Positions 1 to 39,512 of a DNA stretch of 39,512 nucleotides are shown here, piece after piece (the stretch's first letter is position 1; each line of letters opens with the position of its first letter). This DNA is from a virus. Where the stretch lies: positions 1-39,512 of IMG/VR virus record IMGVR_UViG_3300037502_002631. The stretch is one strand, 5' to 3'. The notes beneath the pieces are model-generated. The model was not told the origin of the DNA. It saw only the letters and a list, made by a program, of their open reading frames with translations, and did no database searches. Both the position numbers and the translations under genes were made by a program.

Positions 1-18
1 GGGCGGGCCCCCCCCCCC
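1..18. other. Probable assembly artefact at the left edge (C-run)
   Basis: The first 18 bases hold an 11-base C run directly before the repeated segment. At the other copy the same position is a 12-base G run plus T (39374-39386). The two cannot both be right. A mis-assembled homopolymer end is the simplest reading, and the right-hand version keeps the repressor frame open to a proper stop. Confidence 0.6.
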
Positions 19-396
19 AGCAGCGCGCTGCTTGCGATCCTCGCGCTGCTGCACGGCCACGAACGAGTCGATCATTGCGCGGGTCTGCGAGCGCGCGGGC
101 TCGACCAGTCGATCCCATTGCGCTGCAACATGAAGGGCGTCCTGCGAGAGCAACGGCCCGTGGTAGTACGCCCGCCCGGACACCGCAACAGGTTCTAGCG
201 GGCCGGTGCCGACCTCGAGCCATTCCAGGTTGCACTGCAACGCCCGAGCCAGATGGTGCAGCTTGGTGCTGGTTAGCTGGCGGCCGTGCTCCAGATCGGA
301 GATTGCGCTGGGCGACAGTCCGCTCAGACGCGATACCTCACTGAGCGTCATTTCTAACGCTTTCCTTCGCTCGGCAATACGGTCGCCCATTGTCAT
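1..396 (-). CDS. CI-like XRE repressor, 5' part (gene split by contig ends)
   Basis: Reads leftward and leaves the window without a stop. Residues about 4-60 form an HTH_3/XRE domain: GDRIAERRKALEMTLSEVS, then GLSPSAISDLEHGR as the turn and recognition helix. The rest is a short C-terminal region with no visible LexA-type Ser/Lys protease motif. In-frame ATGs lie at 405, 396 and 390. ATG 396 is preferred because a -10-like TAACCT (plus 406-411) just upstream would give a nearly leaderless mRNA, as for lambda cI. Through the terminal repeat the gene continues at 39512-39351, for about 137 residues in all. It sits between two divergent promoters and most likely represses both. Position and fold support this; DNA binding is inferred. 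Confidence 0.75.
   Translation of the reverse strand, partial: MTMGDRIAERRKALEMTLSEVSRLSGLSPSAISDLEHGRQLTSTKLHHLARALQCNLEWLEVGTGPLEPVAVSGRAYYHGPLLSQDALHVAAQWDRLVEPARSQTRAMIDSFVAVQQREDRKQRAAGGGGPP
19..144. repeat. Terminal direct repeat, left copy (contig overlap)
   Basis: These 126 bases are identical to 39387-39512. A single exact copy at each end is what an assembler leaves when it closes a circular or terminally redundant molecule. Joining the copies gives a circle of about 39,368 bp and restores an open repressor reading frame across the junction. A true packaged terminal repeat is an alternative that cannot be excluded from sequence alone. Confidence 0.9.
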
Positions 397-410
397 TCTG
401 CCCATAGGTT

Positions 411-424
411 AACGGACATCCGTT
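411..424. promoter_or_regulatory. Operator candidate O1 (AACGGA-CA-TCCGTT dyad)
   Basis: A perfect inverted repeat with 6-base arms and a 2-base centre, placed between the repressor start and the rightward promoter. It shares the ACGG...CCGT pattern with the sites at 449-460 and 39267-39278. A site covering the putative repressor -10 would fit autoregulation. Confidence 0.55.
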
Positions 425-435
425 ACGGGTGGTCG

Positions 436-465
436 TTGACTACCGCTCACGGCATCCCGTAAATT
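436..465 (+). promoter_or_regulatory. Rightward early promoter with embedded operator O2
   Basis: A -35 TTGACT (436-441) and a -10 TAAATT (460-465) are 18 bases apart. The dyad ACGGCATCCCGT (449-460) lies in the spacer, where a bound repressor would block polymerase. Transcription would start near 472-473, at the ATG of the Cro-like gene, so its mRNA would be leaderless; no Shine-Dalgarno sequence is visible there. Assigned from consensus matching only. Confidence 0.5.
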
Positions 466-472
466 CGCGACC

Positions 473-703
473 ATGATCACATGGCGCGAAAGAATTCAGG
501 CGTTGCGGCAGACGATGACGCTGCGAGAAATCGCGGAACAAATCGGCATGTCGCCATCCTCCGTTTCCGATCTGGAACAGGGCCGGCACGAATCTCCGAG
601 AGGTGATGCGGCGCTTCGACTTGATGCGCTGTACCGCCTTCGGGCGACGTCCACTGCGCCGCTTGCAGGATCAGACCGTCCGGCTGTGGATAAGTTCCCG
701 TGA
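473..703 (+). CDS. Cro-like HTH regulator
   Basis: A 76-residue protein with an XRE-type helix-turn-helix at about residues 5-45: RERIQALRQTMTLREIAEQ, then IGMSPSSVSDLEQGR. That second stretch closely matches the recognition region of the repressor encoded on the opposite strand (SPSAISDLEHGR), so the two probably read the same operators. It is the first gene of the rightward early operon. The start is ATG with no visible ribosome site, and the promoter suggests a leaderless message. Its stop overlaps the GTG of the next gene. The expected role is to shut off the repressor and tune early transcription during lytic growth, by analogy with lambda Cro. The C-terminal 30 residues are proline- and alanine-rich and unassigned. 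Confidence 0.75.
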   Translation: MITWRERIQALRQTMTLREIAEQIGMSPSSVSDLEQGRHESPRGDAALRLDALYRLRATSTAPLAGSDRPAVDKFP

Positions 704-1023
704 CGTTGCAAATGGATTGGCTGGCATCGCCGCCGCCGTTGGTTCAGGCCCGCCCCCGAGCCCGGCGCAGCGACCCCGCCACCAGCCACGAGGCTGCGGC
801 CGCGATGCTGGCCTCGGGCGCGATCGGTCGTCAGGCGCAGGACGTGCTGGACGCCGTGCGTCGCTGGCCGGGGCTGACCAGCCTCGAGCTCGGCGCCCGC
901 ATGGAAATCGACCGTTGGGCCGTGGCGCGGCGGCTGCCGGAGCTCGAGGGCGCCGGGCACGTCCGGCGGGGCGAGGCGCGCCAGGTCAACGGGCGGCGGC
1001 ACATCACCTGGTGGCCCGCTTGA
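700..1023 (+). CDS. Winged-helix DNA-binding protein, early region
   Basis: A 107-residue protein whose second half looks like a winged helix: QDVLDAVRRWPGLTSLELG, MEIDRWAVARRLPELEGAG, then HVRRGEARQVNGRRHITWW as the wing. The N-terminus carries RRSDPATSHEAAAA, a motif common in phage early proteins. The GTG at 700 overlaps the preceding stop (GTGA); ATG 712 is an alternative start. It comes directly before the DUF1376 replication gene, so a role in replication or early gene control is plausible. No precise function can be given. The opposite-strand frames here are GC-driven shadows. Confidence 0.7.
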   Translation: MTLQMDWLASPPPLVQARPRARRSDPATSHEAAAAMLASGAIGRQAQDVLDAVRRWPGLTSLELGARMEIDRWAVARRLPELEGAGHVRRGEARQVNGRRHITWWPA

Positions 1024-1838
1024 ATTTCTACAAGCACCACATCGGCGACTACCTCAAAAAGACCGCGCACCTGTCGATTGCGGAGCACGGGGCGTACCTG
1101 CTGATGCTGCAGGCCTACTACGCCACGGAGGCGCCGCTGCCGCGCGGCGAGGCGCTATACCGCGTGCTTCGGGCGACGAGCAAGCAGGAGCGCGCAGCGG
1201 TCGACAGCGTGCTGAAGCAGTTCTGGCGCGAAACCGAAAAGGGCTACACGAACGGCAGGGCAGAGGAGGAAATGGCGTCCGCGCAGCGCCAGCGGGAGGT
1301 CAATCGCGAAACCGGAAAGCGGGGCGGGAGACCGCCAAAACCAAACCGAACAGAAACCGAATCGGTTTCCGAATCGGTTAGCGAAACGGAACCGATCGAT
1401 AACCCTATCCAGACTCCAGACTCCAGACTCCAGACAGGTAGTACTACCAACCCTCTTCTGAGCTCGTGCGTAATCTCTTCGTTAGGGGCCGCCCCGACCG
1501 CACGCGCGGAAGAGCAGGCGCAGGCCGAATTGCCCCGGCTGAAGGCCGCGTATCCGCCCAATCCGGGGCGCGCGGACTGGCTGACGGCCGAGCATCACAT
1601 CCGTCGCCACGTCGAGGGCGGCGAGAGCTGGGAGGCGCTGCACGAGGGCGTGCGCCGCTACGCCGAGCACGTGCGCGCCACGGGCCGCATGGTGCTGAAC
1701 CCCGCTCGGTTTTTTGGCGACAAGGACCGCCCATGGGCGCAGCCGTGGCCGATCCCGCCGAGCAAGGCGCAAACCGCACAGGACGCAAACGTGGCCGCGG
1801 CCCGCGCGTGGCTGGAGGGCACCCATGCTGGAAAGTGA
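1020..1838 (+). CDS. DUF1376 (YdaU-like) replication protein
   Basis: About 272 residues. The N-terminus NFYKHHIGDYLKKTAHLS followed by EHGAYLLMLQAYYATEAPLP is the signature of DUF1376, found in phage replication initiator-type proteins before the helicase-loader gene. A basic, low-complexity middle (GKRGGRPPKPNR, then Ser/Glu-rich) links it to a C-terminal half with RFFGDKDRPWAQPW, typical of phage O-like or DnaD-like C-termini. The TTG at 1020 puts the first residues in register with the family and overlaps the previous stop (TTGA); GTG 1011 is the alternative. The GC-poorer stretch around 1340-1480 encodes the linker. Origin binding or helicase recruitment is inferred from family context. 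Confidence 0.75.
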   Translation: MNFYKHHIGDYLKKTAHLSIAEHGAYLLMLQAYYATEAPLPRGEALYRVLRATSKQERAAVDSVLKQFWRETEKGYTNGRAEEEMASAQRQREVNRETGKRGGRPPKPNRTETESVSESVSETEPIDNPIQTPDSRLQTGSTTNPLLSSCVISSLGAAPTARAEEQAQAELPRLKAAYPPNPGRADWLTAEHHIRRHVEGGESWEALHEGVRRYAEHVRATGRMVLNPARFFGDKDRPWAQPWPIPPSKAQTAQDANVAAARAWLEGTHAGK

Positions 1839-2325
1839 CAAGCCGGAAATGGCCCGGATTTTGATCGCGCTGGCCGAGATCAAGCCCGGCGGCAAGATCA
1901 CGCCAGCGGCGCTCGATCTGTGGTTCTCGGCGATGGCCGACTGGACGCTGGCGGAGTTCCGCGAAGCGGCCGGCCGATTGATGCGCAGCGAGCAGTTCTT
2001 CCCAAATCCCTGGCACTTCGAGCAGCTACGCAAGCAGGCCGGCGCCATGACCGCAGGCGAGGCCTGGGCGGCCGCGCTCGAGCACGTGCGCCGTGGCCGG
2101 CATCACTACGGCGGCAAGGCGGCGCCGGAGATCGAGCGCGCCGTGGCGGCCATCGGCGGCTGGCGGGCGCTCGGTCACACGCCGGAGGATGAGCTGCGCC
2201 ACGTCGAGCGACGCTTCGCGCAGCACTTCGGCGAGATCAGCGAGGCAACGGACGTGCGCGAGGAGTTGCCGCGGCTCGCGGCCGACAACCCCGTGCGGGC
2301 GCTGCTGAACTTCAATCGGCTGTGA
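1825..2325 (+). CDS. Replication protein, lambda P-like
   Basis: A 166-residue protein that starts inside the end of the DUF1376 gene. ATG 1825 has GGAGGG a few bases upstream. Motifs such as LIALAEIKPGGKITPAALDLW, FREAAGRLMRSEQFFPNPW and the closing RALLNF resemble short phage gpP-type proteins that load host helicase. No Walker A motif is present, so it is not a DnaC-type ATPase. The pairing of a DUF1376 gene with a P-like gene is the usual theta-replication module of temperate phages that use host polymerase. Function is inferred from order and weak motif similarity. Confidence 0.6.
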   Translation: MLESDKPEMARILIALAEIKPGGKITPAALDLWFSAMADWTLAEFREAAGRLMRSEQFFPNPWHFEQLRKQAGAMTAGEAWAAALEHVRRGRHHYGGKAAPEIERAVAAIGGWRALGHTPEDELRHVERRFAQHFGEISEATDVREELPRLAADNPVRALLNFNRL

Positions 2326-2600
2326 GCGATGAACTCGAGCGCGCGAATCGACAGGCCGAGCGCTGGGCCGAGCGCATCCGCGAGCGACGCGACGCGCTTG
2401 CGAATGCTGCGCTCATCGAGGCGGCATGGGCGCGACGGCTGGTGCTCACCGACGAGCGGGATCGGTTCTACGCCGACGTGCTGGCCGGCTACCGCGCGGC
2501 CGCCGATCGACACCTGAAGCTTTTGCGGGAGGCAACAGGCCATGTGGGATTCAAGGGAAATTCAGGGGGAGCTCTGGTTGGCAGGGCGACTCGGCATTGA
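2322..2600 (+). CDS. Small helical protein, unknown
   Basis: A 92-residue protein starting at a GTG that overlaps the previous stop (GTGA). It is rich in Arg, Glu and Ala with long predicted helices (RANRQAERWAERIRERRDAL) and no cysteine. The last 20 residues are different in character and overlap the next gene in another frame by 59 bases. The family is not recognised. Its place in a tightly packed replication operon suggests an accessory role. Confidence 0.55.
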   Translation: MSDELERANRQAERWAERIRERRDALANAALIEAAWARRLVLTDERDRFYADVLAGYRAAADRHLKLLREATGHVGFKGNSGGALVGRATRH

Positions 2601-2763
2601 CGACCTGTACGGCGGGACGACGACGCGCGAGCAGCGCCGCGAGCGGCTGCGCGAGGAGATCCTGAATCGCGGTCTCGCGCAGGTCGTGCTCGGGCGCGGA
2701 CGTGATCGGCTGGCTGAAACGTACAGCCGCGCGTTCGAGCGCCTGTACGGGGCGCCGCTGTGA
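2542..2763 (+). CDS. Small protein, unknown
   Basis: A 73-residue protein. The N-terminal part (MWDSREIQGELWLAGRLGI) is followed by a strongly charged helix, REQRRERLREEILNRG, and an ERLYGAPL end. The ATG at 2542 lies inside the previous gene, with a GGGAGG about 12 bases away, so the start is uncertain. The stop overlaps the GTG of the small HTH gene. No family recognised. Confidence 0.5.
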   Translation: MWDSREIQGELWLAGRLGIDDLYGGTTTREQRRERLREEILNRGLAQVVLGRGRDRLAETYSRAFERLYGAPL

Positions 2764-2924
2764 GCCGCGGCCGCCGCCCCCAGCTCCCCGAGCCGCTGCG
2801 GCTGCGCGTGTGGCGCCTGATCCGCCTGCGGGCGCGGCTGACCGACAAGTCGCTCGCGCAGCGCTTCGGCGTTTCGCCCGCGGCGATCGCGTACGTGCGC
2901 AAGCTGATGCGGGGCGGGTTGTGA
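2760..2924 (+). CDS. Very short HTH protein (54 aa)
   Basis: An open frame of 54 residues that fills the gap between two genes with GTGA-type overlaps at both ends. It starts at GTG 2760, and its TGA at 2922-2924 overlaps the GTG of the RusA gene at 2921. The sequence has a helix-turn-helix look: LTDKSLAQRFGVSPAAIAYVRK, matching the pattern of small resolvase/Hin-type or sigma-type HTH segments. The exact operon fit makes a real gene likely. A DNA-binding role is inferred; the target is unknown. Confidence 0.6.
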   Translation: MSRGRRPQLPEPLRLRVWRLIRLRARLTDKSLAQRFGVSPAAIAYVRKLMRGGL

Positions 2925-3289
2925 GGGTCGAACTGCGGCTGCCGTATCCGCCCAGCGTGAACACGTACTGGCGGCATCCGTCGCGCGGCCCGCTGGCCGG
3001 GCGGCACCTGATCTCGGCTAGGGGGCGCGCATATCGCGACGAGGTGCAGCTCGCGGTGTTTGAGCAGCGCGCGGTGCACGGGCTCGAGGGCGAGCTGCGC
3101 GTGGCGGTCGTCGCGCATCCGCCGGATCGCCGGCGCCGCGACCTCGACAACCTCGCGAAGGCGCTGCTCGACGCGATCGCGCACGCCGGCGTGGTGGACG
3201 ACGATTCGCAGTTTTGCGAGATGCACCTGCGCCGTGGCGCGCCGCTGCCGCCCGACGGGTTCGTCGTCGTGACGATCGAGCCGGCGTGA
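2921..3289 (+). CDS. rusA: Holliday junction resolvase RusA
   Basis: A 122-residue protein of RusA size (E. coli RusA is 120 residues). Recognisable parts are the N-terminal strand LRLPYPPSVNTYWRH, the central PPDRRRRDLDNLAKALLDAI with the metal-binding Asp and the Asp-Asn-Lys pattern, and AGVVDDDSQF with the acidic residues of the active site. RusA is a dimeric, metal-dependent endonuclease that cuts four-way DNA junctions from recombination or replication. In phages it usually sits near the end of the early operon, just before the antiterminator, as here. It starts at GTG 2921, overlapping the preceding stop. It probably handles branched DNA produced by the RecT system encoded on the other strand. 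Confidence 0.9.
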   Translation: MRVELRLPYPPSVNTYWRHPSRGPLAGRHLISARGRAYRDEVQLAVFEQRAVHGLEGELRVAVVAHPPDRRRRDLDNLAKALLDAIAHAGVVDDDSQFCEMHLRRGAPLPPDGFVVVTIEPA

Positions 3290-3627
3290 TGGTCGCCGTC
3301 TGGACGCGCGTCAGGTTGTCGCAGTGGGGGCGCTGGTGCCGCGGCCGGATGCCGACGGGGTATCCGACGGCCAGCGCATTCGTGCACGCGAACGAGGGGC
3401 AGCGCGGCGACGGCGGCTGCGAGATGCCGAGCACCATCGGCGAGATCGACCGGGCGGTGGCCGAGTTGCGCCAGGAACTGCGGCAGGCGATCTTTGCGGG
3501 GTACGTGTGGAGCGGGCCGTTCGGCGAGCGCGCACGGCGGCTGCGCTGGCCGCGCTCGACGCTTAGTCGGCGCCTCGCGCGGGCCGAGTCGCACGTCGAG
3601 CGGAATTTGACCGAACGTCGGCTTTGA
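3289..3627 (+). CDS. Q-like antitermination protein
   Basis: A 112-residue protein with RLSQWGRWCRG, a GYPTAS motif, EIDRAVAELRQELRQAI and a C-terminal HTH (ERARRLRWPRSTLSRRLARAE). This arrangement is typical of short phage Q-type antiterminators at the end of the early operon. The ATG at 3289 overlaps the RusA stop; GTG 3286 is an alternative. A hairpin terminator follows about 50 bases downstream and the late genes follow that. This is the lambda-like layout in which Q loads on polymerase at a promoter just behind its own gene and lets it pass the terminator. Family assignment is by pattern, so moderately sure. Confidence 0.6.
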   Translation: MVAVWTRVRLSQWGRWCRGRMPTGYPTASAFVHANEGQRGDGGCEMPSTIGEIDRAVAELRQELRQAIFAGYVWSGPFGERARRLRWPRSTLSRRLARAESHVERNLTERRL

Positions 3628-3797
3628 TCGTTGCGTCAAAAATAGTAGGTTTTCCGTCACAGTCCCCAGAGGTCACGAAGCCCGCCGCAAGCGGGCTTTT
3701 GCGTTTCTGGGGGCGTCCATGGCCCCGCCCGGCACACGCACCCCGAAGTTCCTTCCCCGCTCGCCGGTGCCGGGGCCGCCTATTGACGCGAGGCCGC
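3628..3797 (+). promoter_or_regulatory. Non-coding gap: possible late promoter/leader
   Basis: About 170 bases without a convincing gene between the Q-like gene and the first late gene. It starts with an AT-rich patch (around 3631-3654, less GC than anything nearby) containing -10-like TAGTAG at 3643-3648; no well-spaced -35 could be fixed. A terminator follows at 3679-3700. This would fit a late promoter plus leader, but the promoter elements are weak. Confidence 0.35.
3679..3700 (+). terminator. Rho-independent terminator between Q-like and late genes
   Basis: Stem AGCCCGC (3679-3685), five-base loop and GCGGGCT (3691-3697), running into TTTT. Its position just after the antiterminator gene suggests it is the late-operon terminator overcome by Q. 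Confidence 0.8.
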
Positions 3798-4061
3798 ATG
3801 ACGCTGCTCGAGCTGTTCCGCGCCGCGAAGCCGAGCTGGGACGTCGTTCCGCCCTCGCGCGAGCCGCTGCCCGGCGCCGTCGGCGGGTTCGAGTCCGAGG
3901 CCGATGCGCGCTGGACCGCCGGCGTGCGGGACGCGGCCCCCGCCGTGCTTGCGCTATACGCCGCTGTAAAGGCCTGTGAGGCGCGCATCGAGGCGGGCCG
4001 GGCGCCACTGCGGCCGCAGCGCAAGGCGCTGATATCGGCTCTGCGTGCGTTTGAGGCCTAG
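3798..4061 (+). CDS. Hypothetical protein, first late gene
   Basis: An 87-residue protein beginning MTLLELFRAAKPSWDVVPP and ending in helices (AVLALYAAVKACEARIEAG, ALISALRAFEA). ATG 3798 is chosen because the open frame further upstream runs through the terminator. A GAGG lies close upstream. It directly abuts the tailspike gene (stop TAG then GTG). No family recognised. By position it could be a small virion or assembly protein. Confidence 0.55.
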   Translation: MTLLELFRAAKPSWDVVPPSREPLPGAVGGFESEADARWTAGVRDAAPAVLALYAAVKACEARIEAGRAPLRPQRKALISALRAFEA

Positions 4062-5906
4062 GTGCAGTACGTCCTGGTCAAGCGGAAAATCGACGGCCCG
4101 AGCGTGCCGGAGCTCGGTATGCCGACGGCCGTGACGTTCGACTCCGTGCGCGTGCCGCTGGTGCGCCCCAGCACGGGGCCGAATGCACTGGCGGCGTACC
4201 AGCTCGAGCGCGTCAGCGCTGCGGGCGGGCCGTGGGTCGTCATCGCGTACGGCGCGGACATCTTCGGCAACCCGCCGGCCCAATACGTCGACGGCGGGCG
4301 GCAGGCGAACACGCAGTACTACTACCGCTGCCGGGCGATCGACGTCGCGGGGCGCGTCAGCGCGTATTGCGCCGTGGTCGTCGTCACGACGCCGTCGGGC
4401 GCGGCGAGCGAGGTGCCGGCGTTTAACACCACGACGCCGAACAAGGTCGTGAATCCCGCGCTCACGCCCAACGGCACGACGGTGTTTCGCACGATTCAGG
4501 CGGCGGTCGACACGATCACGCTGAACGACGTGATCGGCGTGGCGCCCGGCACGTACAACGAAACGGTGCTGGTGACGCGCTCCGGCACGGCGGCGGCGCC
4601 GGTGTACATCCAGGCGCTCGATCCGAACAACAAGCCGGTGATCGACGGCCAGATGACGCTGCCAGTCGGCTGGAACGAGAGCGGCTTCAAGGCCGGGTCG
4701 TCGAACCTCGTGTCGATTGCGGCCTCGCACATCGTGTGGGACTCGATCGACGTCGTGAACTCGCGCATTCAGGGCATGAACGTCGGTCCCGCGAACAACA
4801 ACGGGTATTTCCTGCAGCAGTGGGAAATCGGCACCTGGTTCGAGAACGTCAAGGTGCTGCGCTCGCGGATCGAGAAGTGCAACAACCGCGGCATTCAGAC
4901 CCTCAACACCGACGGCGTCGTGTTCGGGGGCGGCACGATCCGCGAGACCTGCCGGGTCAGCGACGCGTTGTGGAGCTCGACGACGCAGAACCCCGAAAAC
5001 TGGACGGCAGCGTTCCAGGCCTGCGGCAAGAACGTGCAGATCCTCGAGTCCACGATCGCGCAGGCGCTGGGCGAGGGCATCCACGCAGGCCAGCACATCA
5101 GCTACGGCGCCGGCGCGTTCGTGCAGTGCGAGAACCTGACGGTGCGCAACTGCCGGGTGTTCGACACCTGGTCGGCGGCGATCTACGTCACGGCGACCAA
5201 CGGCGGGACGATCGAGCGCAACGTCGTGTATCAGACGGGCGACACGCGTTTCTGGCGCGGGCGCAGCGCAGGCGCGCTTTATCCGACGTACTGCATTCAC
5301 TTCGCCTCGGAAGCCGGCCGCGGCCCCGAGTACAACCCCGCGCCGTGGTCGACGGGCTACATCGGCAGCGTCAACGTCACGGTGCGCAACAACATCGTTT
5401 CGGGCGGGCTGCGCCTGATCGCGTTCACGGCTGAGCCCGGCCAGCTCTATCAAAACATCACGATCGAGCACAACACGCTCTTCGGCGCGCAGGGAGCGAC
5501 CTACCCGGCCGGCAGCGGCGCGCTCTGCAACGGCATGACGAACCTCACGAACCTGACGCTGCGCAATAACCTGATCTTCGACGCATCAGGGCGCGTCACG
5601 GCAAGCGACCCGGGGTTCAACGCGGTGCTGGGCACGTTCACGAAGGCGAACAACCTCTGGTCGCACGCGCCTGCGGCGCTGCTGCAGGGCACGGGTGACG
5701 TCGTGAACGTGGCGGCGGGCCTGACGAACGCGGCGTACGCGCCAACGGGCGCGTGGCCCTCGATCAGCTCATACGACACCTCGGCGGCACGCCTGCAGTC
5801 GAGCTCGCCTGCGGTCAGGGCGGGCGCGGTGTCTGCGGTCGTGGCCGACTTCTTCGGCAGCCCACGCGGCGCGCAGCCGTCGATCGGCGCGCACGAGCTG
5901 AACTGA
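4062..5906 (+). CDS. Tailspike-like protein: FN3-like domain plus right-handed beta-helix
   Basis: A 614-residue protein with a GTG start. Residues about 15-115 look like a fibronectin type III domain (AYQLERVSAAGGPWVV, TQYYYRCRAIDVAGRVSAY). From about residue 130 a parallel beta-helix of the pectate-lyase/CASH type follows: FRTIQAAVDTI, VAPGTYNETV, then repeated short Asn-rich turns (NLTVRNCRVFD, VTVRNNIVSGG, ITIEHNTLFG, LTLRNNLIFD). The C-terminus ends SIGAHELN, a common ending of such proteins. These folds bind or cut surface polysaccharide in phage tailspikes. No catalytic residues can be assigned. Unusually, it lies before the terminase genes. Its stop overlaps the next start. Confidence 0.75.
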   Translation: MQYVLVKRKIDGPSVPELGMPTAVTFDSVRVPLVRPSTGPNALAAYQLERVSAAGGPWVVIAYGADIFGNPPAQYVDGGRQANTQYYYRCRAIDVAGRVSAYCAVVVVTTPSGAASEVPAFNTTTPNKVVNPALTPNGTTVFRTIQAAVDTITLNDVIGVAPGTYNETVLVTRSGTAAAPVYIQALDPNNKPVIDGQMTLPVGWNESGFKAGSSNLVSIAASHIVWDSIDVVNSRIQGMNVGPANNNGYFLQQWEIGTWFENVKVLRSRIEKCNNRGIQTLNTDGVVFGGGTIRETCRVSDALWSSTTQNPENWTAAFQACGKNVQILESTIAQALGEGIHAGQHISYGAGAFVQCENLTVRNCRVFDTWSAAIYVTATNGGTIERNVVYQTGDTRFWRGRSAGALYPTYCIHFASEAGRGPEYNPAPWSTGYIGSVNVTVRNNIVSGGLRLIAFTAEPGQLYQNITIEHNTLFGAQGATYPAGSGALCNGMTNLTNLTLRNNLIFDASGRVTASDPGFNAVLGTFTKANNLWSHAPAALLQGTGDVVNVAAGLTNAAYAPTGAWPSISSYDTSAARLQSSSPAVRAGAVSAVVADFFGSPRGAQPSIGAHELN

Positions 5907-6508
5907 TGGCCACGGACGCCTTCACCGGGACGAACGGCACGGAGCTGCCCACCTACAGCGCGAACTGGTCGCTGGGTAATGCGCTGTCGAGCGACTTCGT
6001 CATCGACACGAATGCGCTGCGCACGCCGTTCAGCCGGGCTATCTCGCTGCACGCGTACCGCAACGACGGCAGCTTCGCGAACGACCAGTACGCCGAGGCG
6101 AAGATCGTCCAGGTGGGCAGCGCCTCGCAGTACATGGGCGTCTGCGTGCGCTCGGGCAACGGCGACGCGTACGCGTTCGTGGTCGACGGCATCAATTACC
6201 TGATGTGGAAGCTCATCGGGTACGGCGGGTACACGCAGCTCGCGTTTGCGGCGCTGACGGTGGTTGCGGGCGACACGATCCGCCTCGAGGCCTCCGGCAC
6301 GACGCTCACGGCGAAGCTGAACGGCTCCACGGTCACCACGGTGACGGACAGCGCGCTCACGAGCGGCCGCCCCGGCGTAGCAGGGCAGGGCGGCGCCGCC
6401 TCCGGCACCTACACCCTGCTCGACGACTGGGTCGGCGACGACCTGACCGCTGCGGCGCTGCAGTTCTGGCAGTACCGCTGGCCGCACCAGTTGCACGCGC
6501 GCAGATAG
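5906..6508 (+). CDS. Jelly-roll (LamG/concanavalin-like) virion protein
   Basis: A 200-residue protein. DAFTGTNGTELPTYSANWSL at the N-terminus, the central QYMGVCVRSGNGDAYAFVVD and DTIRLEASGTTLTAKLNGS near residues 130-150 are typical of concanavalin-like/LamG sandwiches found in phage adhesins and carbohydrate-binding modules. It overlaps the tailspike stop (TGATG) and is followed by a terminator. Together with the tailspike it probably forms the receptor- or glycan-binding part of the virion. The exact place in the particle is unknown. Confidence 0.6.
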   Translation: MATDAFTGTNGTELPTYSANWSLGNALSSDFVIDTNALRTPFSRAISLHAYRNDGSFANDQYAEAKIVQVGSASQYMGVCVRSGNGDAYAFVVDGINYLMWKLIGYGGYTQLAFAALTVVAGDTIRLEASGTTLTAKLNGSTVTTVTDSALTSGRPGVAGQGGAASGTYTLLDDWVGDDLTAAALQFWQYRWPHQLHARR

Positions 6509-6533
6509 CGCGCTGACGAATTCGTTCCACGTG

Positions 6534-6556
6534 AAACCCGCCTCGAGCGGGTTTTT
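6534..6556 (+). terminator. Rho-independent terminator after adhesin genes
   Basis: Stem AAACCCGC (6534-6541), loop CTCGA and GCGGGTTT (6547-6554), with the T-run ending at 6556. It splits the late block after the two adhesin genes. Unless read through under Q control, it would lower expression of the genes that follow. Confidence 0.8.
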
Positions 6557-6574
6557 TCATTCTGGGAGACCGCT

Positions 6575-7036
6575 ATGGCCGTAGGGCGTGTGTATTCCGT
6601 CGGCTTCGACGGGCTGTCGGTGACCAACGACAGCTCGCAGGACATCTGGGAGCTCGTCAACGGCGCAGGCGTGTCCTGCGTGATCCTGGGCTTTGAGCTC
6701 TACAGCGCCACGACCAGTGACGAGCGCGTAAAGCTCACGCTGCTGCGGCGCACGTCGACGGGCTCGGGCGGCTCGGCGGCGACCGAGAACCCGCTCGACG
6801 GCGGCAACACGGTGGCTGCGGCGGCGGCGGTGAGCACGCTGGTCACCACGCAGGGCTCCGCCGGCGCGGTGTTGGCCGGCTACCAGTGGTCGCAGCTCTC
6901 GCCGCTCATCTACCTGCCGACGCCCGAGGAGCAGATCGTGGTGCCGCCCTCGGGGCGCCTCGCGCTCGCGCTGGGCACCGCCGTGGCAAGCACCCGCACC
7001 TGGTCGGGCTCGCTGCGCTGGGCGGAGATTGGCTAA
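6575..7036 (+). CDS. Small virion-type beta protein
   Basis: A 153-residue, Ser/Thr/Ala/Gly-rich protein predicted to be mostly beta strands (VGRVYSVGFDGLSVTNDSSQ, ERVKLTLLRRTSTGSGGS, RLALALGTAVASTRTWSGSL). A good ribosome site (GGGAGA) precedes ATG 6575. Similar small proteins occur in pairs near terminase genes of several podophages. The stop is immediately followed by the next ATG. A decoration or head-fibre role is a guess. Confidence 0.6.
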   Translation: MAVGRVYSVGFDGLSVTNDSSQDIWELVNGAGVSCVILGFELYSATTSDERVKLTLLRRTSTGSGGSAATENPLDGGNTVAAAAAVSTLVTTQGSAGAVLAGYQWSQLSPLIYLPTPEEQIVVPPSGRLALALGTAVASTRTWSGSLRWAEIG

Positions 7037-7489
7037 ATGGCCGCCGGGGACATCACGCTCTTCAACGAGTTCAAGGAGGACGTGGGTCAGAAGATCCACA
7101 ACCTGAGCTCCGACACGTTCAAGCTGGGCCTCGTCACCAATGCCGTGACGCCTGCGGCCTCGACGGCCGACCCCCGCTGGGGCGCCGGCGGGAGCACCAA
7201 CCTGAGCTCGAGCGAGGCGACGCCGGGCGGCAACTACAGCGCGGGCGGCCCGGCGCTGGCGTCCTCGACGTGGAGCGAGACCGGCGGCACGGCAACGTTC
7301 GACGCCGCCGACGTCACGATCGCGCAGAACGCCAGCAACCCGAACAACGCCAGGTGGGGCGTGATCTACAACGACTCGTCGGCCGGCAAAGAAGCGGTCG
7401 CGTTCGTCGACCTCGGTGGCGTGACGGACCTGACCGCCGGCGCGTTCCAGATCACCTGGAGCGCCAGCGGCATCTTTTCGCTCACGTGA
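7037..7489 (+). CDS. Phage virion protein, conserved beta-rich family
   Basis: A 150-residue protein: LFNEFKEDVGQKIHNLSSD, FKLGLVTNAVTPAAS, then SWSETGGTATFDAADVTIAQ and a closing SASGIFSLT. This pattern belongs to a widespread phage protein family in structural clusters. The function is not established here. It abuts the preceding gene (TAA then ATG), and its stop overlaps the GTG of a small coiled-coil gene. Confidence 0.65.
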   Translation: MAAGDITLFNEFKEDVGQKIHNLSSDTFKLGLVTNAVTPAASTADPRWGAGGSTNLSSSEATPGGNYSAGGPALASSTWSETGGTATFDAADVTIAQNASNPNNARWGVIYNDSSAGKEAVAFVDLGGVTDLTAGAFQITWSASGIFSLT

Positions 7490-7653
7490 GCTGGGTGGCG
7501 CACACGGCCCGCCAGCGTGACGAGGCGCTGCGCCTGCGGCTGCGCATCGAGCGCCTCGAGGCAGCGCTCGGGACGGTGAGCGCGGCCAAGCGCGCCGAGC
7601 TGCTGGCCGAGCTGGAGCGCCTCCGTGCCCTACGTCTATCGCAGGCCGTTTGA
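7486..7653 (+). CDS. Small coiled-coil protein (55 aa)
   Basis: An open frame of 55 residues starting at GTG 7486 that overlaps the previous stop (GTGA). It is nearly all helix with a heptad-like pattern: LRLRLRIERLEAALG, AAKRAELLAELERLRALRL. Its 3' end overlaps the next gene by 29 bases. The exact overlap at the start supports a real gene. A role in oligomerisation or virion assembly is possible. Confidence 0.5.
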   Translation: MSWVAHTARQRDEALRLRLRIERLEAALGTVSAAKRAELLAELERLRALRLSQAV

Positions 7654-8218
7654 TTACCCGCAGCATCGCCAGGCGTTCAACGTCTGGGCGATGCAGGGCC
7701 TGCTGGAGGGCACCGCCCCGGCGCTTTCGCTGACGGCGCACCAGGCCACGGTCACGAGCACCGCCGGCGCGGGCAGCCAGTACAGCCGCGCGACGCGCTA
7801 CAACACGGACGGCGTGTTCCGGCGCCGTTGGCCGCACGCGCAGATGCGGGCGAAGGTGTTTCTCATCTACACCGACGCCGATGCCATCGACGCGTCGCGG
7901 CCTGTGGTGGGTTTTACGGGCCACGCGGCGACGGTGCAGCTTGGGGCGAACCCCGGCGCGGCGGTGGCCGCAGACGACGCCTCCGGCGCTTTTACGACGC
8001 ATGACGCCACGGTGCAGGGCGGGCGGCGCGACCCGTACGAGCTCGGCCGAGGCACGCTGACCGGCCACGCCGCGACGCTGACGCGTACCGCAGGGCTCGG
8101 CCCGTCGCGCACGGGCGCGGTGTCCGCGAAGCCCTCGGGCACGTACCAGAGCGGCACCACGCGGGCGCCGCGGCGACGCGTCGTGAGCACGACCAACCTG
8201 ATTACCCGGGCCAAGTAG
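7625..8218 (+). CDS. Hypothetical late protein
   Basis: A 197-residue protein starting at GTG 7625 (VPYVYRRPFDYPQHRQAFN). The middle contains three related short segments (LTAHQATVTSTAG, FTGHAATVQLGANPG, LTGHAATLTRTAGLG), an internal repeat suggesting stacked beta units. The C-terminus is basic. It lies just before the small terminase gene. The family is not recognised; a minor virion protein is the likely role. Confidence 0.55.
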   Translation: MPYVYRRPFDYPQHRQAFNVWAMQGLLEGTAPALSLTAHQATVTSTAGAGSQYSRATRYNTDGVFRRRWPHAQMRAKVFLIYTDADAIDASRPVVGFTGHAATVQLGANPGAAVAADDASGAFTTHDATVQGGRRDPYELGRGTLTGHAATLTRTAGLGPSRTGAVSAKPSGTYQSGTTRAPRRRVVSTTNLITRAK

Positions 8219-8251
8219 GCCGACCAACCGGAAACGGAGTCGGACAGCACT

Positions 8252-8617
8252 ATGACGAGGGACGAGAAGAACCAGCGCCGCGACGAGCGGCAGGCGATGC
8301 GCGAGCGGTACGTTTCCCCGGGCCGCGGGGCGCCGATCGGCAACCAGCACGCCAAGAAGGACCGGATGCTCCGCGCGGCGCTCATCGACGAGCTCGGCGG
8401 CACGGACGAGGAGAAGCACGAGAAGCTGCGGCAGATCGCCCGCCGCGTGCTGCAGGTGGCAATCGAGGGCGACTGGGCCACCGAGAGCCGGTACGCCATC
8501 AAGGAGATCTGGGACCGCCTCGACGGCAAGGTCCGACAGGAGCACGCGATCGTCGATGCGGACGGCAAGGGCATCCACCTGACATGGCCGCTGCCGCAGA
8601 CGCCCCTCGACAAGTAG
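8252..8617 (+). CDS. Terminase small subunit (TerS-like)
   Basis: A 121-residue protein with a basic N-terminus (MTRDEKNQRRDERQAM), the motif GAPIGNQHAKKDRML seen in many phage packaging and DNA-binding small subunits, and a helical core ending EIWDRLDGKVRQEHAI, which is typical of small terminases. It precedes and overlaps the large subunit by 34 bases. TerS recognises phage DNA and regulates the TerL motor. The family link rests on motif pattern and the constant TerS-TerL-portal order. Confidence 0.75.
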   Translation: MTRDEKNQRRDERQAMRERYVSPGRGAPIGNQHAKKDRMLRAALIDELGGTDEEKHEKLRQIARRVLQVAIEGDWATESRYAIKEIWDRLDGKVRQEHAIVDADGKGIHLTWPLPQTPLDK

Positions 8618-9870
8618 CCCTCTACGAGCCGCGTGACGCCTTCCGGGCGTTCCATCTGCGCCATCAGCGCTGGGCCGTGCTGGTGGCCCACCGGCGCGCC
8701 GGCAAGACGGTGGCGTGCATTGCGGAGCTCGTGACGCGGGCGCTCGCGACGCCGAAGCCGAACGCGCGCTACGCGTACATCGCGCCGTATCGCGAGCAGG
8801 CGAAGACGGTGGCGTGGCAGTACCTGAAGGACATGGCCGAGCCGGTCACCGACGACCCGGAGGGCGACTTCCGCGAATCGGAGCTGTCGGTGAAGCTCTA
8901 CAACGGCTCGCAGATCCGTCTCTACGGCGCCGACAACCCGAACGCGCTGCGTGGCCTGTACCTCGACGGCGTGGTGCTCGACGAGTTCGCGGACATGCGC
9001 CCCGAGCTCTGGCGAACGGTCATCCGGCCGGCGCTGAGTGACCGCCGCGGCTGGGCCGTGTTCATCGGCACGCCGCGCGGCCGGAACGAGTTCTGGCAGA
9101 TCTTCGACAACGCGACGCGCGACCCGGACTGGTTCAGCGTGCGCCTGAAGGCGAGCGAGACCGGCATCCTGCCCGCGGACGAGCTGGCGGACGCACGCAA
9201 GGCGATGACGGCCAATGCGTTCGAGCAGGAGTACGAGTGCTCGTTCGACGCCGCGATCATTGGCGCGATCTTCGCCAAGGAGCTGCTCGCAGCCCGGGCG
9301 CGGGAGCAGATCGGGCGGGTGACCTACGACCCGCAGCGGCTCGTGTTCACGGCCTGGGACATCGGGTACGGCGACAGCACCGCCATCTGGTTCTGGCAGC
9401 AGAACAAGGGCGAGATCAGGGTCATCGACTACTACGAGGCAAGCGGCGAGCCGATCACGAGCTACATGCAGGTGCTCTCGGCCCGCGGCTACAAGTACGA
9501 CACTTTGTGGATGCCGCACGACGCCGAGAACAAGAGCATCACGAGCGGTCAGAGCGTCTGCGACATCCTGCGCAAGAACGGCTTCAAGGTGCGCATGGTG
9601 CCAAAGCTGTCCCTCGAGGACGGCATCAACGCCGCGCGGCTGCACTTCGGGCGCGCGAGCATCGACGAGAAGCGCTGCGCCGCCGGCCTCGAGGCGCTGC
9701 AGCACTACCGCTGGGGCTGGAACGATCGGCTCGATGAGCCGAAGCCGAGCCCCGTCCACGACTGGTCGAGCCACGGCAGCGACGCGTGGCGTTACATGGC
9801 ATTGGCCTGCAAGGCCGACGCCGACGTGCGCGAAAAGCCGCTCAAGATCGACACCCGCGGGATTGTTTGA
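8584..9870 (+). CDS. Terminase large subunit (TerL)
   Basis: A 428-residue protein. The ATPase domain has Walker A AHRRAGKT at about residues 35-42, and Walker B VVLDEFAD near 127-134. The C-terminal RNase H-like nuclease domain has the Asp of TAWDIGYGDS (about 258), MPHDAENKS and HDWSSHGSDAWRYM. TerL pumps DNA into the prohead and cuts it to unit length. The length is normal for a podophage TerL. It overlaps TerS and shares its last base with the portal start (TGATG), so the three are translationally coupled. The long reverse-strand frames here are codon shadows. Confidence 0.95.
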   Translation: MAAAADAPRQVALYEPRDAFRAFHLRHQRWAVLVAHRRAGKTVACIAELVTRALATPKPNARYAYIAPYREQAKTVAWQYLKDMAEPVTDDPEGDFRESELSVKLYNGSQIRLYGADNPNALRGLYLDGVVLDEFADMRPELWRTVIRPALSDRRGWAVFIGTPRGRNEFWQIFDNATRDPDWFSVRLKASETGILPADELADARKAMTANAFEQEYECSFDAAIIGAIFAKELLAARAREQIGRVTYDPQRLVFTAWDIGYGDSTAIWFWQQNKGEIRVIDYYEASGEPITSYMQVLSARGYKYDTLWMPHDAENKSITSGQSVCDILRKNGFKVRMVPKLSLEDGINAARLHFGRASIDEKRCAAGLEALQHYRWGWNDRLDEPKPSPVHDWSSHGSDAWRYMALACKADADVREKPLKIDTRGIV

Positions 9871-12002
9871 TGCCAGACACCGATCGACTTCTGCAGGCCA
9901 TCGACCAGGCCGAGGCCGCCGCCTATGGCGCCGACACCGAGGGGCAACTCTCGGCCGAGCGCGAGATGGCGATCCGCCTGTATCTCGGCAAGGACGTCGA
10001 CCCGGCGCCGCCCGGGCGTTCGTCGGTCATCGACCGCAGCGTGTTCGAGACCGTGCAGTGGATCCTGCCCTCCCTGTGCCGGATCTTCGCCAGCGGCGAG
10101 GACATCGTCGAGTTCATCCCGACCGGCCCCGAGGACGAGCGGCAGGCGAAGCAGGAGGGGGAGTACCTCAACTACCTCGTCACGCAGAAGAATCAGTGGT
10201 TCCAGATCTGCCACACCTGGTTCACCGACGCGCTGGTGACGAAGAACGCCTACACCTGGGCGTACATGGACAAGACCGTGCGCGTCGAGCGCGAGCGCTA
10301 CGAGCGGCAGACGCAGGAGGGCATCGCGCTGCTGCTGCAGGGCGAGGGCGTCGAGCTCACCGGCGCCGAGCCGGCGGACGAGTCGGGGGTGCTGTTCAAC
10401 GTCGAACTGCGCCGGGTGCGCGAGCGGCCGGTTCTGCAGTTCCTGGTGTTGCCGCCCGAGCGCTGCCGGGTGGCACACACGACGCCGGAATACAGCCTGC
10501 GCGGCTGCGACTACTTCGAGTTCTGGGACTACAAGACGATCTCGGCGCTGCGGGCGCAGGGCTATGACGTCCCCGACGACATCGGCGATGGCGGCGGCAC
10601 CGAGGCGCTCGAGGAAGACGCGCGCGACGAGTACGAGGAGGACCTGGGCTCCGGCGACGACCAGCGCGGCCGCACGTCGCCCGAAATGCGCCGCGTGCGC
10701 GTGCGCCACGTGTGGATCCGCCACGACTACGACGAGGACGGCATCGCCGAGCTGCAGTACGTGCTGCGGGTCGGGCAGACGATCCTGCTGCGCGAGGAGG
10801 CGAGCCGCATCCCGGTCGCTTCGATCGTGCCGAGCCCGCTGCCGCACCGGCACATGGGCCTGTCGGTCGCGGACCTGACGGCGGACATCCAGCGCATCAA
10901 GACGGCGCTGCTGAGGCAGGGCCTCGACAACGTGTACTTCGCCAACAATCCGGCGATCGCGTTCGACAAGAACATGGTCAACCTCGACGACGTGCTGTCG
11001 TCCCGGCCCGGGCAGCGCATCCGCGTCGACGGCCCGCCGGGCGCGTCGTTCCTGCCGGTGCAGACACCCTTTGTGCTGCCGCAGGTGCTGGAGGCGCTTG
11101 GGTTCATGGAGCAGGTCACCGAAGGGCGCACGGGCGTCAACCGGTACTTTCAGGGCTCGGACCAGAACGTCCTCAACAAGACCGCAAGCGGCATCCAGCA
11201 GCTCTCGACCATGGCGGCGCAGCGGGTCGAGCAGATCGCCCGCATCTTCGCCAGCGGCATCGAGGAGCTGTTCAGCATCGCGCACGAGCTGGTGCTTAAG
11301 TCCGGCCACCAGCGCGAGGTCGTGCGCCTGCGTGGCCAGTGGGTCGAGGTGGATCCCTCGACCTGGCGCAGCCGCTCGGACATGCGCATCAGCGTCGGCT
11401 TTGCCGCCGGCAACAAGGACGCGATGGTGTCGCGCCTGATGATGATCGCCCAGTTGCAGGAAAAGGCGATGGCCGGCGGGGTCCCCATCGTGAACCCGCA
11501 GAACCTGTACCAGACGGCGCTCGAGGTCACGAAGGCCGCGGACTTCAGCGCCCCGCAGCGCTTCTGGACCGATCCCGCCACGGTGCCGCCGCCGCAGCCG
11601 CCGCAGCCGGACCCGACGGTCATGGCCGCCGAGCAGTTGCGGGCGCAGGCGATCCTGCAGAAGGCGCAGCTCGACAACCAGACGAAGCTGCAGATCGCGG
11701 CAGCCGACCAGCAGACCGAGGTGGCGAAAATGCAGATGGCCCCGGCCATTGAGCGCGAGAAGGCCGCGGCGCAGATCGCCGTTGAGGACCGCCGCGCCGA
11801 ACACGGGATGCGCTCCAAGGTGCTGGACCGTGAGATGGAGTCGCCCGAGCCGCCCGAAGCGCCCGAGCCCGAGGACGACGGCTCCGACGAGGACGAGCTG
11901 CTGCAGCGGGTGATCGCCCAGCAACAGCAGCAGTCCAACCAGATCCAATCCCTGCTCGCGGCGGTCCGTGACCTTGCCGCCAACGTGAGGAAAACCCGAT
12001 GA
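9870..12002 (+). CDS. Portal protein (P22-type)
   Basis: A 710-residue protein from ATG 9870, which overlaps the TerL stop. The N-terminal part (VFETVQWILPSLCRIFASG) and the motif RTGVNRYFQG...LNKTASGIQQ at about residues 420-450 are characteristic of P22-type portals. So is the length (P22 portal is 725 residues). The C-terminal 150 residues are helical, rich in Gln, Ala, Lys and Glu (EQLRAQAILQKAQLDNQTK), and would form the barrel, followed by an acidic segment (PEDDGSDEDE) and a Gln-rich end. The dodecameric portal forms the DNA channel at one capsid vertex and docks the terminase, then the adaptor. Confidence 0.9.
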   Translation: MPDTDRLLQAIDQAEAAAYGADTEGQLSAEREMAIRLYLGKDVDPAPPGRSSVIDRSVFETVQWILPSLCRIFASGEDIVEFIPTGPEDERQAKQEGEYLNYLVTQKNQWFQICHTWFTDALVTKNAYTWAYMDKTVRVERERYERQTQEGIALLLQGEGVELTGAEPADESGVLFNVELRRVRERPVLQFLVLPPERCRVAHTTPEYSLRGCDYFEFWDYKTISALRAQGYDVPDDIGDGGGTEALEEDARDEYEEDLGSGDDQRGRTSPEMRRVRVRHVWIRHDYDEDGIAELQYVLRVGQTILLREEASRIPVASIVPSPLPHRHMGLSVADLTADIQRIKTALLRQGLDNVYFANNPAIAFDKNMVNLDDVLSSRPGQRIRVDGPPGASFLPVQTPFVLPQVLEALGFMEQVTEGRTGVNRYFQGSDQNVLNKTASGIQQLSTMAAQRVEQIARIFASGIEELFSIAHELVLKSGHQREVVRLRGQWVEVDPSTWRSRSDMRISVGFAAGNKDAMVSRLMMIAQLQEKAMAGGVPIVNPQNLYQTALEVTKAADFSAPQRFWTDPATVPPPQPPQPDPTVMAAEQLRAQAILQKAQLDNQTKLQIAAADQQTEVAKMQMAPAIEREKAAAQIAVEDRRAEHGMRSKVLDREMESPEPPEAPEPEDDGSDEDELLQRVIAQQQQQSNQIQSLLAAVRDLAANVRKTR

Positions 12003-12493
12003 CCGCCACCGTTGAAGTCTCCGCCCAGTTCACGCGCCCGGCCGACACCACGCAGTACGCGGTCGGCGACCTCGTGGCCAACAGCGCCACCGCGGGCAGC
12101 GTCGTCGCGCTGAAGTTCAACCCGGTCGTCAACTTCGCCGGGCAGGCCGTCCGCGTCGAGGCGGCGCGCATCTTCAAGAGCGGCACGGGCGTCACGTCGT
12201 CGTCGTTCCGCCTGCACCTGTTTGAGATCTCGCCTGGTACGCCCGCGAACGGCGACAACGGCGCCTTCAGCTGCGCCGGCAAGGATTACGCCGGGGCTAT
12301 CGACATCACCGTGGACCGGGCGTTCACCGACGGCGCGTTCGGGCGCGGTCTGCCGCTGACCAACACGCCGATGACGTTCCTGCCGGGCGCAGGCGAGAAG
12401 GCCGTGTACGGGCTCCTCGAGGCCCGTGGCACCTACACGCCCGGCAACGCCGAGGTGTTCACCGTCACGCTGGAAGGCTACGCCGTCGAATGA
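11999..12493 (+). CDS. Virion protein after portal (putative decoration protein)
   Basis: A 164-residue beta-rich protein (VEVSAQFTRPADTTQYAVGD, VRVEAARIFKSGTGVTSSSF, FRLHLFEISPG). The start ATG 11999 has GAGG upstream and overlaps the portal stop (ATGA). Similar proteins follow portal genes in other short-tailed phages. The role is probably structural, perhaps capsid decoration. Neither the fold nor the place in the virion can be proved here. Confidence 0.6.
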   Translation: MTATVEVSAQFTRPADTTQYAVGDLVANSATAGSVVALKFNPVVNFAGQAVRVEAARIFKSGTGVTSSSFRLHLFEISPGTPANGDNGAFSCAGKDYAGAIDITVDRAFTDGAFGRGLPLTNTPMTFLPGAGEKAVYGLLEARGTYTPGNAEVFTVTLEGYAVE

Positions 12494-14133
12494 GCGTCGT
12501 TCCCGTCATCCTAAGCGGGCGGCAGGCATTCGATCCGCGCGCGACGCTGTTCGCGCACAACGAACCCGGCGTCTGGTACGACTTCACTGACCTCTCGACG
12601 ATGTTCACCACCTCCGACGGCACCACGCCCGTCACCGCCGTGGAGCAGGCCGTGGGGCTGATCCTTGACAAGAGCAAGGGGTTGGTGCTGGGGCCGGAGT
12701 TGTATACGGGCGGAACCGCGACGGGCGCAGCACAGACTGCAATAACGGGCGGATGGGAAGTTTGGCGCGCTGTCGGAGCAGTCGGTTCAGTTGCGCTTGC
12801 GACGTTGCAAGCCGAAAAAACGTATCGGGTTTCGTTGACGCTTGCGTCACGCGGCTCCGATTTAAGAGCCATTGACATCCGAATCCCGACTGGGACTGGG
12901 CAGCAGGGGTACTTAAGCCTCAGCCCCGCCGCCGGCAGCTATACATTCTTTGTCCGCACCGGAAATGCGGCAAGCGCGCTCAGCTTGACGCAACCAGACG
13001 TAGGTTACGGCGGCCTGTACACCAACATCTCCGTCCGCGAAATCGCCGGCACCCACGCGATCCAGGCGAGCAGCGCGAGCCGGCCGGTGCTGCGGAATCG
13101 GTATAACCAGCTGACGTGGTCGGAAGATTTCAGCAATGCGGCGTGGGTAGTTAGCACCGGCGGCACGGGAGTGACCGCAACAAAGACGCCGAATTTCGGT
13201 ATTGCGCCGGATGGCACGCAGACTGCGTGCCGCGTGCAGTTGGATAAGGGCGCAGGCACGACGGACTCTGATTTCGCCCGCATGTTCCAGTCGACCTCGC
13301 TTTCGTCCGTGCGGCGGCGTGTGTGGATCAAAACGAACGACGCCTCGACGAAAACGTTTCGGCTTGAAGCAACCGGCGCAAATCTCACTGTCACGGGAAC
13401 GTGGACGCAGATTTCCGACGCAGCCTCGGCGTCCTCACTACAGATCCTGCTGCAGGGCACGACATCGAACAGCGCAGATTTTTTGGTCTGGCATCCAGAG
13501 GTTGTCTACTCGCAGGATTTCAACTTCCCCTACCAGCGCATCAACGCCGCCACCGACTACGACAGCGACACGACCAAGTTCCCGCTCTACCTCGCGTTCG
13601 ACGGCTCCGACGACAGCCTGTACACGGCTGCGAACCTCGACCTCTCCGGCACCGACAAGGTGACCGTGTTCGCGGGGGTGACGAAGCTGTCGGATGCGGC
13701 GCGTGGGTCAATTGTCGAGTCAGGTGCAAGCTATGCTGCGGGCGGCACCTTTGGCGTGCTTGCTGCCAATCTGGCTGGCGCGAACTATCAGTTTGGAATG
13801 AGCGGCTCAACAAGCGGCACGGTCGATGAAACCGTTGCCGGGTTTGCTTCGCCCCACAGCGCAGTGCTTACGGTTCAAATGGACATGGCTGGCGCAACTC
13901 GACCAGCCGAGCTTTCGCCGAGAGTCAACGGTGTGGGATCAAGCGGCGCTGCCGGATCCGACTGCGTCGGCAACTTCGGAAACGTTCCGCTTTACATCGG
14001 CCGTCGCAACAACGCGAGCGTGCCCTACAACGGCCGCATCCAGCAACTCATCGTCCGCGGCGCGCAGTCGTCTGCCGCCGAGATCGCCAGCACCGAGCGG
14101 TACGTGGCGGGCAAGCAGGGCAGGGCGCTGTAA
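12490..14133 (+). CDS. Large adhesin-like virion protein with carbohydrate-binding sandwich domains
   Basis: A 547-residue protein. The N-terminus (PGVWYDFTDLSTMFTTSDG, VGLILDKSKGLVLG) is a conserved module of phage head- or tail-attached proteins. The middle holds two segments resembling carbohydrate-binding jelly rolls (YNQLTWSEDFSNAAWVVS, WIKTNDASTKTFRLEATG). The C-terminal part, about 370-545, looks like a LamG/concanavalin lectin fold (YLAFDGSDDSLYTAANLDL, DKVTVFAGVTKL, YIGRRNNASVPYNGRIQQLI). The bases around 12,690-13,000, 13,120-13,500 and 13,700-13,900 are less GC-rich than the flanks, suggesting module exchange. It likely binds cell-surface or environmental glycans. Its GTGA-type coupling shows it belongs to the head operon. 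Confidence 0.65.
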   Translation: MSVVPVILSGRQAFDPRATLFAHNEPGVWYDFTDLSTMFTTSDGTTPVTAVEQAVGLILDKSKGLVLGPELYTGGTATGAAQTAITGGWEVWRAVGAVGSVALATLQAEKTYRVSLTLASRGSDLRAIDIRIPTGTGQQGYLSLSPAAGSYTFFVRTGNAASALSLTQPDVGYGGLYTNISVREIAGTHAIQASSASRPVLRNRYNQLTWSEDFSNAAWVVSTGGTGVTATKTPNFGIAPDGTQTACRVQLDKGAGTTDSDFARMFQSTSLSSVRRRVWIKTNDASTKTFRLEATGANLTVTGTWTQISDAASASSLQILLQGTTSNSADFLVWHPEVVYSQDFNFPYQRINAATDYDSDTTKFPLYLAFDGSDDSLYTAANLDLSGTDKVTVFAGVTKLSDAARGSIVESGASYAAGGTFGVLAANLAGANYQFGMSGSTSGTVDETVAGFASPHSAVLTVQMDMAGATRPAELSPRVNGVGSSGAAGSDCVGNFGNVPLYIGRRNNASVPYNGRIQQLIVRGAQSSAAEIASTERYVAGKQGRAL

Positions 14134-14360
14134 TGAGGTACGTTAAGGCCACCGTTAAAATACGCCGTGACCTTGGCATGAGCGTCAAGCCGAACGCCGA
14201 GCAAGTGGACGGCAAAACGTTCTTGTTTGAAAAGCTGTGGACCATGGAGCCGGACGCCAGCATGTACCCCGGTGAAATCGCGTGGGGGCCGCGCGATGAA
14301 CGGTGGCCTGTTGACGCGCCGGGGTGGATCGCGTCGGGCGATCTTGAAATACACCCATGA
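14133..14360 (+). CDS. Small protein, paralogue of the gene at 33636
   Basis: A 75-residue protein that shares a clear core with the protein encoded leftward at 33636-33935: AEQVDGK, a hydrophobic/aromatic patch, an EP pair, then WPVDAPGWIASGDLE (WPADAPHWIASGDLE in the other). No known domain. Its GC is slightly lower than its neighbours. It overlaps the adhesin stop by one base (TAATG) and the next gene by 4 bases. The function is unknown; the duplicate in an early operon argues against a purely structural role. Confidence 0.65.
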   Translation: MRYVKATVKIRRDLGMSVKPNAEQVDGKTFLFEKLWTMEPDASMYPGEIAWGPRDERWPVDAPGWIASGDLEIHP

Positions 14361-14770
14361 CGGACATTTTCCGCACCCTCATCGTCACGGGCATTGACGC
14401 GCCCACCGCGCGCCAGATCGCCGAGACGCTCGCGCCGGTGGGCGGCAGTCGCATGTGGCTGGCGGGCCTCTCGCCCACCGGCAAGCCGCCTGCGACGCAC
14501 TACGTGTCCACCGGCCTGATCGGTCCCGACTTCGCAGCCATGGTGCCCTGCACGTTTTGGGCAAACGACGACGGCGCGTGGACCGAGACCGGCAGCGAGC
14601 CGGGCAACGCGGCGCTGGTGGCAATGGCTTGCGGCATGGCCGACCCGCCGCTGGTCATCACTGCGGCTGAGGCGCAGGCGATCATGGATGCGTCGGACAT
14701 CAGCGATCAGGAGCCGTTCGTGGCATTCGGGCGGCTGGGGCTGCAGCTGGTGCAGGAGCCGCTGGAATGA
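14357..14770 (+). CDS. Hypothetical late protein
   Basis: A 137-residue protein: MTDIFRTLIVTGIDAPTARQ, AGLSPTGKPPATHYVSTGLI, ITAAEAQAIMDASDIS, and a C-terminal QEPFVAFGRLGLQLVQEPL. Small proteins of this type accompany adhesin genes in related phages, and a chaperone or virion role is possible. It overlaps both neighbours by ATGA. No domain recognised. Confidence 0.6.
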   Translation: MTDIFRTLIVTGIDAPTARQIAETLAPVGGSRMWLAGLSPTGKPPATHYVSTGLIGPDFAAMVPCTFWANDDGAWTETGSEPGNAALVAMACGMADPPLVITAAEAQAIMDASDISDQEPFVAFGRLGLQLVQEPLE

Positions 14771-15051
14771 GCGACACCGAGCAGCTCGAGCGCGCCGCTG
14801 CGGCGAAGCGCGCGCTGGACAACCCAGCGCTCAAGGCCGCCTTCAACGAAGTGCGCGAGGCGATCGTGCACCGGATCGAGCAGTGCCCCATGCGCGATAC
14901 CGAGGGCGCTGAGAAGCTGCGGATCATGCTGCGGCTCCTCAATGATCTGCGCCTGAACCTGGAATCGGCCATCAACGACGGCAAGGTCGTCGAGCTGCGC
15001 ATTCAGGAAGACGAGCAGCAGCGTAAGCGCCGTTTCGCACTCTTTCGTTGA
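14767..15051 (+). CDS. Small helical protein before scaffold
   Basis: A 94-residue protein, almost entirely helical and charged: TEQLERAAAAKRALDNPALK, FNEVREAIVHRIEQCPMRD, EKLRIMLRLLNDLRLNLES. The DNPAFKxAFxxVR-like pattern is widespread in podophage head clusters just before the scaffold gene. A head-assembly role is inferred from position. The start ATG overlaps the preceding stop (ATGA). Confidence 0.65.
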   Translation: MSDTEQLERAAAAKRALDNPALKAAFNEVREAIVHRIEQCPMRDTEGAEKLRIMLRLLNDLRLNLESAINDGKVVELRIQEDEQQRKRRFALFR

Positions 15052-15068
15052 CCACACAGGACTGAATC

Positions 15069-16061
15069 ATGCAAACCAGCGACCAGCCCGCGCCCCGCGC
15101 GGAGTCGCCCGCCCCCTCGTTGACCGATCGCATCGGCGCGCTGTTTGACGGCGCCCCCTACGAGAAGGCCAACGGTCCGGAGCCGCAGGGCTCCGATGAT
15201 GCCCCGCAGGCCAGCAGCGACGACCAGACCGACGCGAACGCCGAGGCAACAGCCGAGGAGGGCGATGCGCCCACCCCGAGTGCCGAGGCCGTGGAGGAAG
15301 TCGAGTTCGACGGCGAGCGGTTCCAGGTGCCCCCGAAGTTGAAGGACGCGCTCCTTCGGCATCAGGACTACACCAAGAAGACGCAGGAAGTTGCCGAGCA
15401 GCGCCGGCTGGTGGAATTCCAGCGGCAGCAGGTAGCCCTTGCGGAGAGCGAACGCAAATTCGGCGAGCTCGTGCGGGATGAACTCTCGCAGATGGGCCAG
15501 CTGGACAGCGCGCTCAAACAGTACGAGGCGCTCGACTGGCGCAACCTCAGCACGGACGACATGATCCGTTACAAGGTCGAGATCGACCAGCTGAAGGACC
15601 GCAAGGCCAGCATCGAGCGCGACGTACAGGGCAAACATGCCCAGTGGCAGCAGGAGGTGCAGCGTGCGCACGCGGACCTTCTGAAGCAGGGCATGGAGGC
15701 GGTACGCAAGGCCATCCCGAACTTCAACGACGCGACCATCAAGGAGATCAAGGACTACGCGCTCTCGGAGGGCTACACGCCCGAGGAGATCGGCAACATC
15801 CTCGACCCTCGGCAGGTCAAGACGCTCTGGGAGGCCGCCCAGTACCGCAAGCTGCAGGCGCAAGCGCAGGCCACCAAGCCCGCGCTGCAGCAGGCCAAGC
15901 CGATCGGCAAGGCCGCGCCGGCCAAGACCCCGATGCCGCAAGGCACGCGGGACTATCTCAACTACCGCAAGACGCTCGAACGCGCGGGCCCCAAGGGCTC
16001 GCACCAGCGGCAGAAGGTTGCCGAGCAGCGGGTTGCGGACATCTTCACCCGAGGACTCTGA
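15069..16061 (+). CDS. Head scaffolding protein
   Basis: A 330-residue protein immediately before the capsid gene. An acidic, disordered N-terminus (about 1-80, Ala/Pro/Asp/Glu-rich) leads to EEVEFDGERFQVPPKLKDAL, the usual conserved motif of podophage scaffolds, then a long coiled coil (about 105-215: EVAEQRRLVEFQRQQVALAE, LKDRKASIERDVQGKHAQW). A basic C-terminus (from about 270) would contact capsid protein. Scaffolds guide procapsid assembly and exit before packaging. Length and order fit the SU10-type capsid group. Confidence 0.8.
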   Translation: MQTSDQPAPRAESPAPSLTDRIGALFDGAPYEKANGPEPQGSDDAPQASSDDQTDANAEATAEEGDAPTPSAEAVEEVEFDGERFQVPPKLKDALLRHQDYTKKTQEVAEQRRLVEFQRQQVALAESERKFGELVRDELSQMGQLDSALKQYEALDWRNLSTDDMIRYKVEIDQLKDRKASIERDVQGKHAQWQQEVQRAHADLLKQGMEAVRKAIPNFNDATIKEIKDYALSEGYTPEEIGNILDPRQVKTLWEAAQYRKLQAQAQATKPALQQAKPIGKAAPAKTPMPQGTRDYLNYRKTLERAGPKGSHQRQKVAEQRVADIFTRGL

Positions 16062-16063
16062 CC

Positions 16064-17077
16064 ATGGCTATTGTTTCCGGCACCACGTGGACTCGCTCCA
16101 CCGCCAACTCCCTCACCATGGGGAGCAACATCCGCGAGGATCTCTCCGACGTCATCCACGAGCTCGACCCGATGGACACGTGGGCGCTCACGAACCTCGA
16201 GCAGGTTCAGGCGCGCTCGACGTTCCACGAGTGGCTTGCCGACGACCTCGCGGCCGCTGCAGCAAACCTCGTCCGCGAAGGCGACGAGGCCAGCTTCACG
16301 ACCGCCGCTCCGGCGCGTCGCCTCGGCAACTACATGCAGATCAGCACGAAGACCTTCATCGTGTCGGACACCCTCGAGGTGGTCGACAAGGCGGGTCGTC
16401 GGACGGAGACCGGTCGCCTCGGCACCAAGCTCCTGAAGGAGCTCAAGAGGGACATGGAATACGCCCTTGTCCGCAACCAGGCCTCCTCGCTGGGCGCCGA
16501 TGCCACCGCCCGCGCCTCTGCCGGCATGGAGAGCTGGATCGCCGGCCCGACGGCCAACACCGCCGGCACGCTGGCGAACGTGGTCTCGGCCACGACCAAC
16601 GGCGCGTCCCACACGACCCCCGGGTTCTCCGGCGGCCTCGTGGCGTCCCCGACCGACGGCACCACCGGCGCGCTGACCATCGGTCAGCTCAACGCCGCGC
16701 TCGGCGGCGCGTGGGAGGACGGCGGCGATCCGCGGGTGATCCTGGTCGGCGCGAAGCAGAAGGCGGTCATCGACGCCTTCCAGGGCATCGCGACGCGCCA
16801 GATCAACGTGGGCAAGGCCGAGGCCCCGATCATCGGGGCGGCGAACATGTACGTGTCGAGCTACGGCTCGCCGCACATGGTCGTCCTGTCCCGCTACGTG
16901 CGTGACAGCGTGGTCCTCTGCCTCGACCCGGACTACTGGGCGGTGGCCTTCCTGCGCAAGCCGCAGATGAAGGACCTCGCCAAGACGGGCGACGCGACCA
17001 AGAAGCTGATCGTGACGGAGTACGGCCTCGTGTGCCGCAACCCGAACGCGTCGGCGAAAGTTGTGGGCTGTTCGTAA
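16064..17077 (+). CDS. Major capsid protein (SU10 / DUF5309 family)
   Basis: A 337-residue protein with family features: GSNIREDLSDVIHELDPMDT near the N-terminus, EWLADDLAAAAANLVREGDE, YMQISTKTFIVSDTLEVVDK, and RETGRLGTKLLKELKRDME-like helix text, then VILVGAKQKAVIDAFQGI and DYWAVAFLRKPQMKDLAKTG at the C-terminal end. This is the HK97-fold capsid family typed by phage SU10. It would form the icosahedral shell after scaffold-guided assembly. It begins three bases after the scaffold stop. An inverted repeat and an antisense homing endonuclease follow. Confidence 0.9.
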   Translation: MAIVSGTTWTRSTANSLTMGSNIREDLSDVIHELDPMDTWALTNLEQVQARSTFHEWLADDLAAAAANLVREGDEASFTTAAPARRLGNYMQISTKTFIVSDTLEVVDKAGRRTETGRLGTKLLKELKRDMEYALVRNQASSLGADATARASAGMESWIAGPTANTAGTLANVVSATTNGASHTTPGFSGGLVASPTDGTTGALTIGQLNAALGGAWEDGGDPRVILVGAKQKAVIDAFQGIATRQINVGKAEAPIIGAANMYVSSYGSPHMVVLSRYVRDSVVLCLDPDYWAVAFLRKPQMKDLAKTGDATKKLIVTEYGLVCRNPNASAKVVGCS

Positions 17078-17087
17078 GCTGAATAGG

Positions 17088-17121
17088 GGCGTGGACTCAC
17101 AGTTAAACGTGGGTCCACGCC
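17088..17121. terminator. Inverted repeat after capsid gene (possible terminator)
   Basis: Arms GGCGTGGAC (17088-17096) and GTCCACGCC (17113-17121) with a 16-base loop, followed on the plus strand by a T-rich stretch (CTTTCCTTTTC). It also contains the last codons and stop of the antisense HNH gene. It could end the capsid message. The long loop makes this less than certain. Confidence 0.45.
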
Positions 17122-17624
17122 TTTCCTTTTCGGATGTAATAAATGTTTGTCGTGGTGCAACTGAAAACCGGGGCAATGTCTCGGTCAGGAATTCCCACGG
17201 CGATCATCGCCTTGATTTTGATGACGTCGGATTCGGTAAGTTTGGCGTTTGGGTGACGGCTTCCTTTGGAGTACGCGTTCAGCACATGCATCGCGTGCGC
17301 TCGATTAGCCGCGCCGTCGACGTACTCAAGATTCTCAAGACGGTTGTCCTGTTGGTTGCCGTTCTTGTGATTGACCTGCAAATCGGACTTGCCGACAAAA
17401 GCCTCCATTACAAGGCGATGCACAAGAACTCCTTTTTGATTTCCGTTAGTCGATAGCGTGACGAGCAAGTACTTTCCGCCAGACTTTTTCCAGAGCTTTC
17501 GCGGATAGCCTGCTGGCAATCGACTTCCAGTGCCTCGGAGATTAGACGGAGTGCCGCGTCGGACGCGACCAAAATCCGACACCTCGTAATCTGGAAAACT
17601 GGGAATTGGTTTCCATTGCTCCAT
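17103..17624 (-). CDS. NUMOD4 + HNH homing endonuclease, antisense in capsid region
   Basis: A 173-residue protein. NUMOD4 motif WKPIPSFPDYEVSDFGRVRR at the N-terminus; HNH core with VHRLVMEAFVG (about 75-85), LQVNHKNGNQQDNRLENLE (about 89-107) carrying the catalytic His and Asn; C-terminal helix-turn-helix/NUMOD1-type DNA-reading part (KLTESDVIKIKAMIAVGI). Free-standing homing endonucleases of this type cut related phages lacking the gene and so spread themselves. It is the only leftward gene in the late block, and its bases are clearly less GC-rich than the flanks, a sign of recent entry. All key residues are intact, so it is probably active. Confidence 0.88.
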   Translation of the reverse strand: MEQWKPIPSFPDYEVSDFGRVRRGTPSNLRGTGSRLPAGYPRKLWKKSGGKYLLVTLSTNGNQKGVLVHRLVMEAFVGKSDLQVNHKNGNQQDNRLENLEYVDGAANRAHAMHVLNAYSKGSRHPNAKLTESDVIKIKAMIAVGIPDRDIAPVFSCTTTNIYYIRKGKAWTHV

Positions 17625-17653
17625 AAGCGAATTATGGACCTTGTCGCAAGGAA

Positions 17654-18136
17654 ATGCTAGTAATCGTCGGCCACGGCCCGAGCGTCAATTGTTCGCTCGG
17701 TCACATGATCGACCGGCACGAGGTCGTGCGCCTCAAGCACGGCCTGACCAAGGACATGCCGCGCGAGCACTTCGGCACGCGCACCGACTACATCTGCGGT
17801 CGCAGCGAGACGTTCCGGCCGCAGAAAGGCGGCCCAAAGTTCTGGCGGTTCAAGGACGAAAGCCCCTGGATTGCGTACTACGCGCAGTTCAAGCCGAAGA
17901 TGTGGAAGCCGAGCCACGGGCTCTGCGCCATCTTCTGCGCCATCGACGAGATCAAGCCCAAGGAAATCGGCCTGATCGGCTGCGACCGGATGCTCTACGC
18001 CGAGGACGATCGCAGCAAGAAGTGGAATTCGCCGCCGACCAAGCCCCACCCGTGGCCGCACGACCAGCGCGCCGAGCGGGAGTGCATGGCGTCGCTCGGC
18101 ATCACGATCATCGACTTTGCCAAGGAGCTCGCGTGA
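17654..18136 (+). CDS. GT29-like (sialyltransferase-fold) glycosyltransferase
   Basis: A 160-residue protein. VIVGHGPSVN at the N-terminus matches the nucleotide-sugar motif of family 29 glycosyltransferases (VGNGPS-type), followed by DRHEVVRLKHG, FGTRTDYICGRSE and, near 105-125, EIKPKEIGLIGCDRMLYAED, also in family order. It is shorter than full enzymes, so a minimal catalytic domain. An AAGGA lies close before ATG 17654. It is the first gene of a run of glycan-related genes between capsid and neck genes. Acceptor and sugar cannot be read from sequence; sialic acid transfer should not be assumed. Confidence 0.6.
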   Translation: MLVIVGHGPSVNCSLGHMIDRHEVVRLKHGLTKDMPREHFGTRTDYICGRSETFRPQKGGPKFWRFKDESPWIAYYAQFKPKMWKPSHGLCAIFCAIDEIKPKEIGLIGCDRMLYAEDDRSKKWNSPPTKPHPWPHDQRAERECMASLGITIIDFAKELA

Positions 18137-18465
18137 GCACATTCCTCGACTACGACCCGCTGCGGGGCGTCTCGTCCTACGAAGACACCTACGACGGGAA
18201 GATGCAGTTGCACTACCGGCAGGACGTCGAGCCGGTGCTCGAGCTGGCCAAGACCGAGCGCATCAACGGCCTCGCCGACAAGGCGGGCAAGAAGCAGGAT
18301 TTGTACCTGTATGCCCGCATCCCGCCGGTCGTGATTTTGAAGCTCAAGTACGAGCACGGCGTCGACATCTTCAAGCGCGACCACATGAAGAAGGCGATGC
18401 AGCTCATCAACCAGCACTTTCCGTACCTGAAGTGCACGGACAAGACCCACAACCTCGCGCACTGA
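18133..18465 (+). CDS. Conserved small podophage protein following capsid
   Basis: A 110-residue protein starting at GTG 18133, overlapping the previous stop. YDGKMQLHYRQDVEPVLELA and LYARIPPVVILKLKYEHGVD are the features of a short family commonly found right behind the capsid gene in podophages; its function is unknown. Its normal neighbour would be the capsid gene, so the HNH gene and the GT29-like gene look inserted between them. It reads as an original member of the head cluster. Confidence 0.7.
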   Translation: MSTFLDYDPLRGVSSYEDTYDGKMQLHYRQDVEPVLELAKTERINGLADKAGKKQDLYLYARIPPVVILKLKYEHGVDIFKRDHMKKAMQLINQHFPYLKCTDKTHNLAH

Positions 18466-18468
18466 CGC

Positions 18469-19860
18469 ATGGCCAAGATCATCGAACTGCAGCCGGCGCC
18501 GGATGATGCGTTGCACCGCCGCGCGCGGCAGCTCGTGGAAGCCGGCGAGCTGGACGACGCCTTCGAGCTCGTCCAGAAGATCCTCACCGACGACCCGAAC
18601 GACGCGCACGCGCTCGTCATCTGCGCCGAGGCGCTGAAGAAGGCCAAGAAGCTGCCGCTCGCCTACAGCCTGGCCCAGCGCGCCACGGCGCTCAAGCCCG
18701 AGCGCGCCGAGACCTGGGGCGCCTTCGGCCACGCCGCGCAGCAGCTCTGGCGCCTTGACGAGGCGCTCTCGGCCTACCGCAAGGCCCAGCAGCGCTCGCG
18801 CACGCCCGGCCAGCAGGCGCTGTACGCCAACAACATCGCCTCGGTGCATTTGGACGCCGGGCGCTTCAAGGCCGCCGAGGCGCCGGCCCGCGAGGCCATG
18901 GCGCTCGACCCCGCCGATATGTCGCCGCGCCACAACCTCGGGCTGTCGCTTCTGGCACAGCGCCGCTGGGCCGAGGCGTGGCCGCATTACAGCGCGAGCG
19001 TGGGCAGCCACGTGCGGCTGAACGTCAAGTACCTGAACCCGCCCGAGCCGACGTGGGACGGCACGCCGGGCAAGACCGTCGTGATCTACGGCGAGCAGGG
19101 CCTCGGGGACGAGATCAACGCCGCCTCCATGCTCCCGGACGCCATTCGCGACTGCCGCCGGGTGATCGTCGATTGCGATCCGCGCCTTGCGAACCTGTTC
19201 CGCCGGTCGTTCCCGGCCGCCACGGTCCACGGCACTCGGCAGGCCAAGCAGCTCGCGTGGTCCGAGGCCGACCGGCGCATCGACGCCAGCATCAGCGCGT
19301 TCGAGGTCGGGCGTTTCTACCGCAATGCGGAGGCCGACTTCCCGGGCACCGCGTACCTCACCCCGTGCCCCGAGCGCACCGCCATGTGGAAGGCGCTGTT
19401 CTCGGCCAAGGCCAAGCCCACCATCGGCATCGCGTGGACGGGCGGCACGTTCCAGAACGCCGGCCAGTACCGCTCGATGCCGCTCAAGGACTGGGCGCCG
19501 CTCTTTGGCGCCATCGACGCGCACTGGGTGAGCCTGCAGTACAAGAGCGCAGCCGAGGAGATCCGCGGCACGCCCGTGGTCGAGTACCCCTGGGCGACGC
19601 TCACGAAGGACTACGACGACACGGCGGCGCTGGTGGCGGCCTGCGACCTCGTCATCTGCGTGCAGACCTCGGTCGGCCACCTCGCGGGCGCGCTCGGCGT
19701 GCCGGCGTGGGTGATGGTCCCGAAGCAGACCCAGTGGCGGTACGGCGAGGAGTGGACCGACACCCCGTGGTATCGCTCCGTGAAGCTTTACCGCGCTCAC
19801 ACCGGCTGGCCCATCAACACCCTGGTATCCGACCTGCGGAGGCACTTTGCTGATCACTGA
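18469..19860 (+). CDS. TPR-repeat glycosyltransferase (GT9/OGT-like fold)
   Basis: A 463-residue protein with two parts. Residues about 8-180 are TPR repeats (LVEAGELDDAFELVQKIL, WRLDEALSAYRKAQQ, AGRFKAAEAPAREAMAL). About 195-460 is a GT-B-type catalytic region: VVIYGEQGLGDEINAASML (donor-side loop), PTIGIAWTGGTFQNAG, and TAALVAACDLVICVQTSVGH followed by LAGALGVPAWVM, typical of heptosyltransferase-like and TPR-linked enzymes. TPR-glycosyltransferases often modify proteins, the TPR part selecting the acceptor, so a virion protein is a candidate. LPS or glycan-precursor modification is the alternative. It overlaps the methyltransferase gene by 14 bases. Confidence 0.8.
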   Translation: MAKIIELQPAPDDALHRRARQLVEAGELDDAFELVQKILTDDPNDAHALVICAEALKKAKKLPLAYSLAQRATALKPERAETWGAFGHAAQQLWRLDEALSAYRKAQQRSRTPGQQALYANNIASVHLDAGRFKAAEAPAREAMALDPADMSPRHNLGLSLLAQRRWAEAWPHYSASVGSHVRLNVKYLNPPEPTWDGTPGKTVVIYGEQGLGDEINAASMLPDAIRDCRRVIVDCDPRLANLFRRSFPAATVHGTRQAKQLAWSEADRRIDASISAFEVGRFYRNAEADFPGTAYLTPCPERTAMWKALFSAKAKPTIGIAWTGGTFQNAGQYRSMPLKDWAPLFGAIDAHWVSLQYKSAAEEIRGTPVVEYPWATLTKDYDDTAALVAACDLVICVQTSVGHLAGALGVPAWVMVPKQTQWRYGEEWTDTPWYRSVKLYRAHTGWPINTLVSDLRRHFADH

Positions 19861-20407
19861 CGAGTACCGCGCCGCGCAAACGGCGATGCACGAGAAGTAC
19901 CACTACGGCACCGCGAGCATTAAGCGGGCGCCGCTGGTGACCGAGATCGTCAACCGGCTCGAGATTACGCACCTGCTGGACTACGGCTGCGGCAAATCGA
20001 CGAACCTGATCAAGCACATCAAGCCGCGCCACAAGCTCACGTACCAGGCCTACGACCCGGCGGTGCCGGAGTTTGCCGGCGCGCCCATCCCGGCGCAGCT
20101 CGTGTGCTGCATCGACGTGCTGGAGCACATCGAACCGGAGCTCCTCGACAACGTGCTCGACGACCTGCAGCGCTGCACCGAGCTCGTGCTGCTCGCCACC
20201 GTCCACACCGGGGCTGCGGGCAAGAAGCTGCCCGACGGGCGCAACGCGCACCTGATCCAGCAGCCGATGGAGTGGTGGCTGCCGAAGTTTCTCGCGCGCT
20301 TTGAAGTGCAGACGATCCAGCGGCTGAACGACCTGTCGTTTTACGTCATCGCCTACGCCAAGCCGCGCGCGATCGAGGGCGTCGACGGGGAGAAGCTGGC
20401 GTCGTGA
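19847..20407 (+). CDS. Class I SAM-dependent methyltransferase
   Basis: A 186-residue protein. HLLDYGCGKSTNLIKHI is the SAM-binding motif I (GxGxS type), YQAYDPAVPEFA gives the acidic loop, and CCIDVLEHIEPELLDNVLDD is motif post-II of the Methyltransf_11/23 class. The start is a TTG at 19847 with a strong GGAGG 6-7 bases upstream. There is no DNA-methylase NPPY or PC motif, so small-molecule, glycan or protein methylation is more likely. It sits between two glycosyltransferase genes and is coupled to both by overlaps, which suggests methylation of the same glycan. Confidence 0.8.
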   Translation: MLITDEYRAAQTAMHEKYHYGTASIKRAPLVTEIVNRLEITHLLDYGCGKSTNLIKHIKPRHKLTYQAYDPAVPEFAGAPIPAQLVCCIDVLEHIEPELLDNVLDDLQRCTELVLLATVHTGAAGKKLPDGRNAHLIQQPMEWWLPKFLARFEVQTIQRLNDLSFYVIAYAKPRAIEGVDGEKLAS

Positions 20408-21123
20408 TCCCGCTGTTCGTCGGCTACGACCCGCGCGAGGCCGCGGCATACCACGTGTTCTGCCAGAGCGTGCTGGAGCGCGCCTCGGTGCCGGTGCAGT
20501 TCATCCCGCTGCACAAGCCGATGCTGGCAGGGTTCGACGGCCAGCGCGACGGGTCGAACGCGTTCATCTTCTCCCGCTTCCTCGTGCCCGAGCTGATGAA
20601 CTTCGAGAACCGCTGGGCGATGTTCGCCGACGGCGACATGGTCATGCTGGACGACATCGCCAAGCTCTGGGCGCAGCGCGAATGCACGAAGGCGCTGATG
20701 GTCGTGCCGCATCAGTACCAGACCAAGCACCCCCGCAAGTACATCGGCAGCCCGCTGGAGTCGATCAACGTCGACTACCCGAGGAAGAACCAGTCGTCCG
20801 TGATGCTCTGGAACTGCGGGCACTACGCCAACCGCATCCTGACGCGCACGTTCATCGACGAGGCGGGCGGGGCGTTTCTGCATCGGTTCCAGTGGCTGCG
20901 GGACGACCAGATCGGGCGCCTGGGCGACGAGTGGAACCGCCTCGTCGGCGAGCAGGACATCGACGGCGCGAAGCTGCTGCACTACACACTCGGCATCCCC
21001 GGGTTCTGGCACTACGCCGAATGCGACGGGGCGGATGCGTGGCACGGGGCGCTGATCCGGGCGCTGCGGGTCGAGGGGCAGACCCCGGTCGACATGGTCG
21101 ACGACGCCTCGAAGAGGAGCTGA
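20404..21123 (+). CDS. GT8-like (GT-A fold) glycosyltransferase
   Basis: A 239-residue protein with a GTG start overlapping the methyltransferase stop. IPLFVGYDPREAAAYHVFCQ begins a GT-A fold; SRFLVPELMNFENRWAMFAD then DGDMVMLDDIAKLW gives the DxD metal site (about residues 77-79); LLHYTLGIPGFWHYAECD near the C-terminus carries the late His-type motif of family 8. Such enzymes add hexoses from UDP-sugars. Last gene of the glycan run; the neck adaptor gene follows after one base. Either the virion or the host surface glycan could be the target. Confidence 0.75.
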   Translation: MIPLFVGYDPREAAAYHVFCQSVLERASVPVQFIPLHKPMLAGFDGQRDGSNAFIFSRFLVPELMNFENRWAMFADGDMVMLDDIAKLWAQRECTKALMVVPHQYQTKHPRKYIGSPLESINVDYPRKNQSSVMLWNCGHYANRILTRTFIDEAGGAFLHRFQWLRDDQIGRLGDEWNRLVGEQDIDGAKLLHYTLGIPGFWHYAECDGADAWHGALIRALRVEGQTPVDMVDDASKRS

Positions 21124-21124
21124 C

Positions 21125-21742
21125 ATGGCCGTCATCACAAACTACGAGACGCTGCTCACCGCGGTCGCCGACTACGTCGCGCGCGATGATCTGACGGGGT
21201 TCGCCCCCAACTTCGTGCAGAACTGGGAAGAGCGCTTCTACCGCGACCCGCAGAACTGGGGCGACTGGATGGAGGCGACCACCACGTTCTCGGCCAGCAC
21301 GGCCGCAGTGCCAGCGGACTTTCTCGGCATCAAGTACGCGACGATCCAGGGCGACGTGTCGAGCTCGCCCCTGCAGCGGGTCTCGCTCGCCGTGTTGCTG
21401 GGCCAGTGGCCGCGGGGCATCTCGGGCAAGCCCCGCATGATCGCCAAGCAGGGCAGCAGTTTCGTGTTCGGTCCTGAGCCGGATAGCAGCTACACGATCA
21501 CGCTGCAGTACTACGCGAAGCCGACATTGCTTCGCAGCGACGCCGACGGCGCCAACTGGCTCACCACGCACGCGCCCGACCTGTGCCTGTACGGGGCGCT
21601 GCTCGAGGCCGAGCCGTTCCTAAAGAACGATGGCCGCATCGCGGTCTGGCGCGACTTCTACACCGATGCGCTCGCGGCGTACCGCGACCAGCAGCGCGAC
21701 GAGGAGTTCATGGGCAGCCCGATGGTCGCGGTGCTGGCGTGA
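21125..21742 (+). CDS. Head-tail adaptor protein
   Basis: A 205-residue protein: NYETLLTAVADYVARDDLTG, PNFVQNWEERFYRDPQNW, SSFVFGPEPDSSYTITLQYY, then DLCLYGALLEAEPFLKNDGR and WRDFYTDALAAYRDQQRDEE. This is the pattern of the podophage adaptor (SU10/T7 gp11-like) that forms a ring below the portal. GAGGAG precedes ATG 21125. It overlaps the nozzle gene by GTGA, the usual adaptor-nozzle order. Confidence 0.8.
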   Translation: MAVITNYETLLTAVADYVARDDLTGFAPNFVQNWEERFYRDPQNWGDWMEATTTFSASTAAVPADFLGIKYATIQGDVSSSPLQRVSLAVLLGQWPRGISGKPRMIAKQGSSFVFGPEPDSSYTITLQYYAKPTLLRSDADGANWLTTHAPDLCLYGALLEAEPFLKNDGRIAVWRDFYTDALAAYRDQQRDEEFMGSPMVAVLA

Positions 21743-23232
21743 GCACCGGCGTCGTCAAGTTTGGGGAGTGGCTGCCGGACCTGCCCGACCTCGACAACCC
21801 GGGCCTGACGGAGGCGAAAAACGTTATCCCGTCCGACCGGGTCTACAAGTCGTTCCTGCCCGTCACCGGCATCGGCGATGCGCTGACCGCAGGCCCCGTC
21901 GGCGGCGTGTCGGCGGTGGACACGTCCGGCAACGGCTACTTCTACGCCGGCACGCTGCAGAAGATCTTCATCCGCTCGGGCTCCGGCTGGTCCTCGCGCC
22001 TCGCCGGCACCGCGACAACGGCCGCCGACGGCTACTGGTCCATGGTCCAGTACGACGACCTGGTGATCGCCACGAACTACAACGACGCGCCGCTTTGCAG
22101 CACGGCCGGCAGCGCCAGCAACTTCACGACGCTGTCGGTGTCGGGGACCGCGCCCTCGGCCCGCTGCGTCGGCGTCATCGGTCGCCATGTGGTGCTCGGC
22201 GACACGAGCCTCACCGCGGCTGCGCAGAACCGCATTCAGTGGTGCGCGATCGACGACCCGCGCAACTGGCCGACGCCCGGCACCAGCACGGCGCAGAGCG
22301 TGCAGGCGGGCGAACAGTACATGAACGCCGCGTACGGCCCGGTGACCGCCATCACCAATGGCGAGAACTACGGGCTCGTGTTCCAGCGCAACGGCATCTC
22401 GCGGATGTCGTACGTCGGCGGGAACGTCGTGTTCCAGTTCGACCAGATCGAGCGGGCGCGCGGCGCGCTCTTTCCGAATGCCGTGGTGCAAATGGGCCGG
22501 CTGGCGTACTTCATCAGCGGCGACGGCTTTTACGTTACCGACGGCATCGAGGTGCGCCCGATCGGCTCGCAGAAGGTCGACAACTACTTCGGCGACACCG
22601 TCGACACGACCTACAAGCACCGCGTCCGGGGCGCGATCGACTACGCCAACAAGTGCATTTACTGGGCGTACCCGGCCAGCGGCAACACCGGCGGCCGCCC
22701 GAATCGGCTCCTGATCTTTAACTACGAGGAAGGCCGCTGGAGCCGCGCCGAGGACCAGGTGGAATTTCTGACCTCGGGCGTCACGAGCGCGATCACGCTC
22801 GATGACCTCGACAGCTACTTCGCCTCGCTTGACATCGTGAGCCCAAGCCTCGACTCGTCGAACTGGGCGGGCGGCAACAACACGATCCTCGCGATCGACA
22901 GCGCCAGAAAGCTCGGCGGGTTCACCGGCCTCGCCGGCACCGCCATCATCGACGGGGCCGAGGCCGAGCTCATCCCCGGTCAGCTCGTGCGCGTGCAGGG
23001 CGTCAAACCGCTGGTCATCGGCACCGCGCCGACGCTCACCGTGTCGATCGGGGCGCGCAACGATCTCGGCTCGTCCCCGACCTACACCACGGCGCGCACG
23101 CCCAATGCCCGCACGGGCTTCGCCGACTGGCGCAGCGAGGCGCGCTATCACCGGGCGCGCGTGACGATCACCGGGGCGTTCCAGTCAGCGCTCGGCATCG
23201 AGTATCAGGCCGTGCCGTCCGGGTTCACCTGA
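21739..23232 (+). CDS. Tail nozzle (stabilisation) protein
   Basis: A 497-residue protein from GTG 21739. Typical opening KFGEWLPDLPDLDNPGLTEA, then a beta-propeller-like body (YWSMVQYDDLVIATNYND, NRIQWCAIDDPRNWPTPGTS, RHVVLGDTSL, YFISGDGFYVTDGIEVRPIG) and an RFTRARVTI-like ending (RYHRARVTITGAFQSALGIE). This matches podophage nozzle proteins, which form the tube tip below the adaptor and hold DNA in. ATGA/GTGA coupling on both sides. Confidence 0.8.
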   Translation: MSTGVVKFGEWLPDLPDLDNPGLTEAKNVIPSDRVYKSFLPVTGIGDALTAGPVGGVSAVDTSGNGYFYAGTLQKIFIRSGSGWSSRLAGTATTAADGYWSMVQYDDLVIATNYNDAPLCSTAGSASNFTTLSVSGTAPSARCVGVIGRHVVLGDTSLTAAAQNRIQWCAIDDPRNWPTPGTSTAQSVQAGEQYMNAAYGPVTAITNGENYGLVFQRNGISRMSYVGGNVVFQFDQIERARGALFPNAVVQMGRLAYFISGDGFYVTDGIEVRPIGSQKVDNYFGDTVDTTYKHRVRGAIDYANKCIYWAYPASGNTGGRPNRLLIFNYEEGRWSRAEDQVEFLTSGVTSAITLDDLDSYFASLDIVSPSLDSSNWAGGNNTILAIDSARKLGGFTGLAGTAIIDGAEAELIPGQLVRVQGVKPLVIGTAPTLTVSIGARNDLGSSPTYTTARTPNARTGFADWRSEARYHRARVTITGAFQSALGIEYQAVPSGFT

Positions 23233-23552
23233 TGGCGATCCCGTATTTGTTCGTGGACGACCCGGACGAGCGACGGCACCGGGAGCGGCTCGCCTCGGCC
23301 GTCAACGCGCTGATTGCGGGCAAGCTCGACGTGGTTGGGAGCTTCACGCTGGCGGCAAACGTCACCAGCACCACCGTCTCGGACAACAAGTTCGAGAGCA
23401 ACATGGCCGTCGTCTGGGTGCCAACGACCGCGAACGCGGCCGGCGCCGTGGGCGGGTTGTATCTGTCCGGCCGGTCGCAGGGCAGTTTCACGCTGACCCA
23501 CGCCAACACGGCCACCACCGACCGGACCTTCCTGTATGTCCGGCTCGGGTAA
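23232..23552 (+). CDS. Conserved small tail-region protein
   Basis: A 106-residue protein: YLFVDDPDERRHRERLASAV then a beta part (VVWVPTTANAAGAVGGLYLS, GSFTLTHANTATTDRTFLYV). This two-part pattern is frequent just after the nozzle gene in podophages; a small virion protein is likely but unproved. Overlaps both neighbours. Confidence 0.65.
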   Translation: MAIPYLFVDDPDERRHRERLASAVNALIAGKLDVVGSFTLAANVTSTTVSDNKFESNMAVVWVPTTANAAGAVGGLYLSGRSQGSFTLTHANTATTDRTFLYVRLG

Positions 23553-23964
23553 CGTCTTCGCGCTCGGCGCCGACCAGATCGAGGTGTTCTGGCCCTACCT
23601 CGAGCCGCACCTGAAGCGCGTCGAGCGCGAGACGGCGACCGTGTCGGTTGAGGGCTTGAAGGCGCTGGCGCTCAACTGCGAGGCGCAGGTCTGGGGTGTG
23701 CAGGACGCACGCGGGAACATCACCGGGGCGTGCATCACGCGCGTGTACGAGACGCCCAACGGGCGTTTCTGCACCGTGTTCGTCGCGGCCGGCATTTTGA
23801 TGCCCGCGTTGCCCGAGGGCATCGCGCTGATCGAGGACTGGGCGCGAGGCATCGGCTGCCGCGCCATCGAGATCATCGGTCGCCGCGGCTGGCAGCGCGT
23901 GCTGCCCGGGTACGAGCCCCGCGCCGTGGTGCTGGAGAAGAACCTGATCGGAGAGCTGCACTAA
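23536..23964 (+). CDS. GNAT-like internal virion protein (T7 gp13-like position)
   Basis: A 142-residue protein resembling a GNAT acetyltransferase fold: FWPYLEPHLKRVERETATVS, AQVWGVQDARGNITGACITR, then ALIEDWARGIGCRAIEIIGR and GWQRVLPGYEPRAVVLEKNL. In T7-like phages a GNAT-like gp13 lies at this point and helps virion assembly. The acetyl-CoA Q/RxxGxG/A loop is not clear, so enzymatic activity is doubtful. It overlaps the previous gene by 17 bases and the next ATG follows its stop directly. Confidence 0.6.
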   Translation: MSGSGNVFALGADQIEVFWPYLEPHLKRVERETATVSVEGLKALALNCEAQVWGVQDARGNITGACITRVYETPNGRFCTVFVAAGILMPALPEGIALIEDWARGIGCRAIEIIGRRGWQRVLPGYEPRAVVLEKNLIGELH

Positions 23965-25446
23965 ATGGCCACCCCTCCCGAATTCCTGATGCCGCGGCAG
24001 GTGCCGTACGCCCCCATGCCGCAAGGACTGGGCGCCTACGGCCAGCAGGCGTATCGCTTGGCCGGCGCACCGCCGCAGACGCAGCAGCGCCAATACAGCC
24101 TCTCCGGGCCTCTGGCGCCGTTTGCCAGTCCCGGCGGCGGCGGTGGCTCGAGCGGCGGCGATCTGGCCGGCCTGCTCGGCATGCTCGCGCAGAACCCGCA
24201 GGCACTCTCGGGCATTACCAACGCGGCGAAGGGGCTGCTGAACGGCAACAGCACGCCGCTCGTCCCGGGTTCGACGCGCTCGCTGCTGCAGGGCGGCGCA
24301 TCGACCACCAGCCTGATGAGCGGGATCGAGCCGACCCTGATCGCGCCCTCGGCGCCGACGATCGGCATGAACCCCGCCGTGGACGCGGCGATTACGCAGG
24401 CCAGTCAGGGCGCCGGGAGCGCGGCCGGCGCGGCCATCCCTGGCGCCGGGGTCGCCGGCGGCGGCGCCGCAACGGCTGCGTTCCCCGGCAGCACGCTCGG
24501 CCTGCTGCAGTCGGGCGTGCCCACCAGCGCGTTGATCAGCGCCTCGGCGCCGTCGCTTGGCATCCCGGCCGGGCTGCTGACGCCCGCGCAGTACGCCACC
24601 GCGATCACGCCGACGGCCACAATCCCCGGCGCTGCCGGTGCCGGCGCGGGCGCCTCCGGGTCGCTGGCCGGCCTCGCTGGCCCCGCGGCGCTGATCGCCG
24701 GCGGTCTGCTGGCCGGTCAGGGCATCAGCAAAGGCAAGGAGGGGCAGGCGGCGCTCGGCGGCGGCATCGCCGGCGCAGGCGCCTCGCTCATGGGGCTGGG
24801 CGCGCTTGGCCCGCTGGGGCTCGCGGGCGCGGCCATCGCGGCGCTCGGCGCGTCGATGGTTAACACCAAGGAATTCGGCGACGTGGCCCTGCGCAACTAT
24901 TGGAACGCGGTGGACTCCGGCCGCGGCATCGGCGAGACCGACCCCAACGAGCTCGCGCAGGGGTTCATCAATTTCTACCGGACCAACAAGAACGAGTTCC
25001 CGGGGCAGGCGAAGTACGGCCGCACCGGCAACGAGGACTTCATGCAGGACATGAAGCGCACGATCAACTCGGCGATCGAGCAGGGCACGGTGGCGCCCAA
25101 TGCCACGCCGCAGGAGATCCACGCCAAGGTCGTGCAGCCGTGGCTCGACACGATGGGGCAGGGGCCGCAGAACGCGGAGGCCCGGGCGATCCAGGACTTC
25201 ATGATGCAGGACCTGATCGCGAGCTATCAGCGCGGTGCGCCGATCAGCAACGCCGAGGTCAAGGGCGACCGGAAGTTCTCGATCGTCGCCGACCCGATCC
25301 GCTACCCGGCCGCACCGACGCCGGGCATGGCCACGATGGGCGCGCCGGCCGAAATGATCGACCTGTCGGGCGACATGATCCCGGTGCCACCGGGTGAAGA
25401 CGTGCTCGCGCAGTACATGGGATTGTTTGGAGGAGGCGCACGATGA
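23965..25446 (+). CDS. Internal/ejection-type virion protein
   Basis: A 493-residue protein. The first 325 residues are Gly/Ala/Pro/Ser-rich with long hydrophobic Ala-Gly stretches (GLAGPAALIAGGLLAGQGIS, LGPLGLAGAAIAALGASM) that could insert in membranes. The C-terminal part is ordinary (AQGFINFYRTNKNEFPGQAK, DFMQDMKRTINSAIEQGT). Such composition is seen in podophage proteins ejected with the DNA. It is the first of four large genes between nozzle and tail fibre. Role inferred from order and composition. Confidence 0.6.
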   Translation: MATPPEFLMPRQVPYAPMPQGLGAYGQQAYRLAGAPPQTQQRQYSLSGPLAPFASPGGGGGSSGGDLAGLLGMLAQNPQALSGITNAAKGLLNGNSTPLVPGSTRSLLQGGASTTSLMSGIEPTLIAPSAPTIGMNPAVDAAITQASQGAGSAAGAAIPGAGVAGGGAATAAFPGSTLGLLQSGVPTSALISASAPSLGIPAGLLTPAQYATAITPTATIPGAAGAGAGASGSLAGLAGPAALIAGGLLAGQGISKGKEGQAALGGGIAGAGASLMGLGALGPLGLAGAAIAALGASMVNTKEFGDVALRNYWNAVDSGRGIGETDPNELAQGFINFYRTNKNEFPGQAKYGRTGNEDFMQDMKRTINSAIEQGTVAPNATPQEIHAKVVQPWLDTMGQGPQNAEARAIQDFMMQDLIASYQRGAPISNAEVKGDRKFSIVADPIRYPAAPTPGMATMGAPAEMIDLSGDMIPVPPGEDVLAQYMGLFGGGAR

Positions 25447-26297
25447 GCCGGGACAACAACTCAGGGGCGGCCGTCCTGCAGACGCAGGCGCCGAGCTGGC
25501 AGCAGCCGTACCAGGCGCGCGGCCTCGAGCTCGCGCAGAACCAGCTCGAGATGGGCGCGCCGCAGCAGTACGGCGGCCAGACCGTCGTGCCGTTCTCGAC
25601 GCAGACCGAGCGGGCCATGCAGGGCATCGAGCAGCGGGCGCTCGGCGGCTCGCCGCTCGTCAACCAGGCCTCGCAGTACGTCAGCGGCCAGCTCGCCGGG
25701 CCGCCGACCTCGCAGTTCTCGTCAATGGTCAACCCGTACCTCGACCAGATGTTCCAGCGCGCCGCGCAGAACAGCCGCGCGAGCCTCGAGGGCGAGTTCG
25801 CCCGCGCCGGGCGGAACGTCAACGCGGCGGCGCCGATCCGCGGGCAGCAGCTCAACGATTTGGCCACGCAGTTCTACGGCGGGGCGTTCGAGAATCAGCA
25901 GCAGCGGGCGCTCTCCGACATCCTCTCGCAGCGCGGCCAGCAGCAGCAGGCGCTCTCCTCGGTGCCATATTTGGCCGACGCGCCGTACCGCGACATGGAG
26001 CGCCTCGCAGGCGTCGGGGCAAACGTCGAGGGCCTCGCGGGCCGCATCCAGCAGGACCAACAGCGGCGCTTCGACTACGAGCAGATGGCCCCGCAAATGC
26101 TGTTGGACCGCTTCGTGCAGCGCGCGAACGCGCAGATCGGGCAGGCGACGTACGAGCCGCAGGGCGGCAGCAACCAGAACGCCGCCGCGCTCGCCGGTGC
26201 GCTCCTCGGCGGACAGGCCGGCGCGCAGTTCAGCAACAGCAACTGGGCGCCGCTCATCGGCGCACTGGGCGGCGGCCTGCTCGGGAGGTACGGCTGA
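25443..26297 (+). CDS. Internal virion protein, Gln/Ala-rich
   Basis: A 284-residue protein: Gln-rich helices (PYQARGLELAQNQLEMGAPQ, ALSDILSQRGQQQQALSSVP) and a Gly/Ala C-terminus (ALAGALLGGQAGAQF). FSSMVNPYLDQMFQRAAQ and REFARAGRNVNAAA-like text (SLEGEFARAGRNVNAAAPIR) are common to phage ejection/injection-type proteins. Coupled to both neighbours by one- to four-base overlaps. Confidence 0.6.
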   Translation: MSRDNNSGAAVLQTQAPSWQQPYQARGLELAQNQLEMGAPQQYGGQTVVPFSTQTERAMQGIEQRALGGSPLVNQASQYVSGQLAGPPTSQFSSMVNPYLDQMFQRAAQNSRASLEGEFARAGRNVNAAAPIRGQQLNDLATQFYGGAFENQQQRALSDILSQRGQQQQALSSVPYLADAPYRDMERLAGVGANVEGLAGRIQQDQQRRFDYEQMAPQMLLDRFVQRANAQIGQATYEPQGGSNQNAAALAGALLGGQAGAQFSNSNWAPLIGALGGGLLGRYG

Positions 26298-27433
26298 TGG
26301 CAAACGGACTTCTCGGCGATCCCACGGCCCTGCGCGGCCTGCTGCAGTCGCCCAGCACCACGGACTTCGCGCTCGCCCTGTTGGCGAACTCCGGCTACAG
26401 CCCGCGCCGGCGCAGCCTTGGCGAGATCGTCGGCGCCTCCATGCTGCAGTCGCGCCAGATGGCTGCGGAGCAGGCGCAGCAGAAGCTGCGCGAGCAGTAC
26501 ATGCAGGCGCAGATTGCGGCGATGCAGCAGCGTCCCGAAGCGCAGCGCCGCATTGTGAAGGGTCCGGACGGCCTTGATTACTACGAGGACGGAACGCGCG
26601 TACTGCCAAATGTGCAGGCGCCCGCTGCGTCGCGGAAGCCGCGCGAGACGCGCGAAGTCAACGATGGCCCCTTGGTGCGCACTGAGGAGTTCAACCCCGA
26701 AACCGGCCAGTGGGAGCTGATTGCAAAAGCGCCGCGGTGGTCGCCTCAGGCGCCAGCGGCCGCAGCAGAATCTCCGGCGGCCGTGCGTGAGTACGAATTT
26801 TTCAATCGTTTGCCGGCAGAGCAGCAGAAACGCTACCTAGCTCTCAAGCGCGCCCAGCAAGTCGAAAACATCGGCGGCGTGCCGACCATCGTCGGCGCGG
26901 CTGGCGACACGACGCCGTTGTCGACGCCCGATGCGGAAGCGGAGGCGCGCCGGAAAGCAGCCGCCGCTACGGCGCAGGGCGCCGCTGATGTGGAGGGCGC
27001 CGGCAAGCGTGGCGCCGCCCGAGGTCTGGGCTACGTCATCCAACAGTTCCGCGGGCAGATTCCGCGCACGCCCCAGGGCGGACCCATGGGCGCCGTCGGC
27101 ATGATCGGCAGCGTTACCCAGTCTCAGGAAGCGCGACGATTCAACAACCTGAGGGAGCAGCTTTCGACCGAGCTGCGCACGGTATTCCGCATCCCTGGCG
27201 AAGGCACGCTGTCCGACCGCGAGCAGGCGCAGTACGGCGTCCAGTTGCCCGACGTCAAGAATTCGCCTGATACCAACGAAGCGATCTTGCAGGACGTGCA
27301 GGCACGCGTCGCGGCGCGCTTGGGGCAAAGCGCCCCCGCCGCGCCGGGCGCAACGCAGGGCGCCGCCACCGCGCCCGCAACTTCGCCGCGCCGTCGGGTG
27401 CGCGTTGATTCCAACGGCAACGTGATCAGGTAA
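26297..27433 (+). CDS. Internal virion protein, coiled-coil
   Basis: A 378-residue protein from ATG 26297 (overlaps previous stop). N-terminus FALALLANSGYSPRRRSLGE and EIVGASMLQSRQMAAEQAQQ, a coiled coil, then a mid part (GLDYYEDGTRVLPNVQ; RTEEFNPETGQWELIAKA) and FRIPGEGTLSDREQAQYGVQ near 295-315, a motif widely found in podophage ejection-cluster proteins. Slightly lower GC from about 26,560. Function is inferred from the cluster. Confidence 0.6.
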   Translation: MANGLLGDPTALRGLLQSPSTTDFALALLANSGYSPRRRSLGEIVGASMLQSRQMAAEQAQQKLREQYMQAQIAAMQQRPEAQRRIVKGPDGLDYYEDGTRVLPNVQAPAASRKPRETREVNDGPLVRTEEFNPETGQWELIAKAPRWSPQAPAAAAESPAAVREYEFFNRLPAEQQKRYLALKRAQQVENIGGVPTIVGAAGDTTPLSTPDAEAEARRKAAAATAQGAADVEGAGKRGAARGLGYVIQQFRGQIPRTPQGGPMGAVGMIGSVTQSQEARRFNNLREQLSTELRTVFRIPGEGTLSDREQAQYGVQLPDVKNSPDTNEAILQDVQARVAARLGQSAPAAPGATQGAATAPATSPRRRVRVDSNGNVIR

Positions 27434-27437
27434 CGCC

Positions 27438-29528
27438 ATGGAAATTGAACTTCCTGACGGCACCATTCTTGACGCGCCGGACGACGCCGATCCGAGCGCC
27501 GTTGCCAAAGCCTACCTCGCAAAACAGCAACCCCGCCGCTCGCCGCTGGAGTACGCCTCGGGCCTTGCCGCTGCGGCCAATCAGGGCATGACGCTGGGCT
27601 TCGCCGACGAGATCCAGGCCGGCGGCGAAAGCTTGCTCAACAGTCTGACCGGCGGGCGCGTCGGCGCGCCGTACCGGCAGTCGCTTGAACGGCAGCGCAA
27701 AGAGCGGGCCGCGTTTGCCGGCGACAACCCATGGGCGTCCGGCTTGGCGACCGGCGCAGGCGCCGTGGTGCCCGGCGCCTTGTCCGCTGGTGCCCGGCTG
27801 ATCGCAGCGCCGGCGACGAACGCGGCGCCCGGTGCGTTTCAGTTGCTGCGCGAGTCGCTGTTTGGTGGCGGCGCGCCGGTGCGCCCCGTCAACACCGTGG
27901 TCGACGCCGTGCGCGAGGGCGCGCGAGCAGGTGCCGTGCCGGGCTTCGTCGCGGGCGCCGGAACGGCCGAGCCCGGCCAGCGCCTTGAGGGCGCGATCCT
28001 GGGCGGCGGCATGGGCGCGGCGGTCGGCGGCGCCGTCGGCGGCGCCATGCAGGGCGCCAATTGGATCATGGGCAAGGCGACGCCGTGGCTGCGCAAGGTG
28101 GTCGATTCGCTGAACGTCGATAACGCCGCCGGCGTGTCGCGCGTGGCGCCGGCAGGACCAACGCAGCCGACGAGCTCGGCGCCGATCACGGCCGCCGAGG
28201 CGCGCATCCTGCGGGCCATGGAGGAGGGCGGCGTGAGCCCCGAAGACGCCGCGATGGCGCTTCGGCGAGCGCGCGAGCTCAACGTGCCGCTAGGTCTCGT
28301 GGACGTCGGCGGCCAGCCGCTGCAGCGCGTGGCGCGTGGCGCGCGGACGGCGCCGGGCGAGGGGAGCGCAATCCTTGACGACGCCTTGACGGGCCGCGCT
28401 GCCGGCCAAACGGATCGGGTCATCAGCCAACTGGAGCGCGGTTTCGGCCGTACTAGCACGTCTGACGCCGGCTCTCGCGCCGATGCGCTGCTGTCGAAGG
28501 CGCGTTCTGACTCAAGCCCGCTGTATCGCGATCTGGCGAAACTGCCGGACATCGACGACCCCGTCGTTTCCCGCATCATGCAAACGCCTTTCGTGCGGCA
28601 GAAATTTCAGGATCTGGAAGCTGCGCGAGCCTCCCTTGGGCAGCCTGTGCTGCCCCTGTACGACGAAGCCGGGAATTTCGCCCGTCCGGTTACCTTTCGC
28701 GACGTCGACGCCGCCAAGCAGTTGATGGACGAGACGCTACGCCCGGTTTACCAGCAGGGGCCGCGGCCGCCCGGCTCGGTGGACATTTCCAGCCGGCAAT
28801 TCCGGGAAAACCTGCAAGGCATTCGCCGGGAGCTGGTGAGCGCCGCGGACGCAGCGCCGGGCGGGGAGCTGTACGCCCGCGCCCGTTCCAGTTACGCCGG
28901 CCCGGCTCAGGCGCGCGACGCTTTCGAGGCGGGGCGCGAGCTGATTCGTCGGCCGACCGAAATCGCTGACGTTCGCGCGGAGCTGCGCGGCGCTTCGCCG
29001 GCTGAGCGCAAGTGGTATGAGCGCGGCGCCATTGAGGCGTTGCGGGGCAAGATCGAGAGCACGCCAGACCTGACCGGCAATCGCAACGTGCTGAGCTCGT
29101 TCTACGGCAATCGCGCCGACCGGGCCAAGGTGCTCGAGGTAGTCAACCCGCGCCGCCGCGGCCTACTGGACGAAGCGTTGATGCTAGAGAACCGCGCCGC
29201 GCAGACGCGCAACTTTGTGCAAAGCGGCTCGCAGACCGCGGACAAGGCTGCGGAATTGCTGGATCAAACCACCGACCTTGCAACAGACGTCGCCACCGGC
29301 AACAAGCTCGGAGCCTTTCGCGGCGCCCTGCAGTGGCTGTCCGGCAAGGTCGGCCGCGAAACGAACGCCGCGATCGCGCGCCAGCTCGCCAATTTCGACA
29401 ACCCTGAGGCGCAGCAGGCCTTCCTGCAGCGCCTGATCGAGCTGCGGCGCATCGGCGCGCTGCAGGCGCAGGACGTCGCGGCGACCGCTCGCGCCATGGC
29501 CGTGCAGACGCGGACGGAGGGCGAATGA
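27438..29528 (+). CDS. Large ejection-type virion protein
   Basis: A 696-residue protein. N-terminal IELPDGTILDAPDDADPS with VAKAYLAKQQ is a short module common at the start of large phage internal proteins. A Gly/Ala-rich region with possible membrane helices lies at about 95-215 (GAVVPGALSAGARLIAA, GGGMGAAVGGAVGGAMQGA). The rest is long helices (EDAAMALRRARELNVPLGLV, AAQTRNFVQSGSQTADKAAE, ANFDNPEAQQAFLQRLIELR). No lytic transglycosylase motif is visible. It probably enters the cell with DNA and helps form the channel. ATGA overlap with the fibre gene. Confidence 0.6.
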   Translation: MEIELPDGTILDAPDDADPSAVAKAYLAKQQPRRSPLEYASGLAAAANQGMTLGFADEIQAGGESLLNSLTGGRVGAPYRQSLERQRKERAAFAGDNPWASGLATGAGAVVPGALSAGARLIAAPATNAAPGAFQLLRESLFGGGAPVRPVNTVVDAVREGARAGAVPGFVAGAGTAEPGQRLEGAILGGGMGAAVGGAVGGAMQGANWIMGKATPWLRKVVDSLNVDNAAGVSRVAPAGPTQPTSSAPITAAEARILRAMEEGGVSPEDAAMALRRARELNVPLGLVDVGGQPLQRVARGARTAPGEGSAILDDALTGRAAGQTDRVISQLERGFGRTSTSDAGSRADALLSKARSDSSPLYRDLAKLPDIDDPVVSRIMQTPFVRQKFQDLEAARASLGQPVLPLYDEAGNFARPVTFRDVDAAKQLMDETLRPVYQQGPRPPGSVDISSRQFRENLQGIRRELVSAADAAPGGELYARARSSYAGPAQARDAFEAGRELIRRPTEIADVRAELRGASPAERKWYERGAIEALRGKIESTPDLTGNRNVLSSFYGNRADRAKVLEVVNPRRRGLLDEALMLENRAAQTRNFVQSGSQTADKAAELLDQTTDLATDVATGNKLGAFRGALQWLSGKVGRETNAAIARQLANFDNPEAQQAFLQRLIELRRIGALQAQDVAATARAMAVQTRTEGE

Positions 29529-30691
29529 GCGCCATCAGCACCTGGTCGACCACACCGGCCAACAACAACAACTCGGCCCCCGACGGCGCCCCGGAGGGCA
29601 TGGCGCCCTCGGGCGTGAACGACACCATTCGCGAGCTCATGGCGCGCATTCGGGAGTGGTACGAGGACGCGCAGTGGATCGACCTCGGGCTGACGCATAC
29701 GCGCGTCAGCACGTCGCAGTTTTCGATCGCCGGCAACTACACCACGATCTACACCGTCGGCCGCCGCGTGCGGATGAGCGGCTCTTCGACGACCTACGGC
29801 ACAATCTCGGCCGTGTCGTACGTCGCGCCCGACACGACGGTGACCGTGGCGGAGCTCACGGTGCCCAACACGCTCTCGGCGGTGTCGATCAGCATCCTGA
29901 CGCCTGACGGCTCGGCGATCCCGACCGTGTTTCCGGCCGGCCCGACGGACTTCACGGGCGGGGCGATGCGCATTGCCGGCAGCGGCACCTGGTCGGCCGG
30001 CGCGGGTCTCGAGCTGATCTACGACAGCGTCACCCCGGTCGCCACGGTGCAGGCCTACGACCGCGCGGCGTCGGCCGCCCGGGCGCTGCGCCTGAACGGC
30101 TCGTCGGTGTCGGTGCGCGTCAACGGCGCAGAAGTCGGCCTGTTCGCCGCCGCGAGCTCAGGCAACGTTCTCACGCTGCCGGGGTCGCTGCGGATCTCTG
30201 GCGCCGCGACGCTCGGCGCCAGCTCGACGCCCGGCGTGTGGTCCTTTGAGACGCCCGTTGTGCGCCAGTACCTCGGCGACGGCACGGGCTACAGCTTCCG
30301 ACTCGCCAACCGTACCGGCGGCGCGACAACCGACGTGTTCACGTTCCTCGACACCGGCGTGCAGGTCATCACGGGCGCCGATGCGATCCTCGCGTTCGTC
30401 GAAACGGGCGTGACCGCCGACAACGGCCGCTGGCGCTGGCGGGCCAACGGCGAGGCGTTCCTGTTGCAGGCGTACAACGACGCGGATTCGGCGCAGGCCG
30501 CCGCGATCACCGTCGAGCGCACCGGCACGACCATCGACAGCGTGGCCGTCAGCACGAAGCTGGCGCTCGCCTCGCACACGACCAGCACGTCAGCGAGCGC
30601 CGGCGGCGCCTCCGCGCTGCCCGCGCTGCCGGCCGGCTACGTCACGGTGGCCGTCAACGGCGTCGACAAGAAGATCCCGTACTACGACTAG
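29525..30691 (+). CDS. Tail fibre-like protein
   Basis: A 388-residue protein. The N-terminus (STWSTTPANNNNSAPDGAPE, GVNDTIRELMARIREWYEDA) is the standard virion-attachment module of podophage tail fibres. A beta-rich shaft follows (FSIAGNYTTIYTVGRRVRMS, TTVTVAELTVPNTLSAVSIS), and the C-terminus LPALPAGYVTVAVNGVDKKI with PYYD is common in fibre tips. No intramolecular chaperone domain is visible. Placed just before lysis genes. Likely a receptor-binding fibre. Confidence 0.75.
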   Translation: MSAISTWSTTPANNNNSAPDGAPEGMAPSGVNDTIRELMARIREWYEDAQWIDLGLTHTRVSTSQFSIAGNYTTIYTVGRRVRMSGSSTTYGTISAVSYVAPDTTVTVAELTVPNTLSAVSISILTPDGSAIPTVFPAGPTDFTGGAMRIAGSGTWSAGAGLELIYDSVTPVATVQAYDRAASAARALRLNGSSVSVRVNGAEVGLFAAASSGNVLTLPGSLRISGAATLGASSTPGVWSFETPVVRQYLGDGTGYSFRLANRTGGATTDVFTFLDTGVQVITGADAILAFVETGVTADNGRWRWRANGEAFLLQAYNDADSAQAAAITVERTGTTIDSVAVSTKLALASHTTSTSASAGGASALPALPAGYVTVAVNGVDKKIPYYD

Positions 30692-30699
30692 GAGCGGTC

Positions 30700-30918
30700 A
30701 TGCAGGAGCGAGCGGACGAGATCGAGGCGCGGCTGCGCGACGTGGAGACCAAAATGACGACGCACGAGGCCATCTGCTCCGAGCGTTATCGGCAGATCAT
30801 CGAAGGCGCAAGCCGCCTTGCGGACGAGCTCAAGGGCACGAACGCGCTGATCCGCACGGTGGGGCTGCTGCTGGTGGCCGGCATGGCCGGCGTCATCATC
30901 AGCCAGGTGATGCCGTGA
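30700..30918 (+). CDS. Putative holin or XhlA-type membrane protein
   Basis: A 72-residue protein. Residues 1-48 form a charged amphipathic helix (IEARLRDVETKMTTHEAICS) and the end is one membrane segment (LIRTVGLLLVAGMAGVIISQ). This layout resembles XhlA/haemolysin-type lysis proteins. It is the first lysis gene and overlaps the endolysin by GTGA; GGAG precedes its ATG. Confidence 0.6.
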   Translation: MQERADEIEARLRDVETKMTTHEAICSERYRQIIEGASRLADELKGTNALIRTVGLLLVAGMAGVIISQVMP

Positions 30919-31382
30919 CCGACCGCATCAGCCGCAATTTTACCGTGGCCGAGATGACGGTCAGCGCCACCGCCGCCCGCATGGGGCGCGTCGTCGAGCT
31001 CGCCGAATACGCCCGGCCGAACCTCGAGCGCCTGTGCGCCGAGATTCTGGAGCCGCTGCGGGCGAGCCTGCGAAAGCCGATCGTCATCATCTCGGGCTAC
31101 CGGCCGCCGTGGCTGAACCGCGCCGTCGGGGGCTCGCCGACCAGCCAGCACATGCGCGGCGAGGCCGCCGACATCATCGTCCCGGGCTTCACGCCGCGCG
31201 AGGTGTGCGAGCGGATCATCCGGCTGGAGCTCCCTTTTCACCAGTTGATCCTGGAATTCCCGCCGAACGGCTGGGTGCACGTGTCCGTCGCGCCAGAAGG
31301 GGCCAAGGCGCCGGCCGGGCAGGTCCGCACCGCCCGCAAGGTCAACGGCCTCACCCGCTACACCCCGGGGCTTGTCGCATGA
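30915..31382 (+). CDS. Endolysin: peptidase M15 family
   Basis: A 155-residue protein from GTG 30915. Peptidase_M15_3 features: NFTVAEMTVSATAARMG, IVIISGYRPPWLNRAVGG, then SQHMRGEAADIIV with the zinc His and Asp (SxHxxGxAxD), and WVHVS with the second zinc His. Such D-Ala-D-Ala-type carboxypeptidases/endopeptidases cut peptidoglycan cross-links. No signal peptide, so holin-dependent export is expected. It overlaps both flanking membrane-protein genes. Confidence 0.9.
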   Translation: MTDRISRNFTVAEMTVSATAARMGRVVELAEYARPNLERLCAEILEPLRASLRKPIVIISGYRPPWLNRAVGGSPTSQHMRGEAADIIVPGFTPREVCERIIRLELPFHQLILEFPPNGWVHVSVAPEGAKAPAGQVRTARKVNGLTRYTPGLVA

Positions 31383-31591
31383 ACATCCGCAAGATTGCCT
31401 CCTCGCGCCTCAACTACGACTGGATCGGCCTCGCTACGGCGCTGATCGGCTTTCTGATGGCCGCCGACCTCTCGTTCCTGCCGCCGCGCTACGCCGGCGT
31501 CGCGCTGCTGGCGCTGGGCGCGGCCAACGTCACGCTCGCCTGGTATCGGGCGCAGGTCGGCGTCGGCGGGCAGAAGTCGCTGGAGCCGTGA
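31379..31591 (+). CDS. Small two-TM protein, holin candidate
   Basis: A 70-residue protein from ATG 31379 (ATGA overlap with the endolysin). Two membrane segments: DWIGLATALIGFLMAADLSF and YAGVALLALGAANVTLAWY. Class II-type holin shape. Either this or the gene at 30700 is the holin; the other could be an antiholin. Confidence 0.6.
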   Translation: MNIRKIASSRLNYDWIGLATALIGFLMAADLSFLPPRYAGVALLALGAANVTLAWYRAQVGVGGQKSLEP

Positions 31592-31962
31592 ACCCGCTCC
31601 TGCTGCGGGCGCTGCCCTACGCCCTCGGGGCGGCGCTGGTGGCCGGCCTGCTCTGGGGCGCCTACGACTGGGCCTACGACCGCGGCAGAGCCTCGGAGCG
31701 GGCGCGGTGGGAGCAGGCCACGGCAGAGGCCGCCGAGCGCTTCAGCGCCGCCCTGGCGGCCCAGCAGGCGCGTCTGGAGCAGCTCGACGCCGAGCTCGCC
31801 AAGGCCCGCCGGACGGCCAACAAAGCCCGGGAGGAGCTCTCCGATGCGCTTGCGTCCGATCCTGCCAGCCGCGACTGGGCTGCTGGCGCTGTGCCTGAGC
31901 GGGTGCGCCGCGCCCTCGGTGATCCTGCAGTGCCCGCCGATCCCTCGCGCCCTGACCGCTGA
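31588..31962 (+). CDS. Rz-like inner-membrane spanin (i-spanin)
   Basis: A 124-residue protein from GTG 31588. An N-terminal signal anchor (LLLRALPYALGAALVAGLLW) is followed by a periplasmic coiled coil (SAALAAQQARLEQLDAELAK) and a Pro-rich end. Its 3' part contains the start of a lipoprotein gene in another frame, the classic Rz/Rz1 layout. The pair spans the periplasm and fuses inner and outer membranes in the last lysis step. Confidence 0.8.
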   Translation: MNPLLLRALPYALGAALVAGLLWGAYDWAYDRGRASERARWEQATAEAAERFSAALAAQQARLEQLDAELAKARRTANKAREELSDALASDPASRDWAAGAVPERVRRALGDPAVPADPSRPDR

Positions 31963-32119
31963 GTGCGTCCCCGAACCCCGCCCCCTCGCCACGAACGGCG
32001 ACCTCGCCCGCGCGCTTACCGACAGCCGCGAGTGCGTCGTGACGCAGAACCTGCAGCTTCGGGCGATCGCGGAGCTGGCGGACTGTCGGCGGGAGTTGCC
32101 CGCTAGGCGGCCAGAATGA
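31844..32119 (+). CDS. Rz1-like outer-membrane lipoprotein spanin (o-spanin)
   Basis: A 91-residue protein that begins inside Rz in another frame. Signal peptide with lipobox: MRLRPILPAATGLLALCLSGC, with lipidation expected at Cys21; the mature part begins AAPSVILQCPPIPRALTAEC. Length is longer than lambda Rz1 but normal for spanins of this kind. It overlaps the convergent integrase end by 17 bases. Implies a host with an outer membrane. Confidence 0.8.
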   Translation: MRLRPILPAATGLLALCLSGCAAPSVILQCPPIPRALTAECVPEPRPLATNGDLARALTDSRECVVTQNLQLRAIAELADCRRELPARRPE

Positions 32120-33569
32120 GCCGAACGGGCCGGGTGACGGTGCCGTATCCGTGGCGATGCCTTGGGGACGCCATCGATACGGCACTTCGATACTCGATCG
32201 TGCCGGTCAGGTCCGGGCCGACGACGACGCGGGCGACGACCGCCGCCAGCAGATCGGCCGGCGGGTAGGTTTCGAGCGCGTCGCGCAGCATGGCGGGCGT
32301 GAGCGCCCGCAGCAGCCGCACCGTCTCGTCATCCTCGGACAGCGCCGCGAGCTGGCGCTCGATGCCGGCAATCTGCCGGCCTTTCTCGCTGACCAGCCGC
32401 GGGTAAACCTCGTCCTCCCGCTCCAGCGCGAGCCGCGCCGCCCGGTCGCGCTCCCGCCGCAGCCGCGCCGCTTCGGCCTCGAGCTGCTCCCGCCTGCCCG
32501 TCTCGGCCCGCTCCCGGGCCGCCGCGATCAGCTCGGCCAAGAACTCCTCCCGCTCGAAGTCCGCAAGCACCGCCCCCAGCACCGCCTTTTCGAGCTGCTC
32601 CCGCAGCACGACCCGCCCCGGGCGCCCTTCCAGCCGATAGGCTTTCCCGGCAGACCTCCATGCGCGGCCGTCCGGCGCCCAGAGCAGGCCCGTGAGCATC
32701 GCCGCGCTGGCCGCGCGCTTGCCGGCCGAGACCCGCGCCCCGAGATCGGAATCCGTCAGGCGCATGACCGCCTCGGCTTCCTCCTCGGAGATCAGGGCCG
32801 GGAACGCGTCGCGCTGGACCAGCCATTGCTCGCGCGGCACCCGCTTGCCGTCCCTGTGCTGGTTCCAGACCAAGTGCCCGGCGTAGGCCAGCGCCCGGCG
32901 CTCGACGTCGACCATGCTGTTGGGTTTCCAGTCCACGCCGATGGCACGCATCACGGCCGTGCGAGGCTCGCCGGTCGCCCGGCGGCGCAGGTACTCGGCA
33001 ACCTTCGGCGCGTCGGGCGAGGGCGCCAGTCGCGACTTCATCACGGGCTTGCCGTCACGCACGGCGCCCGTGGGGATATGCTCGAGCTGGTAGCCGAGCG
33101 GCGGCCGACCGCCCGCGCGCCAGCCGCGCCGGACGTTCTCGCGCATCCCGGCCAGCGCCTTGTCGCGCGACATCAGGCTGTGCGCCTCGTCCATGGCCTC
33201 GAAGACCGAGTGCAGCACCATCTCGGCGATAGGGTCGATGTCCGACGGCAGTCGGGCGTACAGGATCGTGACGCCGGCTTTCTTGGCGAGGTGCTTAAAC
33301 GCCTGGGCGATGTGCCGACCGCGCGCGATGCGCGAGGTGTCGTAGCACAAGATCGTGTCCCAGCCGCGCCGGGGGTTCTTAATGGCGGCGACCAGCTCGC
33401 CGAAGGCCGGCCGATCGTCGGTGCTGCCGAGCGCTACGGCGTCTTCAAACGTCCTGACGACCGTCAGCGACCGCGACTCCGCGAGCTGCGTCAGCTCGTG
33501 AACCTGCGTCTGCGTCGAGATGTCGGACCGATCCTTGCTCGACCGGGCGTAGATGACTGCTGCTGGCAT
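32103..33569 (-). CDS. int: Large serine recombinase (integrase)
   Basis: A 488-residue protein. Catalytic N-domain: VIYARSSKDRSDISTQTQ with the nucleophile Ser (about residue 9-10), CYDTSRIARGRHIAQAF with the conserved Arg. The recombinase domain (about 160-280) has GWRAGGRPPLGYQLE. A long coiled coil follows (about 365-440). The normal zinc ribbon is missing: only one Cys is present in the whole protein, and the segment MLTGLLWAPDGRAWRSAG keeps the fold outline without CxxC pairs. ATG 33569 has AGGAAA 8 bases upstream; the longer upstream frame has no such site. It ends the leftward early operon and would integrate or excise the phage. Confidence 0.85.
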   Translation of the reverse strand: MPAAVIYARSSKDRSDISTQTQVHELTQLAESRSLTVVRTFEDAVALGSTDDRPAFGELVAAIKNPRRGWDTILCYDTSRIARGRHIAQAFKHLAKKAGVTILYARLPSDIDPIAEMVLHSVFEAMDEAHSLMSRDKALAGMRENVRRGWRAGGRPPLGYQLEHIPTGAVRDGKPVMKSRLAPSPDAPKVAEYLRRRATGEPRTAVMRAIGVDWKPNSMVDVERRALAYAGHLVWNQHRDGKRVPREQWLVQRDAFPALISEEEAEAVMRLTDSDLGARVSAGKRAASAAMLTGLLWAPDGRAWRSAGKAYRLEGRPGRVVLREQLEKAVLGAVLADFEREEFLAELIAAARERAETGRREQLEAEAARLRRERDRAARLALEREDEVYPRLVSEKGRQIAGIERQLAALSEDDETVRLLRALTPAMLRDALETYPPADLLAAVVARVVVGPDLTGTIEYRSAVSMASPRHRHGYGTVTRPVRLILAA

Positions 33570-33635
33570 GGGCTTTCCTGACCGCGGACAGTACCGCGTC
33601 GAGCGCCAAAGCGGCAACCGGCCGCCCTGTGGTCG
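33570..33635. other. Short gap upstream of integrase; possible attP
   Basis: A 66-base gap before the integrase start, containing the imperfect dyad CGCGG (33583-33587), six bases, CCGCG (33594-33598). Serine integrase attP sites are often next to the gene and partly palindromic. No further evidence, so this is a candidate only. Confidence 0.25.
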
Positions 33636-33935
33636 TCAGGTGGATGGGTCGGGAGGCCATTCGCCCACCTCCACAAACGCCGGCTCCAGATCGCCGCTCG
33701 CAATCCAGTGCGGCGCATCAGCGGGCCAGCGGGCGTCGCAGGCAATCCACGCCTGCTCGTTGGCGTATCGCTCGTGAGGCTCAAACACCCAGCCGTACTT
33801 GAACAACCACACCTTGCCGTCCACCTGCTCGGCTCGTGGGCGCACGACCCAACTCTCGCCACGGCGGATGCGGACGCGGAACGCGCGAATGTCGACACCG
33901 GCGCGCATCTCGTCGTCGATGGTGATGCCGGTCAT
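33636..33935 (-). CDS. Small protein, paralogue of the gene at 14133
   Basis: A 99-residue protein with the core AEQVDGKVWLFKYGW, FEP and WPADAPHWIASGDLEPA, shared with the 75-residue protein in the late block. It has extra N-terminal (DEMRAGVDIRAFRVRIRRGE) and C-terminal (VGEWPPDPS) parts. Last small gene before the integrase; it overlaps the preceding gene by ATGA. Unknown function. Confidence 0.65.
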   Translation of the reverse strand: MTGITIDDEMRAGVDIRAFRVRIRRGESWVVRPRAEQVDGKVWLFKYGWVFEPHERYANEQAWIACDARWPADAPHWIASGDLEPAFVEVGEWPPDPST

Positions 33936-34192
33936 GGCTTCTCTCCTCTTGCGCGGATCGCGGCTGCGTTCCCTCGCAAAACATCTTGCAGCATGGAGTT
34001 ATTGGCACAGGCCGCTGCATTGGCGTCAACAATCTGCGCGCACGCCTCGCGCTCGGCGGCGGCAACGCGCTGCTCGATCAAGGCGGCGAAGAGTTCAAGC
34101 TCGTCCGGGTAGAACAGGTGCGACTGGCTCGGCACTCGCCCAAGTCCGTTGCCTGCCTGATGCGCCAATTCCAGAATCTCCTCGCGGGTCAT
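33932..34192 (-). CDS. Small early protein
   Basis: An 86-residue protein: [57 protein letters not shown], and a basic end. The pattern FAxLIxxxxxxxEREACA is widespread in small phage accessory proteins of unknown role. Member of the coupled leftward operon. Confidence 0.65.
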   Translation of the reverse strand: MTREEILELAHQAGNGLGRVPSQSHLFYPDELELFAALIEQRVAAAEREACAQIVDANAAACANNSMLQDVLRGNAAAIRARGEKP

Positions 34193-34482
34193 GGCTTGCG
34201 CTCCTCTGCCATCGCCTTGTCGATGGCGGCTTTCTTGGTAAACACCCTGTCCCAGCCGACCCCGTACAAATCGCCGTGCACCTCCCTGATGTAAGCCAGT
34301 CCCGAAACCGCATCAGTCGCAAGATCTTTCCACTGCTCGGCATCGGCCCGCAGCCGCTCGATCTCGTTTGCCGCTTCGTGGCACAGCAGTCCCACTTGCA
34401 GGTAGGACGTGTCGTGCGGCGGCGGCGCGAGAAGCACTTGGTTTGGGTCAATCAGCCGCAGTCTTTGAACGATGTCGGTCAT
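34189..34482 (-). CDS. Small early protein, MTDIVxRLR type
   Basis: A 97-residue protein. It begins [15 protein letters not shown] and contains [20 protein letters not shown], a start and helix pattern shared by many short phage early proteins. ATG 34482 has a strong GGAGGTGG upstream; the longer upstream frame only reads the neighbouring repeat out of frame. Function unknown. Confidence 0.7.
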
Positions 34483-35036
34483 GCCCCACCTCCACAAAAC
34501 ACCCGCCGAAACTCTGCCTCCTGCGCGTCCCTCACTGCGTCCCTCGCTGCGGCCGACGCTGCGGCCGACGCTGCAGCCGACGCTGCGTCCCACGCTGCGG
34601 CCGACGCTGCAGCCGACGCTGCGTCCCACGCTGCGTCCCTCGCTGCGTCCCTCGCTGCGTCCCTCGCTGCGTCCCACGCTGCGTCCCACGCTGCGGCTCT
34701 CGCTGCGGCCAGCTCAATATCAGGGGTGGTGGTGCGCGCATAGCGCTCAACTACGTCAAGCGCAGTTAGTGAGCGCGGGTCTGCCATCAAATGCTGAACC
34801 TGACGAGCGCACCACACGGCGTAAAGCCGCATCTCGCGGTCCCAGCCGGAAACGGCGCGCAGGCACCACAACGCGTCCTCAATGCCGTTGCTGTCCAAGA
34901 TAGTGGCCAGCGCCAGCGGCTCGTCATCGGGTTGTGTTTTGCCTAGATGGCGCAGCAGTTTTATCCAGCCGTCAGCGCATGGGGCATGCTCGCGAATTTT
35001 GTTGAGAGTCGTTAGGGCTTCGGGTTGGTTGGTCAT
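34479..35036 (-). CDS. Imm-5-like protein with Ala-rich tetrapeptide repeats
   Basis: A 185-residue protein. Residues 1-105 match the pattern of the Imm-5-like/putative immunity family: [68 protein letters not shown]. About 108-170 are tandem 4-residue units WDAA, RDAA and SAAA, encoded by a 12-bp minisatellite. The end QEAEFRRVF is the family's usual close. The repeats would make one long Ala-rich helix. Such proteins sit near polymorphic-toxin or phage accessory genes; an immunity role here is not shown. Confidence 0.7.
34534..34713. repeat. 12-bp minisatellite, 15 units
   Basis: Fifteen consecutive 12-base units, all near GCTGCGTCCCAC, GCTGCGTCCCTC or GCTGCGGCCGAC. They code (leftward) for the tetrapeptides WDAA, RDAA and SAAA. 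The unit variants are interspersed rather than sorted, for example two SAAA-type pairs separated by single WDAA-type units. Such arrays change length easily by slippage or recombination. Confidence 0.95.
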
Positions 35037-35221
35037 CGCTTGCCCTCCAAGAGATAGTCGACCAAGCCCGTCAGCTCGTCCACTTTGCTTTGAAGCCGCT
35101 CAATCTCAGCGCGCAGCGTCGCGTTTTCTTTACGGTACGCAGCAACGTCTTCAAGCAATTTGATTTGGCGTCCCAATCCCGCGAGAAGAGCGCGCCCCAG
35201 GGCTTCGGGTTGGTCGCTCAC
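35033..35221 (-). CDS. Small coiled-coil protein
   Basis: A 62-residue protein. GTG 35221 is chosen for its GGAGGA upstream and its GTGA overlap with the previous gene, rather than the longer frame. It begins SDQPEALGRALLAGLGRQ and continues as a coiled coil (ENATLRAEIERLQSKVDELT). The 16 bases coding for the QPEAL start are also at the start of the next gene. Unknown role. Confidence 0.65.
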   Translation of the reverse strand: MSDQPEALGRALLAGLGRQIKLLEDVAAYRKENATLRAEIERLQSKVDELTGLVDYLLEGKR

Positions 35222-35772
35222 GCCGACTCCTCCGCTGAATGCCAATCCTTCTGACGCTGCAGAAACGTCGGCCATTCCATCTTGTCGACGAACGAGCGAT
35301 CGTCGATCAGCACCTGGTTCGTGGGCTGTGACGTGTAGCGGCCGTTCTCAAGCTGCAGGAAGTAGAACTCCTTCGACTGCGCCGGCGCCGCGCTGAACGC
35401 ATCGCCGACCGGCACCAGCGTGAACAGGTAGTGCCCTGCGTGCTCGGCGCCGCTCTGCAGCTTCGCCCGCGCGTTCATGGTGGCGAGGTACGGGTACTCG
35501 ATCAGGCTGAACTGCCAGCCGTAGGCGTCCCAGGTCTGCGCGTCACCCGCTGTCCACGGCGCATCGGTCTTGCGCGCAGCGAGCTGATGCAACGGCACGT
35601 TGCGGTACACGGCGCCGTTTTCGAGCAACACGTGGCAACCGAACGCGCGCCCGGGCCATGCGGTCAGCGCGAACCAGACGCCGTGCAGCCAGTCGTGCTC
35701 GCCGATGGCGTCAGGCTCAATCCACACGTACTGATGCGCCGGCAGCGGGCCGGAGTGGGTGTGGAGGGTCAT
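35218..35772 (-). CDS. Hypothetical early protein (184 aa)
   Basis: ATG 35772 is preferred over the GTG at 35775, giving a better GGGAGG spacing. The sequence includes YVWIEPDAIGEHDWLHGVWF, RAFGCHVLLENGAVYRNVPL and LHQLAARKTDAPWTAGDAQT, then HYLFTLVPVGDAFSAAPAQS. Similar proteins occur in other phage early operons; function unknown. No membrane segment or catalytic motif seen. Confidence 0.65.
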   Translation of the reverse strand: MTLHTHSGPLPAHQYVWIEPDAIGEHDWLHGVWFALTAWPGRAFGCHVLLENGAVYRNVPLHQLAARKTDAPWTAGDAQTWDAYGWQFSLIEYPYLATMNARAKLQSGAEHAGHYLFTLVPVGDAFSAAPAQSKEFYFLQLENGRYTSQPTNQVLIDDRSFVDKMEWPTFLQRQKDWHSAEESA

Positions 35773-36023
35773 CACGCCTCCCGTCGCAGACGCATCGGAA
35801 TCGGCTGCGTGTCGAGCTTGCTCGGCTGCTCGGGGATGAACCCGGTGCCGCTTGCACCCGTTACCTGCATGTGCGCGACCTCGACCTTGGCGCTGTTGAC
35901 GATCACTTGGGCGACGTCGGCGACCGCCCGCGCGCGGTCGAGATCCATCGGGTGATCCTTGTCCTTCAACTGCTCGATTACCTCGAACAGGTGGTCACGC
36001 AGGTCGCTGATCTTGTTCCGCAC
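35772..36023 (-). CDS. Small early protein
   Basis: An 83-residue protein with a GTG start: RNKISDLRDHLFEVIEQLKD, DRARAVADVAQVIVNSAKVE, VAHMQVTGASGTGFIPEQ. The DLRxHLFxxxExL...A.AIa.vaqvIinsAKvEv pattern is common in short phage proteins. Its start overlaps the preceding gene by 29 bases. Unknown function. Confidence 0.7.
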   Translation of the reverse strand: MRNKISDLRDHLFEVIEQLKDKDHPMDLDRARAVADVAQVIVNSAKVEVAHMQVTGASGTGFIPEQPSKLDTQPIPMRLRREA

Positions 36024-36672
36024 GCTTTTTCTCCGCAGTTCGGATTCGTCTCACGAGCCCCGCTCGGGCATGAATCACATCCACCAGCGGCTCGGGCAGG
36101 TTGTGGATGCTGTTGCGCAGCATGGAGTCGCGATAAGACACGAGCTCGAGCGCGTCCGGCGTGATCGCCTCCAGGTCCGCCGAGAACCGGCCCGCCTTGA
36201 ACCGCACCTGGTAGCCGGCCGGCACCGGGCCGTGCGCCTCAATCCACACCAGCCGATGCACGGCGACCCAGTTGCGAATGCCGTGACCGTCGCGCACCTT
36301 GCGGTCGAGATAGCCTTCGGCGTTCACGCGATGGCTCCCGATCGGCCGCCAGTTGTGAGGCTTGGCGCCCTTTGGAAATCGCGTCTCGGCGCTGCGGCCG
36401 CCGGCGGTGTATCGGAGCCCGGTGTTCCAAGTCTTGTGGCCCTTCACAAACCGCGAGCCGGCGCCACGCGTCGTGCCCTTCACCATCCGCCCGGACTCTG
36501 GCGAGGCCATAAAATCTGCGTTCTTGCGCAGGCCAAGCGTCCGGGCCTTTTGCGACACGCACGCGGTTGAGCGGCTAAAGCGCGCGGCCAGCAGCGCGGT
36601 CGGCGTGTCGGCGTAAGCTCGGCGCAGGATGTCGAGGTCGGCCTCGCTCCACAGGCGTCGCCTACGACTCAT
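35995..36672 (-). CDS. HNH-family protein with N-terminal HTH, degenerate active site
   Basis: A 225-residue protein from ATG 36672 (11-base overlap with the previous gene). Residues 1-55 form an HTH (WSEADLDILRRAYADTPTAL, ARFSRSTACVSQKARTLGL). A basic middle has KPHNWRPIGSHRVNAEGYLD, followed by an HNH_3-like part: VAVHRLVWIEAHGPVPAGYQ, VRFKAGRFSADLEAITPDALELVSYRD split across the usual HH.DG.. region. The second catalytic His pair (normally HHKDG-like) reads RFKAG. It may bind DNA without cutting, or be a variant nuclease. Sits in the early operon beside recombination genes. Confidence 0.7.
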   Translation of the reverse strand: MSRRRRLWSEADLDILRRAYADTPTALLAARFSRSTACVSQKARTLGLRKNADFMASPESGRMVKGTTRGAGSRFVKGHKTWNTGLRYTAGGRSAETRFPKGAKPHNWRPIGSHRVNAEGYLDRKVRDGHGIRNWVAVHRLVWIEAHGPVPAGYQVRFKAGRFSADLEAITPDALELVSYRDSMLRNSIHNLPEPLVDVIHARAGLVRRIRTAEKKRAEQDQRPA

Positions 36673-36919
36673 CAAACACCCCCCGGCACCGCCGATGCGC
36701 CTCGCGCGCGGCCTCGGTCGCGGCGTCGTAGATGTCGTCGAAGACGGTCGAGTCGAGCAGCCACACGGCGTTCTTCGTGTGGTCGTTCCAAAGCGCGACA
36801 ATCTCGCACTCCTCGGGATCCGGCGGCGACTCGTCCGTGATGCCCGCCGGCGGACCGGGCGGGCAATAGTCGACGTCGGCGTACCAGCAAAGGCCGAGGG
36901 CTTCGAACTTGATGATCAC
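36662..36919 (-). CDS. Hypothetical early protein
   Basis: An 85-residue acidic protein with a GTG start overlapping the Gp157 stop: IIKFEALGLCWYADVDYCPP, SPPDPEECEIVALWNDH, FDDIYDAATEAAREAHRRC. Similar small proteins accompany recombination genes in other phages. Function unknown. Confidence 0.65.
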   Translation of the reverse strand: MIIKFEALGLCWYADVDYCPPGPPAGITDESPPDPEECEIVALWNDHTKNAVWLLDSTVFDDIYDAATEAAREAHRRCRGVFDES

Positions 36920-37425
36920 GACCGGATCTCCAGCCGCTGGCCGGAGGACAGCCAGACGCCGGGCACTTCACGGCCGCCCTTCAGCGCGGCCTTGAGCGCG
37001 GTCTTGTCGAGGCGCGGCGGCGGCCGCGGCACCGGCACGTAGAATTCGGCCGGGATCTGCGCGTCGTCGGCGATGTTCACGGCCTCCGGGTTGTTGCGCA
37101 CGGCCAGCGTGAACTCCGGGCACTCGACTTTGGTGATGCCGCAGGTCTGCAAGTTGAAGAGCAGATAAGCCCGCAGGCTCTCAGCCCGCGCCTCGGCCCG
37201 CATGGCGCGCTCGCGCAGCGCCTTGGCGGCGTTGGCCACCATTTCGGCGTGGGCCTCGAGGTTGCGCACGACGGCGGCCACGCTGACGGCCTTCTCCTGG
37301 ATCGTGCCTTCCAGCGCCTCGACGGTGTCGCGGATGACCTCGACCGGCAGCTCGTCGGAGAGCTCCGCGAGCCGCTCCAGCTCGCGGTGCTGCTGCGTCA
37401 GTTCGTACAGCGCCGGCAGCTTCAC
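36916..37425 (-). CDS. Siphovirus Gp157-family protein
   Basis: A 169-residue protein. KLPALYELTQQHRELERLAE, DTVEALEGTIQEKAVSVAAV, KALRERAMRAEARAESLRAY and LLFNLQTCGITKVECPEFTL are the marks of the Gp157 family; the end carries PAEFYVPVPRPPPRLDKTAL. The family is often found beside RecT and has been linked to phage resistance in streptococci; its molecular role is unsettled. GTG start overlapping the RecT stop. Confidence 0.85.
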   Translation of the reverse strand: MKLPALYELTQQHRELERLAELSDELPVEVIRDTVEALEGTIQEKAVSVAAVVRNLEAHAEMVANAAKALRERAMRAEARAESLRAYLLFNLQTCGITKVECPEFTLAVRNNPEAVNIADDAQIPAEFYVPVPRPPPRLDKTALKAALKGGREVPGVWLSSGQRLEIRS

Positions 37426-38165
37426 GGCACCACCTCCGGCGCCTTGAGGCCGTCATAGGTAGCCTTGAACAGCGCGGCCGCGGCGTCGTCGCGGGCCTCC
37501 TTGGCGTGCTTCCACGCCGCGCTAAACGCGGCGCGCAGTCCGGCCTCGTCGCCGGCCTCGTGCATCGAGCGCAGGTGCTCCTGCCGCTCCTCGTCGGTCA
37601 GGGCGTGCGTCGCCACGACGGCGGCGACGGCGTCATCGACACGCTGCGGCGTGACGTTGCGCTCGCGCTCGTCCGCCACGATGTCGGCGGTTTCCTCGGC
37701 GGTGTAGATGCCAGTCGCAATTCCCGGAAACACGCTGCGCACGCCCTCGCTGATGCACCGGGCGCGAAGCATTGCGCGGGGGTACGCCTTCCACGGGCCG
37801 CGATGGGCGAGGCCCGCCGCTTTGGCGCGCTCGATCGTCCAGTCGATGGTCACGGTGCCGCCCTGCGGGTGCGTGAACTCGCCCCGCACGACCGCGTCGG
37901 TCATCTCGACCCAGCGCACGAAGCCGCCGGCCGCCTGAAAGCGCGCCAGCATGGCGTCGGCGCGCAGCGCGGGCTTCCCTTCTATGACGTGGTATTCCTG
38001 CATGGCGCGGGCCGGGTGCACGCCGTCGCTTTGCGCGATCAGCATCAGCGAGAGCGCCTGGTCCGGCGTCTTGACGCCAAACATGTTCGACTTGGCAATC
38101 GCCGAGGCCATGCGCTCCATCTGCGTGAGCGACACGTCGGCGGGGTTCATCAAGGCATTGCTCAT
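37422..38165 (-). CDS. recT: RecT-family single-strand annealing protein
   Basis: A 247-residue protein. Typical RecT stretches: SLTQMERMASAIAKSNMFG, LMLIAQSDGVHPARAMQEYH, VIEGKPALRADAMLARFQAA, then GPWKAYPRAMLRARCISEGV and FPGIATGIYTAEE. It anneals complementary single strands in phage recombination. A 5'-3' exonuclease partner (RecE, lambda Exo or YqaJ type) was not found nearby. RusA on the other strand can resolve the products. ATG start with TGA overlap downstream. Confidence 0.9.
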   Translation of the reverse strand: MSNALMNPADVSLTQMERMASAIAKSNMFGVKTPDQALSLMLIAQSDGVHPARAMQEYHVIEGKPALRADAMLARFQAAGGFVRWVEMTDAVVRGEFTHPQGGTVTIDWTIERAKAAGLAHRGPWKAYPRAMLRARCISEGVRSVFPGIATGIYTAEETADIVADERERNVTPQRVDDAVAAVVATHALTDEERQEHLRSMHEAGDEAGLRAAFSAAWKHAKEARDDAAAALFKATYDGLKAPEVVP

Positions 38166-38368
38166 CGTCCATCCTCCTGCGCCGGGGTCGGGGCTCGCAC
38201 GATGCGAAGCCCTCGGCCGGCGACGTTGATCAGGGTCAGCCCGTGCGAGGCCAGTGCGCGCACGAGCTCAGCGACAGGCACGTCGTGCCCGATCTCGACG
38301 CGCTCGTGGTAGGGCTCGGTGAGCTGGTTGACCAGCACGCGCTGGTAGTCGCCCGGGCGCCGCATCAT
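38162..38368 (-). CDS. Small early protein
   Basis: A 68-residue protein from ATG 38368 (the ATGA overlap with the previous gene decides the start). MMRRPGDYQRVLVNQLTEPY, HDVPVAELVRALASHGLTLI, and NVAGRGLRIVRAP. No known domain. Part of the coupled operon. Confidence 0.6.
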   Translation of the reverse strand: MMRRPGDYQRVLVNQLTEPYHERVEIGHDVPVAELVRALASHGLTLINVAGRGLRIVRAPTPAQEDGR

Positions 38369-38559
38369 CGGCGGCGCTCCACGATCCACTGACCGTTCGT
38401 GAGACGGCGCGTGTGCCACTCGGGGCGGGCGACGCGGCGCCAGTCGCGCTGGCGGCGGTGCTGGCGCCATGCGCGCCAGAGAGCGTCGGCCATGCAGACC
38501 ACGAACGTGATGGCGAGGAACAGGATGAACCACGCCAATGCCCAGCCGTCGGCGCTCAC
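38365..38559 (-). CDS. Small membrane protein
   Basis: A 64-residue protein with a GTG start. One membrane segment (WALAWFILFLAITFVVCMAD), followed by a highly basic cytoplasmic tail (LWRAWRQHRRQRDWRRVARP). Early expression and membrane location fit a superinfection-exclusion or host-membrane modifier, but nothing more specific can be said. Confidence 0.6.
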   Translation of the reverse strand: MSADGWALAWFILFLAITFVVCMADALWRAWRQHRRQRDWRRVARPEWHTRRLTNGQWIVERRR

Positions 38560-38840
38560 AGGCCAACCCTCGTGAGGGCGCGATCAAAGTCTTCGCAAAA
38601 CTGCAGCGCGAGGCCGCCGAGCTCGGGGCTAAAGGTGATGATGCGGGCGTCGCGCTGCGACAGGCAGGTCGCGACGATCAGGCCGTTCGCATCGCGCACG
38701 AAGTACGCGCCGTTGTCGTCGCGGTGCATGGACCACGGGCGGGCGTGGTCATCGACTGGGAAGGCGCGGGCTTGCGCGGGAGTGGTCGAGCCTTCGGTCT
38801 CGAGCTCGCGGTGCGCGGCGAGGCGGGCGGTGTCGTTCAC
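38556..38840 (-). CDS. Small early protein
   Basis: A 94-residue protein with GTG start (GTGA overlap): PWSMHRDDNGAYFVRDANGL, IVATCLSQRDARIITFSPEL. The pattern resembles phage proteins that begin with HRxE and end in a helix. Unknown function. Confidence 0.6.
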   Translation of the reverse strand: MNDTARLAAHRELETEGSTTPAQARAFPVDDHARPWSMHRDDNGAYFVRDANGLIVATCLSQRDARIITFSPELGGLALQFCEDFDRALTRVGL

Positions 38841-39211
38841 AGCGAGCCCTCCGTGCGAGCGGCGGCGGCGGCGAGCTTGGCTGCCTGTTCGATGAACGCG
38901 CGGCCGTTTGCGTCGCTGGCGAACCAGTTATTGATAAGGCGGGAGAGGGCGGTTTCCGAGGTGTCGGAGAACGGCGCGGCAATTGGGATGCCGGTGGTCG
39001 GCGGCATCTGATCCATGACGCCGTGACCAATGCCAAACACTTCTTCGGTCCAGCGCGCGATGTCGTCGCCAATGTGTTTGCCCGACAACCACCGACTGAC
39101 GAGGTTGGCAGGCACATCAAGTTCCCGAGCGAGGTTGACCTGCTTGCCGTCGGCGCGGGTTTCCAGCAGCGCGCGCATGTTGATGCGGCGAATCTCGTAA
39201 ATGTCGTTCAC
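38837..39211 (-). CDS. Cro/repressor-like HTH protein, start of leftward operon
   Basis: A 124-residue protein from GTG 39211, with GGAGG upstream. N-terminal HTH: IYEIRRINMRALLETRADG, VNLARELDVPANLVSRWLSG, KHIGDDIARWTEEVFGIGHG. The IGDxxAR motif is typical of short Cro/CI-type regulators of temperate phages. The C-terminal half is a helical part (SRLINNWFASDANGRAFIEQ). It would act on the operators at the contig ends and perhaps on the CI-like repressor promoter. First gene of the leftward early operon. Confidence 0.75.
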   Translation of the reverse strand: MNDIYEIRRINMRALLETRADGKQVNLARELDVPANLVSRWLSGKHIGDDIARWTEEVFGIGHGVMDQMPPTTGIPIAAPFSDTSETALSRLINNWFASDANGRAFIEQAAKLAAAAARTEGSL

Positions 39212-39238
39212 GGGGCCTCCGGTATTCCGTATGGCCAG

Positions 39239-39267
39239 ACCTTACGACATCACGGAAACTGCGTCAA
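39239..39267 (-). promoter_or_regulatory. Leftward early promoter
   Basis: On the minus strand a -35 TTGACG (plus 39262-39267) and a -10 TAAGGT (39239-39244) are 17 bases apart. The dyad at 39267-39278 touches the -35. A weaker dyad (39244-39255) lies across the -10. Consensus matching only. Confidence 0.5.
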
Positions 39268-39278
39268 CGGCATCCCGT
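39267..39278. promoter_or_regulatory. Operator candidate O3
   Basis: ACGGCATCCCGT, identical to the operator at 449-460. The match continues for a further AAAT, making 16 identical bases in the same orientation at the two divergent promoters. It overlaps the -35 of the leftward promoter, so one regulator could silence both operons. Confidence 0.6.
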
Positions 39279-39284
39279 AAATCA

Positions 39285-39302
39285 GCGGCAAAAACTTGCC
39301 GC
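39285..39302. terminator. Hairpin behind the repressor gene
   Basis: GCGGCAA (39285-39291), AAAC, TTGCCGC (39296-39302). It lies downstream of the leftward repressor gene, before the leftward promoter. No T-run follows, so termination is uncertain. Confidence 0.35.
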
Positions 39303-39350
39303 AGGCACCAGAATTGCGGCAAAACCAGTGCTAGCTGCGGGTTTTACGAG

Positions 39351-39512
39351 TTACGCGGACGGAACTTTTGTGCGGGGGGGGGGGGTAGCAGCGCGCTGCT
39401 TGCGATCCTCGCGCTGCTGCACGGCCACGAACGAGTCGATCATTGCGCGGGTCTGCGAGCGCGCGGGCTCGACCAGTCGATCCCATTGCGCTGCAACATG
39501 AAGGGCGTCCTG
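39351..39512 (-). CDS. CI-like repressor, 3' part (continues from 1-396)
   Basis: The final 53 residues of the repressor, in frame with the copy at the other end of the window. The stop TAA is at 39351-39353. Before it the frame passes through the C-run (minus strand) coding T-P-P-P-R-T-K. The length of this run decides the frame; with 12 bases the joined gene is 137 residues. Confidence 0.65.
   Translation of the reverse strand, partial: QDALHVAAQWDRLVEPARSQTRAMIDSFVAVQQREDRKQRAATPPPRTKVPSA
39387..39512. repeat. Terminal direct repeat, right copy
   Basis: Identical to 19-144 over 126 bases. Marks closure of the circular map inside the repressor gene. Confidence 0.9.

Follow-up and report, generated by a model that had tools for sequence, protein, structure and literature searches.

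Glycosylation of phage virions is already known. In mycobacteriophage Che8 and its relatives, as summarized in PMC11256854 (citing Freeman et al., 2023), phage-encoded glycosyltransferases modify the virion with a capsid protein as acceptor; the former feature is common to the locus described here and the latter is proposed for it. According to the same account, the glycosyltransferase genes of the Che8-related phage Maravista are located towards the 3' end of the genome rather than next to the capsid gene as here, and the hosts differ. In bacteria, FlmG of Caulobacter crescentus is a cytosolic flagellin O-glycosyltransferase that combines a TPR domain with a GT-B domain and binds its substrate through the TPR domain (PMC7591256). 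TfpO and TfpW of Pseudomonas aeruginosa are pilin-adjacent enzymes that modify pilin, a position they share with the bacterial relatives of the phage genes. They represent a different, membrane-bound type of enzyme. In the literature searched, we found no published description of the phage enzyme set with its pilin-operon origin, nor of a cytosolic TPR-GT9 route of pilin/flagellin glycosylation. Here we analyse a glycosyltransferase cassette in the head region of a viral window (the whole stretch of 39,512 nucleotides of DNA that was analysed). We propose, with a probability of roughly 0.6, that it is a captured bacterial protein O-glycosylation operon, fixed between the capsid and adaptor genes, that glycosylates a phage structural subunit, likeliest the major capsid protein (MCP).

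Results

The slot is bordered upstream by the MCP gene (16064–17077, plus strand), which encodes a member of the SU10/LUZ24-like HK97 fold family (PF17236 SU10_MCP, E = 2.6e-78; PDB 9ny2, E = 1.4e-30), and downstream by the head-tail adaptor gene (21125–21742, plus strand; SU10_adaptor, PF24175, E = 2.8e-30). A sequence-only reading had placed four enzyme genes between them, and all four are present in 17654–21123, on the plus strand: a minimal GT29-like glycosyltransferase of 160 aa (17654–18136), a FlmG-class GT-B glycosyltransferase with TPRs (TPR-GT9; 18469–19860), a class I SAM-dependent methyltransferase with a TTG start (MT; 19847–20407) and a GT8-like GT-A glycosyltransferase with a GTG start (20404–21123). 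That reading had overlooked p110 (18133–18465, plus strand, GTG start), a small LUZ24-family conserved gene between the GT29-like and TPR-GT9 genes. Along the run from GT29 to the adaptor, the junctions are overlaps of 4, 14 and 4 bp and gaps of 3 and 1 bp, and the cassette is probably expressed late as an operon. A strong terminator-like hairpin followed by a T-rich tract (17088–17125, plus strand, folded at –28.4 kcal/mol) lies 3' of the MCP gene and has equivalents in three relatives (L122, L008 and L010); it was not scored by a simple terminator scanner. Its place between the MCP and the enzymes counts against our preferred explanation.

Two neighbours were set apart from the cassette. All 36 of 36 p110 homologues matched phrog_3982, those of cassette-less phages included, and no PDB fold match was obtained. 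We rejected p110 as a further enzyme, given the missing fold match and its membership in the same family as the neck gene of cassette-less relatives; it is a core head-neck gene. The minus-strand HNH/NUMOD4 homing-type endonuclease gene (17103–17624; PF13392, 5.5e-11; PF07463, 1.3e-8) sits between the MCP gene and the cassette, and a 98%-identical relative (L122) has ~70 bp in its place. It is a recent insertion outside the cassette.

The enzyme assignments were upheld. The AlphaFold (AF2) model of the GT29-like protein (pLDDT 91) recovered the sialyltransferase fold in a Foldseek search against the PDB, the first 29 matches all being sialyltransferases (probability up to 1.00, best E = 2.9e-4). 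PF00777 was matched in 6 of 13 homologues (best E = 2.9e-5), and the window protein scored 12.8 bits, below the gathering cut-off of 23; because of this missed score the name GT29-like rests on fold and motifs. The conserved motifs are GxG(PS), PSxGL and HDxRAE, within which G6, G8, H136 and E141 are invariant across the 13 sequences, corresponding to a glycine-rich donor motif and an HxxxxE His/Glu motif. ST6GalNAc2, ST3Gal1 and ST8SiaIII have the fold and L, S and VS-like motifs in common with the phage protein, which differs in being small (160 aa), soluble and only ~15% identical. PDB sequence profile searches with the GT29 and GT9 domains gave nothing useful. The MT (Methyltransf_23, 5.2e-5; phrog_24759, 7e-19) carries the motifs LDYGCGK and DVLEH, both invariant or almost so. 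The GT8-like protein has a DxD at residues 76/78 and a metal-type His193, with D76, D78 and H193 invariant in 31 sequences; its single-protein Pfam score (PF01501, 0.0064) is below the cut-off, and its profile matched the solved GT8 structures of WbbM (6u4b, 3e-5) and GlyE (5gvv, 0.0099).

TPR-GT9 contains TPRs at residues 13–177 (TPR_12, 1.5e-9) and a GT9 domain at residues 385–412 (Glyco_transf_9, 0.0094). Caulobacteraceae TPR plus GT-B proteins, likely FlmG orthologues, matched the phage profile over their full length (E = 1e-58 to 1e-79), and flagellins lay nearby in 7 of 8 of their loci when 10–16 kb windows were searched; none was found when the search covered 1.5-kb flanks only. FlmG and the phage enzyme are alike in the TPR-then-GT-B order, in solubility and in having the gene near that of a major self-assembling subunit. 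The MCP gene is 1.4 kb upstream of TPR-GT9, adjoining it as pilin and flagellin genes do in bacteria. The phage protein is shorter (463 aa vs ~605–642 aa in FlmG-type Caulobacteraceae proteins), is accompanied, unlike FlmG, by MT, GT8 and GT29, and groups with pilin-associated enzymes rather than with the flagellin-associated FlmG type. The phage TPR-GT9s form one clade nested within the pilin-associated group of the tree, and their nearest bacterial sisters are Methylococcus TPR-GT9s (support 88).

A type IV pilin gene was present in 34 of 74 bacterial TPR-GT9 loci (vs ~0.3 expected) and flagellin in six. TPR-GT9 co-occurred in these operons with GT8 (26/74) and MT (17/74), in a phage-like order at loci L134, L147, L166 and L175, and operons beside pilA (e.g. 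L166 and L175, and L132 and L135 of Methylococcus) share their enzyme families with the phage cassette. Unlike the phage, the bacterial loci often carry several TPR-GT9 paralogues in an array, and the search for a GT29 homologue in them found none. Judged by these neighbourhoods, the bacterial operons probably have a pilin-linked function. The pilin and flagellin neighbourhoods therefore point to a captured cytosolic protein-glycosylation operon and not an LPS pathway, and they lend strong support to the earlier suggestion of a protein rather than LPS target. An LPS-core assignment on the GT9 and GT8 names alone was accordingly dropped.

Among phages, TPR-GT9 was found in every sampled member of one LUZ24-like environmental (soil/water) clade, accompanied mostly by MT and often by GT8. 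The order MCP-(GT29)-p110-TPRGT9-MT-GT8-adaptor recurs in relatives whose MCPs are 46–98% identical, and the five ORFs of the slot keep their order in at least 10 distinct contigs. The slot genes are under purifying selection (dN/dS ~0.11–0.41) and the catalytic motifs of the enzymes are intact; conservation and dN/dS rule out chance ORFs. In cassette-less relatives, the comparison proposed earlier, the slot is empty and the order is MCP-p110-adaptor (L053, ctjtQ328 and others). Cassette presence changes once on the MCP tree, with the 49 cassette-bearing rows on one side, which contradicts a recent unique insertion. The description of the cassette as inserted thus holds in the evolutionary sense and fails as an oddity of this genome: it is an old module fixed across the lineage. 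In one relative, L099, the slot holds a radical SAM enzyme.

Discussion

Gene position and lineage-wide retention make a virion protein of the phage itself a plausible acceptor. We envisage that the TPR domain of TPR-GT9 would bind an abundant structural subunit during morphogenesis, and that its GT-B domain would attach the initial sugar to Ser/Thr. The GT8 enzyme would lengthen the glycan, the methyltransferase would add a methyl group to a sugar, and the GT29 enzyme would cap the product with a CMP-activated sialic-acid-like sugar (Kdo or a nonulosonate). No donor-sugar synthesis gene was recognised among the annotated window genes. The likeliest acceptor would be the MCP, perhaps at a Thr-rich loop after the spine helix (residues ~158–204, 10 Thr in 47 aa). 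This loop averages 9.7 Thr in cassette-bearing phages vs 5.1 in others, the remainder of the protein being equal (Mann-Whitney p = 2e-10 over sequences, a difference found post hoc and amounting to one independent pair on the tree). Because the MCP tree offers only one independent change, we set this statistic aside as proof of the acceptor. Phage ctDrO704, which has a three-enzyme cassette beside an unrelated MCP lacking the Thr loop, speaks against the loop. A fuller scenario, to which we give somewhat less than even odds, is that a lytic podovirus lineage captured a pilin-glycosylation operon once, shortened the TPR reader, retargeted it to the Thr-rich capsid loop and added a minimal sialyltransferase-fold enzyme, yielding a methylated, acid-capped capsid glycan.

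The main rival acceptor is host type IV pilin or flagellin, which would be glycosylated during infection so that the altered receptor excludes competitors or spares progeny from adsorbing to debris. We consider this unlikely but the strongest of the alternatives: descent from pilin-associated relatives keeps pilin a live target, and glycosylation of pilin by TfpO/TfpW blocks pilus-specific phages (PMC11841053). However, the cassette is in the head module and not in an early region, the cyanophage TPR-GT homologues come after tail-fibre genes, and a lytic phage would probably reach assembled pili too late. The TPR part of the phage enzyme is also shorter (463 aa vs ~550–650 in most bacterial relatives), which suggests a changed acceptor.

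Less probable again is that the enzymes act at the cytosolic face on the host's LPS core or a different surface glycan. The GT9 and GT8 families include LPS-core transferases, as do CMP-sugar transferases, CMP-Kdo is a possible donor for the GT29 enzyme, and a weak NCBIfam match to heptosyltransferase I was obtained (E = 0.0027). Nevertheless, the TPR-GT9 subfamily adjoins pilin and flagellin genes and is homologous to likely FlmG, a protein O-glycosyltransferase, and no flippase or membrane-anchored transferase family, including the membrane glucosyltransferases that with a flippase mark gtr-type seroconversion, was found among the cassette genes.

It is improbable that p110 or a tail/fibre protein takes the place of the MCP as acceptor: p110 adjoins TPR-GT9 in nearly all members, but it is equally present without the cassette, is not Thr/Ser-rich, and its homologue in phiM5 is missing from the set of proteins flagged as particle-detected. 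A role in hypermodifying the phage's DNA, by adding sugars and methyl groups to its bases, is very improbable, for although glycosylation of phage DNA is known and L099 has its radical SAM enzyme, no base hydroxymethylase or like enzyme was recognised in the searched window genes, the homologues are tied to protein glycosylation and the cassette is in the head module.

The TPR-GT9 operons point to a cytosolic route of pilin/flagellin glycosylation across Betaproteobacteria and beyond, and the cassette offers a sequence-based handle on environmental phages that may bear glycoprotein capsids. Should the capsid prove to be the substrate of the phage enzymes, one reader-plus-writer module will have moved among flagellin, pilin and capsid, and TPR-coded acceptor choice would therefore be directly testable. 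Against the preferred explanation, strict gene adjacency is unnecessary, because in marine relatives the GT8 gene precedes the scaffold gene by several kb; in its favour, MT directly follows the coat gene in Roseobacter phage CRP-9.

Conserved enzyme genes between capsid and adaptor

Gene calls bore out the positions that the sequence-only reading had given for four plus-strand enzyme genes between the major capsid protein (MCP) gene (16064–17077) and the head-tail adaptor gene (21125–21742): GT29-like (17654–18136), TPR-GT9 (18469–19860), SAM-dependent methyltransferase (MT, 19847–20407) and GT8-like (20404–21123). A fifth gene, p110 (18133–18465, GTG start at 18133), had been overlooked. The order MCP-(GT29)-p110-TPRGT9-MT-GT8-adaptor was found in relatives with MCPs from 98% to ~46% identical, and the GenBank phage ctDrO704 keeps TPR-GT9, MT and GT8 in that order, flanked by its capsid and neck genes. 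Marine relatives carry TPR-GT9 then MT, with the GT8 homologue several kb upstream of the scaffold gene. Contigs also held an extra GT9 (L023), other methyltransferases (L040, L056) or a radical SAM/SPASM enzyme between MT and GT8 (L099:7612–8553) in this space, and phages ctyzp037 and ctvy9321 an unrelated Anp1/GT2-like transferase. Comparison with close relatives lacking the cassette, which the earlier reading had proposed as a check, found p110 kept (contigs L053 and L062, phage ctjtQ328). Since p110 is one family (phrog_3982 matched by 36/36; the phiM5 counterpart gp15 is annotated 'conserved in LUZ24-like phages') and is kept where the cassette is absent, the ancestral order is reconstructed as MCP-p110-adaptor, with the p110-to-adaptor interval as cargo slot. 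A single change explains cassette presence on an MCP tree built with the loop columns left out.

Identity of the enzymes

On single proteins, Pfam recognised the TPRs, MCP and adaptor firmly and gave weak matches for GT29 (E 0.078), GT9 (0.0094) and GT8 (0.0064). Homologues were gathered from IMG/VR and aligned. PF00777 was the sole family matched by GT29 homologues (6/13, best 2.9e-5). The proposed GT29 likeness held in a structure-based fold search: with an AF2 model of pLDDT 91, the first 29 PDB matches were all GT29 sialyltransferases, bacterial GT42 CstII ranking lower. Conserved motifs resemble motif L (VIVGHGPSV), motif S (KPSxGLxAxxxA...IGLIGxD) and VS (HDxRAE). The GT8 profile matched WbbM and GlyE, with DxD and His invariant; MT has class I motifs, and TPR-GT9 combines TPRs with a GT9-like domain. 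dN/dS of the four genes was 0.16–0.41.

Bacterial relatives of the cassette

With the GT domain as query, a scan across species genomes in GTDB yielded 74 loci, which are not mutually independent and come mainly from Betaproteobacteria; 26 of them encode a GT8 homologue (~37–46% identical to phage GT8) and 17 an MT; four (L134, L147, L166, L175) have the exact order TPRGT9-MT-GT8. Type IV pilin genes, counted by sequence motif with a Pfam check of two, occurred in 34/74 (e.g. L135:8623–9039, L166, L175), a PilB/T-type ATPase motif in 15/74, and flagellin genes in six further loci. Twenty of these genomes contain 34 Pfam Pilin genes in ~86 Mb; at that density the loci, 0.78 Mb in all, should hold ~0.3. 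From this neighbourhood we infer protein glycosylation as the bacterial function; TPR-GT9/MT/GT8 operons that adjoin genes for major type IV pilins may constitute a cytosolic pathway for glycosylating pilin, apparently not yet described and of interest apart from the phage.

FlmG is a 596-aa TPR and GT-B flagellin O-glycosyltransferase that binds flagellin through its TPR domain (PMC7591256). Matches occurred in 37/40 Caulobacteraceae genomes; TPR-GT proteins of 605–642 aa (1e-58 to 1e-79 against the full-length phage profile) adjoin flagellin genes in 7/8 loci and, by size, domains and place, are taken as probable FlmG orthologues. TPR-GT9 of this phage lineage and of ctDrO704 formed one clade (99*), whose nearest neighbours were pilin-associated Methylococcus enzymes (support 88).

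The likely acceptor

The cassette is genuine and conserved, and looks like a captured operon for protein glycosylation. Its best reading (probability about 0.6) is that it glycosylates the virion, as the sequence-only reading proposed. Bacteria encode this enzyme class beside a filament subunit gene; the phage has it near a subunit gene too, that of the capsid. In cyanophages BUCT-ZZ01 (L208:5749–7464) and S-SRM01 (L209:5467–6816), TPR-glycosyltransferase homologues immediately follow tail-fibre genes, and CRP-9 has an MT between coat protein and adaptor. The main rival, that the enzymes act on host pilin or flagellin, is in keeping with the substrates suggested by the bacterial neighbourhoods and is unlikely given these phage gene positions.

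One MCP loop, which by the general layout of the HK97 fold would come after the spine helix region and before the A-domain, averages 9.7 Thr (24%) in cassette-bearing phages versus 5.1 (15%) in cassette-less relatives; Thr outside it is equal. Because the difference goes back to a single evolutionary event and was noticed post hoc, with ctDrO704 as an exception, the loop is only a lead as a possible acceptor site.

Virion glycosylation is already known from mycobacteriophages, as mentioned in PMC11256854 (citing Freeman 2023). The enzyme set, pilin-operon origin, sialyltransferase-fold member and podovirus head location appear undescribed in a non-exhaustive literature search.

Flanking elements

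An HNH/NUMOD4 homing-type endonuclease gene (17103–17624, minus strand) separates MCP from GT29; the 98%-identical relative L122 has an empty site there, a ~70-bp gap. A different HNH endonuclease lies between TPR-GT9 and MT of ctDrO704 (L002:8516–8992), which makes the cassette, too, a target for homing endonucleases. A strong terminator-like hairpin with a T-tract follows MCP (17088–17125), which suggests that the enzyme genes would be transcribed by read-through, at a lower level than capsid; a promoter search found none. Equivalent but different hairpins occur in three related contigs (L122, L008, L010), and phage tf has a terminator annotated at the matching position.

Elsewhere in the window, a 547-aa protein between portal and scaffold (12490–14133) lacks any PHROG match and has a 43%-identical homologue in contig L088. 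A 125-bp direct repeat, one copy per end (20–144 and 39388–39512), both adjoining C- or G-runs, suggests that the genome is complete or circularly assembled.
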